Part shown: one piece after another, positions 1 to 47,925 of the stretch
How positions within the stretch are numbered: position 1 is the first letter of the stretch
Layout of the letters: every line of letters begins with the position of its first letter
Assembly (NCBI GenBank): GCA_035995165.1
Contig: DASYKU010000089.1
Coordinates: 1-47,925, forward strand
Source: Mycobacteriales bacterium
GTDB lineage: Bacteria; Actinomycetota; Actinomycetes; Mycobacteriales; CADCTP01
DNA: 47,925 nucleotides
Direction of reading: 5' to 3'
Program-made: the position numbers and the translations under genes
The notes under the pieces: model-generated
The model's input: only the letters and a program-made list of their open reading frames with translations
What the model was told of the DNA's origin: nothing
Database searches by the model: none

Positions 1-612
<612 letters not shown>

Positions 613-639
613 TCAGGCGGGGGACCTCACCGTCCCGAC

Positions 640-666
640 CTGGCACTCATCGTACGAGAGTGCCAA
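640..666. promoter_or_regulatory. CIRCE operator 1 (HrcA site)
   Basis: CTGGCACTC, nine bases, GAGTGCCAA: a 9-9-9 inverted repeat matching the CIRCE consensus TTAGCACTC-N9-GAGTGCTAA. It lies between groEL (minus) and padR (plus). HrcA binding here is known biology of the motif; effect on padR is possible but inferred. Confidence 0.93.
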
Positions 667-674
667 GCCCGAGT

Positions 675-701
675 TTGGCACTCTCGGCGGTCGAGTGCAA
701 G
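675..701. promoter_or_regulatory. CIRCE operator 2 (HrcA site)
   Basis: A second CIRCE copy: TTGGCACTC, nine bases, GAGTGCAAG. It starts eight bases after the first one ends, so two HrcA dimers could sit side by side on the groEL promoter region. Confidence 0.88.
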
Positions 702-727
702 CCGATCGGGACACTGGACCGAGCCTT

Positions 728-754
728 GGTATACCTGGTATGCATACCCGGTAT
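728..754. promoter_or_regulatory. Probable PadR operator: nested GGTAT palindromes
   Basis: GGTATACC (728-735), the perfect 12-mer GGTATGCATACC (737-748) and a further GGTAT half-site (750-754) lie immediately upstream of the padR start. PadR-family repressors usually bind such inverted repeats at their own promoter, so autoregulation of padR and the ABC exporter is likely. The site is seen; the binding protein is inferred. Confidence 0.65.
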
Positions 755-778
755 TCGTACGGTCCGGAGGAGGACACG

Positions 779-1336
779 GTGTCGGTACGACACGGGCTGC
801 TGGCGTTGCTGGCCGAGGGGCCGAGCTACGGCTACCAGCTGCGCACCCGGCTGGAGGCCCGCACCGGCGGGACCTGGCCGCTGAACATCGGGCAGGTCTA
901 CACGACCCTGTCCCGGCTGGAGCGGGACGGGCTGGTGGAGGCGGCCGAGGAGGACGGCCAGTCGACGTACAAGATCACCGGGGCCGGGCGGGCCACGGTC
1001 ACCGACTGGTTCGCCAGCCCGGTCGAGCGCTCGGCGCCGGCCCGCGACGAGCTCGCGATCAAGCTGGCCCTCGCGGTCGGCTCGCCGACGGCCGACGTCC
1101 GCCAGGTCGTACAGGTGCAGCGCTCGGCCACGATGCGGGCGATGCAGGAGCTGACCCGGCTCAAGGCCCGCGCCGACGCGGACGCCGACCTGGCCTGGAC
1201 GCTCGTGCTGGACGCGCTGGTGTTCCAGGCCGAGGCCGAGATCCGCTGGCTGGACCACTGCGAGGCCCGGGTCGCCCGGGCCAAGCGGCCCGCGTCCGTG
1301 GACACCCCGGCTCCCGCGACGGAGGCGGCCCGATGA
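779..1336 (+). CDS. PadR-family transcriptional regulator
   Basis: Cytoplasmic DNA-binding repressor of 185 residues. The N-terminal winged helix (VRHGLLALLAEGPSYGYQL through VYTTLSRLERDGLV) is typical PadR, followed by the helical dimerisation region (PadR C-terminal, Vir_act_alpha_C type). The GTG at 779 is preferred because GGAGGAGG (766-773) sits five bases before it; an in-frame ATG at 740 would overlap the palindromes and lacks a ribosome site. Its stop overlaps the start of the ABC ATPase (ATGA), so regulator and exporter are translationally coupled. PadR proteins beside ABC exporters usually sense the exported compound; that role is inferred. Confidence 0.9.
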   Translation: MSVRHGLLALLAEGPSYGYQLRTRLEARTGGTWPLNIGQVYTTLSRLERDGLVEAAEEDGQSTYKITGAGRATVTDWFASPVERSAPARDELAIKLALAVGSPTADVRQVVQVQRSATMRAMQELTRLKARADADADLAWTLVLDALVFQAEAEIRWLDHCEARVARAKRPASVDTPAPATEAAR

Positions 1337-2070
1337 GTGGGCCCGCGGAGCGGGCGGAGCCCGAGACCGTGCTGGAGCTCGACGACGTCAGCCGGGTGCA
1401 CGGCGAGGGCGCGACCGCGGTGCACGCGCTGCGCGGCGTCTCGCTGTCGGTCCGGGCCGGCGAGCTGGTCGCGGTGATGGGGCCGTCCGGGTCGGGCAAG
1501 TCGACGCTGCTGACCCTGGCCGGCGGCCTGGACAGCCCGAGCTCGGGCCGGATCCTGGTCCGCGGCCAGGATCTCGGCACGCTCGGCGCGGCCGGGATCG
1601 CGGCGCTGCGCCGCCGCTCGGTCGGGTACGTCTTCCAGGACCTCAACCTCATCCCCGCGCTCACCGCGGCCGAGAACGTGGCGCTGCCGCGGGAGCTGGA
1701 CGGCGTGAGCGCGCGGCGGGCCCGCAAGCAGGCGATCGCCGCGCTGGACCGGCTCGGCCTGGCCGAGCTGGCCGACCGGTTCCCGGACGACATGTCCGGC
1801 GGGCAGCAGCAGCGGGTCGCGATCGCCCGGGCCATCGTCGGCGAGCGCACGCTGCTGCTGGCCGACGAGCCGACCGGCGCGCTGGACTCCGAGACCGGCG
1901 AGGCGGTGCTGCGGCTGATCCGGGCCCGCTGCGACGACGGGGTGGCCGGCGTGCTGGTCACCCACGAGGCCCGGCTGGCCGGCTGGGCCGACCGGATCGT
2001 CTTCCTCCGGGACGGGGTGGTGGTCGACGAGACCCGCCCGCTGGAGCCGGCCGAGAGCCTGCTGCGGTGA
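1333..2070 (+). CDS. ABC exporter ATP-binding protein (MacB/LolD type)
   Basis: A 245-residue ATPase that powers the permease encoded next. Walker A GPSGSGKST is at about residues 50-58, Q-loop at VGYVFQDLNLIP, signature MSGGQQQR at about 155, Walker B LLLADEPTGALD and the H-loop THEARL. Sequence type is that of the MacB/LolD/BceA class, which pairs with FtsX-fold permeases. Start overlaps the padR stop and its own stop overlaps the permease start (GTGA), so the three genes form one operon. Substrate unknown; antimicrobial or stress-related export is a common role for this class. Confidence 0.93.
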   Translation: MSGPAERAEPETVLELDDVSRVHGEGATAVHALRGVSLSVRAGELVAVMGPSGSGKSTLLTLAGGLDSPSSGRILVRGQDLGTLGAAGIAALRRRSVGYVFQDLNLIPALTAAENVALPRELDGVSARRARKQAIAALDRLGLAELADRFPDDMSGGQQQRVAIARAIVGERTLLLADEPTGALDSETGEAVLRLIRARCDDGVAGVLVTHEARLAGWADRIVFLRDGVVVDETRPLEPAESLLR

Positions 2071-4694
2071 TCCTCGCGCGCTGGCGGCCGGTGCTGCGGG
2101 TGGCCCGGCGGACGGCCCGGCGGCACCCGGGCCGGACCGTGCTGGTCGCGGCGCTGGTGGCCGCGCCGGTGCTGGGCACCGCGTTCCTGGACACCGCGTT
2201 CCGGACCCAGAACCTCGACCCCGGTACGCAGGCGACCCGCACCATGGGCGCCGCCGACGGGACGCTCTCGGTCAGCGACTACGCCCGCATCCAGGTCACC
2301 GGGACCACGTACCAGGCCTCCGACGGGACACCGCAGCGCGACGCCGCGACGGTCGACCCGGCGACGTACCTGCCGGCCGGGACGCGACTGCTGCCGCGGC
2401 CGCCGGACGGCACGGTCGCCTTCGTCACCGGCGACCGGACCACGCTGGCCCGCACCACCGAGCTGGCCTGGACCGACCCGGCCGCCGCCGGCCTGCTGTC
2501 CGTACGGTCCGGGCGGCCGGCCGGGGCGCCGGGCGAGCTGACCCTCTCCCCCGCGCTGGCCGACCGGCTCGGGGTCCGGGTCGGGCAGGTCGTCCGGCCG
2601 GCCGGGACGCCGGCGCAGACGGTGGTCGGGCTGGCCGCCGACCCGGCCTGCCTGTCCTGCCAGTTCGCGGCCGGGCTGCCGGGCTGGACCGGGAAGGAGT
2701 CCCCGACGCCGGTGGACTACCTGGTCACGCTGCCGGCGGGGGCGAGCGCCGACGTCGCGCTGCAGCAGAAGCTGGCCGCCGCCGGGCTGTTCCTGTCCCC
2801 GCGCGACGCCGTGCTGCACCCCGGGCGCTGGGCCGCCCCGGACGGCGGTGGCGGCGGCGACCCGACCCTTCTCGCGGTGATCGTGCTGGTCGCGGGGCTC
2901 GGCCTGCTGGAGGTCGTGCTGCTGGCCGGGACGGCGTTCGCGGTCGCGGCCCGGCGGCAGGTGCGGGACTCCGCGCTGGTGCTCGCCAACGGCGGCCGGC
3001 GCGCGGACGTCCGCCGGATGCTGCTGGCGCAGGGGGCCGTGCTCGGCGGGATCGGCGCGGCCGCCGGGCTGGTGCTCGGCGTGCTGGCGGTGCTGGCCGC
3101 CCGGCGACCGCTGGAACGGCTGACCGACCAGGAGTTCGGCCGGCTGGTGGTCTCGCCGCGGGACCTGGGCATAGCCGCGGTGGCCGGCGTCCTGGCCGGG
3201 CTGGCCGCCGCGGTCGTCCCGGCCTCGAGCGCGTCCCGGGTCCCGGTGGTGGCCGCGCTGGCCGGCCGGCAGGGACGACCGGGCCGGGCCCGGCACCAGC
3301 TGGCCGCCGCGGCCACGGTCGCCGCGGTCGCGGGGCTGGTGATCGCCGGGCTGGTCGCCTGGCGCTGGGCCGCGGCCCGCCGCGCCGGCGCCGACGGCCT
3401 GGTCTATCCGCTGGGCCTGGTGCTCGGCTTCGGGCTGACGATGGTCGCGCTGACCGTGCTGGCACCGACGCTGGTCGGGCTGGCCGGCCGGTTCGGCGGG
3501 CGGCTGTCGCTGACCGGGCGGCTCGCGCTGCGGGACGCCGCCCGGCACCGGCACCGTACGGGTCCGGCGGTCGGGGCGGTCATGGTCGCGGTGGCGGGCT
3601 CGGTCGCGGTGGCGTTCGCGGTGGCGAGCTACGACCAGCGGGACCGGGATGCGTACCAGCCCGCGCTGCCGGCCGGCTGGGCCTCGGTCTACCTGAGCCC
3701 GGACGACGGGACCGCGTCCTCGTCCGGGTCCGGCAGCCAGGCCGACCAGCTGGCCGCGGTCCGGTCGGCCGCGACCGAGCTGCCGACCGCGGCGATCGTC
3801 CCGGTCCGGGCGGCCCAGCTGCCGGGCGACAAGGGCGACTACCCCGGGCTGGTCCAGGTGCTGCCGGCCGGCCCGGAGGGCTGCGGGAACGCGCAGTCGA
3901 CCTCCGACGTGGCCGTGGGATCGGGCGACGCCGGGCTGGTGGCCGGCGCGCGGTCGGCGGGGGCGGCGACCGCCGCGCTGGCGGCGGGCCGGGTGGTCGT
4001 CACCCTGCCCTGCCTGATCCGGGACGGGACGACGCGGCTGCAGATCACCGGCCCGGCCTCGTCGGCCGAGGACGCGGCGCCGCCGGCGGAGAAGACGGTC
4101 ACGCTGCCGGCCGTGCTGCTGGAGAACCCCAGCTTCTACGGGATTCCGCTGGCGGTGATCAGCGACGCGACCGCGCGGTCGCTCGGGGCCGCGCCGCAGA
4201 CCACCCTGGTGGTGCTGGAGAACAGCCGGATGCCGACCAGCGCCGAGGAGGACCGGGCCCAGACGGCGCTCGGGCCGGTGGGGTCCTCGCTGCAGGTCGA
4301 GCGCGGCTACGGCCGGCCGTACCTGCCCGGGTTCATCGCGCTGATCGGCGGGGCCGGGCTGGTGACCCTGGCCGGCGTCGCGATCTCGGTGACGCTGTCG
4401 GCCGCGGAGGGCCGGGCCGACCTGGCCACGCTGGCGGCGATCGGGGCGCCGCCGCGGCGGCGGCGCGGGCTGGCGATGGTGCAGGCGGCGTTGATCGCCG
4501 GGCTGGGAGTGGGGCTCGGCGTCCTGCTCGGCGCGGTGATCGGGCTGACCATCATGTCCGGACTGAACGGCTACCCGCTGGTGGTGCCGTGGTCGACGGT
4601 GCTGCTGGTCGGCGTCGGCGTACCGGTCCTGGGAGTGCTGGCGGTCGGGCTGCTGACCCGGTCCCGGCTGCCCATGGTGCGGCGGCTCGGCTGA
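2067..4694 (+). CDS. ABC transporter permease with duplicated FtsX domains
   Basis: Large (875 residues) membrane permease, partner of the preceding ATPase. A first membrane segment near residues 20-40 is followed by a large extracytoplasmic domain, a block of hydrophobic segments between about 270 and 530, a second outer domain (about 530-750) and three C-terminal helices: the duplicated FtsX architecture of actinobacterial exporters. The GTG start overlaps the ATPase stop. The C-terminal part contains the typical LATLAAIGAPPRRRR stretch before the last helices. It probably exports or extracts a lipid, peptide or drug; the ligand cannot be read from sequence. Confidence 0.88.
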   Translation: MILARWRPVLRVARRTARRHPGRTVLVAALVAAPVLGTAFLDTAFRTQNLDPGTQATRTMGAADGTLSVSDYARIQVTGTTYQASDGTPQRDAATVDPATYLPAGTRLLPRPPDGTVAFVTGDRTTLARTTELAWTDPAAAGLLSVRSGRPAGAPGELTLSPALADRLGVRVGQVVRPAGTPAQTVVGLAADPACLSCQFAAGLPGWTGKESPTPVDYLVTLPAGASADVALQQKLAAAGLFLSPRDAVLHPGRWAAPDGGGGGDPTLLAVIVLVAGLGLLEVVLLAGTAFAVAARRQVRDSALVLANGGRRADVRRMLLAQGAVLGGIGAAAGLVLGVLAVLAARRPLERLTDQEFGRLVVSPRDLGIAAVAGVLAGLAAAVVPASSASRVPVVAALAGRQGRPGRARHQLAAAATVAAVAGLVIAGLVAWRWAAARRAGADGLVYPLGLVLGFGLTMVALTVLAPTLVGLAGRFGGRLSLTGRLALRDAARHRHRTGPAVGAVMVAVAGSVAVAFAVASYDQRDRDAYQPALPAGWASVYLSPDDGTASSSGSGSQADQLAAVRSAATELPTAAIVPVRAAQLPGDKGDYPGLVQVLPAGPEGCGNAQSTSDVAVGSGDAGLVAGARSAGAATAALAAGRVVVTLPCLIRDGTTRLQITGPASSAEDAAPPAEKTVTLPAVLLENPSFYGIPLAVISDATARSLGAAPQTTLVVLENSRMPTSAEEDRAQTALGPVGSSLQVERGYGRPYLPGFIALIGGAGLVTLAGVAISVTLSAAEGRADLATLAAIGAPPRRRRGLAMVQAALIAGLGVGLGVLLGAVIGLTIMSGLNGYPLVVPWSTVLLVGVGVPVLGVLAVGLLTRSRLPMVRRLG

Positions 4695-4726
4695 ACCTGT
4701 CCGGACCGGCCGGAGGCATCGCGGCA

Positions 4727-4753
4727 GCCCGGTCCCCACCGGGGGAACCGGGC
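4727..4753. terminator. Terminator-like hairpin between convergent genes
   Basis: GCCCGGTCCCC pairs, with one or two bulged bases, to GGGGGAACCGGGC across a three-base loop. It lies between the permease stop and the convergent cold-shock gene. No T-tract, as is common in high-GC actinobacteria. Confidence 0.55.
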
Positions 4754-4766
4754 CGCCGGTGTCAGG

Positions 4767-4976
4767 TCAGTTCTCGACGAGGAAACGGACGGCGTCCGCC
4801 TGGGGACCCTTCTGGCCCTGCGCCACGTCGAACTCGACGCGCTGGCCCTCCTCGAGGGACTTGTAGCCGTCCATCTGGATGGCCGAGTAGTGGACGAACA
4901 CGTCCTGCCCGCCGTCCACGGCGATGAAGCCGTAGCCCTTCTCGGCGTTGAACCACTTCACGGTGCCCTGTGCCAC
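4767..4976 (-). CDS. Cold-shock protein, CspA family
   Basis: A 69-residue single-stranded nucleic-acid-binding protein (RNA chaperone) of the CspA/ScoF family. RNP1 (KGYGFI, 13-18) and RNP2 (VFVHY, 26-30) are intact and the length is standard. The GTG at 4974-4976 gives the classical start (V/M)AQGTVKWFN and has AGGAGT (4981-4986) upstream; the longer frame starting at 5060 adds an unrelated N-terminus. The 170-bp leader upstream may form the long untranslated region common for csp genes, but I see no firm structure in it. Confidence 0.96.
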
Positions 4977-5147
4977 GTGCACTCCTACCTCGGGGCGATC
5001 GGACCCCGCACCGCACGGAACCCGGGTCTTAGCCACCGGTCCCGCACTTGCCGTGTGCACGCCTTGCGAGGACGTGATGCTCGCGCCCGAAACCTGAACC
5101 TCGACCGAGCGGGACGGTACACGAAACCAGTCCCGTGAAACACCGTC

Positions 5148-5852
5148 TCAGCGGTCCAGTTCGGCGGCCAGATCGGCGGCTCCGGAGCCGTCCGCGGCCC
5201 GCCGCAGACCCGCGTACGTGACGGTCGCGAACGCCGTCGCCAGCACCGAGAACGGCAGCGCCACCAGGGCCCGGACGACCTGGGACGGACCGCTGGGCAG
5301 GGCCTGGACCGCGGCCCCGGCCAGCGCGCCGTAGAAGGCGGCGGCGAACAGGCCGGCCGCGCAGCGGGCGATCGTGCCGGCCAGCCGGCGGTTCACCAGC
5401 GCGGCGGCCCGGCGCAGGCCGGCGCCCTCGACGACGACCGCGCCCGGCAGGGCGGCCGCGCCGACCGCGGCGACGTAGAGACCGGGCAGCACCGCGAGCG
5501 CCAGCCCGGCCAGGGTCAGCACCGCCGTCAGCGCCGACCAGCCCAGCAGCAGCGGGGTCCGCCGGACGCCCGCGGTCAGCGCCGCCGACACCGCGGTCGG
5601 GCGGCCGGCAGCCTCCCGGATCGTGAGGTCGACCGACGCGGCCTGGGCCAGCGTGATCGCGGCCGCGCCGAGCAGGCCGGCGAGGACGTCGCCGACTCGG
5701 CCCACGTGCGACAGTCCAAAGGCGACAGCGCCGGCCGGGAGGAGCACGGCCAGCTGCAGGACGAGCAGCGGGCGGCCGCTGCGGCGCAGGACCCCGGCTA
5801 CCCGCCGGGCCCACCCGGACAGCGTCTCCGCCGCCAGCGCATCCTCCCCCAC
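5148..5852 (-). CDS. Integral membrane protein of unknown function
   Basis: A 234-residue, Ala/Val/Leu-rich protein with about six hydrophobic segments (around residues 29-47, 58-75, 100-125, 125-145, 165-190, 195-215). It resembles the glycerophosphoryl-diester-phosphodiesterase membrane-domain type proteins common in actinobacteria, but I cannot assign a reaction. Transcribed toward the csp gene; the upstream neighbour on the same strand is the FAD oxidase, separated by a hairpin. Confidence 0.75.
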   Translation of the reverse strand: MGEDALAAETLSGWARRVAGVLRRSGRPLLVLQLAVLLPAGAVAFGLSHVGRVGDVLAGLLGAAAITLAQAASVDLTIREAAGRPTAVSAALTAGVRRTPLLLGWSALTAVLTLAGLALAVLPGLYVAAVGAAALPGAVVVEGAGLRRAAALVNRRLAGTIARCAAGLFAAAFYGALAGAAVQALPSGPSQVVRALVALPFSVLATAFATVTYAGLRRAADGSGAADLAAELDR

Positions 5853-5870
5853 GCCCGAATCATCCCGCCC

Positions 5871-5894
5871 GCCCGCGCGCCGCTCCGCGCGGGC
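5871..5894. terminator. Terminator-like hairpin after the FAD oxidase
   Basis: Perfect nine-base arms GCCCGCGCG / CGCGCGGGC with a six-base loop, lying between the oxidase stop and the next minus-strand gene. No T-run. Confidence 0.5.
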
Positions 5895-5907
5895 CGCCCT
5901 CCGGGGG

Positions 5908-7182
5908 TCAGGCGGTGAGGGAGCGGGCGGGGGTGACGCGGCCGGCGGGGTCGCGTTCGCGGCGGATGCGGGCGAGGTCGGCCGCGTGGGACGGGAGCAG
6001 CGCGTCCGGCGCGGTCGGCTGCCCGTCGCGCAGGGCGGCGAAGGACCGGCCGGAGTCCACCGGCGCGGCCGCGGCGAGGACCGCGGCCAGGTCGTCGAGC
6101 GTCCCGGGCTCGCCGGCCGCGCCGGTCGCGTGCAGCAGGAACGGCGCCGGTGCCGACGTCAGCGCGCCGTGCGGACCCGGCACCGTGCCGACGTGCCGGA
6201 CCTCGACCTCGCCGAGGGATCCGGCCGCGGCGAGGATGTCCGCGGTCGCCGCGGCCGAGGTGAGGAACCGGCTGTCGCCCAGCGCCGGCACCGGACCGGG
6301 CGGGTCCAGGTGGATCGCGCCCAGCCCGGACGTCGGCATCTCCCCGACCGCGGCGACGACCGGCGCCGGCAGCGCGCCCGCCACCGCGGCCGAGAACGCC
6401 TGTCCCGCCGCGAGATCCGTCGCGCAGACCCCGAGGTATGCGACCGGGGCACCGCGGACCGGTTCCACCGGCGCCATCCCGAGCCGCCCGAGCACCGTGC
6501 TCACCGACTCCGGCAGCCGGTCCACCAGCCCGGCCCAGACGCCGGCCACGTCGCCCAGCGCCTCCTCCGGCCAGAGCAGGTAGCCCGCCCACACCGGCCC
6601 GGCCGGCACCAGCCCGAACTCCAGCTCGGTCGCGACCCCGATCCCGCCGCCACCGCGGAAGACCCAGAGCGCCTCGGGGTCGACGGCCTCGGAGGTTGTC
6701 CGGACAGCTCCGGCAGCGTCCACATAGGACACTGCGGTGAGGCGGGCGGCGGCCAGCCCATGGGCACGGGCCAGCCAGCCGATCCCGCCGTGGAAGGTGT
6801 AGCCGGCCACGCCGACCCCGGCCGAGGTCCCGGCCAGTCCGGACAGGCCGGAGGACCCGGTCACCGCGGCCACGTCGCCCCAGGTGGTCCCGGCGCCGAC
6901 GACCGCGGTCCGGGCGGCCCGGTCCACGCTGACGGACACCAGCCGGGAGGTGTCGACCAGCAGCGTCCGCTCGTCCAGCTCGCCCGCGGCACCGTGCCCG
7001 CTGCACTGCACCGCCACCGTCAGCCCGGACCGCTCGGCCAGCCGGACCGCGTCGACCACGCCCTCGTACGACCGGACCCGCGCGACGAGCGCCGGCCGCT
7101 GCACCGCCGACGCCGTCCACGGCGAGGTCACCGCGCCGTACCCCGGGTCGGACGGCCGCAGCAGGTCCAGCGAGGAGTCCAT
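5908..7182 (-). CDS. FAD-binding oxidoreductase (VAO/PCMH family, BBE-like)
   Basis: A 424-residue flavoprotein of the vanillyl-alcohol-oxidase family. The N-terminal PCMH FAD-binding domain is visible (VQCSGHGAAG, the typical DTSRL, then VVGAGTTWGDV and YTFHGGIGWLARAHG), followed by a substrate domain and the berberine-bridge-type C-terminus RIRRERDPAGR. The His of CSGHGAAG may hold FAD covalently. The ATG shares one base with the stop of the threonine-synthase-like gene, so it should be co-translated and come under the same SAM riboswitch. Substrate unknown. In the gene order recalled for Streptomyces metM, a sulfur-carrier gene sits at this downstream position; here it is an oxidase. Confidence 0.85.
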   Translation of the reverse strand: MDSSLDLLRPSDPGYGAVTSPWTASAVQRPALVARVRSYEGVVDAVRLAERSGLTVAVQCSGHGAAGELDERTLLVDTSRLVSVSVDRAARTAVVGAGTTWGDVAAVTGSSGLSGLAGTSAGVGVAGYTFHGGIGWLARAHGLAAARLTAVSYVDAAGAVRTTSEAVDPEALWVFRGGGGIGVATELEFGLVPAGPVWAGYLLWPEEALGDVAGVWAGLVDRLPESVSTVLGRLGMAPVEPVRGAPVAYLGVCATDLAAGQAFSAAVAGALPAPVVAAVGEMPTSGLGAIHLDPPGPVPALGDSRFLTSAAATADILAAAGSLGEVEVRHVGTVPGPHGALTSAPAPFLLHATGAAGEPGTLDDLAAVLAAAAPVDSGRSFAALRDGQPTAPDALLPSHAADLARIRRERDPAGRVTPARSLTA

Positions 7183-8447
7183 CAGCCGATGAGCCCGGCT
7201 TCGCGGGCGGAGCGGAGCGTGGGCTTGACCGTCATGGTCGGGCCCAGCCGGCCGGCGACCGCGTCGAGCGTCTTGAGCCCGTCACCGGTGTTGTAGATGA
7301 CGGTCTCGGCCGCGGGGTCGAGCGCGCCGGCCGCGAGCAGCCGGCGCAGCGTCGCCACCACGACCCCGCCCGCGGTCTCGGCGAAGATCCCGGTCGTGCG
7401 GGCCAGCAGCTGGATGCCGTCGCGGATCTCCTCGTCGCCGACGTCCGCGATGGCCCCGCCGGACCGCCGGACCGCGTCCAGCGCGTACGGCCCGTCGGCC
7501 GGGTTGCCGATGTTGAGCGACTTCGCGATCCCGGTCGGCTTGACCGGCTCGACCACGTCCCGCCCGAGCGCGAACGCGGTCGAGATCGGCGCGCACCCCG
7601 AGGACTGGGCCCCGAACACCCGCCAGGGCGAGGAGTCCACCAGCCCCAGCGACACCAGCTCCCCGAACGCCTTGTCCACCTTGGTCAGCAGCGATCCCGA
7701 CGCCATCGGGATCACGACCTGCTGCGGCAGCCGCCAGCCGAGCTGCTCGGCCACCTCGTAGCCGAGCGTCTTGGACCCCTCGGCGTAGTACGGCCGGACG
7801 TTGACGTTCACGAACGCCGTCGCCTCGAACTCGTCGGTCTCCTGCAGCTCCGAGCAGAGCCGGTTGACGTCGTCGTACGAGCCCTCGACCGCGACCAGGG
7901 TGCCGCCGTACACGGCCGTCTGGACGATCTTGGCCGGCTCCAGGTCGGCCGGGACGAGCACGATCGAGTCGAGCCCGGACCGGGCGGCGTGGGCCGCCAC
8001 CGAGTTGGCCAGGTTGCCGGTAGAGGCGCAGGCGACCCGGGTGAAGCCGAGCTGCTTGGCCGCGGTCAGCGCGACCGAGACGACCCGGTCCTTGAACGAG
8101 TGGGTCGGATTGGCGCTGTCGTCCTTCACCCAGAGCGAGCGCATGCCCAGCTCGGCCGCCAGCCGGTCGGCCCGCACCAGCGGAGTCATCCCGGGGTTCA
8201 GAGTCACCCGGGCCCGGGCATCCTGTCCCACCGGGAGGAGGGCCGAGTAGCGCCAGATCGAGTGCGGCCCGGCCTCGATGCTGGATCGCGTTAACCCGGT
8301 CAGCGCATCATGGTCGTAGCCGACCTCGAGCGGGCCGAAGCACTCGAAACACGCGTGCTGCGGACCGAGAGGGAAGCGGGCTCCACAGTTGCGGCAACGA
8401 AGCGAGTCGGCGGCAGAGGAGGTCGAGGCGTCGGCAGTCAGGGTCAC
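7182..8447 (-). CDS. Threonine synthase-like PLP enzyme, probable MetM (homocysteine-forming)
   Basis: A 421-residue fold-type II PLP enzyme. A zinc ribbon (C18, C21, C33, C36) precedes the catalytic domain; the PLP lysine lies in SANPTHSFKDRVV (about residue 117) and the phosphate loop in ASTGNLANS. By family it would convert O-phospho-homoserine to threonine. The leader is a canonical SAM-I riboswitch, a methionine-pathway regulator, which would make little sense for plain threonine synthesis. A threonine-synthase homologue (MetM) that makes homocysteine from O-phospho-homoserine with a sulfur-carrier protein (MetO) is known in Streptomyces, so I favour MetM. No MetO-like gene is adjacent. 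The GTG start has AGGA six bases upstream, touching riboswitch helix P1. Confidence 0.85.
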   Translation of the reverse strand: MTLTADASTSSAADSLRCRNCGARFPLGPQHACFECFGPLEVGYDHDALTGLTRSSIEAGPHSIWRYSALLPVGQDARARVTLNPGMTPLVRADRLAAELGMRSLWVKDDSANPTHSFKDRVVSVALTAAKQLGFTRVACASTGNLANSVAAHAARSGLDSIVLVPADLEPAKIVQTAVYGGTLVAVEGSYDDVNRLCSELQETDEFEATAFVNVNVRPYYAEGSKTLGYEVAEQLGWRLPQQVVIPMASGSLLTKVDKAFGELVSLGLVDSSPWRVFGAQSSGCAPISTAFALGRDVVEPVKPTGIAKSLNIGNPADGPYALDAVRRSGGAIADVGDEEIRDGIQLLARTTGIFAETAGGVVVATLRRLLAAGALDPAAETVIYNTGDGLKTLDAVAGRLGPTMTVKPTLRSAREAGLIG

Positions 8448-8457
8448 TTACAGTCCT

Positions 8458-8570
8458 CTCATCTTCCCCGGGCAAGTGAATCCCGGGACGGAGTTGGCAC
8501 CTGCCGCGGTTGTTCAGGCGGTGGTTGCCGGGGCTTCATCGGGCCGTGTCCCTCTGCCCCTCTGGATGAG
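8458..8570 (-). ncRNA. SAM-I (S-box) riboswitch
   Basis: Read on the minus strand, the leader carries the S-box core: CTCATCCAGAGGGGCAGAGG at the 5' side, then GGCCCGATGAAGCCCCGGCAACC, the GGTGCCAACTCCGTCC block and a closing GATGAG that pairs with the first CTCATC (P1). The Shine-Dalgarno AGGA of the next gene follows P1 without a gap, so SAM binding probably blocks translation initiation rather than ending transcription. SAM as ligand is well established for this class. Confidence 0.95.
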
Positions 8571-8642
8571 GCGTGCGTTCAGTTGTACTTGCCATTCAAG
8601 CACGAGTGGCCGAGCTGGGGGCCCCACGGAAGGGGATGGTGC

Positions 8643-9614
8643 ATGCAGGAAGACGTCAGGCGCTGGTTCGAGACGCGGACCTCACGTGCCGCGGACTGGC
8701 AGGCGTCCAGACTCGTGGACGTCAAGGGTGACACCCGCATCAGCGTGGTGCTTCCGGCCCTGAACGAGCAGGAGACGGTCGGCGCGATCGTCTCCACGAT
8801 CCGTACCAGGCTGGTCGAGCGGCACGGGCTGGTCGACGAGCTGGTCGTGATGGACTCCGGCTCCACCGACGGGACGTACGACGCCGCGGTCGAGGCCGGG
8901 GCCAAGGTCGTCCGGCGCGAGGAGGTGCTCGGCGAGTTCGAGCCGCTGCCCGGCAAGGGCGAGGTGTTGTGGAGGTCACTCGCCGCGACGACCGGCGACG
9001 TCCTCGTCTTCGTCGACTCCGACCTGCACGACTTCACCCCGAACTTCGTCACCGGACTGCTCGGCCCGCTGCTGACGAACCCGTCGGTGCAGCTGGTCAA
9101 GGCCACCTACGACCGGCACCTCAGCCACGGCGAGACCGTGATGCCGGCCGGCGGCGGCCGCGTCACCGAGCTCGTCGCCCGGCCCGTGCTGAACATGCAC
9201 TGGCCCGAGCTGGCCGGCTTCGTCCAGCCCCTCTCGGGGGAGTACGCGGCCCGCCGCGAGCTGCTGGAGCAGCTCCCCTTCCCCACCGGGTACGGCGTGG
9301 AGATCGGCCTGCTGGTCGACGCGCTGCGGCTGGTCGGGCTGGACGGGCTGGCCCAGGTCGACCTGTCCCGGCGCAAGCACCGCAACCAGGAGATCGGCAA
9401 GCTCGGCCGGATGTCGAGCGAGATCCTGCAGGTCGCGTTCGAGCGACTGCGCCGGGAGGGCCGGCTGGAGATGCCGCCGGTGGCGACCGAGCTCACCCAG
9501 TTCGAACGCGCGGAGGACGACTACGTGCTGCTGACGCTGGACATGGTGCCCTCGGAACGGCCGCCGCTGCGGACCGTGCCGGAGTACATGACCCGCTATC
9601 GCAAGGCTAGCTAG
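8643..9614 (+). CDS. gpgS: Glucosyl-3-phosphoglycerate synthase (GT81)
   Basis: Transfers glucose from an NDP-glucose to 3-phosphoglycerate, the first step toward glucosylglycerate and, in mycobacteria, methylglucose lipopolysaccharides. 323 residues with the GT-A features ISVVLPALNEQETVG, MDSGSTDGTYD, metal-binding DSD in VFVDSDLHDF, and the family stretches SGEYAARRELLEQLPFPTGYGVEIGLL and DLSRRKHRNQEI. The ATG at 8643 (GGAAGGGG upstream) gives the usual N-terminus; the longer upstream frame runs through the riboswitch region. A HAD phosphatase follows 32 bp later, suiting the second step. Confidence 0.93.
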   Translation: MQEDVRRWFETRTSRAADWQASRLVDVKGDTRISVVLPALNEQETVGAIVSTIRTRLVERHGLVDELVVMDSGSTDGTYDAAVEAGAKVVRREEVLGEFEPLPGKGEVLWRSLAATTGDVLVFVDSDLHDFTPNFVTGLLGPLLTNPSVQLVKATYDRHLSHGETVMPAGGGRVTELVARPVLNMHWPELAGFVQPLSGEYAARRELLEQLPFPTGYGVEIGLLVDALRLVGLDGLAQVDLSRRKHRNQEIGKLGRMSSEILQVAFERLRREGRLEMPPVATELTQFERAEDDYVLLTLDMVPSERPPLRTVPEYMTRYRKAS

Positions 9615-9646
9615 CTTCTTGGTCGTTCCGCCGGTTAGCTGGCTCC

Positions 9647-10474
9647 GTGAAGGTCCTCTACACCGACCTGGACGGCACGATGGTCGGTCCGTACGGCAAC
9701 TTCTTCGCCGCGGACGACCGTTCCCCGACGCTGGCGCCGGCCCGGGCGCTGCTGGAGCTGCACCGGGCCGGCGTCGCGCTCGTGCTGGTGTCCGGGCGCA
9801 CCCGCGCCCAGCTGGTCGAGGCGGCCCGGATCTTCGGCGCGGACGGGTTCGTGGCCGAGCTCGGCGCGCTGGTCGGCTGGGACCGCGGGCGGTCGTCGGA
9901 GGCGCTGCCGGGCGCGATGCCGGCCGAGTACGCGGGACGGCTGCCCATCGAGGTGATGGCCGCCGCCGGGCTGCCGGACGCGCTGTTCGCCCGGTATCCG
10001 GGCCGGCTGCAGTGGCACGCGCCCTGGCACGCCGGGCACGAGGCCGACGCGATGATCCGCGGGCTGGTGGACGTCGCCGAGGCCGAGGCCTGGCTGGCCC
10101 AGCAGGGCCTGGGCTGGCTGCGGCTGCGGGACAACGGGGTGCTGGCCGGGCGGACCTGGCCGGAGCTGGTGCCGCAGGCGCACCCGCCACACATCTACCA
10201 CCTGATGCCGGACGGGCTGTCCAAGGGCGGCGCGGTCGCCTGGGACCTGCAGCGGCGCGGGCTCTCGCCGCAGGACGCGGTCGCGATCGGGGACAGCGCC
10301 AGCGACCTTGGCATGGGCGCGGCCGTCGGCACGATGTGGGTCACCGCGAACGGTGCCGCCGCGCCGCACATGACACCGCCGATCGAGGCAGCACGCGCGA
10401 CCGGCCAGGACGTCCGGGTCACCGCGGAGCCGGTCGGTGTCGGCTGGGCCGAGGCCGTGCTCAGCTCGCTGTGA
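9647..10474 (+). CDS. HAD-IIB phosphatase, probably glucosyl-3-phosphoglycerate phosphatase
   Basis: A 275-residue haloacid-dehalogenase hydrolase. Motif I is DLDGTM (nucleophile Asp, residues 7-12), motif II VSGR, motif III Lys in LSKGGA and motif IV GDSASDLGMG; the cap is of the sucrose-phosphatase/mannosyl-3-phosphoglycerate-phosphatase kind. Placed directly after gpgS, it probably removes the phosphate from glucosyl-3-phosphoglycerate. Mycobacteria use an unrelated phosphoglycerate-mutase-like enzyme for this step, so the pairing is worth testing. GTG start without a clear ribosome site. Confidence 0.82.
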   Translation: MKVLYTDLDGTMVGPYGNFFAADDRSPTLAPARALLELHRAGVALVLVSGRTRAQLVEAARIFGADGFVAELGALVGWDRGRSSEALPGAMPAEYAGRLPIEVMAAAGLPDALFARYPGRLQWHAPWHAGHEADAMIRGLVDVAEAEAWLAQQGLGWLRLRDNGVLAGRTWPELVPQAHPPHIYHLMPDGLSKGGAVAWDLQRRGLSPQDAVAIGDSASDLGMGAAVGTMWVTANGAAAPHMTPPIEAARATGQDVRVTAEPVGVGWAEAVLSSL

Positions 10475-10492
10475 CCCGGCGCCCGATCCCGG

Positions 10493-10597
10493 TCAGCTGC
10501 GGTTCCAGTTGTTGTGGGATTCGCGGGAGTCGACGCCCCAGAGCAGGGAGGCGACGGCGAGGGACAGGAAGACGAGAAGCAGGACGACGGGTTCCAT
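10493..10597 (-). CDS. Small single-pass membrane protein (34 aa)
   Basis: The frame reads MEPVVLLLVFLSLAVASLLW followed by GVDSRESHNNWNRS and a stop: one hydrophobic helix (residues 3-20) and a short polar tail with DSRESHNNW. AGAGGA (10609-10614) lies upstream. An in-frame ATG three codons earlier (10606) is only two bases from that site, so 10597 is preferred. It sits between a phosphatase gene and an AraC gene, both on the other strand. The Asp-Ser-Arg tail recalls tiny actinobacterial membrane proteins, but function is unknown. Confidence 0.65.
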   Translation of the reverse strand: MEPVVLLLVFLSLAVASLLWGVDSRESHNNWNRS

Positions 10598-10656
10598 GTC
10601 GACCATAATCCTCTGGTCTGGACCACCGTACGAGTGGCAGAAGCACTGATCTTCGT

Positions 10657-10662
10657 TAAGAT
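10657..10662 (+). promoter_or_regulatory. -10 element TAAGAT for a leaderless araC transcript
   Basis: TAAGAT ends six bases before the ATG of the AraC-family gene, the spacing at which transcription would start at or next to the A of the start codon. No ribosome site is present. Inference from actinobacterial leaderless promoters. Confidence 0.5.
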
Positions 10663-10668
10663 CCTGCC

Positions 10669-11637
10669 ATGCTCCGTACGCCGCCCGGCCGGTCCGTCGC
10701 TGTCCTCGGTACGGCCGGCCTGTCCGCCTTCGAACTGGGCGTCGCCTGCGAGGTCTTCGGCACCGACCGGTCCGACCGCGGCATCCCGAACTGGGACTTC
10801 GCGGTCTGCCTGGACCAGCCCGGACCGGTCCGGACCCGGTCCGGCTTCACCGTCGACAGCCCGTACGGGCTGGAGCGGCTGGCCGGCGCCGACCTCGTGA
10901 TCGTGTCGAGCTGGCCGCGCCTGGACGTGGCTCCGCCGCCGGCGGTGATCGACGCGCTGCATGCGGCCCTGGACCGCGGCGCCTGGGCCCTCGGCTTCTG
11001 CTCGGGCACGTTCGCGCTGGCGTACGCGGGGCTGCTGGAGGGACGGCGGGCGACCACGCACTGGTTCTACGCGGACCGCTTCCGGGCCCTGTTCCCGGCC
11101 GTCGAGCTGGACGCGGACGTGCTCTACGTGGCCGAGACGGCGGTCATGACCAGCGCCGGCACGTCCGCCGCGGTCGACCTCTCGCTGCAGGTGCTGCGCG
11201 AGATCGACGGCCCCGAGGTGGCCAACGCGGTGGCCCGGCGGATGGTGGTGCCGCCGCACCGGGACGGCGGGCAGGCCCAGTTCGTCGAGCACCCGCTGCC
11301 GCCCGACGGCGACCACGACCTGGCCGACCTGCTGGCCTGGATGGCCGACCACCTCGCCGACGACCTGACGGTGTCCGGGCTGGCCCGGCGGGAGCACCTG
11401 TCCGAGCGGACCTTCGCCCGCCGGTTCCGGGCCGAGACCGGGACCACCCCGCACCACTGGCTGACGTGGCAGCGGGTGCTGCTCGCGCAGCGGCTGCTGG
11501 AGACCACCGACCTGGACGTGGACCAGATCGCCCGCCGGGTCGGCTTCGGCGGCGCGGCCACCCTCCGGCACCACTTCTCCGGCCGGGTCGGTACGTCCCC
11601 GCAACGGTACCGCCGCACGTTCCGCCGGGCGGCGTGA
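10669..11637 (+). CDS. GlxA-type AraC-family regulator (DJ-1/PfpI domain plus HTH)
   Basis: A 322-residue cytoplasmic regulator. Residues about 8-170 form a DJ-1/PfpI-like domain with the nucleophile-elbow sequence GFCSGTFALAYAGLLEGRRATTHW; the last 100 residues are an AraC double helix-turn-helix (LSERTFARRFRAETGTTPHHW and DQIARRVGFGGAATLRHHF). Such proteins often regulate amine or amino-acid catabolism, the DJ-1 part acting as ligand sensor rather than enzyme. No obvious target operon is next to it. Probably leaderless. Confidence 0.92.
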   Translation: MLRTPPGRSVAVLGTAGLSAFELGVACEVFGTDRSDRGIPNWDFAVCLDQPGPVRTRSGFTVDSPYGLERLAGADLVIVSSWPRLDVAPPPAVIDALHAALDRGAWALGFCSGTFALAYAGLLEGRRATTHWFYADRFRALFPAVELDADVLYVAETAVMTSAGTSAAVDLSLQVLREIDGPEVANAVARRMVVPPHRDGGQAQFVEHPLPPDGDHDLADLLAWMADHLADDLTVSGLARREHLSERTFARRFRAETGTTPHHWLTWQRVLLAQRLLETTDLDVDQIARRVGFGGAATLRHHFSGRVGTSPQRYRRTFRRAA

Positions 11638-11668
11638 TCGACCGGCGGTTCAGGGGTAGGCAACCGGC

Positions 11669-12796
11669 ATGACCCGTCTCGACACCTGGTCCGACCTGCT
11701 CGCCACACCCGGTCCGTACGCGACGGCGTACCTGGACGCGTCCCGGGCCAAGGAGCTCGGCCCGCAGGAAGTAGCCGGCCGCTGGCGGGCGCTGCGGTCC
11801 GAGCTGGCGACGCAGGGCGCCGACGCGGCCACGCTCGACGCGATGGAGGCCGCGGTCGGCGGGCACGCCGACGTCTCCGGCGCGCACGGGCAGCTGCTGG
11901 TCGCCTCCGGCGGCACGCTGCGGATGGACGGCGTGCTGCCCGGGCCGCCGCGCCGGGAGACCGCCCGCTTCGGCCCGCTGCCGCATCTCATGCCGCTGGT
12001 CGCGCAGCTCGGCCCGACCGTCCCGCACGTGTTCGTGCTGGTCGATCGGGTCGGCGCGGACGTGACCGTGCACGGGCCGGGCGGCAAGCGGACCGCCACC
12101 GTCGAGGGCGACGACTCCGAGGTGCACAAGACCGCGGTCGGCGGCTGGGCCCAGAACCGCTACCAGCACCGGGCCGAGAACCTCTGGGAGGCCAACGCGC
12201 GGCAGGTCGCCGAGACCGTCGAGTCCGCTGTCCGGCGGGTGGCCGCGGAGGTGGTCGTCGTCGCCGGTGACGTCCGCGCTCGCGGCGCGCTGCTGGACGC
12301 GCTCGGCGAGCACGCCCGCTCGCTGGTCGTGCAGCTCGAGCACGGCGGCCGGGCCGACGGCGGCGACGAACCCAAGCTCACCGCGGCGGTCGAGGAGGCG
12401 GTGGCCCGGGTCGCCGCCGACCGGGACAAGGCCGTCACCGACCGGTACGCGGAGGCCGCCGGCCGGGCCGGCTCCGGCGTCGGCGACGTGCTCGCCACCT
12501 CCGGGCTGGCCGGCACGGTCGCCGCGCTGCGTCAGGCCCAGGTGGAGACGCTGCTCGTCGTCGACGACCCGGGCACGGACGCGACGGCCTGGATCGGGCC
12601 GGAGCCGACCCACCTGGCGCTGACCGAGGAAGAGCTGACCGAGCTCGGCGTCCGGGAGCCGGTGCGGGAGCGGCTGGACGCCGCGCTGGTCCGCGCGGTC
12701 GCCGGGACCGACGCCTCTATCGTCACGCTCGCGCCGGGGCAGCTCGACCTGACCGACGGCCTCGGCGCGACGCTGCGCTATCCGGTGGTGCAGTAG
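11669..12796 (+). CDS. Balon/Rv2629-family (baeRF, eRF1-like) protein, probable ribosome hibernation factor
   Basis: A 375-residue soluble protein of the bacterial eRF1-like family typified by mycobacterial Rv2629/Msmeg1130 (Balon). Visible family stretches include YATAYLDASR near the N-terminus, DRVGADVTVHGPGGKRTATVEG and the KTAVGGWAQNRYQHRAENLWEANARQ segment around residues 150-180, then an AEVVVVAGDVRARGALLDAL central domain and a C-terminal domain with ETLLVVDDPGTDATAWIGPEP. Balon binds the ribosomal A site of idle ribosomes, so a role in dormancy is likely. The ATG follows the AraC stop by 31 bp, possibly one transcript. Confidence 0.78.
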   Translation: MTRLDTWSDLLATPGPYATAYLDASRAKELGPQEVAGRWRALRSELATQGADAATLDAMEAAVGGHADVSGAHGQLLVASGGTLRMDGVLPGPPRRETARFGPLPHLMPLVAQLGPTVPHVFVLVDRVGADVTVHGPGGKRTATVEGDDSEVHKTAVGGWAQNRYQHRAENLWEANARQVAETVESAVRRVAAEVVVVAGDVRARGALLDALGEHARSLVVQLEHGGRADGGDEPKLTAAVEEAVARVAADRDKAVTDRYAEAAGRAGSGVGDVLATSGLAGTVAALRQAQVETLLVVDDPGTDATAWIGPEPTHLALTEEELTELGVREPVRERLDAALVRAVAGTDASIVTLAPGQLDLTDGLGATLRYPVVQ

Positions 12797-12807
12797 CTTC
12801 TTCCGTC

Positions 12808-13821
12808 GTGACGCTCCTGGAGACGGCACGGCGGATCGCGGACGACGTGCTGTTCCCGGCGGCGGCGGCGGTCGACCGGGCCGACCAGGTCCCGGTGCTG
12901 CAGCTGGAGCTGCTCGCCTCCGCCGGGCTGTACGGGGCGGCCGCGCCGGCGTCGGTCGGCGGCGCCGACCTCGACCTGCCGGCGTTCGGGCAGGTGGTGG
13001 AGGCGCTGGCGAGCGGCAGCCTGGCCACCACGTTCGTCTGGACCCAGCACCACGGGCTGGTCCGGGCGCTGGCCGAGCCGGACGCCCCGGCGGTGCTGCG
13101 GGCGGACTGGCTGCCCGCCCTGGCGGCCGGCTCGGCCCGGGCCGGGGCCGCGTACGGCGGGCTGCTGCCGGGGCCGCCGCGGTTGCGGGCGACCCCGAAC
13201 CCGGCCGGCGGCTGGCTGCTGTCCGGCGAGTCACCCTGGGTCACCGGCTGGGGGCTGGTCGACGTGCTGCACGTGGCCGCCCGCGGACCCGAGGACACCG
13301 TGGTCTGGCTGATCGTGGACGCGGTCGAACGACCGGGCCTGACCGCGCAACGGCAGCGGACGGTCGCCGCCGACGCCGCCTCGACCGTACGGCTGGAGTT
13401 CGCCGGGCTGCCGGTGCCGGCGTCGCGGGAACGGGCCGTCGTCCCCTACGGGGCTGCCGGGTTCACCGGGCCGCCGCTGCGCAGCAACGGCTCGCTCCCG
13501 CTCGGGGTCGCCGGCCGGTGCGTCTCGTTCCTCACCGGCAGCGCCGCCGACGAGCTCGGGGCCGAGATCGCCGCCTGCCGGCGGGCCCTGGACGACGCGA
13601 TCACCTCGCCCGACGAGGACGCGATGCCCTCCGCCCGGGCGGCCGCGTCCGAGCTGGCGGTCCGGGCCGCGGCCGCGCTGGCGGTGTCCACGGGCAGCGC
13701 GGCCGCGCTGGCCGGCAGCCACGCCGAGCGGCTGAGCCGGGAGGCGTTGTTCCTGCTCGTCTTCGGCTCCCGCCCGCGGATCAAGGCGTCCCTGCTGGAC
13801 CGCCTCTCCGGCCTGGGCTGA
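12808..13821 (+). CDS. Acyl-CoA dehydrogenase-like protein
   Basis: A 337-residue flavoprotein-fold protein. The N-terminal helical region (LLASAGLYGAAAPASVGGADLDLPAFGQVVEALASG) and the middle beta-domain start (WLLSGESPWVTGWGLVDVLHVAA) are those of the acyl-CoA dehydrogenase superfamily; a helical C-terminal part follows. It is shorter than the usual 380 or so residues, and I do not see the standard catalytic Glu region, so it may act on a non-CoA substrate. GTG start 11 bp after the Balon-like gene, without a clear ribosome site. Confidence 0.78.
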   Translation: MTLLETARRIADDVLFPAAAAVDRADQVPVLQLELLASAGLYGAAAPASVGGADLDLPAFGQVVEALASGSLATTFVWTQHHGLVRALAEPDAPAVLRADWLPALAAGSARAGAAYGGLLPGPPRLRATPNPAGGWLLSGESPWVTGWGLVDVLHVAARGPEDTVVWLIVDAVERPGLTAQRQRTVAADAASTVRLEFAGLPVPASRERAVVPYGAAGFTGPPLRSNGSLPLGVAGRCVSFLTGSAADELGAEIAACRRALDDAITSPDEDAMPSARAAASELAVRAAAALAVSTGSAAALAGSHAERLSREALFLLVFGSRPRIKASLLDRLSGLG

Positions 13822-13856
13822 CCTTTTCGCCTTGCCCTGCGACGTACGGTTCCGGC

Positions 13857-16355
13857 ATGGACGCGCTCCCGGATCGGCCGTCGCTGGACGGCCTGGAAGA
13901 GAAGTGGGCCGCGCGCTGGGACGCCGCCGGCACGTACCGCTTCGACCGCTCCCGCTCCCGCTCCGAGGTCTTCTCGGTCGACTCGCCGCCGCTGACCGTC
14001 AGCGGCTCGCTGCACATCGGGCACGTCCTGTCCTACACCCACACCGACCTCGTCGCCCGCTACCAGCGGATGCGCGGCCGGGCCGTGTTCTACCCGGTGG
14101 CCTGGGACGACAACGGGCTGCCGACCGAGCGCCGGGTGCAGACCGTGTTCGGGGTGCGCTGCGAGCCGACCCTGCCGTACGACCCGGACTTCCGGCCACC
14201 GTCCACTCCGGACTCCCGCCGCCCGGTGCCGGTGAGCCGGCAGGGTTTCGTGGAGCTCTGCGAGCAGCTGGCGGCCGAGGACGAGACCGTGTTCGCCGCG
14301 GCCTGGCGCCGGCTGGGGCTCTCGGTGGACTGGTCGCTGGCGTACTCGTCCATCGACGCGCGGTCCCGCCGGACGGCGCAGCAGGCGTTCCTGGACGACC
14401 TCGGCCGCGGCGACGCGTACCGGGCGGACGGGCCGACGCTGTGGGACGCCGACTTCGGCACCGCGGTGGCCCAGGCCGAGCTGGAGGACCGCGAGGTCGA
14501 CGGGGCCTGGCACTCGCTCGCGTTCGGACAGTACACAGTGGACACCACCAGGCCCGAGCTGCTGCCGGCCTGTGTGGCCGTCGTCGTGCACCCCACCGAC
14601 CCCCGGTACGCCGCGCTGGTCGGGACCACCCTCCGGACGCCGGTGTTCGGCGTGGAGGTGCCGGTGCTCGCGCACCGGCTGGCGGAGCCGGACAAGGGCA
14701 CCGGGCTGGTGATGGTCTGCACGTTCGGCGACCTCACCGACGTGACCTGGTGGCGGGAGCTCGGGCTCCCGACCCGCCCGGTGCTCGGCCGGGACGGTCG
14801 CTTCCTGGCCGCGCCGCCGGACGGTGTCGGCCCGCCGTACGAGGAGCTGGCCGGGCTGACCGTGTTCTCGGCCCGCAAGCGGACGGTGGAGCTGCTGCGC
14901 TCGGCCGGCGCGTTGCGCGGGGAGCCGCGGCCGGTGCGGCACACGGTCTCCTTCTACGAGAACGGCCGCCGCCCCCTGGAGATCGTCGCGAGTGGACAGT
15001 GGTACCTGCGCAACGGCTCCCGGGACCCGGAGCTGCGGGCGGCGCTGCTGGCCCGCGGCCGCGAGCTGCACTGGCACCCGGACTTCATGCGGACCCGCTA
15101 CGAGGACTGGGTCCGCGGCCTGGCCGGCGACTGGCTGGTCAGTCGGCAGCGGTTCTTCGGCGTGCCGATCCCGCTCTGGTACGGGATCTCCGCCGACGGG
15201 TCGGCGGACCACGGGACGATCCTGCTGCCGGCCTCGCTGCCGGTCGACCCGGCCGTCCACGCGCCGCCCGGGTACACCGCGTCGCAGCGGGATCAGCCGG
15301 GCGGGTTCACCGGCGAGCGGGACGTGCTCGACACCTGGGCGACCTCGTCGCTGACCCCCTGGATCGCCGGCGACCGGTACGGCGACCCGGACCTGTTCGA
15401 GCGCGTCTTCCCGTACGACCTGCACCCGCAGGCGCACGAGATCATCCGGACCTGGCTGTTCACCGAGGTGCTGCGCTCGCACCTCGCGCTGGACCGGCTG
15501 CCCTGGTCGGACGCCGCGATCTCGGGCTGGGTGCTGGACCCGGACCGCAAGAAGATGTCGAAGTCGCGCGGCAACGTGACGACGCCGGCCGAGCCGCTGG
15601 AGCGATTCGGGGCGGACGCGGTGCGGTACTGGGCGGCGTCGGCCCGGCTCGGGGTGGACACCGCGTACGACCCCGGGCAGCTGCGGGTCGGGCGGCGGCT
15701 GGCGGTGAAGCTGCTCAACGTGGCCCGGTTCGTGCTCGGGCTCCCGTACTCCGGCGGCGCGCCCACCGCGGCCGTCGACCGGGCCGCGCTGGCCCGGCTG
15801 GCCGACACGGTCGCCACCGCCACCGAGGCCTTCGACTCCTACGACCACGCCGGGGCGCTGGCCGCGGCCGAGGCGTACGCGTGGTGGTTCTGCGACGACC
15901 ACGTGGAGCTGGTGAAGTCCCGCGCGTACGGGGCGACCGACCCGGCCGGTGCCGCCTCCGCGGTGGCCGGGCTGCGGGCCGCGCTGGACGTGCTGCTGCG
16001 GCTGCTCGCGCCGACGCTGCCGTTCAGCACCGACGAGGTCTGGTCCTGGTGGCACGACGGCTCGATCCACGCCGCGGCCTGGCCGGCGGCGTCCTCGCTG
16101 CGGGCCGCTGCCGGGACGGTCGACCCGCGACTGCCGGAGCTGGCTTCCTGGGTGCTGGGCGAGGTCCGCCGGGCCAAGAGCGGTGCGCACGTCTCGGTGC
16201 GCGCGGCGGTCTCGACGCTGGCGGTGTCGGCCGACGAGGGTCAGGTGGTGATCCTGCGGGCCGCGGCCGTCGACCTCGCGCTGGCCGCGGGCGCGACCCA
16301 CCTGGAGCTGGAGCCGACCGCCGAGCCGCCGGCGGTGGAGGTCATCCTGGCCTGA
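13857..16355 (+). CDS. valS: Valyl-tRNA synthetase
   Basis: Charges tRNA-Val. An 832-residue class Ia synthetase with HIGH at residues 53-56 (SGSLHIGHVLSY), the CP1 editing domain in the middle, and KMSKS at 566-570 (DRKKMSKSRGN), then an anticodon-binding domain (AEAYAWWFCDDHVELVKSRAYG) and a short C-terminus without a long coiled coil. The DDNGLPTERRVQ stretch after the first motif is typical of the actinobacterial ValS type. The ATG at 13857 was chosen because homology begins there; the open frame upstream lies inside the preceding gene. Confidence 0.95.
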   Translation: MDALPDRPSLDGLEEKWAARWDAAGTYRFDRSRSRSEVFSVDSPPLTVSGSLHIGHVLSYTHTDLVARYQRMRGRAVFYPVAWDDNGLPTERRVQTVFGVRCEPTLPYDPDFRPPSTPDSRRPVPVSRQGFVELCEQLAAEDETVFAAAWRRLGLSVDWSLAYSSIDARSRRTAQQAFLDDLGRGDAYRADGPTLWDADFGTAVAQAELEDREVDGAWHSLAFGQYTVDTTRPELLPACVAVVVHPTDPRYAALVGTTLRTPVFGVEVPVLAHRLAEPDKGTGLVMVCTFGDLTDVTWWRELGLPTRPVLGRDGRFLAAPPDGVGPPYEELAGLTVFSARKRTVELLRSAGALRGEPRPVRHTVSFYENGRRPLEIVASGQWYLRNGSRDPELRAALLARGRELHWHPDFMRTRYEDWVRGLAGDWLVSRQRFFGVPIPLWYGISADGSADHGTILLPASLPVDPAVHAPPGYTASQRDQPGGFTGERDVLDTWATSSLTPWIAGDRYGDPDLFERVFPYDLHPQAHEIIRTWLFTEVLRSHLALDRLPWSDAAISGWVLDPDRKKMSKSRGNVTTPAEPLERFGADAVRYWAASARLGVDTAYDPGQLRVGRRLAVKLLNVARFVLGLPYSGGAPTAAVDRAALARLADTVATATEAFDSYDHAGALAAAEAYAWWFCDDHVELVKSRAYGATDPAGAASAVAGLRAALDVLLRLLAPTLPFSTDEVWSWWHDGSIHAAAWPAASSLRAAAGTVDPRLPELASWVLGEVRRAKSGAHVSVRAAVSTLAVSADEGQVVILRAAAVDLALAAGATHLELEPTAEPPAVEVILA

Positions 16356-16382
16356 GGCCGTCCAGGACGCCCTCGGCGAGAG

Positions 16383-16405
16383 CCCGGCGCGTGCTGCTCG
16401 CCGGG
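16383..16405. terminator. Hairpin downstream of valS
   Basis: CCCGGCG and CGCCGGG arms with a nine-base loop, 27 bp after the valS stop. GC-rich, no T-tract; a plausible valS terminator. Confidence 0.4.
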
Positions 16406-16497
16406 CCAGCGGCGTGGGCCTTCACCGAACGGGATGCCGTCGAGCACCCAGCCCGGGTCGTCGGGAACGCTCATCCGGACGACGCGAGGCCCGGAAC

Positions 16498-16517
16498 CCT
16501 TCGACGAGGGTCGAAGG
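16498..16517 (-). terminator. Hairpin ending the CGNR gene
   Basis: CCTTCGAC and GTCGAAGG, perfect eight-base arms around GAGG, directly after the stop of the minus-strand CGNR gene. Confidence 0.55.
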
Positions 16518-16518
16518 C

Positions 16519-17079
16519 TCAGCCGGAGACGCTGGCGGTCGCCGAGGTGTTCTTGGCCCGGGCGCGGAAGGCAGCGACGTTCGTCCGGTTGGCGCAGCTC
16601 TCCGAGCAGAACCGGCGCTGAGCGTTGCGGGAGACGTCGACGTACACGCATTCGCAGTCGGAGGCCCGGCAGACGCCCAGCCGGGCCATGCCGTAGTCGC
16701 AGAGCACGATCGCCAGGCCCATCGCCGTGCTGGCCTGCACCCGGTGCAGCGGGTCGGCCTCGGCCGGCGCGTAGTGCAGGTGCAGCCGGCCACCGTGTCC
16801 GGTCAGGTACGGATGGGTGACGACCACGTCGAGGAGCTGGTTGAGCAGGTGCGCCGCGTCGTCGGCGTCGTCGGCCGCGAACACGTTGTGGAGGTGGCCG
16901 GCCCAGCCCCGCAGCCCCGCCTTCTCGCGGACGGACAGCGTGCGGTTCATCACGCCGAACTCGCGCAGTGAGGTCTCGAGCAGGTCGCCGTCGTCGACGT
17001 CGGGCTCGGCTCCGTACACAGCGTTGACGATGGCCACGGCCAGCCCGACGCCGTCACTGCGGTACCCACTGCTGTCCAT
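16519..17079 (-). CDS. CGNR zinc-finger (ABATE domain) regulator
   Basis: A 186-residue protein with the N-terminal ABATE-type domain (VGLAVAIVNAVYG onward) and a C-terminal CGNR zinc finger, here CRASDCECVYVDVSRNAQRRFCSESCANRTNVAAFRAR with CANR in place of CGNR. Such proteins are thought to be stress or growth-related transcription factors. The ATG at 17077-17079 has AGGAG eight bases upstream; the frame extends 19 codons further with no better start. It is divergent from the AAA ATPase gene. Confidence 0.87.
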   Translation of the reverse strand: MDSSGYRSDGVGLAVAIVNAVYGAEPDVDDGDLLETSLREFGVMNRTLSVREKAGLRGWAGHLHNVFAADDADDAAHLLNQLLDVVVTHPYLTGHGGRLHLHYAPAEADPLHRVQASTAMGLAIVLCDYGMARLGVCRASDCECVYVDVSRNAQRRFCSESCANRTNVAAFRARAKNTSATASVSG

Positions 17080-17236
17080 GTGCTCCTGCTCCCTGCACAG
17101 CCAACTCCGCGGCGGCTCCGTTGCCGAACCGCGCATCCCGACGGTAACGCGAACGCTGTGACTCGCGTACCAGTTCCTCTCCTGGCTGACGTCACTCGTG
17201 CCCGTTCGGTTGCCATGCCGTGATCTGTTTCCAGCC

Positions 17237-19465
<2,229 letters not shown>

Positions 19466-19478
19466 GCGGGTCTAGCAC

Positions 19479-19805
19479 TCAGACGGCCCGGTTCAACAAG
19501 GGAGCCCAGGCGTCGCGTACGTGCGGAGAGAGCCAGAGCGTCGGCCAGAGCCCGGCGAGGATCTCGGCGTCGAGAAGCGTGCAGACGTCCTCCTCGAGAC
19601 CCTCGGTGAGCACGATGCTGTAGAGCAGGTCCCGCTCGGCGGGGTCGGTGAGGTCGAGGGTGCGGGGGGCGCCGGTGCCGGACCAGTAGAGCCGGTGCGG
19701 CAGGGTGATCCGGCCCGTCGTCGGGCCGCGCAGGCAGGACAGGTCCGCCGGCACGGCCACCGGCGCCGACCAGCGTCGACCCGGATGCGGTGTGGACACA
19801 ACCAC
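19479..19805 (-). CDS. Conserved-looking hypothetical protein (108 aa)
   Basis: The C-terminal half looks like real protein: GRITLPHRLYWSGTGAPRTLDLTDPAERDLLYSIVLTEG and VCTLLDAEILAGLWPTLWLSPHVRDAW. This pattern occurs in uncharacterised actinobacterial proteins often found near antitoxin or nucleotidyltransferase genes, but I cannot assign a function. GTG at 19803-19805 is chosen because the frame upstream is Arg-rich and noncoding in style; a second GTG lies two codons on. It converges with the AAA ATPase gene 13 bp away. Confidence 0.6.
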   Translation of the reverse strand: MVVSTPHPGRRWSAPVAVPADLSCLRGPTTGRITLPHRLYWSGTGAPRTLDLTDPAERDLLYSIVLTEGLEEDVCTLLDAEILAGLWPTLWLSPHVRDAWAPLLNRAV

Positions 19806-19855
19806 AGGGTGCCCGCGCGGGCGGAGCCGATCAAGCGACGCCGCCCGCGGCCGGG

Positions 19856-20062
19856 TCAGAGCGTCGTGCAGGGTTGGAAGGGGGCGCCGACGGCGAGGGA
19901 TTTGCCGCTGTCGCTCTCCACCGCGACGCCGACGATCCCGAGCTGGAAGACCTCGCCCGCGACCTTGTCGCAGATGTCCTTGCCCACCTGGGGGTCGGTC
20001 GACGGCGTCTTGACCCAGACGACCGTGCAGCCCTCGGGGAGGGAGACCTCGGTCACGGACAT
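19856..20062 (-). CDS. Short hypothetical protein, possibly a 5'-truncated lipoprotein
   Basis: Reads MSVTEVSLPEGCTVVWVKTP and on to VESDSGKSLAVGAPFQPCTTL, 68 residues with three cysteines. In frame upstream lies AAGSGGGSGECSGAIPTAKAALSG, which looks like the Gly/Ser linker that follows a lipobox cysteine, but no signal peptide or start codon precedes it: the frame turns into an Arg run and hits a stop. It therefore looks like the mature part of an exported protein that lost its front. Head-to-head with another gene remnant that also lost its N-terminus. Confidence 0.45.
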   Translation of the reverse strand: MSVTEVSLPEGCTVVWVKTPSTDPQVGKDICDKVAGEVFQLGIVGVAVESDSGKSLAVGAPFQPCTTL

Positions 20063-20142
20063 CCCGCTCAGCGCGGCCTTCGCCGTCGGGATCGCCCCCG
20101 AGCACTCCCCGGACCCGCCGCCGGACCCCGCCGCGCGGCGGC

Positions 20143-20667
20143 GGCGACGGACACTACGTCCTCGTCGCCACGATCGTCGGGCCGGCCGAGGAGCCGGAGA
20201 TCAGATCGGGCTTGGGAAGCCTTGTCCTCGGCAGTCAGGTGCGAGTGCACTGGCACCGCGAGTCGCCCGTCCGGCGCGCCGAATTGGCGCTGGCGGTCGC
20301 GGACCTGAATTGTGACTCGGTGGTGATCGTGGGCACGCCGGTCGATCCACGTCGGCAGGACCGGGCTCGCCGGCAGTGCCTCGAACGGTTGCTCTGGGAC
20401 CTGCGTACACGATCGGTCGGCCTCGTTCGGGCCGAGTCGCGCGGGCCGGAGCGCGACCGGGCCGACACCACCGCTCTCGCCGGCTTCCGGCGCAAGAACG
20501 TGATGCCGGCCGGCATGCGCTTTGAACACGGCCTCCCGGCGCAGGACCGATGTCTCTGGTTGCCGGACACCGTGGCCGGAGCCATTCTGGCTGACCTCCG
20601 CGGGGATTCCAGGTATCGAAAGCCGCTGGACCACTCGCTCCGAGTGCTGCTCGTGGAGCTCGGCTGA
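20143..20667 (+). pseudogene. DUF3800-like protein, N-terminus missing
   Basis: The frame reads GGGDGHYVLVATIVGPAEEP, then VRVHWHRESPVRRAELALAVADL, DSVVIVGTPVDPRRQDRARRQCLERLLWDL and a conserved-looking end with DRCLWLPDTVAGAILADLRGDSRYRKPL. This resembles actinobacterial DUF3800-type proteins, which start with an Asp-Glu-containing nuclease-like strand (VDES type) just before the YVLAA stretch. That strand and any ATG/GTG are absent; the first start-like codon is a TTG at 20212, inside the domain. Codon use is less GC-rich than the neighbours. Probably a remnant; a TTG-started short protein is the alternative. Confidence 0.5.
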
Positions 20668-20675
20668 CAGCGCGA

Positions 20676-20713
20676 GAGCCGGGCGCCCGCCGTCCGGCGG
20701 GAGGTCCCGGCTC
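20676..20713. terminator. Strong stem-loop after the DUF3800-like remnant
   Basis: GAGCCGGG (20676-20683) pairs with CCCGGCTC (20706-20713), and inside it CCCGCC pairs with GGCGGG around GTCC. A long two-part GC hairpin, probable bidirectional terminator. Confidence 0.6.
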
Positions 20714-20790
20714 CACTTCCGAACCCCTGGGATCCGGCGGATTCAGTATGGGCGTTGATCCTCGCTGCGGGCAAGGCCGGGGCGGTCGGC

Positions 20791-21423
20791 TCACCAGTCC
20801 TTGGTGATGACGAGGACTATGCCGGCGGGGGTGGGCGGGAGGCCGGCGTAGCGCGGGAGGACTTGGTTGACCTGGGAGAACTCGCGGGCCAGCTCGCGGG
20901 CCGCCGCCTCCTGGGCCGCGTTCCCAGGGGTGTAGTAGACCGTGGTCACCTCGAGCCGGCCGGCGAAGTTGCCGACCTGGGCGACCTGCCAGCCCTGGGC
21001 CTGGACCTGGGCCGCGGCCCGGTCGGCCAGGCCCTTGATCACCGAGTTGTTCAGCACGGTGACCGGTGCGCGGGCCGCGGAGGTCCGGGCGGGCGGCGCC
21101 GGCGTCGGCGTCGGAGTGGTCGGCCGCGGCGTCGGACTCGCGGACGGCTCGGTCGACGGCTCGGTGGCGGAAGCGGCGGTCGGGGTGGGCGCGGACGTCG
21201 ACGGCGCGGACGTAGACGGCGCAGACGAGGACGCCGGCGCGGGCGCGGCTCCGGACGTGCCCGGCGACCCTCCGCCGAGCGCGACGACGCCGACGATCAG
21301 CAGGGCCACTCCGACCAGCGCCACGAGCACGCCGACCAGCCGGGCGCCGCCGGGCGCGGCCAGCGCGGACCGCAGCCGGGCCACGGGTGGTCTCCCTCCG
21401 GTCGATGGTGGCGGTGCCGCCAT
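20791..21423 (-). CDS. LytR_C-domain membrane protein, VirR-like
   Basis: A 210-residue protein with a short cytoplasmic head, one membrane helix (LVGVLVALVGVALLIVGVVAL, about residues 29-49), a Ser/Thr/Pro-rich spacer (about 50-115) and a C-terminal LytR_C domain (APVTVLNNSVIKGLADRAAAQVQAQGW through LPPTPAGIVLVITKDW). M. tuberculosis Rv0431 (VirR), which affects envelope vesicle release, has the same layout and also sits beside a DUF3263 gene. The start at the ATG 21421-21423 is uncertain because the frame stays open upstream. Likely acts at the cell wall through protein contacts. Confidence 0.85.
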   Translation of the reverse strand: MAAPPPSTGGRPPVARLRSALAAPGGARLVGVLVALVGVALLIVGVVALGGGSPGTSGAAPAPASSSAPSTSAPSTSAPTPTAASATEPSTEPSASPTPRPTTPTPTPAPPARTSAARAPVTVLNNSVIKGLADRAAAQVQAQGWQVAQVGNFAGRLEVTTVYYTPGNAAQEAAARELAREFSQVNQVLPRYAGLPPTPAGIVLVITKDW

Positions 21424-21506
21424 CGATAGTCCCAGGATTTCCTCTTCCGGCGGGTCCCCCGAACCGCCGTTGAGGTCGTCGAACGTGAAGCGGGCTATCG
21501 GAGCCT

Positions 21507-21821
21507 CTAGGGGCTTTCGATGCCCAGGCGCCGGGCCGAACGCGCACGCTGCCGGCTGGCGCGCAGTCTGCGCAGCCTCTTGACCAGCATCGGATCGGCC
21601 GCGAGGGACTCGGGTCGGTCGATCAGCGCGTTGAGCACCTGGTAATACCGCGTCGCGGACATGTCGAACAGGTCCTTGATGGCCTGCTCCTTGGCGCCCG
21701 CGTACTTCCACCACTGCCGCTCGAACGCGAGGATCTCGCGCTCGCGCCGGGTCAACCCGTCAGCCGGCTCCGCGCCGTCGGCCGGGTCTGCCGGCGGGTT
21801 CAGTGCTTCGGCGGCGTCCAC
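21507..21821 (-). CDS. DUF3263 helix-turn-helix protein (Rv0430-like)
   Basis: A 104-residue protein, almost wholly the DUF3263 domain: LTRREREILAFERQWWKYAGAKEQAIKDLFDMSATRYYQVLNALIDRPE and a basic end KRLRRLRASRQRARSARRLG. Probably a DNA-binding factor; the pairing with the VirR-like gene is conserved in actinobacteria. The GTG at 21819-21821 has GGAGGAA eight bases upstream and gives the length of the mycobacterial homologue, so I prefer it to the ATG at 21872. Confidence 0.9.
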   Translation of the reverse strand: MDAAEALNPPADPADGAEPADGLTRREREILAFERQWWKYAGAKEQAIKDLFDMSATRYYQVLNALIDRPESLAADPMLVKRLRRLRASRQRARSARRLGIESP

Positions 21822-21927
21822 GGTCTCGCTTCCTCCGACGCAGTACAGGGCGATTGGCTGGGGGCCATTCAAGCATGCGGCGACGACAAGACCGGCCCGG
21901 CGCGCCGCAGCCCGGTCAGGGGTCCGG

Positions 21928-23169
21928 TCAGGGGTAGAGCCCCCGGGTCCGGTGGGCCTCCGCGACCCGGCCGACGCCGATCATCTGCGCCGCGGTCCGC
22001 ATCGACACCTTCCGCTCGGCCGCCAGCGCCGCGACCTGCCCGTACGCCCGTTCCATCAGGGCCTTGAGCCGGTCGTTGACCTCGTCCTCGCTCCAGAAGT
22101 ACGCCTGCAGGTCCTGGACCCACTCGAAGTACGACACCGCGACGCCGCCGGAGTTGGCCAGCACGTCCGGCACCACCAGCACGCCGTTCTCGGCCAGGAT
22201 CGCGTCCGCGTCCGGGGTGGTCGGCCCGTTCGCGCCCTCGACCACGAACCGGGCCCGGACCTTGGCCGCGTTGTCCTCGTGCAGGACGCCCTCGAGCGCG
22301 GCCGGGACCAGGATGTCCACGTCGAGCTCGAGCAGCTCCTCGTTGGAGATCCGGTCGGTGCCGGGGTAGCCGACCACCGTGCCGGCGCCACCGCGCACGT
22401 GCCGCAGCAGGCCCGCGGTGTCCAGGCCGGAGGCGTCGTACACGCCGCCGCCGACGTCGGAGACCGCGACGACCGTGCAGCCGGCGTCGTGCAGGAACTG
22501 CGCCGCCAGGCCGCCGACCTTGCCGAAGCCCTGGACGGCGACGGTCGCCCCGCGCGCGTCGACGCCGGCGTCCTTCAGCGCGCTGAAGGCCGCGTACATC
22601 ACCCCGCGGCTGGTGGCGCCGCCGCGGCCCTCGGAGCCGCCGACCGAGACGGGCTTGCCGGTGACGACGCCGGTGACCGTGTAGCCGGAGTGGATGGAGT
22701 AGGTGTCCATCATCCAGGCCATGGTCTGCTCGTCGGTGCCGACGTCCGGCGCCGGGATGTCGCGCTCGGGGCCGATGATCGGGATGATCTCCGACGCGTA
22801 CCGCCGGGTGACCCGCTCCAGCTCGTTGCGGGAGAGCACCTTGGGGTCGACGGCGACACCGCCCTTGGCCCCGCCGTACGGCACCCCGATGAGGGCGCAC
22901 TTCCAGGTCATCCACATCGCCAGCGCCCGGACCTCGTCGATGTCCGTGGCCGGGTGGAAGCGGACACCGCCCTTGGCCGGCCCCCGGGTCAGGTTGTGCT
23001 GGACGCGGTAGCCCGTCAGGACCTCGACGTGCCCGTCGTCGTGCCGCAGGGGCACGGCCACGGTGAGCTCGCGGCGCGGTGTCCGCAGCAGCTCGTGGAA
23101 TCCGTCGTCGAGGCCGAGCTCTCGTACCGCCTCGGCGAGCTGGTGCTGGGCTGACTGCCAAGCCGACAT
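21928..23169 (-). CDS. Glutamate dehydrogenase (Glu/Leu/Phe/Val dehydrogenase family)
   Basis: Interconverts glutamate and 2-oxoglutarate plus ammonia with NAD(P). A 413-residue enzyme of the hexameric class, with the substrate motif PYGGAKGGV, the catalytic region DIPAPDVGTDEQTMAWMMD, the Rossmann loop VAVQGFGKVGG and the conserved VVEGANGPTTPDAD. The family match to the ATG at 23167-23169 is exact; the open frame upstream belongs to other sequence. A leucine or phenylalanine dehydrogenase is less likely on length and the GGAKGG context. Confidence 0.92.
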   Translation of the reverse strand: MSAWQSAQHQLAEAVRELGLDDGFHELLRTPRRELTVAVPLRHDDGHVEVLTGYRVQHNLTRGPAKGGVRFHPATDIDEVRALAMWMTWKCALIGVPYGGAKGGVAVDPKVLSRNELERVTRRYASEIIPIIGPERDIPAPDVGTDEQTMAWMMDTYSIHSGYTVTGVVTGKPVSVGGSEGRGGATSRGVMYAAFSALKDAGVDARGATVAVQGFGKVGGLAAQFLHDAGCTVVAVSDVGGGVYDASGLDTAGLLRHVRGGAGTVVGYPGTDRISNEELLELDVDILVPAALEGVLHEDNAAKVRARFVVEGANGPTTPDADAILAENGVLVVPDVLANSGGVAVSYFEWVQDLQAYFWSEDEVNDRLKALMERAYGQVAALAAERKVSMRTAAQMIGVGRVAEAHRTRGLYP

Positions 23170-23311
23170 CCGTGCCACAAGAACACCCCTGTGCGAACGC
23201 TCACCGGCGATCGCCGTTGACCGCCGGACCGATACGACTGTACCCGGACATGCCGGAAGGCCGGCGTCCACTTCGGACACCGGCACCCGACCGTGCAGGT
23301 TGGTGCTGTGA

Positions 23312-23517
23312 CTAGCCGAGGACCTTCTTGGTCGACGGCATGTCGCTGAGCTTGCCGGCACCCGGCGCCAGCTTCGTCTTCGCCGACGCCGACTTCGCGC
23401 TGGTGTCGACACCGAACGGAGCGCAGTTGAAGCAGGTGCCGCCCCGGATGTGCCGGAGCCGACGAACAGCGGGAGTGCGCCGGCGACCGCGGCTGCGGCC
23501 ACCAACGACACCGCCAC
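23312..23517 (-). pseudogene. Small secreted protein, apparently frameshifted
   Basis: One frame encodes a good Sec signal (VAVSLVAAAAVAGALPLFVG then SGTSGAAPA, from a GTG at 23517). It turns into Arg-rich nonsense just where another frame becomes sensible: GGTCFNCAPFGVDTSAKSAS, AKTKLAPGAGKLSDMPSTKKVLG, stop at 23312-23314. Joined, the two would make a secreted peptide of about 65 residues with a CFNC motif. A one-base shift near 23450 is required, so this is a decayed gene, a sequencing slip, or two unrelated frames. Confidence 0.4.
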
Positions 23518-23645
23518 CCGGCGACGAGTGGACCTGCGAGAGACCCCAGGTAGTGAAGCAGACGGTGCCGGCGCGGTCCCCCGGGCTCGGCTGAGGGACC
23601 TTACCCAGATCTCACCGACAGTCCCGGCCGACACACCTGAAGTCA

Positions 23646-24074
23646 CTAGTTGCTCAGCAGAAACGCGCGGATGCGCTCCGCGTACCCTTCTGGTGGATCT
23701 TCGTCCGTGTACGGATGGCGCGGCCCGAGCCAGAAGCGCAGCCCGTCCTTGGGCTTGCGCGGGATGACGTGCAGGTGCAGATGGGGTACGGACTGGCTCA
23801 CGACGTTGTTGACCAGCACCATCGACCCGGGCACGTCCAGGCCCTGCTCGACCGCGACCTCCAGCCGCTGCGCGGTCAGCGCGAACTCCGGCACCAGCTC
23901 GGCCGGCAGCTCCTTGTACGTGGTGACGTGCACCTTCGGGACCAGCAGCACGTGGCCGTGGAAGACCGGCTTGGTGTCCAGGAAGGCCAGCAGGTCGGGG
24001 GTGTCCAGCACCGTGACCGCCGGCAGCTCGCCCGAGATGATCCGGCAGAACGTGCAGGTTCCCGCGCGTGCCAC
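23646..24074 (-). CDS. HIT-family nucleotide hydrolase/transferase
   Basis: A 142-residue histidine-triad protein. CTFCRIISGELPAVTVLD is the family opening, with the active-site HLHLHVIPR (His-x-His-x-His) near residues 106-114. Acts on nucleotide phosphates or phosphoramidates in the cytoplasm. The GTG at 24072-24074 lies only nine bases from the ATG of the divergent spermidine-synthase-like gene, so both promoters must lie inside each other's coding region unless one start is further downstream. Confidence 0.9.
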   Translation of the reverse strand: MARAGTCTFCRIISGELPAVTVLDTPDLLAFLDTKPVFHGHVLLVPKVHVTTYKELPAELVPEFALTAQRLEVAVEQGLDVPGSMVLVNNVVSQSVPHLHLHVIPRKPKDGLRFWLGPRHPYTDEDPPEGYAERIRAFLLSN

Positions 24075-24083
24075 CCTGGGATC

Positions 24084-24995
24084 ATGCACCGCCGCAGCTC
24101 CGTGCGGGACGCCGGGCGGCGTCCCTCCCCCGCACTCCCGCCCGTCCCGCCGTACGACCTGCAGGCCACGCATACCGTCGTGAGCATCGAGGGCGACCCG
24201 TCCCGGCCGTCGGGCCGGATGATCTTCCTCGACGGCCACGAGAGCTCGTACGTGGACCTGGCCGACCCGACCCATCTCGAGTTCTCCTACGTACGGCGTA
24301 TCGGGGACGTCCTGGACCTGCTGCGGCCGCCGCGGCAGCCGATCGAGGTGCTGCACGTGGGCGGCGGCGGCTTCACCCTGCCCCGGTACGTCGCGGCGAC
24401 GCGGCCCCGCTCCCGCCAGATCGTCTTCGAGTACGACGGCGAGCTGGTCCGGATCGCCCGCGAGCACCTCGGGCTGGCGGCCTCACCCGGGCTGCGCGTC
24501 CGGGTCGGCGACGCCCGGGCCCGGCTGGCCGAGCGGCCCGACGCCAGCGCGGACGTCGTCATCGGCGACGCGTTCTCCGGCGTCGTGGTGCCGGCCCACC
24601 TGGCCACCGTCGAGTTCGCCCGGGAGGTACGCCGGGTGCTGCGCCCGGACGGCGTCTACCTCCTCAACGTCATCGACTGCCCGCCGCTGCGGGTGTCCCG
24701 GGCCGAGGCCGCGACCCTGCTGCGAGCGTTCGCGCACGTCGGGCTGGTGGCCGAGCGGGACCTGCTGCGCGAGCGGGACGCGGGCAACGTGGTGTTCCTT
24801 GCCTCTTCCGCGCCGCTGCCGCTGGACGGAGTCCGCAAGGCGGCCTCCCGCGGGGCGTTCCCGGACGACGTGCTCGACCGGGCCGCGGTGACGACGTTCG
24901 CCGGGTCGGCCGCGGTGGCGACCGACGACACGGTCGAGCGGTGGGCGAAGATCGCCCCGCCGCCGGACCTGCCGGTGCCGCTGCATGGTGAGTGA
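24084..24995 (+). CDS. Spermidine synthase-like / fused methyltransferase
   Basis: A 303-residue Rossmann protein. HVGGGGFTLPRYVAATRPRS is the cofactor loop, IVFEYDGELVRIAREHLGL the acidic strand, RVRVGDARARLAERPDASADVVIGDAFSG the substrate strand, as in polyamine synthases and their methyltransferase relatives. The YDL-gatekeeper-like region and polyamine-binding residues are not clear, so a methyltransferase is equally possible. Start uncertain: ATG 24084 or a GTG at 24180 nearer the domain. malQ follows 25 bp downstream. Confidence 0.78.
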   Translation: MHRRSSVRDAGRRPSPALPPVPPYDLQATHTVVSIEGDPSRPSGRMIFLDGHESSYVDLADPTHLEFSYVRRIGDVLDLLRPPRQPIEVLHVGGGGFTLPRYVAATRPRSRQIVFEYDGELVRIAREHLGLAASPGLRVRVGDARARLAERPDASADVVIGDAFSGVVVPAHLATVEFAREVRRVLRPDGVYLLNVIDCPPLRVSRAEAATLLRAFAHVGLVAERDLLRERDAGNVVFLASSAPLPLDGVRKAASRGAFPDDVLDRAAVTTFAGSAAVATDDTVERWAKIAPPPDLPVPLHGE

Positions 24996-25020
24996 CGGAC
25001 CGAGCGGGTAGGGCGACTGC

Positions 25021-26880
25021 GTGGATCTGGAGCAGCGGGCCGCTGAGGCCGGCGTGGCGACGTCGTACCTGGACTGGGAGCGGAAACAGCGCGCCGTCGC
25101 CCCCGAGGCGATCGAGGCCACCCTCGATCTGGTCGGGCCGCCGCCGAAGCGGGCGTTGGTGACCACCGGGCCGGCGCCGGTCGGCGGTCCTGTTCAGCTG
25201 GAAGGCGGCCGGACCACCACGGTCGCGTCCGGCGACGCCCTGCCGGACGGCGTGCACCAGCTGCCGGACGGGACCCCGGTCGTGGTCGCGCCGTCGGCGC
25301 TGCCCGACCCGGCCGACGGCGGCCGGCTCTGGGGCTGGCAGGTGCAGCTCTACCAGCTGCGCTCGGCCCGGTCCTGGGGCATCGGGGACTACGCCGACCT
25401 GCGCACCCTGGCCCGGGAGACCGCGGCCCAGGGCGCCGGCGTGCTGCTGGTCAACCCGATGCACGCGGTGACGCCGGTGCTGCCGATCCAGACCTCGCCG
25501 TACTTTCCCTCCTCCCGGCGGTTCGCCGACCAGCTCGCGGTCGCGGTGGACGCGCTGCCGGAGTACGGCTCGGCGCCGGCCGAGCTGCGGGACCAGGTCG
25601 ACACGCTGCGGCCGCCGAACGCCGAGCTGATCGACCGGGACGCGGTCTGGCGGGCCAAGCGGGTGGCGTTGGCCCTGCTGGTCCCGCCGGACGCGCCCGC
25701 CGAGACCGACCACGACTGGTCCGGGCCGGAGGGGTTCGCGGTCTTCTGCGCCCTGGCCGAGCAGTACAGCGCGGACTGGCGGACCTGGCCGGAGGACCTG
25801 CGGACGCCGGGACCGGCCGCGCTGATGGCGGCCGACCCCGAGCTGGTCCGGCTGCACCGCTGGATCCAGCGGCGCGCGGTCGAGCAGCTGGACGCGGCCC
25901 AGCAGGAGGCCCGCGACGGCGGCATGGCGGTCGGCATCGTGCACGACCTGGCCGTCGGGGTGGACCCGGCCGGCGCCGACGCCTGGCTGCAGCCGGGCGA
26001 GCTGGCCTCGGGAGCGACCGTCGGGGCGCCGCCGGACGCGTTCAACCAGCGCGGGCAGGACTGGGGCTTCCCGCCGTTCCTGCCCGCACGGCTGGCCGAG
26101 ACCTCGTACGAGCCGTTCCGGCAGGTGGTCCGGGCGGCGTTGCAGCACGGCGGCGGGCTGCGGGTCGACCACGTGATGGGACTGTTCCGGCTCTGGTGGG
26201 TGCCGGCCGGGCGCGGGGCGGCCGGCGGGACGTACGTCTCCTACGACGCGGCGGCGATGATCGCGGCGGTCGTGCTGGAGGCGACCCGGGCCGGCGCGCT
26301 CGTCGTCGGCGAGGACCTCGGCACCGTCCTGCCCTCCAGCCGGGTCGCGCTGGACAAGGCCGGGGTGCTCGGCTCGGCCGTGCTCTGGTTCTCCCGGGAG
26401 GAGGACGAGATCACGCCGTTGCGGCCGGCGGACTACCGGGAGCGGGCGGTGGCGAGCGTGTCCACCCACGACCTGCCCACCGCGTACGGGCTGCTGGCCG
26501 ACGAGCAGGTCCGGATCCGGGCCTCGCTCGGCCAGCTGGACCGGCCGGAGGACGAGGAACGCAAGCGGGTCGGCGAGGAGAAGGACCGGCTGCTGGCGAT
26601 GATGCGGGCCGAGGGCCTGGCCCGCTCCGGAGCCTCGGACGAGGAGCTGGTGCTGGACATGTACCGGACGCTGATCAAGACGCCGTGCCGGGTCGTGCTG
26701 GCGATGCCGGCGGACGCGGTCGGCGACATCCGCCAGCCCAACCTCCCGGGCACGCTGGACGAGTACCCCAACTGGCGGCTGCCGCTGGCCGACGGCAGCG
26801 GCACCGAGGTCCCGCTCGAAGCCTTCCTCGCCTCCCCCACCACCGCGCGCCTCGCCACCCTCCTCAACACCGGCCTGTGA
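25021..26880 (+). CDS. malQ: 4-alpha-glucanotransferase (GH77)
   Basis: Disproportionates maltodextrins and takes part in glycogen/maltose turnover in the cytoplasm. The 619 residues have QLYQLRSARSWGIGDYADL and the GH77 catalytic set: Asp in LRVDHVMGLFRLWW (about residue 383), Glu in VVGEDLGTV (about 430) and Asp in STHDLPT (about 483). An N-terminal extension of 110 residues is usual for actinobacterial MalQ. GTG start; its stop overlaps the DUF998 gene start (GTGA). Confidence 0.93.
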   Translation: MDLEQRAAEAGVATSYLDWERKQRAVAPEAIEATLDLVGPPPKRALVTTGPAPVGGPVQLEGGRTTTVASGDALPDGVHQLPDGTPVVVAPSALPDPADGGRLWGWQVQLYQLRSARSWGIGDYADLRTLARETAAQGAGVLLVNPMHAVTPVLPIQTSPYFPSSRRFADQLAVAVDALPEYGSAPAELRDQVDTLRPPNAELIDRDAVWRAKRVALALLVPPDAPAETDHDWSGPEGFAVFCALAEQYSADWRTWPEDLRTPGPAALMAADPELVRLHRWIQRRAVEQLDAAQQEARDGGMAVGIVHDLAVGVDPAGADAWLQPGELASGATVGAPPDAFNQRGQDWGFPPFLPARLAETSYEPFRQVVRAALQHGGGLRVDHVMGLFRLWWVPAGRGAAGGTYVSYDAAAMIAAVVLEATRAGALVVGEDLGTVLPSSRVALDKAGVLGSAVLWFSREEDEITPLRPADYRERAVASVSTHDLPTAYGLLADEQVRIRASLGQLDRPEDEERKRVGEEKDRLLAMMRAEGLARSGASDEELVLDMYRTLIKTPCRVVLAMPADAVGDIRQPNLPGTLDEYPNWRLPLADGSGTEVPLEAFLASPTTARLATLLNTGL

Positions 26881-27422
26881 GGTCGGCGCCGTGGTGGGGG
26901 GTCGTGTCGTCGGCGGCCGCGCCGGTGCTGCTGATCGGCGGCTGGACGCTCGCCGCGGCGGTGCAGCGGGGCGGGTTCGACCAGGTCACCGGGACGATCA
27001 GCGCGCTGGCGGCGCGGGACGCCGATCACCGGGAGGTGATGACGGCGGCGCTGGCGGCGGTCGGGGTCTGTCACCTGACGACCGCGGCCGCCCTGCGCTC
27101 GGCGGGCCGACCGGCCCGGGTCCTGTACGGCGTCGGCGGGGCGGCGACCGTGCTGGTCGCGGCGTTCCCGCTGCCGGCCGGCGACGGCAACTCGGCCGCG
27201 CACACGGCGGCGGCCACGGTCGCGTTCGGGGCGCTGGCCGCGTGGCCGGCCATCGTCCGCCGCCCGGCCGACCGCGTCGCCGCGGCCGCCCTGCTGGCTC
27301 TCGTCGCCTGGTTCGCGGCCGAGCTCGCCACCGACGGCGCCCACGTCGGCCTCGCCGAACGAGCCGCCGCCGGCACCCAAGCACTCTGGCCCCTCCTCGC
27401 CGCACTCCGTCCCCGCACCTGA
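26877..27422 (+). CDS. DUF998 membrane protein
   Basis: A 181-residue protein with five to six membrane helices and the DUF998 opening (APVLLIGGWTLAAAVQRGGFDQVTGTISALAARDADHREVM). Function unknown. The GTG overlaps the malQ stop, so the two are coupled, which may be only a matter of packing. Confidence 0.85.
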   Translation: MRSAPWWGVVSSAAAPVLLIGGWTLAAAVQRGGFDQVTGTISALAARDADHREVMTAALAAVGVCHLTTAAALRSAGRPARVLYGVGGAATVLVAAFPLPAGDGNSAAHTAAATVAFGALAAWPAIVRRPADRVAAAALLALVAWFAAELATDGAHVGLAERAAAGTQALWPLLAALRPRT

Positions 27423-27438
27423 CGTCGCACACCGAATC

Positions 27439-27470
27439 CGTACACATCGTTGGACCAATTCGTGTGTACG
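27439..27470. promoter_or_regulatory. Inverted repeat at the vapBC start, probable operator
   Basis: CGTACACA (27439-27446) and TTGG (27450-27453) mirror CCAA (27455-27458) and TGTGTACG (27463-27470), ending at the base before the vapB ATG. VapBC complexes normally bind such palindromes to repress their own operon. Confidence 0.65.
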
Positions 27471-27680
27471 ATGGGGGAGGTGCGGACCAACATCGACATC
27501 GACGACGCGCTGCTCGCCGAGGCGCAGGGTCTGGCCGGCACGAGGACCAAGAAGGCAACCGTGGAGTACGCGCTGGCCGAGCTGATCCGGCGACGCAAAG
27601 CCAAGGGAATGCTGGCGCTTCGCGGCCGGGTCGAGTTCGACCTCGATCTGGACCTGACCCGCGGCGGCCGAACCGGGTGA
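27471..27680 (+). CDS. VapB-type antitoxin
   Basis: A 69-residue antitoxin: MGEVRTNIDIDDALLAEAQG is the VapB (VapB_antitoxin/type II) start, with TKKATVEYALAELIRR completing the ribbon-helix-helix-like DNA-binding part; the acidic tail DLDLDLTRGG would wrap the toxin. The ATG lies right behind the operator palindrome. Its end overlaps vapC by GTGA. Confidence 0.88.
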   Translation: MGEVRTNIDIDDALLAEAQGLAGTRTKKATVEYALAELIRRRKAKGMLALRGRVEFDLDLDLTRGGRTG

Positions 27681-28075
27681 TCGTCGACACCAGTGTCTGG
27701 ATCGACTTCTTCGCCGGCCGGGACACCTGGCAGGTCGCGGTCGTCTCCCAGGAACTCGACGACGAGCAGCCGGTGGGGCTGACCGACGTGGTCTACACCG
27801 AGATCCTGCAGGGCATCCGGAACGACGGCGATCTGCTCACAGTCGAGCGGCAGCTACTGGCGATGGACATCCTTCCGCTGGAGGGTCTGGACGACTTCCG
27901 GGCCGCTGCTCTGCTCTACCGGGCGGCCCGGCGCCAGGGGCTGACGATCAGGCGGACGACCGACTGCCTCATCGCCGCGGTCTGCATTCGGACGGGGCGG
28001 CCGCTGCTGCACCACGACGCCGACTTCGACCGTCTGGCTCAGGTGTCAGCGCTGGAACTGGTCGCGGCCTCCTGA
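27677..28075 (+). CDS. VapC-type PIN-domain ribonuclease toxin
   Basis: A 132-residue PIN nuclease. The acidic metal-binding residues are in place: Asp of IVDTSVWIDFF, Glu of VVYTEILQG, Asp of RTTDCLIAAVC, and Asp in HHDADFDRL. The arrangement with VapB (4-bp overlap) is the classical type II toxin-antitoxin operon; tRNA or rRNA cleavage is the known family activity, the exact target unknown. Confidence 0.92.
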   Translation: MIVDTSVWIDFFAGRDTWQVAVVSQELDDEQPVGLTDVVYTEILQGIRNDGDLLTVERQLLAMDILPLEGLDDFRAAALLYRAARRQGLTIRRTTDCLIAAVCIRTGRPLLHHDADFDRLAQVSALELVAAS

Positions 28076-28133
28076 GGGTGTGATCTCGGTTGGAGATCAG
28101 CGGGAGGCGAGTGGGAGGTGCTGGAATGGCGGG

Positions 28134-28634
28134 ATGGGTGGGTTCGACGATGTGCTCGAGGCGAACGCCGACTACGCGGCGCGGTTCGTCGACAAGGGGC
28201 TGGCCGGGCGGGCCGCGCGGGGGCTGGCCGTGGTCACGTGCATGGACTCCCGCATCTCGCCGCTGCGGATGCTCGGGCTGACCGACGGCGACGCCAAGAT
28301 CCTGCGCAACGCCGGCGCCCGGGTCACCGACGACGTGCTGCGCACGCTGGTGCTGGCCGTGCACCTGCTCGGGGTCGACCGGGTGCTGCTGCTCGCGCAC
28401 ACCGACTGCCGGATGACCAAGGTCACCGACGCCGACGTGCACGCCACGATCGCGGCCGACAGCGGCCTGGACACCCGCAGCCTGGAGTTCCACACGATCA
28501 CCGACCAGCGCGGCACGCTGGCCCGGGACGTGCAGCGCATCCGCAGCTGGCCCTACCTGCCGCAGGACCTCCTCGTCCTCGGCGGCCTGTACGACGTGCA
28601 CACCGGCCGCGTCGAGGTCGTCGTCCCGGCCTGA
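28134..28634 (+). CDS. Beta-class carbonic anhydrase
   Basis: Reversible CO2 hydration. A 166-residue protein with the zinc ligands in CMDSRI (near residue 36) and HTDCRM (near 89-92); Asp-Arg of CMDSR form the usual dyad. It is of the short actinobacterial kind (Rv1284-like). The ATG at 28134 gives the family N-terminus GGFDDVLEANADYAARF. Confidence 0.9.
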   Translation: MGGFDDVLEANADYAARFVDKGLAGRAARGLAVVTCMDSRISPLRMLGLTDGDAKILRNAGARVTDDVLRTLVLAVHLLGVDRVLLLAHTDCRMTKVTDADVHATIAADSGLDTRSLEFHTITDQRGTLARDVQRIRSWPYLPQDLLVLGGLYDVHTGRVEVVVPA

Positions 28635-28641
28635 GTTGGGC

Positions 28642-28673
28642 GCGACGCCGGACACCGTGGTGTCCGGCGTCGC
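28642..28673. terminator. Perfect bidirectional hairpin
   Basis: GCGACGCCGGACAC and GTGTCCGGCGTCGC, 14 perfect base pairs around CGTG, in the gap between the convergent carbonic anhydrase and exporter operon. Confidence 0.85.
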
Positions 28674-28682
28674 TTGAGGAAT

Positions 28683-30479
28683 TCAGCGTGGGGGTGTGCC
28701 GCCGAACCCGCCGGTCCCGCCGAAGCGGCCGGTGCCGGTGCCGGTGCCGAACCGGGTGCTGGTGGTCGAGCTGGACGGGACCGCCCGGGACAGGTCGGCC
28801 AGGACGACCACGGTGCCGGCCCTGATGCCGGACGTGATCTGCGTGTAGTCGGGACCGACGGCGCCCAGCTGCACCCGGGTGGTGGTGGTCTTCTCGTCGG
28901 CGAGGACCGTGACGAACGCGCCGACCGCCGTGCGGCTGACCGCGGACGTCGGCACGGCCAGCGCCGAGGACGCCTGCGCCGTGATGATCGTGACCGCGGC
29001 GCTGATCCCGTCGCGCAGGCCCTGCGGCGTGCCGGTGAAGGCCAGCGTGACCGGGTAGGTCGTCCCGCCGCTGGTCGTCGGGGCGACCCCGACCGCGGTG
29101 ACCTTCGCCGGCAGGGCCGCGGTGCCGCCGTCCGGCCGCACGCTCGCGGCCTGGCCCACCTGCACCGACGGGACCTTCGTGACGTCGACGCCGACGGTCA
29201 GCTGGTGGGCCCCGGCGCCGACGACCTGGACCGTCGCGGTGGTGGAGTTCGCGCTGACGGTGTCGCCGGCCTTGACGGCCACCGCGGCGACGGTCCCGGC
29301 GATCGGGCTGCGCAGCGTGGCCTGGGCCAGGTTCTGCTGCGCGACCCTGACCTGCGCCGCGGCCGCGGTGATGGCCGCCTGGTCGGCGGCGATCTGCTCC
29401 GGGGTGATCGTCCGGCCGGTGCCCGAGGAGGTGCTGCCCGAGCCCGCGCCACTGCCCGACCGGGATCCGCCTGCGCTCGACCCGCTCCCGGTGCCCGAGG
29501 ACGCGGCGCCCGAGCGCGACGACCCGGTCGAGGACGCGCCGCCGGATCGCGACGACCCGGTCGAGGACCCCGAGGACGCGCCGGCGGACGGGGACGCACC
29601 CGACGAGGGACGGCCGGAGGTCGAACCGCCGGACGCCGAACCGCCGGACCCACCCGACCCGCCCGACCCGGCGGAACCACCCGACCCGGCGGAGCCGCCC
29701 GACCCGGCGGACGCCGCGATCGCCTTGCTCAGCGCGGCCTGCGCCGTCGACACCGCCCGCTGCGCGGTCTGCGTCGCCGCCTGGTCCGACTGCACCTTCT
29801 TCAGCGCGGCCAGGCACGCGGTGACGTCCACCCCCGGCGCGGTCGGAGTGGCGGTCGGCGTCGGAGCCGAGCTCGGAGTGGCCGTCGGCGACGTCTCCAC
29901 GAACCCGAGCGCGCCGGACCAGCCCTGCGTCGCCGAGCAGGCCGCGGCCGCGGCGGCGAGGTCGTGGTCCGAAGTGGACAGTGCCGCGTCCGCCTTCTGC
30001 TGGGCCTGCTCGACCGCGCGCTGCGCCGCCGCCACCGACCCACCGGGCGGCGGCGAGGTCGCCGCGAACAGCACGACCGCGGTGAGGTTCGCGGTCGACC
30101 CGGACGACGGCGAGCCGCCGTCGCGGTCCTGCTCCAGGGTCAGCTTCGCCTGTGCCAGCGCGGATTTCGCCTGCGCCAGTGTCGAGCTGAGCGCCGATCC
30201 GTCCACAGTGGCCAGTACGGACCCCGCCGACACCGCCGAACCCACCGACACCGGCACGGTCGCGACCGTGCCGGTGATCGGGAACGACACCGTCGCGGAG
30301 GAGGACGGCAGCACCGTCCCGGTCGCCGGCAGCGTCGCGCTGACCGAGCGCAACCCGGCCACCGCGGTCCGGTAGTCCCCACCCGACCCGCCCACCGCCG
30401 CGTACGCCCCGACGCCGCCGGCCGCGACGACCAGCACGCCCGCGACGGTGACCGGGAGGACCACCCGGCGGCTAGCCAC
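28683..30479 (-). CDS. Efflux adaptor (MacA/HlyD-like) with long Gly/Ser insert
   Basis: Periplasmic-adaptor-type protein of 598 residues, last gene of the exporter operon. One N-terminal membrane helix (VVLPVTVAGVLVVAAGGVGAYAA) precedes a barrel-sandwich half (PITGTVATVPVSVGSAVSAGSVLATVDGS), a helical hairpin split by a Thr/Pro stretch and a Gly/Ser-rich insert of about 100 residues, the second half (LRSPIAGTVAAVAVKAGDTVSA), a beta-barrel and a tail RFGGTGGFGGTPPR. GTG at 30477-30479 overlaps the lipoprotein stop by eight bases; this start gives a normal membrane anchor, whereas the open frame upstream is Arg/Pro nonsense. Confidence 0.85.
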   Translation of the reverse strand: MASRRVVLPVTVAGVLVVAAGGVGAYAAVGGSGGDYRTAVAGLRSVSATLPATGTVLPSSSATVSFPITGTVATVPVSVGSAVSAGSVLATVDGSALSSTLAQAKSALAQAKLTLEQDRDGGSPSSGSTANLTAVVLFAATSPPPGGSVAAAQRAVEQAQQKADAALSTSDHDLAAAAAACSATQGWSGALGFVETSPTATPSSAPTPTATPTAPGVDVTACLAALKKVQSDQAATQTAQRAVSTAQAALSKAIAASAGSGGSAGSGGSAGSGGSGGSGGSASGGSTSGRPSSGASPSAGASSGSSTGSSRSGGASSTGSSRSGAASSGTGSGSSAGGSRSGSGAGSGSTSSGTGRTITPEQIAADQAAITAAAAQVRVAQQNLAQATLRSPIAGTVAAVAVKAGDTVSANSTTATVQVVGAGAHQLTVGVDVTKVPSVQVGQAASVRPDGGTAALPAKVTAVGVAPTTSGGTTYPVTLAFTGTPQGLRDGISAAVTIITAQASSALAVPTSAVSRTAVGAFVTVLADEKTTTTRVQLGAVGPDYTQITSGIRAGTVVVLADLSRAVPSSSTTSTRFGTGTGTGRFGGTGGFGGTPPR

Positions 30480-31329
30480 CGAAACCGCCGCCCGGGAAGC
30501 GCCCGAAGCCGCCGGTGCAGCCGTTCGCGCCCTTGGGCGTGAGCGAGATCGTGGTCGCCGCGACCGTGCCGGTCGAGTCGGCCTTGCCGATCGCGGTCGC
30601 GCAGAGGCCGACCTTGGCGTCGGCACCGGTGCCGGCGACCGTCCGCTCCACCGTGGCGGACGAGGCGAGCGTCAGCGTCACGGTCGTCGCGGCGGGGGTC
30701 GCCGACGGCGTCGCGCCCGGCGACCGGCCGAACTGCCCGCCGGTCCGCACCGTGCCGGACAGCGTGACGGTCGAGCCGGACACCGACTTCACGGTGCCGA
30801 ACGCGGTGGCGAAGTTGCCGCCGCCCGGCGCACCGGACGGCCGCGCACCGCCGGACGGTCGCGTGCGCCCGGAGGGACGGGCGCCGCCCGAGGGCCGCGG
30901 GAACGGCGTGCCGTTCGCCCCGCCGGGCCGGGTCACGGTGCAGCTCCCGCTCGTCGCCACCACCCGTACGGTCGTGGCGGTGAGCGCGTCGGCGCCCGAT
31001 CCGGGCGTGCCGGTCGCGGTCACGCAGTAGCCGGCGGCCAGCGCGGTCCTCTCCGACTTGGTGAACCTGGTCGAGGACGACCAGGTCACCGCGGTCTGCG
31101 ACGACGTGTCCTGGACCTGCATCGTGGTCCCGGACACCGCCGCGATCTCCCCGGACGCGGCCGGGCCTCGGTTCCCGCCACCACCGCCGGCGGCCGGCGC
31201 CGCCGAGGAGGCGGCCGCGACCGGAGCGGCGGCCGACGTGGACGAGCCCCCGCCCCCGCACGCCACGAGCAGCAGGACCGCGGCCGGCACGCCGGCCGCC
31301 AGCGCCAGGACCGTAGGACGACGGTTCAC
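30472..31329 (-). CDS. Exported lipoprotein with repeated OB-like (DUF5666-type) domains
   Basis: A 285-residue lipoprotein. The signal ends in LLLVACGGGG (lipobox VAC). Two related segments (GEIAAVSGTTMQVQDTSSQTAVTW and GTVKSVSGSTVTLSGTVRTG, each followed by a YCVTATG/LCATAIG strand) look like DUF5666-type beta domains. Between them is a PSGGARPSG-type repeat, and the tail is GGFGRFPGGGFGG. GTG at 31327-31329 follows GGAG at six bases; an in-frame TTG four codons earlier is less likely. Role in the exporter is unknown; it may be a surface partner of the adaptors. Confidence 0.78.
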   Translation of the reverse strand: MNRRPTVLALAAGVPAAVLLLVACGGGGSSTSAAAPVAAASSAAPAAGGGGGNRGPAASGEIAAVSGTTMQVQDTSSQTAVTWSSSTRFTKSERTALAAGYCVTATGTPGSGADALTATTVRVVATSGSCTVTRPGGANGTPFPRPSGGARPSGRTRPSGGARPSGAPGGGNFATAFGTVKSVSGSTVTLSGTVRTGGQFGRSPGATPSATPAATTVTLTLASSATVERTVAGTGADAKVGLCATAIGKADSTGTVAATTISLTPKGANGCTGGFGRFPGGGFGG

Positions 31330-31357
31330 GACAGTCTCCAAAGTGGACGGATGATGC

Positions 31358-32587
31358 TCATTCGCTGCGCAGGGCGTCGATCGGGGCCAGCCGGGCGGCG
31401 CGACCGGCGGGATAGACGCCGAACCCGAGCCCGATCGCCAGCGCGACCACGATCGAGCCGACGACCGCGGGTACGGACACCGCGATGGGGTTGGAGATCA
31501 GCGGCGGCAGCACGTGCGCGCCGACGATGCCGACGATCGCGCCGATCAAGCCGCCGGCCAGGCCGAGCACGGACGCCTCGACCAGGAACTGCCGCCGGAT
31601 CAGCCGCGGCCGGGCGCCGAGCGCCTTGCGCAGGCCGATCTCGCGGATCCGCTCGGTCACGGAGACGAGCATGATGTTCATGACGCCGATGCCGCCGACC
31701 AGCAGCGAGATCGCCGCGATGCCGCCGAGCAGGATGGTCAGCGTCTTGTCCACAGAGGACGCCGCGGACACCAGCGACGACTGGCTGGTGACGGTGAAGT
31801 CGGCCGAGGCGGTGTTCTCGATGCCGTGCAGCGCGAGCAGCAGGCTCTGCGTCTCCTGGTATGCGGCCGACATCACCGTGGACGACGCCGCCTGGACGTA
31901 GATGGTCTGGACCGAGGTCCGGGTGGTGCCGCCGATCACCCGCTGCTGGGCCGTGCTCATCGGCACGATGGCCTGGTCGTCGTCGTTGGTGGAGCCGGTC
32001 GATCCGGTCGAGGCCAGCACGCCGATCACCTCGAACGGCTTGCCGTCGATCGTCACCGACTGCCCGACCGGGTTCAGCGGGCCGAACAGCTCGGTCGCGG
32101 TGCTGGACCCGAGCACCGTCACCGCCGCGATCGACGTCTCGTCCACTGTGGACAGGAACCGGCCCGACTGGAGCTTCCGGGCCCGTACGGGCATCCAGGA
32201 CGGGGAGGTGCCGACGACGCTGGTGGTCCAGTTGGCCGAGCCGTTCTGCAGGGTCTCCGAGGCCGACGTGGTCGCGGCGACCGCCTCGACGTCCGGCGCG
32301 GCGGTGCGGTTCCCGAGCGCGGCGGCGTCGGCGGAGGTGAGCGTGGAGGCCGAGCCGAACCCGCCCCGGACGCCGCCGGTGGTCGTGCTGCCCGGCGAGA
32401 CGATGAGCAGGTTGGTGCCCAGTGCCTGGACCTGCGCGGTGACCTGGCGCTGTGCGCCGATGCCGAGCCCAACGGTGAGGATGACCGCGGCGATGCCGAT
32501 GAGGATCCCCAGCATGGTCAGCCCGGAACGCAACCGGTGCGTACGGATGGCCTCCAGCCCCGTCCGCAGCGTGTCCATCCAGCTCAC
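31358..32587 (-). CDS. MacB-like ABC permease
   Basis: A 409-residue permease with the MacB layout: one N-terminal helix (LRSGLTMLGILIGIAAVILTVGLGIGA), a large outer domain (about 45-280) and three C-terminal helices, with the coupling stretch VTERIREIGLRKALGARPRLIRRQFLVEA. Works with the ATPase encoded just upstream. GTG start at 32585-32587 (an ATG three codons later is possible). 84 bp separate it from the ATPase gene. Confidence 0.93.
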   Translation of the reverse strand: MSWMDTLRTGLEAIRTHRLRSGLTMLGILIGIAAVILTVGLGIGAQRQVTAQVQALGTNLLIVSPGSTTTGGVRGGFGSASTLTSADAAALGNRTAAPDVEAVAATTSASETLQNGSANWTTSVVGTSPSWMPVRARKLQSGRFLSTVDETSIAAVTVLGSSTATELFGPLNPVGQSVTIDGKPFEVIGVLASTGSTGSTNDDDQAIVPMSTAQQRVIGGTTRTSVQTIYVQAASSTVMSAAYQETQSLLLALHGIENTASADFTVTSQSSLVSAASSVDKTLTILLGGIAAISLLVGGIGVMNIMLVSVTERIREIGLRKALGARPRLIRRQFLVEASVLGLAGGLIGAIVGIVGAHVLPPLISNPIAVSVPAVVGSIVVALAIGLGFGVYPAGRAARLAPIDALRSE

Positions 32588-32672
32588 TGTGCTGCCCTGG
32601 TTCGCCTCGTCGGTCGTTCCGCTCCGCGGGCAACCGCATGGGGCGGGCGGCGATGCTCGCTCCTTCGTCGGC

Positions 32673-33383
32673 TCACCGATACACCCCCACAGCTTCGCTG
32701 GCGTGGCCGTCGAACATGCGGATCACCCGGCCGGCCTGCGAGGCGACCTCGGCCTCGTGGGTGATGAGCACGATCGTGCGGCCGGCGGTGTGCAGCTCGG
32801 CCAGCAGCCGGAGCACGTCGGCGGTGGAGACCGAGTCGAGGTTGCCGGTCGGCTCGTCGGCCAGGAGCAGGTCGGGGCTGCCGACCAGCGCCCGGGCGAC
32901 GGCGACCCGCTGCTGCTGGCCGCCGGACAGCTCGCCCGGCCGGTGCGCCGCCCGGTCGGCGAGCCCGACGCGCTCCAGGGCGCCGAGCGCCCGGTCCCGC
33001 CGCTCGGCCCGCTGCACCCCCGCGTACATCAGCGGGATCTCCACGTTGCGCCAGGCCGGCAGCGACGGCAGCAGGTTGAACTGCTGGAAGACGAAGCCGA
33101 TCCGGCGGTTGCGGACGTCCGCGAGCTGGTCCTCCGACATCTCGCTGACGTCCTCGCCGGCCAGGTGGTAGGAGCCGGTGGAGGGCACGTCGAGGCAGCC
33201 GAGGATGTTCATCAGCGTGGACTTGCCGGACCCGGACGGGCCCATGATCGCGACATACTCGCCCGGCTCGATCCGCAGGGTGATGCCGCGCAGCGCGTGC
33301 ACCTCGAGGCTGCCACTGCGGTAGGTCTTGGTCACGCCGGCCAGGTCGATGACCGGCGGCACCGGCGAGGGGATCGGGATCAT
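32673..33383 (-). CDS. MacB-like ABC ATPase
   Basis: A 236-residue ATPase with Walker A GPSGSGKST, FVFQQFNLLPSLPAWRNVEIPL after the Q-loop, signature LSGGQQQR, Walker B LLLADEPTGNLD and H-loop THEAEV. ATG at 33381-33383 overlaps the adaptor stop (ATGA) and has GGAGGGA seven bases upstream. Together with the permease and adaptor it forms a MacAB-type exporter, which in a Gram-positive has no outer-membrane channel. Confidence 0.95.
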   Translation of the reverse strand: MIPIPSPVPPVIDLAGVTKTYRSGSLEVHALRGITLRIEPGEYVAIMGPSGSGKSTLMNILGCLDVPSTGSYHLAGEDVSEMSEDQLADVRNRRIGFVFQQFNLLPSLPAWRNVEIPLMYAGVQRAERRDRALGALERVGLADRAAHRPGELSGGQQQRVAVARALVGSPDLLLADEPTGNLDSVSTADVLRLLAELHTAGRTIVLITHEAEVASQAGRVIRMFDGHASEAVGVYR

Positions 33384-34657
33384 CCGCCGTTCCCTCCGCC
33401 GGTGCCGGTACCACCGCGGGGGAAGCCTCCGGTGCCGCCGCCCGGGAACCCGCCCGTGCCGCCGCCCGGGAACCCGCCGGTCCCGCCGGTCCCGGTACGA
33501 CCGGTGCGCGTGCCGGTGCCCGTCCCGGTGCCGAGCCCGGTCGGGATCGCCACGAGCACCTGCTGCCCCGCGCTCAGCCCGCTGGTGATCTGGGTCTCCG
33601 CACCCGAAGTCAGTCCGGTCCGGACGGTCCGCCGCTCCTGCTCGGATCCGTTCTGCACCAGCACCGTGGTGGCGCCGCCGGACCGGTTGATCGCCAGCGT
33701 CGGCACCAGCAGCACGTCGGCCAGTTGCTTGTAGACGATCTGCAGGCTCGCGGTCGCCCCGGGATAGATGCCGGTCGGGCTGCCGGTCACCGCGACCACG
33801 ACCGGGAACGACGCGACCCCGGAGGTGGTGGTGGCGACGATGCCCACCGAGGAGACGGTGCCGAACACGGCCTGGGTCGAGTTGCCGACGGTGATCGTCA
33901 CCTGGTTGTTCCTGGCGATCTTCCCGACGTCGGTGGCGTCGACGGTCGCGTCGATCTCGTACGAGCCGGTGCTCACCAGGTGGATGGACGCCGACGCCGA
34001 CGTGGACGATGCCGCGGACGACGCGGACGTGGACCCGGTCCCGCCGCCGCCCTGGGAACCGGTGTCCGAGCCGGTTTCCGAGGGCGACGACGAGCCGGTG
34101 CCCGAGGACGAGCCCGAGCCGACCTGCTGGCCGACCGTGTACCCGACCGTGGTGACCGTGCCGGCGAACGGCGCGGTGAGCGTGGCCCCGTCCAGGTCCG
34201 CGGTCGCCGCGGTCACCTGGTTCTGCGCGACGGTGATCGAGGCGTTGTCGGCCGAGACCTGCGTGCTCGACGCACCGGAGTCGCTCGCGAGCTTCGCCTT
34301 GGCGGTGGCCAGCGTCGCCCGGGCCGCCGCCAGCGCGCTGGACAGCTGGGCCGAGTCGATCGCGGCGAGCCGCTGGCCCTTGGTCACCTTCTGCCCGGCG
34401 GCGACCCACACCCCGGTGACCTGACCGGAGGCCGGGAACGCGAGGTCCTCGGTGTCGGTCGCGTCGACCGTCCCGGACGCGGACACCGTCTGGCGCAGGG
34501 TCCCCGAGGTCACCGCGGTGGCCCGGTAGGTCACCCCGGCCGCGGCCGAGGACGACGTCCGGAAGAAGACCGCCCAGGCGCCCGTCCCCAGCACCACGAC
34601 CAGCACGGCGATTCCCGCGATCAGCACCGTTCGCCGACCGCCTCGAACTCGGACCAC
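33380..34657 (-). CDS. Efflux adaptor (MacA/HlyD-like), first gene of the exporter operon
   Basis: A 425-residue membrane-anchored adaptor: helix TVLIAGIAVLVVVLGTGAWAVFF (10-32), barrel-sandwich half (FPASGQVTGVWVAAGQKVTKGQRLAAID), a short helical hairpin, second half (LTAPFAGTVTTVGYTVGQQV), Ser-rich insert, beta-barrel (GSYEIDATVDATDVGKIARNNQVTI) and a tail of GGFPGGGT repeats. GTG start at 34655-34657. The next gene overlaps by four bases. Confidence 0.88.
   Translation of the reverse strand: MVRVRGGRRTVLIAGIAVLVVVLGTGAWAVFFRTSSSAAAGVTYRATAVTSGTLRQTVSASGTVDATDTEDLAFPASGQVTGVWVAAGQKVTKGQRLAAIDSAQLSSALAAARATLATAKAKLASDSGASSTQVSADNASITVAQNQVTAATADLDGATLTAPFAGTVTTVGYTVGQQVGSGSSSGTGSSSPSETGSDTGSQGGGGTGSTSASSAASSTSASASIHLVSTGSYEIDATVDATDVGKIARNNQVTITVGNSTQAVFGTVSSVGIVATTTSGVASFPVVVAVTGSPTGIYPGATASLQIVYKQLADVLLVPTLAINRSGGATTVLVQNGSEQERRTVRTGLTSGAETQITSGLSAGQQVLVAIPTGLGTGTGTGTRTGRTGTGGTGGFPGGGTGGFPGGGTGGFPRGGTGTGGGNGG
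33431..33478 (-). repeat. 24-bp tandem repeat coding for GGFPGGGT units
   Basis: Two copies of a 24-bp unit (33431-33454 and 33455-33478, one mismatch) with a degenerate third to the left. They encode the GGFPGGGT repeats at the adaptor C-terminus and could expand or shrink by slippage. Confidence 0.8.
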
Positions 34658-34772
34658 GTGCGCTCCCGTCCTGCACCGATCCCGGCCCGACCCGGGACGC
34701 GCCGCACCCGCCGACGCGGACGAACCTTCTCGGCTGACCCTGTGCCGGTCCTGTGAGCGCGGTAAGAGCCGG

Positions 34773-35744
34773 TTAGGAAGCGATCGCTTCGCTGTCGGTG
34801 CGCCCGTGGGTGGCGAGCAGGCTGGTCACGGTCACCAGGGCCAGGATGCCGACGATCAGGGCCAGCGACAACAGTGTCGGGATGGTCGGGACCGACGGCC
34901 AGACGGTGTGGGCCCAGTGCAGCACCAGCTTGACCCCGATGATCGCGAGGATCGCGGCCAGCCCGTAGCCGAGGTGGACCAGCCGGGACAGCGCGCCGGC
35001 GAGCAGGAAGTAGAGCGCGCGGAGGCCCAGCAGGGCGAAGGCGTTGGTGGCGAAGACCAGGTACGGGTCGTCGGTGATCCCGTACACGGCCGGGACGGAG
35101 TCGACGGCGAACACGACGTCGGTGGCGAACACGGCGACGACCACGACGGCCAGCGGGGTCAGCGCCCGGCGGGCGCCCTGCTTCACGGTCAGCCGGGGAC
35201 CGACGTAGTCGTCGGTGACCGGGAAGACCTTGCGCAGCAGGCGGACCGAGCGCAGGTGGGCGACGTCGACCTCCTGGCCGTGGCCGCTGCGCGCGTCCCG
35301 GAAGACCTTGACCGCGGTGGCGGCGAGGATCAGTCCGAAGAGGAGGAACGTCGCGGTGAACGCCTCCAGCGCCGCGGCTCCGACCGCGATGAACACGCCC
35401 CGCAGCACCAGCGCGCCGACGATCCCGTAGAGCAGGACCCGCTGCTGCAACGCCGCCGGGACCGCGAAGGCCGCCAGCAGCAGCATGAAGACGAAGAGGT
35501 TGTCGACCGACAGCGACTTCTCGACCAGGTAGCCGGCCAGGAACTCGGTGCCGCGCTCGCCGCCGTAGCGCCACCAGACCCAGCCGCCGAAGCTCAGCGG
35601 GAGCGCGATGTAGAACGCGGACCAGAGCGACGCCTCGCGCAGCGAGACCTCGTGCGGCCGGCGGGTCAACAGGAAGTCCACGGCGATCAGGCCCAGTACG
35701 GCGGCCAGGGTGCTCGCCCAGAGCGTGGGCGTTCCGACGGTCAT
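34773..35744 (-). CDS. TerC/Alx-family membrane transporter
   Basis: A 323-residue protein with eight to nine membrane helices and the TerC hallmarks FLAGYLVEKSLSVDNLFVFMLLL and VFATDVVFAVDSVPAVYGITDDPYLVFATNAFALLGLRALYFLL. Family members (Alx, MeeF/MeeY) export manganese. ATG at 35742-35744 with GAGGAGG upstream at six bases. Its leader may be a manganese riboswitch, which would fit. Confidence 0.93.
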   Translation of the reverse strand: MTVGTPTLWASTLAAVLGLIAVDFLLTRRPHEVSLREASLWSAFYIALPLSFGGWVWWRYGGERGTEFLAGYLVEKSLSVDNLFVFMLLLAAFAVPAALQQRVLLYGIVGALVLRGVFIAVGAAALEAFTATFLLFGLILAATAVKVFRDARSGHGQEVDVAHLRSVRLLRKVFPVTDDYVGPRLTVKQGARRALTPLAVVVVAVFATDVVFAVDSVPAVYGITDDPYLVFATNAFALLGLRALYFLLAGALSRLVHLGYGLAAILAIIGVKLVLHWAHTVWPSVPTIPTLLSLALIVGILALVTVTSLLATHGRTDSEAIAS

Positions 35745-35890
35745 GATGCGGGTCCTCCTCGGTCAGGTACGGATCTCACCTGCCGAGGTCTCCTCCACCC
35801 GCACCCGTGGACCGGGTCGAGCCGCCGCCCGGGGACCGGGATGGTCCGTACTGGCCGGGTCGGCGCGGTGGGAGTACTCCCCTCGCCGTG
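35745..35890 (-). promoter_or_regulatory. Candidate yybP-ykoY (manganese) riboswitch leader
   Basis: On the minus strand the terC leader carries GAGGGGAGTA (core GGGGAGTA at 35875-35882), which matches the 5' conserved loop of the yybP-ykoY element, and GGAGACC (GAGACC at 35787-35792) about 80 bases later, matching the 3' loop, near GGTGAGATCC. The gene that follows belongs to the family most often controlled by this riboswitch. I could not fold it, and part of the match could be chance. Confidence 0.5.
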
Positions 35891-35969
35891 CCAGAGTCTA
35901 AAGGAAACCCCAAGGTCGGAGCAACGTGGGGGGCCGACACTGCACCCGATTGACACCGTGGGCCCGGAG

Positions 35970-36160
35970 GGAAACACTCCGACCACAACTCCATTCCGCG
36001 CGACAGCGGGGGAAGTCCGGTACGAATCCGGCGCTGACCCGCAACGGTGATGCCGCCCCGGCGGCGAGCCCGAATGCCCGCCGCCGCGTCGTTCTCCCTC
36101 TCCCGTCGTGGCCCGCGGGACGGAGTCCGGTCGCCGGGCGCAGGTCGCATCCGGTGCGCG
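35970..36160 (+). ncRNA. Cobalamin riboswitch 1 (upstream of the uptake operon)
   Basis: The adenosylcobalamin aptamer core is plain at 36006-36049: GCGGGGGAAGTCCGG, then ACGAATCCGGCGCTGACCCG and CAACGGTG, the invariant GGAA...AATCC...GCTGNCCCGCAACGG string. A TTGACA (35950-35955) lies upstream as possible -35. The 5' and 3' limits are approximate. Expected to switch the downstream operon off when B12 is plentiful. Confidence 0.95.
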
Positions 36161-36195
36161 GTCACCGTCGCACCGGCCCGGAAAGGCCCACCCGG

Positions 36196-37263
36196 ATGGC
36201 ATCCCTCCGCAACCGGCTGCTCGCCCTCGCCGCGGGCGTCACGGTCGCGCTCGTCCCGCTCGCCGGAACCGCGGCCCCGGCCGGCGCGGCTCCGGCCGCC
36301 CCGGCCGCCGCCCCCCGCACGATCCTTCCCGACGACGCCGCGGCCGGCTGGCTGGCCCGGCAGCTCGTCGGCGGCGACCACCTGGAGACCGACTTCGGCG
36401 GGACCAGCTTCCCGGACCAGGGCCTCACCATCGACGGCGTCTTCGCCTTCGCCGCCGCGCACGTGTCCGGTACGTCCGCCGCGAAGGCCGTCGCCTGGCT
36501 GGCGCTGCCGGACAACATCACCGGCTACACCGGGGGCGGCGGCAGCGAGTCGTACGCCGGCCCGACCGCGAAGCTGATGCTGCTGGCCGAGGTGGCCGGG
36601 AAGGACCCGCGCACGTTCGGCGGGGCGAACCTGCGGCTGCGGCTGCTGGACCTGCTCACGCCGTCCGGCCGGTTCGCCGACCGGTCCGCGTTCGGCGACT
36701 TCAGCAACGCGTTCGGGCAGGCGTACGCGGTGCTCGCGCTGAACCGGGCCGGGGGCGCGCCGCAGCAGGCGATCTCCTTCCTGGCCGGGACCCAGTGCCG
36801 GGACGGCGGGTTCCCGCTCGACTTCGGCGCGGCCCAGCCGTGCGCCTCGGACGTCGACTCGACCGCGCTGGTCGTCCAGGCGCTGCGGGCCACCGGCCGG
36901 ATCGCGGCCGCGAACCGCGGCGTCGCCTGGCTGGTCTCGAAGCAGCAGGCGACCGGTGGCGTGGCCGCGCTGGACGGCGTCGGCACCCCGAACGCGAACA
37001 GCACCGGGCTGGCCGGGCAGGCGTTCGCGGACGCGGGCCGGGTCGCGCCGGCGGCGAAGGCCGGAGCGTTCCTGGGCCGGCTGCAGCTGCGTTGCCCGGC
37101 CGCCGTCGCCAACCGCGGCGCGATCCCGTTCGACAGCAGCGGCTTCGACCCGGCCACCGCGGTCCGGGCGACCGCCCAGGGCGTGCTCGGCCTGACCGGG
37201 ACCGGCCTGGTCCGGCTGTCCCTGACCGGCTCCGCGCCGGGCAACCCCGTACTCGCCTGCTGA
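36196..37263 (+). CDS. Secreted alpha/alpha-barrel protein, transcobalamin alpha-domain-like
   Basis: A 355-residue exported protein. Signal peptide 1-32 or so, ending in an AGAAPA-type site, then repeats of the prenyltransferase/squalene-oxidase alpha/alpha-toroid type (AAAGWLARQLVGGDHLETDFGG, FGQAYAVLALNRAGG, DSTALVVQALRATGRIAAANRGVAWLVSKQ, NSTGLAGQAFADAGR). Animal transcobalamin and intrinsic factor have this barrel as their N-terminal B12-binding domain. Placed behind a cobalamin riboswitch and next to a DUF4430 gene (the other transcobalamin domain), it is probably a B12 capture protein. No anchor is visible. GAAAGG lies upstream of the ATG. Confidence 0.85.
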   Translation: MASLRNRLLALAAGVTVALVPLAGTAAPAGAAPAAPAAAPRTILPDDAAAGWLARQLVGGDHLETDFGGTSFPDQGLTIDGVFAFAAAHVSGTSAAKAVAWLALPDNITGYTGGGGSESYAGPTAKLMLLAEVAGKDPRTFGGANLRLRLLDLLTPSGRFADRSAFGDFSNAFGQAYAVLALNRAGGAPQQAISFLAGTQCRDGGFPLDFGAAQPCASDVDSTALVVQALRATGRIAAANRGVAWLVSKQQATGGVAALDGVGTPNANSTGLAGQAFADAGRVAPAAKAGAFLGRLQLRCPAAVANRGAIPFDSSGFDPATAVRATAQGVLGLTGTGLVRLSLTGSAPGNPVLAC

Positions 37264-37285
37264 TTCCCCCGAGGAAGGACAGACC

Positions 37286-37744
37286 ATGCGACTCCCCTCC
37301 CGCCTCCGCCGAGCTGTCGTCGCGGTCGCGGTCTCCACCGCGGCCGTCGGCGGCCTCGCCGTGGCCACCGCACCCGATGCCGCCGCGGCCGCCTGCACCG
37401 GCACGACCGGTGTCACGGTCGTGGTCGACTTCGGCGCCCTCGGCGGCGGCGTGGTCACCAAGTGCGCTCCCGGCGACCCGGCCAGCGGGCTGGCCGCGCT
37501 CACCGCCGCCGGCTTCACGTTCGCGTTCGTGCCGCGGTTCCCCGGCTTCGTCTGCCAGATCACCGTGAAGCCGAACCCCTGCAACGGTGCGCCCACCAGT
37601 GCGTACTGGGCGTACTACCACGCGCCGCGGCACGGGGCCTGGACGTACTCGACGACCGGCGCGGGGTCGTACAACCCGAAGCCGAACACGGTCGAGGGCT
37701 GGTCGTTCGGTGCGACCAGGAAGCCCTCGATCGCCGCGCCGTAG
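37286..37744 (+). CDS. Secreted DUF4430 protein, transcobalamin beta-domain-like
   Basis: A 152-residue exported protein: signal peptide to about residue 36, then one DUF4430 domain (TGVTVVVDFGALGGGVVTKC, the four-cysteine pattern, TSAYWAYYHAPRHGAWTYSTTGAGSYNPKPNTVEGWSFG). DUF4430 is the C-terminal domain of transcobalamin/intrinsic factor, which closes over B12. GAGGAAGGA precedes the ATG. Probably works with the barrel protein encoded 22 bp upstream. Direct B12 binding is inferred. Confidence 0.87.
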   Translation: MRLPSRLRRAVVAVAVSTAAVGGLAVATAPDAAAAACTGTTGVTVVVDFGALGGGVVTKCAPGDPASGLAALTAAGFTFAFVPRFPGFVCQITVKPNPCNGAPTSAYWAYYHAPRHGAWTYSTTGAGSYNPKPNTVEGWSFGATRKPSIAAP

Positions 37745-37757
37745 CAGACTGGATCCC

Positions 37758-38849
37758 GTGTCCCGGCTCCCGCGCGCCCTGCATCCAGGGGCGTGGTGGC
37801 TGTGGGCACTGGGCCTCGCGACGGCGGCGAGTCGCACCACGAACCCGCTGCTGCTCGCCCTGGTCGTCGCCGTCGCCGGTCTGGTCGTCGCCAGCCGGCG
37901 CGGCGACGCCCCGTGGGCGTTCGCGTTCAAGTTCTACCTCTGGGCCGGGCTGTTCATCGTGCTGTCCCGGGTCGCGTTCCGGATCGTGTTCGGCGGCGGC
38001 GACACCGGGCACGTCCTGCTGCGACTGCCGGAGATCCCGCTGCCCGGCCCCGCGGCCGGCATCCACCTGCTCGGCCCGGTCTCGGCCGAGTACGTCCTGG
38101 GCGGCCTCTACGACGGCGCGCGGCTGGCGACCATGCTGATCTGCCTCGGCGCGGCGAACGCGCTGGCCGACCCGAAGCGGATGCTCAAGGCCGTCCCCGG
38201 CGCCCTCTACGAGGTCGGCACCGCCGTCGTGGTCGCGCTCTCGGTCGCGCCGCAGCTGGTCGAGAGCGTGCTGCGGGTGCGGCGAGCCCGGCGGCTGCGC
38301 GGCGGCCGGCAACGCGGGCTGCGGGCGCTGCGCGGTATCGCGATGCCGGTGCTCGTCGACGCGCTGGACCGGTCGCTGGCGCTGGCCGCCGCGATGGACT
38401 CCCGCGGGTACGGCCGCGGCGGCAGCGGTCCGCGCCGGCTCACCGGCGCCCTGGTCGTGGCCGGCCTGCTCGGCATCTGCGTCGGCGTGTACGGCCTGCT
38501 CGACGGGACCAGCCCCGGCTGGCTCGGGCTGCCGATGCTGCTGCTCGGGCTGATCGTGGCCGGGGTCGGGCTGCCGCTGGCCGGCCGGCGCGTCCGGCGC
38601 AGCGTCTACCGGCCCGACCCGTGGCGGCTGCCGGAGACGCTGGTCGCCGGCAGCGGGCTGGTGGCCGCGGCCGTACTGGTGCTGACGTCCACTGTGGACG
38701 CCGCGAACCTCTTTCCCTCACTGGATCCGCTGAGCTGGCCCGGGCTGCCGCTGGCCGGCACCGCCGGGGTGCTGGTCGCGGTGCTGCCGGCCTGGCTGGC
38801 GCCGCCGCCGGTCTCGGTGGTCACCGTTGCCCGGGCGGTGCCGGCGTGA
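37758..38849 (+). CDS. ECF transporter T component (EcfT/CbiQ-like)
   Basis: Transmembrane energy-coupling subunit of 363 residues, with about seven to eight helices. The coupling motif region is VLRVRRARRLRGGRQRGLRALRG and AAAMDSRGYGRGG, the latter the classical A(M/L)xxRG motif that touches the ATPases. The last third carries extra helices not found in minimal EcfT. GTG 14 bp after the DUF4430 gene; its stop overlaps the ATPase start. Confidence 0.92.
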   Translation: MSRLPRALHPGAWWLWALGLATAASRTTNPLLLALVVAVAGLVVASRRGDAPWAFAFKFYLWAGLFIVLSRVAFRIVFGGGDTGHVLLRLPEIPLPGPAAGIHLLGPVSAEYVLGGLYDGARLATMLICLGAANALADPKRMLKAVPGALYEVGTAVVVALSVAPQLVESVLRVRRARRLRGGRQRGLRALRGIAMPVLVDALDRSLALAAAMDSRGYGRGGSGPRRLTGALVVAGLLGICVGVYGLLDGTSPGWLGLPMLLLGLIVAGVGLPLAGRRVRRSVYRPDPWRLPETLVAGSGLVAAAVLVLTSTVDAANLFPSLDPLSWPGLPLAGTAGVLVAVLPAWLAPPPVSVVTVARAVPA

Positions 38850-40453
38850 TCGACTTCGACACGGTGACCGTGACGTACGACGGGGCCTCCGAGCCGGTCC
38901 TGCGGGACTTCGTCCTGCGGGTCGAGGAGGGCGAGCTCTGCCTGGTCGCCGGGCGGACCGGGGCCGGCAAGTCCACCGTGCTCGGCGCGATCAACGGGCT
39001 GGTGCCGCACTTCACCGGCGGCCGGCTGGCCGGCCGGGTCACGGTGGCCGGCCTGGACACCCGGACCGCGCCGCCGCGGGAGCTGGCCCACCTGGTCGGC
39101 GTGGTCGGGCAGGACCCGCTGGCCGGGTTCGTCACCGACACCGTCGAGGACGAGCTCGCCTACACGATGGAGCAGCTGGCCGTGCCGCCGGCCGCGATGC
39201 GCAAGCGGGTCGAGGAGACGCTCGACCTGCTCGGCATCGCCGAGCTGCGCCGCCGTCCACTGCGGACACTGTCCGGCGGGCAGCAGCAGCGGGTGGCGAT
39301 CGGGGCGGCGCTGACCGCGCACCCGGCCGTCCTGGTGCTGGACGAGCCGACCTCGGCCCTGGACCCGACCGCGGCCGAGGACGTGCTGGCCGCGATCACC
39401 CGGCTCGTGCACGATCTCGGCACCACCGTCGTGGTCGCCGAGCACCGGCTGGAGCGGGTCGCGCAGTACGCGGACCGGCTGGTGCTGCTGACCGGCTCCG
39501 GTGCGGCCGTGTCCGGGTCGCCGGCGCTCGTGCTGGCCGACTCGCCGGTCGCGCCCCCGGTGGTGGAGCTGGGTCGGCTGGCCGGCTGGGACCCGCTGCC
39601 ACTGTCGGTCCGCGACGCCCGTCGGCGGGCCGGCCCGCTGCGGACCGCCCTCGAGCCGGTGGTCCCTTCTGTCCCCCCTCCGGTGGCGGGCCCGTCCGCG
39701 CTTACGGCCAAGGCCGTCGTGGTCCGGTACGGACAGGTGATCGCCGTCCGCCAGGTCGACCTGGAGCTGACCGCGGGCGAGGTCGTCGCGCTGATGGGCC
39801 GCAACGGCTCGGGCAAGTCCTCGTTGTTGTGGGCGCTGCAGGGCGCCGGCCCCCGCGACGGCGGCACGGTCTCGGTCGGCGGGGTCGACCCGGGCGCGCT
39901 GCCCGCGCACCAGGCCCGCCGGCACGTCGGGCTGGTCCCGCAGACCCCGGCCGACCTGCTCTACCTGGACACCGTGGACGCCGAGTGTGCCCAGGCCGAC
40001 GCGGAGTCCGCGGCGGCGGCCGGCGCCTGCCGCGCGCTGCTGGACCGGCTCGTCCCGGGGATCCCGGGCGAGCGGCACCCGCGCGACCTGTCCGAGGGGC
40101 AGCGGCTCGCGCTGGTGCTGGCGATCCAGCTCGCCGCCGCCCCGGCCGTGGTGCTGCTCGACGAGCCGACCCGGGGGCTGGACTACCCGGGCAAGGCCCA
40201 GCTGCGCGGGGTGGTGCGGTCGCTGGCGGAGGAGGGACGATCGGTGGTGCTGGCCACGCACGACGTCGAGTTCGTCGCGGCGGCGGCGGATCGGGTGGTG
40301 GTCATGGCCGAGGGCGAGGTGATCGCGGACGGCCGTACGGCCGAGGTGGTCGTCGCGTCGCCCGCGTTCGCGCCGCAGGTGGCCAAGATCCTGGCTCCGC
40401 AGCCGTGGCTGACCGTCGGGCAGGTCGCGGCGGCGCTGGCGGGGGCGTCGTGA
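38846..40453 (+). CDS. ECF transporter fused ATPase (EcfA-EcfA')
   Basis: Two ABC ATPases in one 535-residue chain. Half 1: Walker A GRTGAGKST, signature LSGGQQQR, Walker B VLVLDEPTSALD. Half 2: Walker A GRNGSGKSS, signature LSEGQR, Walker B VVLLDEPTRGLD. Both halves keep all motifs, so both sites may hydrolyse ATP. A dedicated fused A-A' beside T and S genes marks a group I, single-substrate ECF importer. GTG start, 4-bp overlaps on both sides. Confidence 0.95.
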   Translation: MIDFDTVTVTYDGASEPVLRDFVLRVEEGELCLVAGRTGAGKSTVLGAINGLVPHFTGGRLAGRVTVAGLDTRTAPPRELAHLVGVVGQDPLAGFVTDTVEDELAYTMEQLAVPPAAMRKRVEETLDLLGIAELRRRPLRTLSGGQQQRVAIGAALTAHPAVLVLDEPTSALDPTAAEDVLAAITRLVHDLGTTVVVAEHRLERVAQYADRLVLLTGSGAAVSGSPALVLADSPVAPPVVELGRLAGWDPLPLSVRDARRRAGPLRTALEPVVPSVPPPVAGPSALTAKAVVVRYGQVIAVRQVDLELTAGEVVALMGRNGSGKSSLLWALQGAGPRDGGTVSVGGVDPGALPAHQARRHVGLVPQTPADLLYLDTVDAECAQADAESAAAAGACRALLDRLVPGIPGERHPRDLSEGQRLALVLAIQLAAAPAVVLLDEPTRGLDYPGKAQLRGVVRSLAEEGRSVVLATHDVEFVAAAADRVVVMAEGEVIADGRTAEVVVASPAFAPQVAKILAPQPWLTVGQVAAALAGAS

Positions 40454-41280
40454 CGACCGCGCTGCCGGTCCGGGCCCGGTCCCGGCTGGTGCTCGCGCTG
40501 GCGTCGCTGGCCGGGCTGGCTGTCTTCTGCTGGCCGCTGGTCATCAAGCCCGGCGCCGGGGTCGGCGGGCAGAGCGCCGACGCCCCGCTGGTCTTCCTGC
40601 TGACCCTGCCGGTGCTGGTCGTCGTCGTGCTGGCCGAGGTGTCCTCCGGCGGCATCGACGCCAAGGCGCTGGCGCTGCTCGGGGTGCTGTCCGCGGTGAA
40701 CGCGGCGCTGCGGCCGCTCGGCGCCGGCACCGCCGGGATCGAGACCGTGTTCTTCCTGCTGGTGCTGGCCGGGCGGGTGTTCGGGCCGGGGTTCGGGTTC
40801 CTGCTCGGGTCCACCTCGCTGTTCGCGTCGGCGTTGCTCACCGCGGGCGTCGGGCCCTGGCTGCCGTTCCAGATGCTGGCCGCGTCCTGGGTCGGCCTCG
40901 GCGCCGGGCTGCTGCCCCGCCGGGTCCGCGGCAGGTGGGAGATCGCGATGCTCGGCGCGTACGGGGTGCTGGCCGCGTACGCGTTCGGGCTGCTGATGAA
41001 CCTGTCCTTCTGGCCGTACGCGACCGGCTCGGGAACGGATCTGTCCTATGTGGCCGGTGGGCCGGTGGCGGAGAACCTGCGGCGGTTCCTGGGGTTCACG
41101 ATCGTCACCTCGACACTGGGCTGGGACACCGGCCGGGCGCTGACCAACCTGGCCGCGATCCTGCTGCTCGGGCCGGCCGTGCTGCTGGCGCTGCGGCGGG
41201 CCGCGCGGCGGGCCGCGTTCGACGCTCCCGTGGACTTCGTCCCCGCTTCCCCGTCCCACGCCGATACCGTGGCCGGGTGA
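40450..41280 (+). CDS. ECF transporter S component, probable cobalamin-specific (CbrT-like)
   Basis: Substrate-binding membrane subunit, 276 residues with six to seven helices. Typical S-component sequence runs from GIDAKALALLGVLSAVNAALRPLGAGTAGIETVFFLLVLAGRVFGPGFGFLLGSTSLFASALLTAGVGPWLPFQMLAASW. Specificity for B12 is inferred from the riboswitch and transcobalamin-like neighbours. Longer than most S components owing to a C-terminal stretch. GTG start overlapping the ATPase stop. Confidence 0.9.
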   Translation: MTTALPVRARSRLVLALASLAGLAVFCWPLVIKPGAGVGGQSADAPLVFLLTLPVLVVVVLAEVSSGGIDAKALALLGVLSAVNAALRPLGAGTAGIETVFFLLVLAGRVFGPGFGFLLGSTSLFASALLTAGVGPWLPFQMLAASWVGLGAGLLPRRVRGRWEIAMLGAYGVLAAYAFGLLMNLSFWPYATGSGTDLSYVAGGPVAENLRRFLGFTIVTSTLGWDTGRALTNLAAILLLGPAVLLALRRAARRAAFDAPVDFVPASPSHADTVAG

Positions 41281-42107
41281 CGATCGTCGAGGACTTCGCC
41301 GCCGCGTACGAGTCCGTGCTCGGGCAGTGGCCGGCGGCGGAGGTGACGAACCTCTCCTCGCCGTACGGGACGACGCGGGTGGTGTCCTGCGGCCCGGCCG
41401 GGGCGCCGCCGGTGGTGCTGCTGCCCGGCGGCGGCGCGACCGCGACGGTCTGGTTCGCGAACGCCGGCGCGCTGGCCGCCGACTTCCGGGTACACGCGCT
41501 CGATCTGCCCGGCAACCCCGGCTACACCGTGGTGTCCACCCGGGACGCCGCGACGCTCTGCGACTGGCTGGACGGCGTGCTCGCGGGCCTCGGCGGCGGT
41601 CCGGTCGGGCTCGTCGGGCACTCGTACGGCGGCTGGGTCGCGCTCACCTACGCGCTGTCGTCGCCGGGCCGGGTGCACCGGCTGGCGCTGCTCGATCCGA
41701 CCCAGTGCTTCGCCGGCTTCCGGCCGGGCTACCTCCGGCACGCGCTGCCGGTGCTGGTCCGGCCCAACCGCACGCACGCGGCATCCCTGCTGCGCTGGGA
41801 GACCGGCGGCCGCGAGCTCGACCCGGCCTGGACCACGCTCTACGGGCTCGGCACCGAGCTGCCCTCGACCGGGAAGCTGGTGGTCCGGCCGCGACCGGAG
41901 GCGGACCGGCTGCGCGGGCTCGACGTGCCGACGCTGGTGCTGCTGGCCGGGCAGAGCCGGGTGCACGACGTCGGCACCGTCGCCGAGCGGGCCCGGACGC
42001 TGCTGCCGAGCGTCCGGACCGCGGTGATCGACGGCGCCAGCCACCACTCGCTGCCGCTCGACCCGGCCGCGGACGTGAACCGCGCCCTACTCGACTTCCT
42101 GATCTAG
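41277..42107 (+). CDS. Alpha/beta hydrolase, last gene of the B12 uptake operon
   Basis: A 276-residue alpha/beta-fold hydrolase with nucleophile GHSYGG (VGLVGHSYGGWVALTYALS), oxyanion region VVLLPGGGATATVWF and catalytic His in IDGASHHSLPLDPA. No signal peptide, so cytoplasmic. The GTG overlaps the S-component stop (GTGA), tying it to B12 uptake. It might open an ester or amide on imported corrinoids or be a hitchhiker; neither is proven. Its stop lies 13 bp from the convergent DUF4430 gene. Confidence 0.9.
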   Translation: MTIVEDFAAAYESVLGQWPAAEVTNLSSPYGTTRVVSCGPAGAPPVVLLPGGGATATVWFANAGALAADFRVHALDLPGNPGYTVVSTRDAATLCDWLDGVLAGLGGGPVGLVGHSYGGWVALTYALSSPGRVHRLALLDPTQCFAGFRPGYLRHALPVLVRPNRTHAASLLRWETGGRELDPAWTTLYGLGTELPSTGKLVVRPRPEADRLRGLDVPTLVLLAGQSRVHDVGTVAERARTLLPSVRTAVIDGASHHSLPLDPAADVNRALLDFLI

Positions 42108-42120
42108 CCGAGCGTCCGGG

Positions 42121-42990
42121 CTAGCCGAAGGTTCGGCGGCGGCGGGCGACGAGGATGCCGGCCGTGCCGAGGCCGAGCACCAGCGCGCCGCCGAGGGCGA
42201 GCGCGCCGACCGTCCTGCGCGACGACGGGGCCGGCGCGGGATCGGAGGCGACGCTGCCGGGCGGACCCGGATCCTCGGTCGCCACCCCCGCGACGGCCGA
42301 CGGTCCCGACGACGTGGCGCCCGCGGACGAACTGTCCGATGTGGACGGTGCCGCACCGGACCGGGACGCGGTCGCGCCCGTCGACGATCGCGTGCTGCCG
42401 GCAGCCGGCGCGCCCGGTCCGGGAGCCGGCGCGCCGGACGTCCGGGTCGGCCCGGGGGCGCCACCCGGAGTCGACGGCCGTGGCGCCACCGGCGGGGCCA
42501 CCGTCGGCTTCGGCGCCGGCTTCGGCGCCGGCGGTGCCGGCGCCGCGGGCGGAGCGATCCCCGGCCGCGCCCCGGCCCCGAAGGACCACCCCTCGACCGA
42601 CCCGGACGGCGGGTTGTATCTCGCCGCCCCGAGCGTGCTGTACGTCCACGAGCCGCCCCGGCTCCCGTGCCAGTACGACCAGTACGCGTTGGCCGGCGAC
42701 GTCACGATGCACCTGTCCGCCGCCGGGGCCCCGTTGATGCGGCAGACGAACGCCGGCCCGTCCTTCTGCGTCCCGGTGGCGCTGAAGCCGGCGCTGTGCA
42801 GGGCGGACAGGCCCGAGCTCGGGTCGCCGGCGGCGCAGCCGACCTGGATCCCGCCCTGCGAGCCGAAGTCGACCACGACGGTCACCCCGGACGATCCGGA
42901 GCAGGCGGCGGCGGCGGCCGGGGGTGCGGGCCCGGTGAGGACCAGCGCGGCGCCGAGGGCGAGGACGGCGCCGAGGGCACGGCGGCTCAC
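42121..42990 (-). CDS. DUF4430 protein with C-terminal membrane anchor
   Basis: A 289-residue exported protein. Signal peptide about 1-28, DUF4430 domain about 30-145 (SGVTVVVDFGSQGGIQVGC, FVCRINGAPAADRC, NAYWSYWHGSRGGSWTYSTLG, GSVEGWSFG), a Pro/Ala/Ser/Thr wall-spanning linker of about 100 residues, then a helix TVGALALGGALVLGLGTAGILVA and RRRR. No LPXTG, so it is held by the membrane helix. GTG at 42988-42990 overlaps the stop of the barrel gene. Paralogue of the protein at 37286. Confidence 0.87.
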   Translation of the reverse strand: MSRRALGAVLALGAALVLTGPAPPAAAAACSGSSGVTVVVDFGSQGGIQVGCAAGDPSSGLSALHSAGFSATGTQKDGPAFVCRINGAPAADRCIVTSPANAYWSYWHGSRGGSWTYSTLGAARYNPPSGSVEGWSFGAGARPGIAPPAAPAPPAPKPAPKPTVAPPVAPRPSTPGGAPGPTRTSGAPAPGPGAPAAGSTRSSTGATASRSGAAPSTSDSSSAGATSSGPSAVAGVATEDPGPPGSVASDPAPAPSSRRTVGALALGGALVLGLGTAGILVARRRRTFG

Positions 42991-44312
42991 GGCGCCTCGC
43001 GACGGCGGCGGCCGGCGACCACGGCGAGCACGCCCACGAGCACCAGCCCCACGCCGGTCCACACCACCGGCAGCACGGGCGCGCCGGTGTTCGGCAGCGA
43101 GCCGACCGCGGCGGCCGGCTCGGTCGGCGGCGGCGTCACCGGCAGCACCGGGGCCACCGGGGTCGTCGGCGCGGCCGTGGGACGGTGGGTCGGGGCCACG
43201 GTGGACGGTGCCGGCGTCGAGGGTGCCGAGGACGTCGGGATCGCTGTCGGAGTGGCGGTGGGCGGCGGGGATCCCGCACAGTCCAGCGTGGGCGCGTCCG
43301 GCGTCGCCCCGTCCAGGCTCAGGTCGGCCAGCCCGATCCCGGACAGGCCCAGGATCGCCTGCGCGGTCGCGCGGTCGGCGTTGCCGGGGTCGAAGCCGGT
43401 CCCGTCGTACGCGATCGCGCCCTGCTGGGCGACCGGCCCGGTGCAGCCCAGCTGCTGGGACCGCAACCAGCCGACAGCCGCGTCGGCCGGGCCCGTACGG
43501 CCGCCGGCCCGGAACGCCTCGGCCGCGAGCCCGGTGGAGTTGGCGTTCTGGACCCCCTCGGTCGGACCGCTGCCGTCGAGCGACCCGTCCGCGGCCTGCC
43601 GCGACACGAGCCAGTCCAGCCCGCGCCCGGCCGCGGCCGCGTTCCCGCCCGGCAACGCCAGCGCCTGCACGACCATCGCGGTCGCGTCAGGGTCCGGTAC
43701 GCAGGTCGCCTGGCCGTAGTCGAGCGGGAAGCCGCCGCCCGGGCACTGCGAGCCGGCCAGGAACGTCACCGCGGCGGCCGGCACCCCGTCCGGCGTCCGG
43801 GCCAGCGCCAGCTGCGCGAGGGCCTGCCCGAACGCGTTGCTGTTGTCCGCCTCCGCGGGCACGTTGGAGAACCGGCCGCTCGCGGTCAGCTGCGCGGACA
43901 ACCGGCCGAGCACGTCGATCCCGGCCACGGAGTGCCCGTCGCCACCGGTGACCTCGGCCGCGTACGCGACCTTGGCCAGCGCGCCGATGTCGGAGAACGT
44001 GGTCCCGTCGCCGACGTAGTCGACCAGGGTCGTCCCCTGGGCCAGCCAGGCCATGCCGGCGGTGGCGTTGGTCCCGCCCGATCCGGCGGCCGCGAAGGCG
44101 AGGACCGCGTCCAGCGTCAGGCCCTGGTCGGGGAACACGCCCGCGTCGCCGAAGTCCTGGACGAAGTGGCTGCCGTCGGTCAGCCGCCCGGCCAGCCAGC
44201 CCGCGGCCGCGTCGGCCGGGTCGGTCGTCGGCGCCGCCTGCGCGGCCGGGGCGGCGATCACGAGGAACGAGCAGAGGAAGGCGAGCACAGCGAGCAGTCG
44301 GGACCGGGCCAC
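42987..44312 (-). CDS. Cell-wall-anchored (LPNTG) alpha/alpha-barrel protein, transcobalamin alpha-domain-like
   Basis: A 441-residue surface protein. Signal peptide 1-27 (ending AAQAAP), alpha/alpha-toroid repeats about 30-345 (AAAGWLAGRLTDGSHFVQDFG, FPDQGLTLDAVLAFAAA, FGQALAQLALAR, DATAMVVQALALPGG), a Pro/Thr-rich linker, then the sortase signal LPNTG at 406-410, a membrane helix and RRRR. Clearly paralogous to the protein at 36196. Behind a cobalamin riboswitch and overlapping a DUF4430 gene, it is a likely wall-displayed B12 receptor. GTG start at 44310-44312. Confidence 0.87.
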   Translation of the reverse strand: MARSRLLAVLAFLCSFLVIAAPAAQAAPTTDPADAAAGWLAGRLTDGSHFVQDFGDAGVFPDQGLTLDAVLAFAAAGSGGTNATAGMAWLAQGTTLVDYVGDGTTFSDIGALAKVAYAAEVTGGDGHSVAGIDVLGRLSAQLTASGRFSNVPAEADNSNAFGQALAQLALARTPDGVPAAAVTFLAGSQCPGGGFPLDYGQATCVPDPDATAMVVQALALPGGNAAAAGRGLDWLVSRQAADGSLDGSGPTEGVQNANSTGLAAEAFRAGGRTGPADAAVGWLRSQQLGCTGPVAQQGAIAYDGTGFDPGNADRATAQAILGLSGIGLADLSLDGATPDAPTLDCAGSPPPTATPTAIPTSSAPSTPAPSTVAPTHRPTAAPTTPVAPVLPVTPPPTEPAAAVGSLPNTGAPVLPVVWTGVGLVLVGVLAVVAGRRRREAP

Positions 44313-44379
44313 TCTTCGGGCCGCCTTTCGGGGCGGTCCGCGCGGCGGCGCCTGGTCCGCCCCGCGCCCGCGAGCTCGT

Positions 44380-44550
44380 CAGCTCACCGTGCGCCGACGT
44401 CCCGGGCTCCGTCCCGCAGACCTCGACGGGATGGGGGAGACGGCACGGCCATGGGTGATCGGGCTCGCCGATCCGCGAGGATCGGCCCACCGTTGCGGGT
44501 CAGCGCCGGATTCGGACCGGACTTCCCCCACGGACGTGCATGATTCGGTT
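44380..44550 (-). ncRNA. Cobalamin riboswitch 2 (upstream of the wall-anchored pair)
   Basis: On the minus strand the core (44489-44531) reads GGGGGAAGTCCGG, CCGAATCCGGCGCTGACCCG and CAACGGTGGG, differing from riboswitch 1 by a single base over some 40. Flanking helices differ, so the two are old duplicates rather than a recent copy. Limits approximate. Confidence 0.95.
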
Positions 44551-44745
44551 GTCGTCGGTCAGCTTGCGGTCCGCGGACGCCGGTGTCAAACAACGTCACA
44601 GCGATGCCCGGAACGCCCCGATCGGGAACGTACCCGACGCGTCCCCGTCCCGGTGCGAGCCGGTGCACGCGATCGCTCCCCGCAACGGCAGACTTGCCTG
44701 CATAACGGTATCGGCACGCCCGCCCACCTCGGCAGATCCGGCGGA

Positions 44746-44751
44746 TACGGT
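44746..44751 (+). promoter_or_regulatory. -10-like TACGGT for a leaderless lacI transcript
   Basis: TACGGT ends six bases before the GTG at 44758; no ribosome site precedes it. Weak match to TANNNT, so tentative. Confidence 0.35.
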
Positions 44752-44757
44752 GTGCCG

Positions 44758-45849
44758 GTGGCGGCATCTATACGACGTGGGCGGGCCCGCCGTCCCGCGA
44801 CGCTCGCCTCCCTGGCCGCGGAGCTCGGCATCTCCCGGACCACCGTCTCCAACGCCTACAACCGACCCGACCAGCTCTCCCCCCAGCTGCGGCAGCGGAT
44901 CCTCGAGGCGGCGCGGCGGCTCGGCTACCCCGGGCCGGACCCGGTGGCGCGCAGCCTGCGCACCCGCAAGGCCGGCGCGATCGGACTGATCTTCACCGAG
45001 GGTCTGTCCTATGCGTTCCGGGACCCGGCCGCGGTCGCGTTCCTGGAGGGACTCGGGCTCGCCTGCGAGGAGAAGGGCACCGGCCTGCTGCTGGTGCCGG
45101 CCGCGCCCGCCGACACCGCCGACCCCAAGCTCGTCTACGGCGCCGCGGTCGACGGTTTCGTCGTCTACTCGATGCCGGCCGGCGACCCGTACGTCACGGC
45201 GGTGCTGGAGCGGCCCATCGCCAGCGTCGTCGTCGACCAGCCGGTGGGACTGTCCGGAGTGGACTTCGTCGGGCTGGACGACCACGCGGCCGCGGCCCAG
45301 CTCGGGCGGCACCTGGGCGCGCTCGGCCACCGCCGGGTCGGCGTGGTCGCGAACCGCCTCGGCACCGACCGCAGCGACGGCCCGGCCGACGCCGACCGGC
45401 AGAGCCGCTGTCCGTACGCGGTGGTCAAGGCCCGGCTGGCCGGGCTGGCCGCCGGGCTCGCCGAGTCCGGAGTGGACTGGGCGACGGTGCCGGTCGAGGA
45501 GCGGTTCGACAACACCTCCTGGGCCGGCGAGGACGGCGCGGCCGCGCTGCTGGACCGGCACCCGGATCTCACCGCGCTCGCGTGCACCACCGACGTGTTC
45601 GCGCTGGCGACGCTGGCGGTGGCCGGCCGGCGTGGGATGCGGGTGCCGCGGGAGCTGTCGGTGACGGGCTTCGACGACGTCCCCGCGGCGTCGGCGAGCT
45701 CGCTGACCACGGTCCGCCAGCCGATGCTGGAGAAGGGCCGCGTCGCCGGGCGGCTGCTGCTGGACGAGAGCGCGCGGCCCGCGGCCCGGCACGTGCTGCT
45801 GCCGACCGAGCTGGTCGTGCGGAACAGCACCGGCTCCCCCCGTCAGTGA
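44758..45849 (+). CDS. LacI-family transcriptional regulator
   Basis: A 363-residue repressor. N-terminal HTH and hinge ([44 protein letters not shown]), then the periplasmic-binding-like sensor domain ([96 protein letters not shown]). Ligand likely a sugar or nucleoside; no sugar operon is adjacent. Start GTG 44758 or 44752; the long open frame upstream is the riboswitch region. Confidence 0.93.
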
Positions 45850-45873
45850 TCGACCGACTACACCTCACCCAAA

Positions 45874-45895
45874 CGGCTCTGATTTCGATCAGCCG
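45874..45895. terminator. Hairpin after lacI
   Basis: CGGCTCTGAT and ATCAGCCG fold around TTCG with a two-base bulge, 25 bp after the lacI stop. Stable UUCG-type loop; probable terminator. Confidence 0.5.
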
Positions 45896-45953
45896 AATGC
45901 CCGTACGGTTCCGGTCAAGCGGAACCAATCAGGCCCTCAAGGGGAGGTACGGG

Positions 45954-46760
45954 ATGAACGCTCGGAGGTGGGGTGCCGCGCTGGTCGGCGCCGCCCTGGC
46001 GGTCTCGGTGGCGGTGGCCACGGCACCGGCGGCGGACGCGGCGCCGATCGGACCGAGTCCCTCGGTGGTCGGCGGCACGAACGCGGCGCAGGGCGAGTTC
46101 CCCTGGATGGCGCGGCTCTCGATGGGCTGCGGCGGCGCGGTCGTCGCCGCGCGGATCGTGCTCACCGCGGCCCACTGCGTGACCCGGACCGGCGTCAACA
46201 CGAGCATCACGGCCACGATCGGCCGGGCCAACCTGAACAACACGGCCGTCGGTCAGACCATCCGCTCGACGTACGTCTTCCGCAGCCCGCAGTACGCGAC
46301 GACCGGGACGTTCGACTGGGCCCTCATCGAGCTCGCCTCCGCGCCGGCCACGGCGCCGCTGACGCTCGCCACCCAGGGCGACACCTCCCTCAACACCGGC
46401 AACTTCACGGTCATGGGCTGGGGTGCGACGCGCGAGGGCGGTCCGCAGTCGGCGACGCTGCGGAAAGCCACGGTGCCGTTCGTCACCGACGCCTCCTGCG
46501 CGACCTCGTACCCGGGTGAGCTGGCGCCGGCGACGGAGATCTGCGCCGGCCTGGCCCAGGGCGGCGTCGACACCTGCCAGGGCGACTCCGGTGGTCCGAT
46601 GATCAAGACGCTGTCCACCGGGGCGATCCGCGAGGTCGGCATCGTCTCCTACGGCAACGGCTGCGCCCGGCCCGGTTTCCCCGGCGTCTACGGCGAGGTG
46701 CAGGCGTTCTCCAACGCGATCAAGGCGAGGATCAGTACGGCCGGCACGATCATCCGCTGA
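45954..46760 (+). CDS. Secreted trypsin-like serine protease (S1)
   Basis: A 268-residue exported protease: signal peptide 1-30 (ending AADAAP), a short propeptide, then the mature N-terminus [18 protein letters not shown]. The triad is present: His in LTAAHCV, Asp in FDWALIEL, Ser in [12 protein letters not shown]; a [14 protein letters not shown] end is standard. Asp in front of TCQGDSGG suggests trypsin-like (Lys/Arg) specificity. GGGGAGG precedes the ATG. Confidence 0.95.
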
Positions 46761-46769
46761 GCTGTTCGG

Positions 46770-46796
46770 GTCGGGCGTCCACTGTGGACGCCCGAC
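46770..46796. terminator. Perfect bidirectional hairpin
   Basis: GTCGGGCGTCCA and TGGACGCCCGAC, 12 perfect pairs around CTG, filling the gap between the convergent protease and HNH genes. It contains one copy of the recurring GTCCACTGTGGAC motif. Confidence 0.85.
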
Positions 46797-47492
46797 TCAA
46801 CACCGTCCCAGCAGGGTCGTCAGGCTGGACTTGTCCGGTGGGGTGAGCGCGAGCTTGTAGCTTGTGGACACTCGGATCCACTGGACCGCGTACGCACAGC
46901 GGTAGGCCGTGCGGGGCAGCCACTCCGCCGGCCCCCGGTCGCTCTTGCTCTCGTTGGCGCTGGCCGAGGTGGCGAGCAGGTTCAGCGGGTCGTTGGCGAA
47001 GCGCTCGCGCTCGTCCTGCGGCCAGTCCCGGGCCCCGCGGGTCCACGCCGCGCCCAGCGGCACCACGTGGTCGATCTGCACCGCGGTCGCCTTGGCCTTC
47101 GTGAAGCTCACCGTCGTCCCGGTGTACGGGTCGGCGAGCACGCCGGCGACGACCGTGCACCGCCCGCGAAGCTGCACCTTCGCCAGGTCCCGCCGCAGGA
47201 TGTCGTCCCTGGTGCCGCAGCCGTTGTGGTTCACGTCGACCGACCAGGCCGGGCCGAAGTCGCGGGTCCGCTCGTAGCCGCCCTCCCTCGGGTTCGCGAC
47301 GCCGAGGCGGGCCAGCTGGACCTTGGCCGAGGCGACGTCCCGGGCCGGCACCTTCGCCACCGGCGCACTTCCCGTCGCGGTCGGCCCACCGGCACCCGCC
47401 GTCGCGCCGCCCGCGGGCAGCTCGAAGCCCTCGCAGCCGGTCGCCGTCCCCAGCGCCACCGCGATCGCGACGATCCCCACCATCCGACGCAC
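46797..47492 (-). CDS. Exported HNH nuclease-like lipoprotein (GmrSD/DUF1524 type)
   Basis: A 231-residue exported protein. Signal with lipobox-like ATGC (VALGTATGCEG), a variable spacer, then the DUF1524 HNH domain: WSVDVNHNGCGTRDDILRRDL, GRCTVVAGVLADPYTG, VQIDHVVPLGAAW (catalytic Asp-His), FANDPLNLLATSASANESKSDRGPAEWLP and YRCAYAVQWIRV. Common in actinobacteria as a surface or secreted nuclease. GTG at 47490-47492 (an ATG three codons on also fits). Confidence 0.92.
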   Translation of the reverse strand: MRRMVGIVAIAVALGTATGCEGFELPAGGATAGAGGPTATGSAPVAKVPARDVASAKVQLARLGVANPREGGYERTRDFGPAWSVDVNHNGCGTRDDILRRDLAKVQLRGRCTVVAGVLADPYTGTTVSFTKAKATAVQIDHVVPLGAAWTRGARDWPQDERERFANDPLNLLATSASANESKSDRGPAEWLPRTAYRCAYAVQWIRVSTSYKLALTPPDKSSLTTLLGRC

Positions 47493-47599
47493 GTACGCCC
47501 TCCACCGCCGTCCCCGTGCACCGATGTCCTACCCGCTCCGCGGCCGCCTTCAAGCCCCGATCCCCCGACCGCGTGAACCCCCGTACCATCGCCACCGAC

Positions 47600-47672
47600 G
47601 CCGCCTTAGCTCAGTCGGAAGAGCAGCCGCCTTGTAAGCGGCAGGTCGTCGGTTCGATCCCGACAGGCGGCT
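47600..47672 (+). tRNA. tRNA-Thr (anticodon UGU)
   Basis: Full cloverleaf: acceptor GCCGCCT/AGGCGGC, D-arm GCTC/GAGC, anticodon stem GCCGC/GCGGC around CTTGTAA (anticodon TGT), T-arm GTCGG TTCGATC CCGAC. The CCA end is not encoded. Confidence 0.96.
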
Positions 47673-47832
47673 CGGTCCCACCAGCACCGATGCGCGCAGC
47701 CAGCCGTCGCCCGCAGCTGCTGGTCTCAGTTCACCCGTCGGCGTGCTCGTCCGACCGATTGATGCCTCAGCTTGGACATCGCCACGGGATGATCGGTCAC
47801 GGTCTCGCGTTCCGGCTCGGGCGACGAGCCGA

Positions 47833-47864
47833 GACGCCAGGGGGCGGTTGTGCCCCCCGGCGTC
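47833..47864. terminator. Hairpin between tRNA and the rightmost gene
   Basis: GACGCCAGGGGGC pairs with GCCCCCCGGCGTC (one mismatch) around a six-base loop; likely bidirectional. The 160 bases between the tRNA and this hairpin hold nothing I can recognise. Confidence 0.6.
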
Positions 47865-47881
47865 GACGGGTTCAGTGATGG

Positions 47882-47925
47882 CTACGGTGCGAGGGTGATG
47901 ACGCGGGCCGCGTCGCTGGCGGTGT
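47882..47925 (-). CDS. C-terminal end of a gene entering from the right
   Basis: The minus strand reads TASDAARVITLAP and a TAG stop (47882-47884), followed by the hairpin above. Only 13 residues are inside the window, so no function can be given. Confidence 0.4.
   Translation of the reverse strand, partial: TASDAARVITLAP

Follow-up and report, generated by a model that had tools for sequence, protein, structure and literature searches.

In Streptomyces, metO presumably lies directly downstream of metM. The two gene products are reportedly parts of a methionine pathway of Streptomyces albulus, the MetM/MetO pathway (Hasebe et al. 2024, AEM 90:e01247-24). According to PMC12172450, S. albulus metM encodes a homologue of threonine synthase and is preceded by a SAM riboswitch, and a Microcystis protein that is 51.6% identical to S. 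albulus MetM has a metO-like neighbour. Sulfur carriers can be shared between pathways, as work on BexX (PMC5321127) and on Thermococcus Ubls (PMC11323500) indicates.

A related locus occurs in the window, by which we mean the whole 47,925-nt stretch of DNA analysed here, from a Mycobacteriales bacterium; metO is not directly downstream of its metM. Our main reading, with a probability of roughly 0.6, is that the gene encodes a SAM-controlled MetM whose metO has been lost and that is fed by CysO. MetM would be a PLP-dependent offshoot of the threonine-synthase family and would convert O-phospho-homoserine to homocysteine: Hom and ThrB would make O-phospho-homoserine (for threonine), and MetM would swap its phosphate for sulfur to yield homocysteine for methionine. 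The sulfur would most likely come from thiocarboxylated CysO, so that this carrier, known from the mec-cysO-cysM route to cysteine, would supply the synthesis of methionine as well. If true, this would explain how genomes without recognisable MetX/MetY obtain homocysteine.

The metM locus and its riboswitch

The RF00162 match in the window spans the full aptamer (model positions 1-108) and scores 83.4 bits (E 2.5e-18), where the gathering score is 44.4; it is the sole one in the 5.37 Mb genome, in which 150 of 241 candidates were scored. The earlier note had placed a canonical S-box in front of a threonine-synthase homologue, and this description holds, with the metM GTG start 8 nt past the aptamer. 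The 3' strand of aptamer helix P1 (GATGAGAG) is part of the metM Shine-Dalgarno region. Abundant SAM would bind the S-box and close the P1 helix, so that the 3' strand would cover the Shine-Dalgarno sequence and translation would stop. Under strict filters, a SAM riboswitch lies at most 600 nt upstream in 37 of the 37 metM genomes surveyed, and RF00162 passes its cut-off in just 4 of 42 genomes without metM; the survey (MetX, MetY, HTS and SAM; 79 genomes) took in 25 of the 30 MetO-less genomes, 12 of the 71 MetO-bearing genomes and all 42 metM-negative genomes. It is very probable that the window gene is a MetM under SAM control.

Table 1. Features around metM in the window
Feature	Position	Strand	Basis or remark
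Riboswitch, SAM-I aptamer	8456..8572	(-)	RF00162; 44 aptamers compared
metM, MetM-type homocysteine synthase (predicted), threonine-synthase homologue, 421 aa	7182..8447	(-)	PALP fold, four N-terminal cysteines
Oxidase, FAD-dependent, 424 aa	5908..7182	(-)	FAD_binding_4, 66.2 bits
234-aa protein, between oxidase and csp	5148..5852	(-)	ORF; without NCBIfam or Pfam match
csp, cold-shock protein gene	4767..5060	(-)	CspE model scores highest, 108 bits, below its cut-off of 120
GroEL-like ORF, runs off contig start	1..540	(-)	recognised by eye

The surroundings agree with the earlier description of a csp gene and groEL2 close by and of an FAD oxidase in the place of metO (Table 1). The metM stop and the oxidase start have one base in common (TGATG); this overlap makes it probable that both genes are co-translated under the same riboswitch. 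A MetO profile run against the six frames of the window gave no match. A csp match starts 67-236 nt past metM in 18 loci from Geodermatophilaceae and related genomes, and 175 nt past it in L190, the nearest relative; probably, therefore, csp stood downstream of metM ancestrally. It is also close downstream of metM in loci of the f20 genomes, which we take to be Streptomyces. The window MetM is 57-64% identical to the proteins of the f20 genomes.

The preference of the earlier note for MetM over threonine synthesis finds support in searches and a phylogeny of the kind that it proposed as checks. A second, canonical thrC lies in hom-thrC-thrB-rho on another contig (C46, with hom, thrB and rho recognised by eye; the window gene is on C89). 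In a tree built with 26 of the 80 named loci and without L149 (375 aa), the window gene falls among 125 further MetM-type proteins; this group of 126 rows includes metO-bearing loci and is set against the ThrC and PRK08197 proteins of the same genome, two very distant outgroup rows only. L146-A147, A249-S250-G251, K309-S310-L311 and the four cysteines are common to all 126 MetM-type proteins, and the genome's ThrC differs there. MetX, HTS and MetY do not reach threshold in the window genome. With the separate hom-thrC-thrB, this lack of a match makes MetM the best reading.

Among MetO-less metM genomes, MetX and MetY are both missing in 10 of 25 and both present in 15 of 25; neither was found in the single-contig relative G095, and both occur in 9 of 9 same-order genomes without metM. 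Two further proteins of the window genome, one of MetB type (PRK07811, 657.5 bits) and the other a hydrolase that resembles MetX (PRK07581, 469.7 bits), leave room for an unrecognised transsulfuration route, which counts against the MetM reading.

Missing metO and the source of sulfur

Across the class, metO is at hand at 71 of 101 metM loci and missing at 30, so the window is not alone in lacking this neighbour; five of 106 metM hits (G004, G070, G058, G067 and G015) are truncated and were left out. The presence of metO changes state at least five times on the tree. The clade of the window, clade A (Micromonosporaceae, Geodermatophilaceae and Glycomycetaceae; 22 rows), is metO-less, and the absence of metO extends over entire families. 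Repeated loss would most simply account for the absence of MetO here and in several other lineages, and we infer such losses; some class genomes may have an unlinked MetO, their carrier matches being those listed, down to near 45 bits.

A dedicated MetO elsewhere in the genome, one option of the earlier note, was discarded. In the assembly, which has 162 contigs and is rated 100% complete, just three proteins pass the ThiS-family cut-off: CysO, ThiS (C4) and a MoaD-like protein (C116); a fourth match, at 15.3 bits, is below it. The earlier note had called for a search for a ThiS/MoaD-like protein ending in GG; here, CysO ends in PAVAGG and ThiS in RAVAGG. Another sulfur donor, also raised in that note, stands as the best remaining option, and CysO would be the leading candidate.

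The CysO of the window genome (PF02597, 66.6 bits) ends in GG, with CysM 6 nt downstream and a JAMM motif upstream, in the order mec-cysO-cysM. The carriers fetched from MetO-less genomes are CysO in 28 of 28 cases, each 6-173 nt before CysM. MetO and CysO form separate groups (2 changes), and CysO is placed as the sister of MetO. The PAVAGG tail is identical in 28 + 31 CysO and 71 MetO proteins, but this tail alone does not single out CysO because ThiS ends in RAVAGG. Median BLOSUM62 scores of the 71 MetO proteins are 251 to the window genome's CysO, 38 to its ThiS and 52 to its MoaD-like protein. These observations point, with slightly better than even odds, to CysO as the main sulfur donor of MetM. 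A wider and more tentative proposal, for which the odds are just short of even, is that several large actinomycete families have repeatedly lost MetO and now rely on a single ubiquitin-like carrier, CysO-thiocarboxylate, as sulfur source for the phosphorylated precursors of both sulfur amino acids, with CysM turning O-phosphoserine into cysteine and MetM turning O-phospho-homoserine into homocysteine.

Two candidate correlates of the loss were rejected. Longer CysO C-termini occur in 24 of 43 cases where MetO is missing and in 1 of 31 others, but with four independent pairs on supported branches the difference is not significant. Convergent change of MetM fails as well: at none of 19 listed positions, chosen because at least two MetO-less lineages differ there, is a change common to the five MetO-less lineages. 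The MetO-type residue persists at 14 of these positions in lineage C and at 17 in lineage D, so metO could be lost without these changes in MetM. Clades A and B (Frankia) share MetM changes at positions 11, 20, 124, 149, 153 and 312, and may be sisters.

The shared changes bear on the strongest rival. MetM of clades A and B, without MetO-type residues (149, 153, 312 and others), could use a different donor, which counts against CysO. A MetO-less MetM may have become, or always could have been, a carrier-free sulfhydrylase that uses H2S; the lack of MetO in the window genome and the loss of MetO-type residues at 124, 149, 153 and 312 in clades A and B would fit. In PMC12172450, a cyanobacterial homologue given O-phospho-homoserine and Na2S is reported to have yielded an unidentified peak near methionine, although a peak of this kind was also present when the sulfur source was omitted. 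We consider free sulfide unlikely: most of the listed MetO-type residues persist in lineages C and D, and each of the 28 MetO-less genomes that yielded a carrier retains CysO, with the same tail, next to CysM, although the need for cysteine is enough to account for the latter.

Less likely still is another carrier, i.e., ThiS or the MoaD-like protein here, or a second CysO-like paralogue elsewhere. The window genome does have three ThiS-family proteins, one with the RAVAGG tail, and a second, more divergent carrier occurs beside CysO in 27 of 47 named MetO-less genomes, with none such in the window genome; in Allorhizocola, such a carrier (L315) is unlinked and has features that recall MetO. 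Carriers are, moreover, shareable between pathways (PMC11323500, PMC5321127). Against this, the median scores above show MetO to be much more similar to CysO than to the ThiS or the MoaD-like protein of the window genome, which favours CysO as donor.

Threonine synthesis and the neighbouring oxidase

Profile and fold searches place the window gene among PALP enzymes (PALP, 228.9 bits). It passes the cut-off of TIGR00260 thrC (263 bits against 167.1) and does not reach that of PRK08197 (287 bits against 303). Having passed the threonine-synthase cut-off, metM is likely annotated as a second threonine synthase; the TIGR00260 model fails to separate MetM from ThrC. Threonine synthases come first in the fold search (Z 33-41 to solved ThrC of the same type), and CysM is absent among the 50 fold matches listed; nor does this search tell MetM from ThrC.

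An ordinary second threonine synthase, by chance under SAM control to give less threonine or a balanced flux at high SAM, would agree with the TIGR00260 score and with the nearest solved structures. The Microcystis homologue is, moreover, reported (PMC12172450) to be mainly a threonine synthase and not fully a MetM, which counts against the MetM reading. Nevertheless, this explanation is improbable, a shade more so than another carrier. The riboswitch is present in all 37 metM genomes (the Microcystis gene is without one), a MetO-like carrier adjoins in 71 of 101 loci, and the differences from ThrC around the PLP and substrate loops are fixed. The earlier note had set against its own reading the picture of a sole thrC that clusters with threonine synthases beside a standard methionine pathway; instead, a canonical thrC is already present in hom-thrC-thrB, the window gene groups apart from it, and no other recognisable homocysteine route (MetX, HTS or MetY) was found in the genome.

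The FAD oxidase as a functional partner of MetM in the window lineage, e.g., in a sulfur-handling or redox step, was also suggested earlier and rests on the one-base overlap, but is highly improbable and was rejected: no such oxidase occurs near metM at 100 class loci (E 1e-4) or at the best 80 of a longer list of named candidate loci (E 1e-3; L237, L238 and L244 end too soon past metM to judge), including the nearest relative (80% identity), some of these 180 fetched loci being cut short or duplicated (L256 = L033, L262 = L064, L263 = L090), and its sole NCBIfam matches, the secondary-metabolism oxygenases BagK/FevA1 and BagG/FevA2, are far below their cut-offs.

Comparison with described systems

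The window locus resembles S. albulus MetM/MetO (PMC12172450) in its threonine-synthase homologue and upstream SAM riboswitch. It differs from that system in having no metO next door, with none found elsewhere in the genome, in the FAD oxidase and 234-aa protein genes between metM and csp, and in its donor, which is probably CysO. Compared with ThrC (TIGR00260; 2zsj, 1uim, 2d1f, 2c2b), the window MetM has the same fold and PLP lysine motif SFKDR, whereas its loop changes are fixed, it is under SAM control and a separate ThrC is present in the genome.

As in the CysM/CysO/Mec system of Mycobacterium tuberculosis (PMC3227635), cysO and cysM of the window genome stand together with an ORF that has a JAMM motif, all on a contig other than that of metM. 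We likewise propose CysO as donor to a phosphorylated amino acid substrate, which is O-phosphoserine for M. tuberculosis CysM; MetM, in contrast, is on the ThrC branch of PALP, and its substrate would be O-phospho-homoserine. The use of one carrier in several pathways also recalls the BexX/MoeZ 2-thiosugar system (PMC5321127) and Thermococcus Ubls (PMC11323500). There, secondary metabolism, cofactors or tRNA share carriers with primary pathways, whereas here the sharing would be between cysteine and methionine synthesis.

Probable SAM control of a threonine-synthase homologue

Apart from the aptamer in front of metM, no SAM riboswitch was found in the window genome. The 3′ strand of its P1 helix, GATGAGAG, doubles as the Shine-Dalgarno region of metM (read from the sequence GATGAGAGGACTGTAAGTG); SAM binding, by closing P1, should block metM translation. 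AGATGAG plus two bases forms the aptamer end in 41 of 44 compared, leaving, as judged by eye, some 6 to 18 nt up to the start codon; the exceptions are L140 and two poor aptamer calls (L054 and L056). A table of 79 genomes comprises 37 with metM, 25 of them lacking metO next to it (MetO-less) and 12 bearing it, and 42 without metM. A SAM riboswitch lies within 600 nt upstream in all 37, with weak calls of 47–49 bits in G100, G111 and G132, and occurs over the cut-off elsewhere in four of the 42 and below it in two more (G002 and G084), with survey filters that lose weak matches. The association is strong when kinship of the genomes is ignored (Fisher p 2.8e-18).

Features of the window and sulfur carriers of its genome
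Feature	Position	Strand	Remarks
SAM-I aptamer (full)	8572-8456	minus	83.4 bits, E 2.5e-18
metM (421-aa ORF)	8447-7182	minus	8 nt after SAM-I aptamer
FAD oxidase	5908-7182	minus	one-base overlap with metM
234-aa ORF	5148-5852	minus	between FAD oxidase and csp
csp (cold-shock gene)	4767-5060	minus	
Cobalamin riboswitch	35987-36099	plus	32.9 bits, just over gathering score of 31.5
CysO	contig C93		6 nt before CysM, after JAMM-motif ORF
ThiS	window genome		TIGR01683, 59.1 bits, over cut-off
MoaD-like protein	window genome		27.5 bits, under cut-off of best model

The MetM protein is a PALP-family enzyme that passes the TIGR00260 threonine synthase cut-off and narrowly misses that of PRK08197. A structure model built from 15 relatives (mean pLDDT 81.4, pTM 0.85) has threonine synthases as its best structural matches, with Arabidopsis 2c2b in first place (Z 40.9, rmsd 2.4, 378 residues). 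The match to this plant enzyme, crystallised with PLP and SAM, includes the N-terminal part (model residues 8-393). Two closer homologues and two weak PALP matches also occur in the window genome. One closer homologue, on contig C46, occupies the canonical hom-thrC-thrB-rho order, in which hom, thrB and rho were identified by eye; it is regarded as the true ThrC. The remaining one, a third threonine-synthase homologue of PRK08197 type (392 aa, 515.8 bits), lies on contig C1 (L002, 1495-2673) behind an ORF resembling an alpha/beta hydrolase. All 126 MetM-type proteins have GNLA, ASG and KSL where the C46 ThrC has GNTS, GNAG and TAI, and four N-terminal cysteines are present throughout this set of 126. 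The SAM riboswitch, the separate thrC and the fixed residue differences support the proposal of the earlier note that this gene is MetM rather than a threonine synthase; it is very probably a SAM-controlled MetM.

Homocysteine routes in the genome

A search for the usual enzymes found neither MetX (NF001209, E 1e-60) nor MetY (TIGR01326, E 1e-130) at these thresholds in the window genome, and no HTS at E 1e-3. The protein that comes nearest to MetX there (166-173 bits with MetX models against cut-offs of 331 and 500) is a hydrolase of the PRK07581 type, and the genome's one high-scoring Cys_Met_Meta_PP protein matches PRK07811 (annotated cystathionine gamma-synthase, 657.5 bits). Such proteins can also be gamma-lyases in reverse transsulfuration. 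On these results together, O-phospho-homoserine is the sole recognisable activated homoserine. The methionine-gene picture is identical in the single-contig genome G095 of the same order, which adjoins Micromonospora and Salinispora on the MetM tree. MetX and MetY are both present in all nine same-order genomes without metM. In the 79-genome table, both are missing from 10/25 MetO-less and 5/12 metO-bearing metM genomes; the 42 metM-negative genomes have both in 34 cases, one in two and neither in six (G007, G010, G014, G076, G084 and G140).

Distribution of metM with and without metO

A metM-type match (E ≤ 1e-100) occurs in 106 of 148 genomes of the class. Comparison of 101 loci (100 fetched plus the window) reveals a CysO/MetO-like ORF within 600 nt after metM in 71 and none in 30, and a MetO profile search elsewhere in these 30 loci gave no match. 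Among the best 80 named loci of the matches listed, picked by likeness to the window, metO follows metM in four and is missing in 73, while three end too soon to judge; the genera include Micromonospora, Salinispora, Actinoplanes, Dactylosporangium, Glycomyces, Blastococcus, Geodermatophilus, Modestobacter and Frankia. The missing metO noticed earlier is confirmed in the window, and this absence is real and widespread. The presence of metO changes seven times on the MetM tree, at least five times on well supported branches, and the window belongs to a group that lacks metO (22 rows, SH-aLRT 100). This tree alone does not separate loss from gain; MetO is nearly one group and stands directly after metM in 71 loci, which favours loss as the explanation of the MetO-less loci.

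The FAD oxidase is probably co-expressed with metM, whose stop its start overlaps as noticed earlier, but its suggested part in the pathway gains no support, since no such oxidase was seen at any other metM locus fetched. The neighbouring 234-aa ORF has hydrophobic stretches and gene-like codon bias and has no match in NCBIfam or Pfam. Because csp follows within about 250 nt of metM in L190 (the nearest relative, 80%) and in Geodermatophilaceae, the oxidase and this ORF are probably an insertion that arose in the window lineage and separated metM from csp.

Candidate sulfur donors and known systems

The foreseen search for ThiS/MoaD-like proteins yielded three members over the family cut-off in the window genome: CysO, ThiS and a MoaD-like protein. 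The ORF before CysO is taken for mec. Of the 30 MetO-less genomes in the class, 28 yielded a CysO, which always stands 6-173 nt before CysM; G074 and G119 (82-84% complete) have no CysO-type match among the matches listed, which reach down to about 45 bits, so that weaker or further carriers may exist. One further carrier (L173) was indeed found in G012. CysO precedes CysM in 17 of 18 named genomes with the best carrier fetched; the exception is L190, the MAG nearest to the window, with only a distant carrier paralogue found. On a tree built from few columns, CysO and MetO form separate groups with two changes, and the tail PAVAGG is common to the 59 CysO and 71 MetO counted. Aligned with MetO, the window-genome CysO has a far higher median score (251) than the MoaD-like protein (52) or ThiS (38, tail RAVAGG).

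Exactly one strong match (at least 137 bits) occurs in 43 of 47 named MetO-less genomes and none in G148, G168, G191 and G194. A weaker second carrier accompanies it in 27 of these 43 and may be the MetM sulfur donor there. The other 16, including the searched Micromonospora and Salinispora genomes, have CysO only. CysO is the most economical candidate donor for MetM. Sulfur carriers that serve more than one pathway have precedents in BexX (PMC5321127) and the Thermococcus Ubls (PMC11323500).

In three CysO ORFs (L152, L160 and L165, from G111, G142 and G085) the tail, VT[IV]LPAVAGG, is repeated in frame some 20 residues further on, and two of the three finish exactly at the second GG. CysO extends at least five residues beyond AVAGG in 24/43 MetO-less and 1/31 MetO-bearing genomes, a difference that is not significant on independent pairs. 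Allorhizocola rhizosphaerae, with no metO neighbouring metM, has an unlinked, MetO-like second carrier (L315; TPTPDG before the tail, end AVAGGS). In G029 (given as 100% complete; locus L123), MetO in a metM-metO pair is the sole ThiS-family match, and no CysO appears, among the matches listed; as a mirror case, this MetO might serve CysM.

Hasebe et al. in 2024 reportedly described metO downstream of metM, with MetO-thiocarboxylate as sulfur donor. No report of a metO-less MetM, or of CysO as homocysteine donor, is among the literature matches listed, although one may already have been published; passages from the reviews or surveys PMC13257386 and PMC12452182 hold nothing on either. According to PMC12172450, a SAM riboswitch precedes metM of S. 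albulus, whose product is a homocysteine synthase, and a metO-like sulfur carrier gene adjoins the MetM homologue of Microcystis. This Microcystis protein, 51.6% identical to MetM, has mainly threonine synthase activity (PMC12172450), which speaks against simply equating homologue with function.
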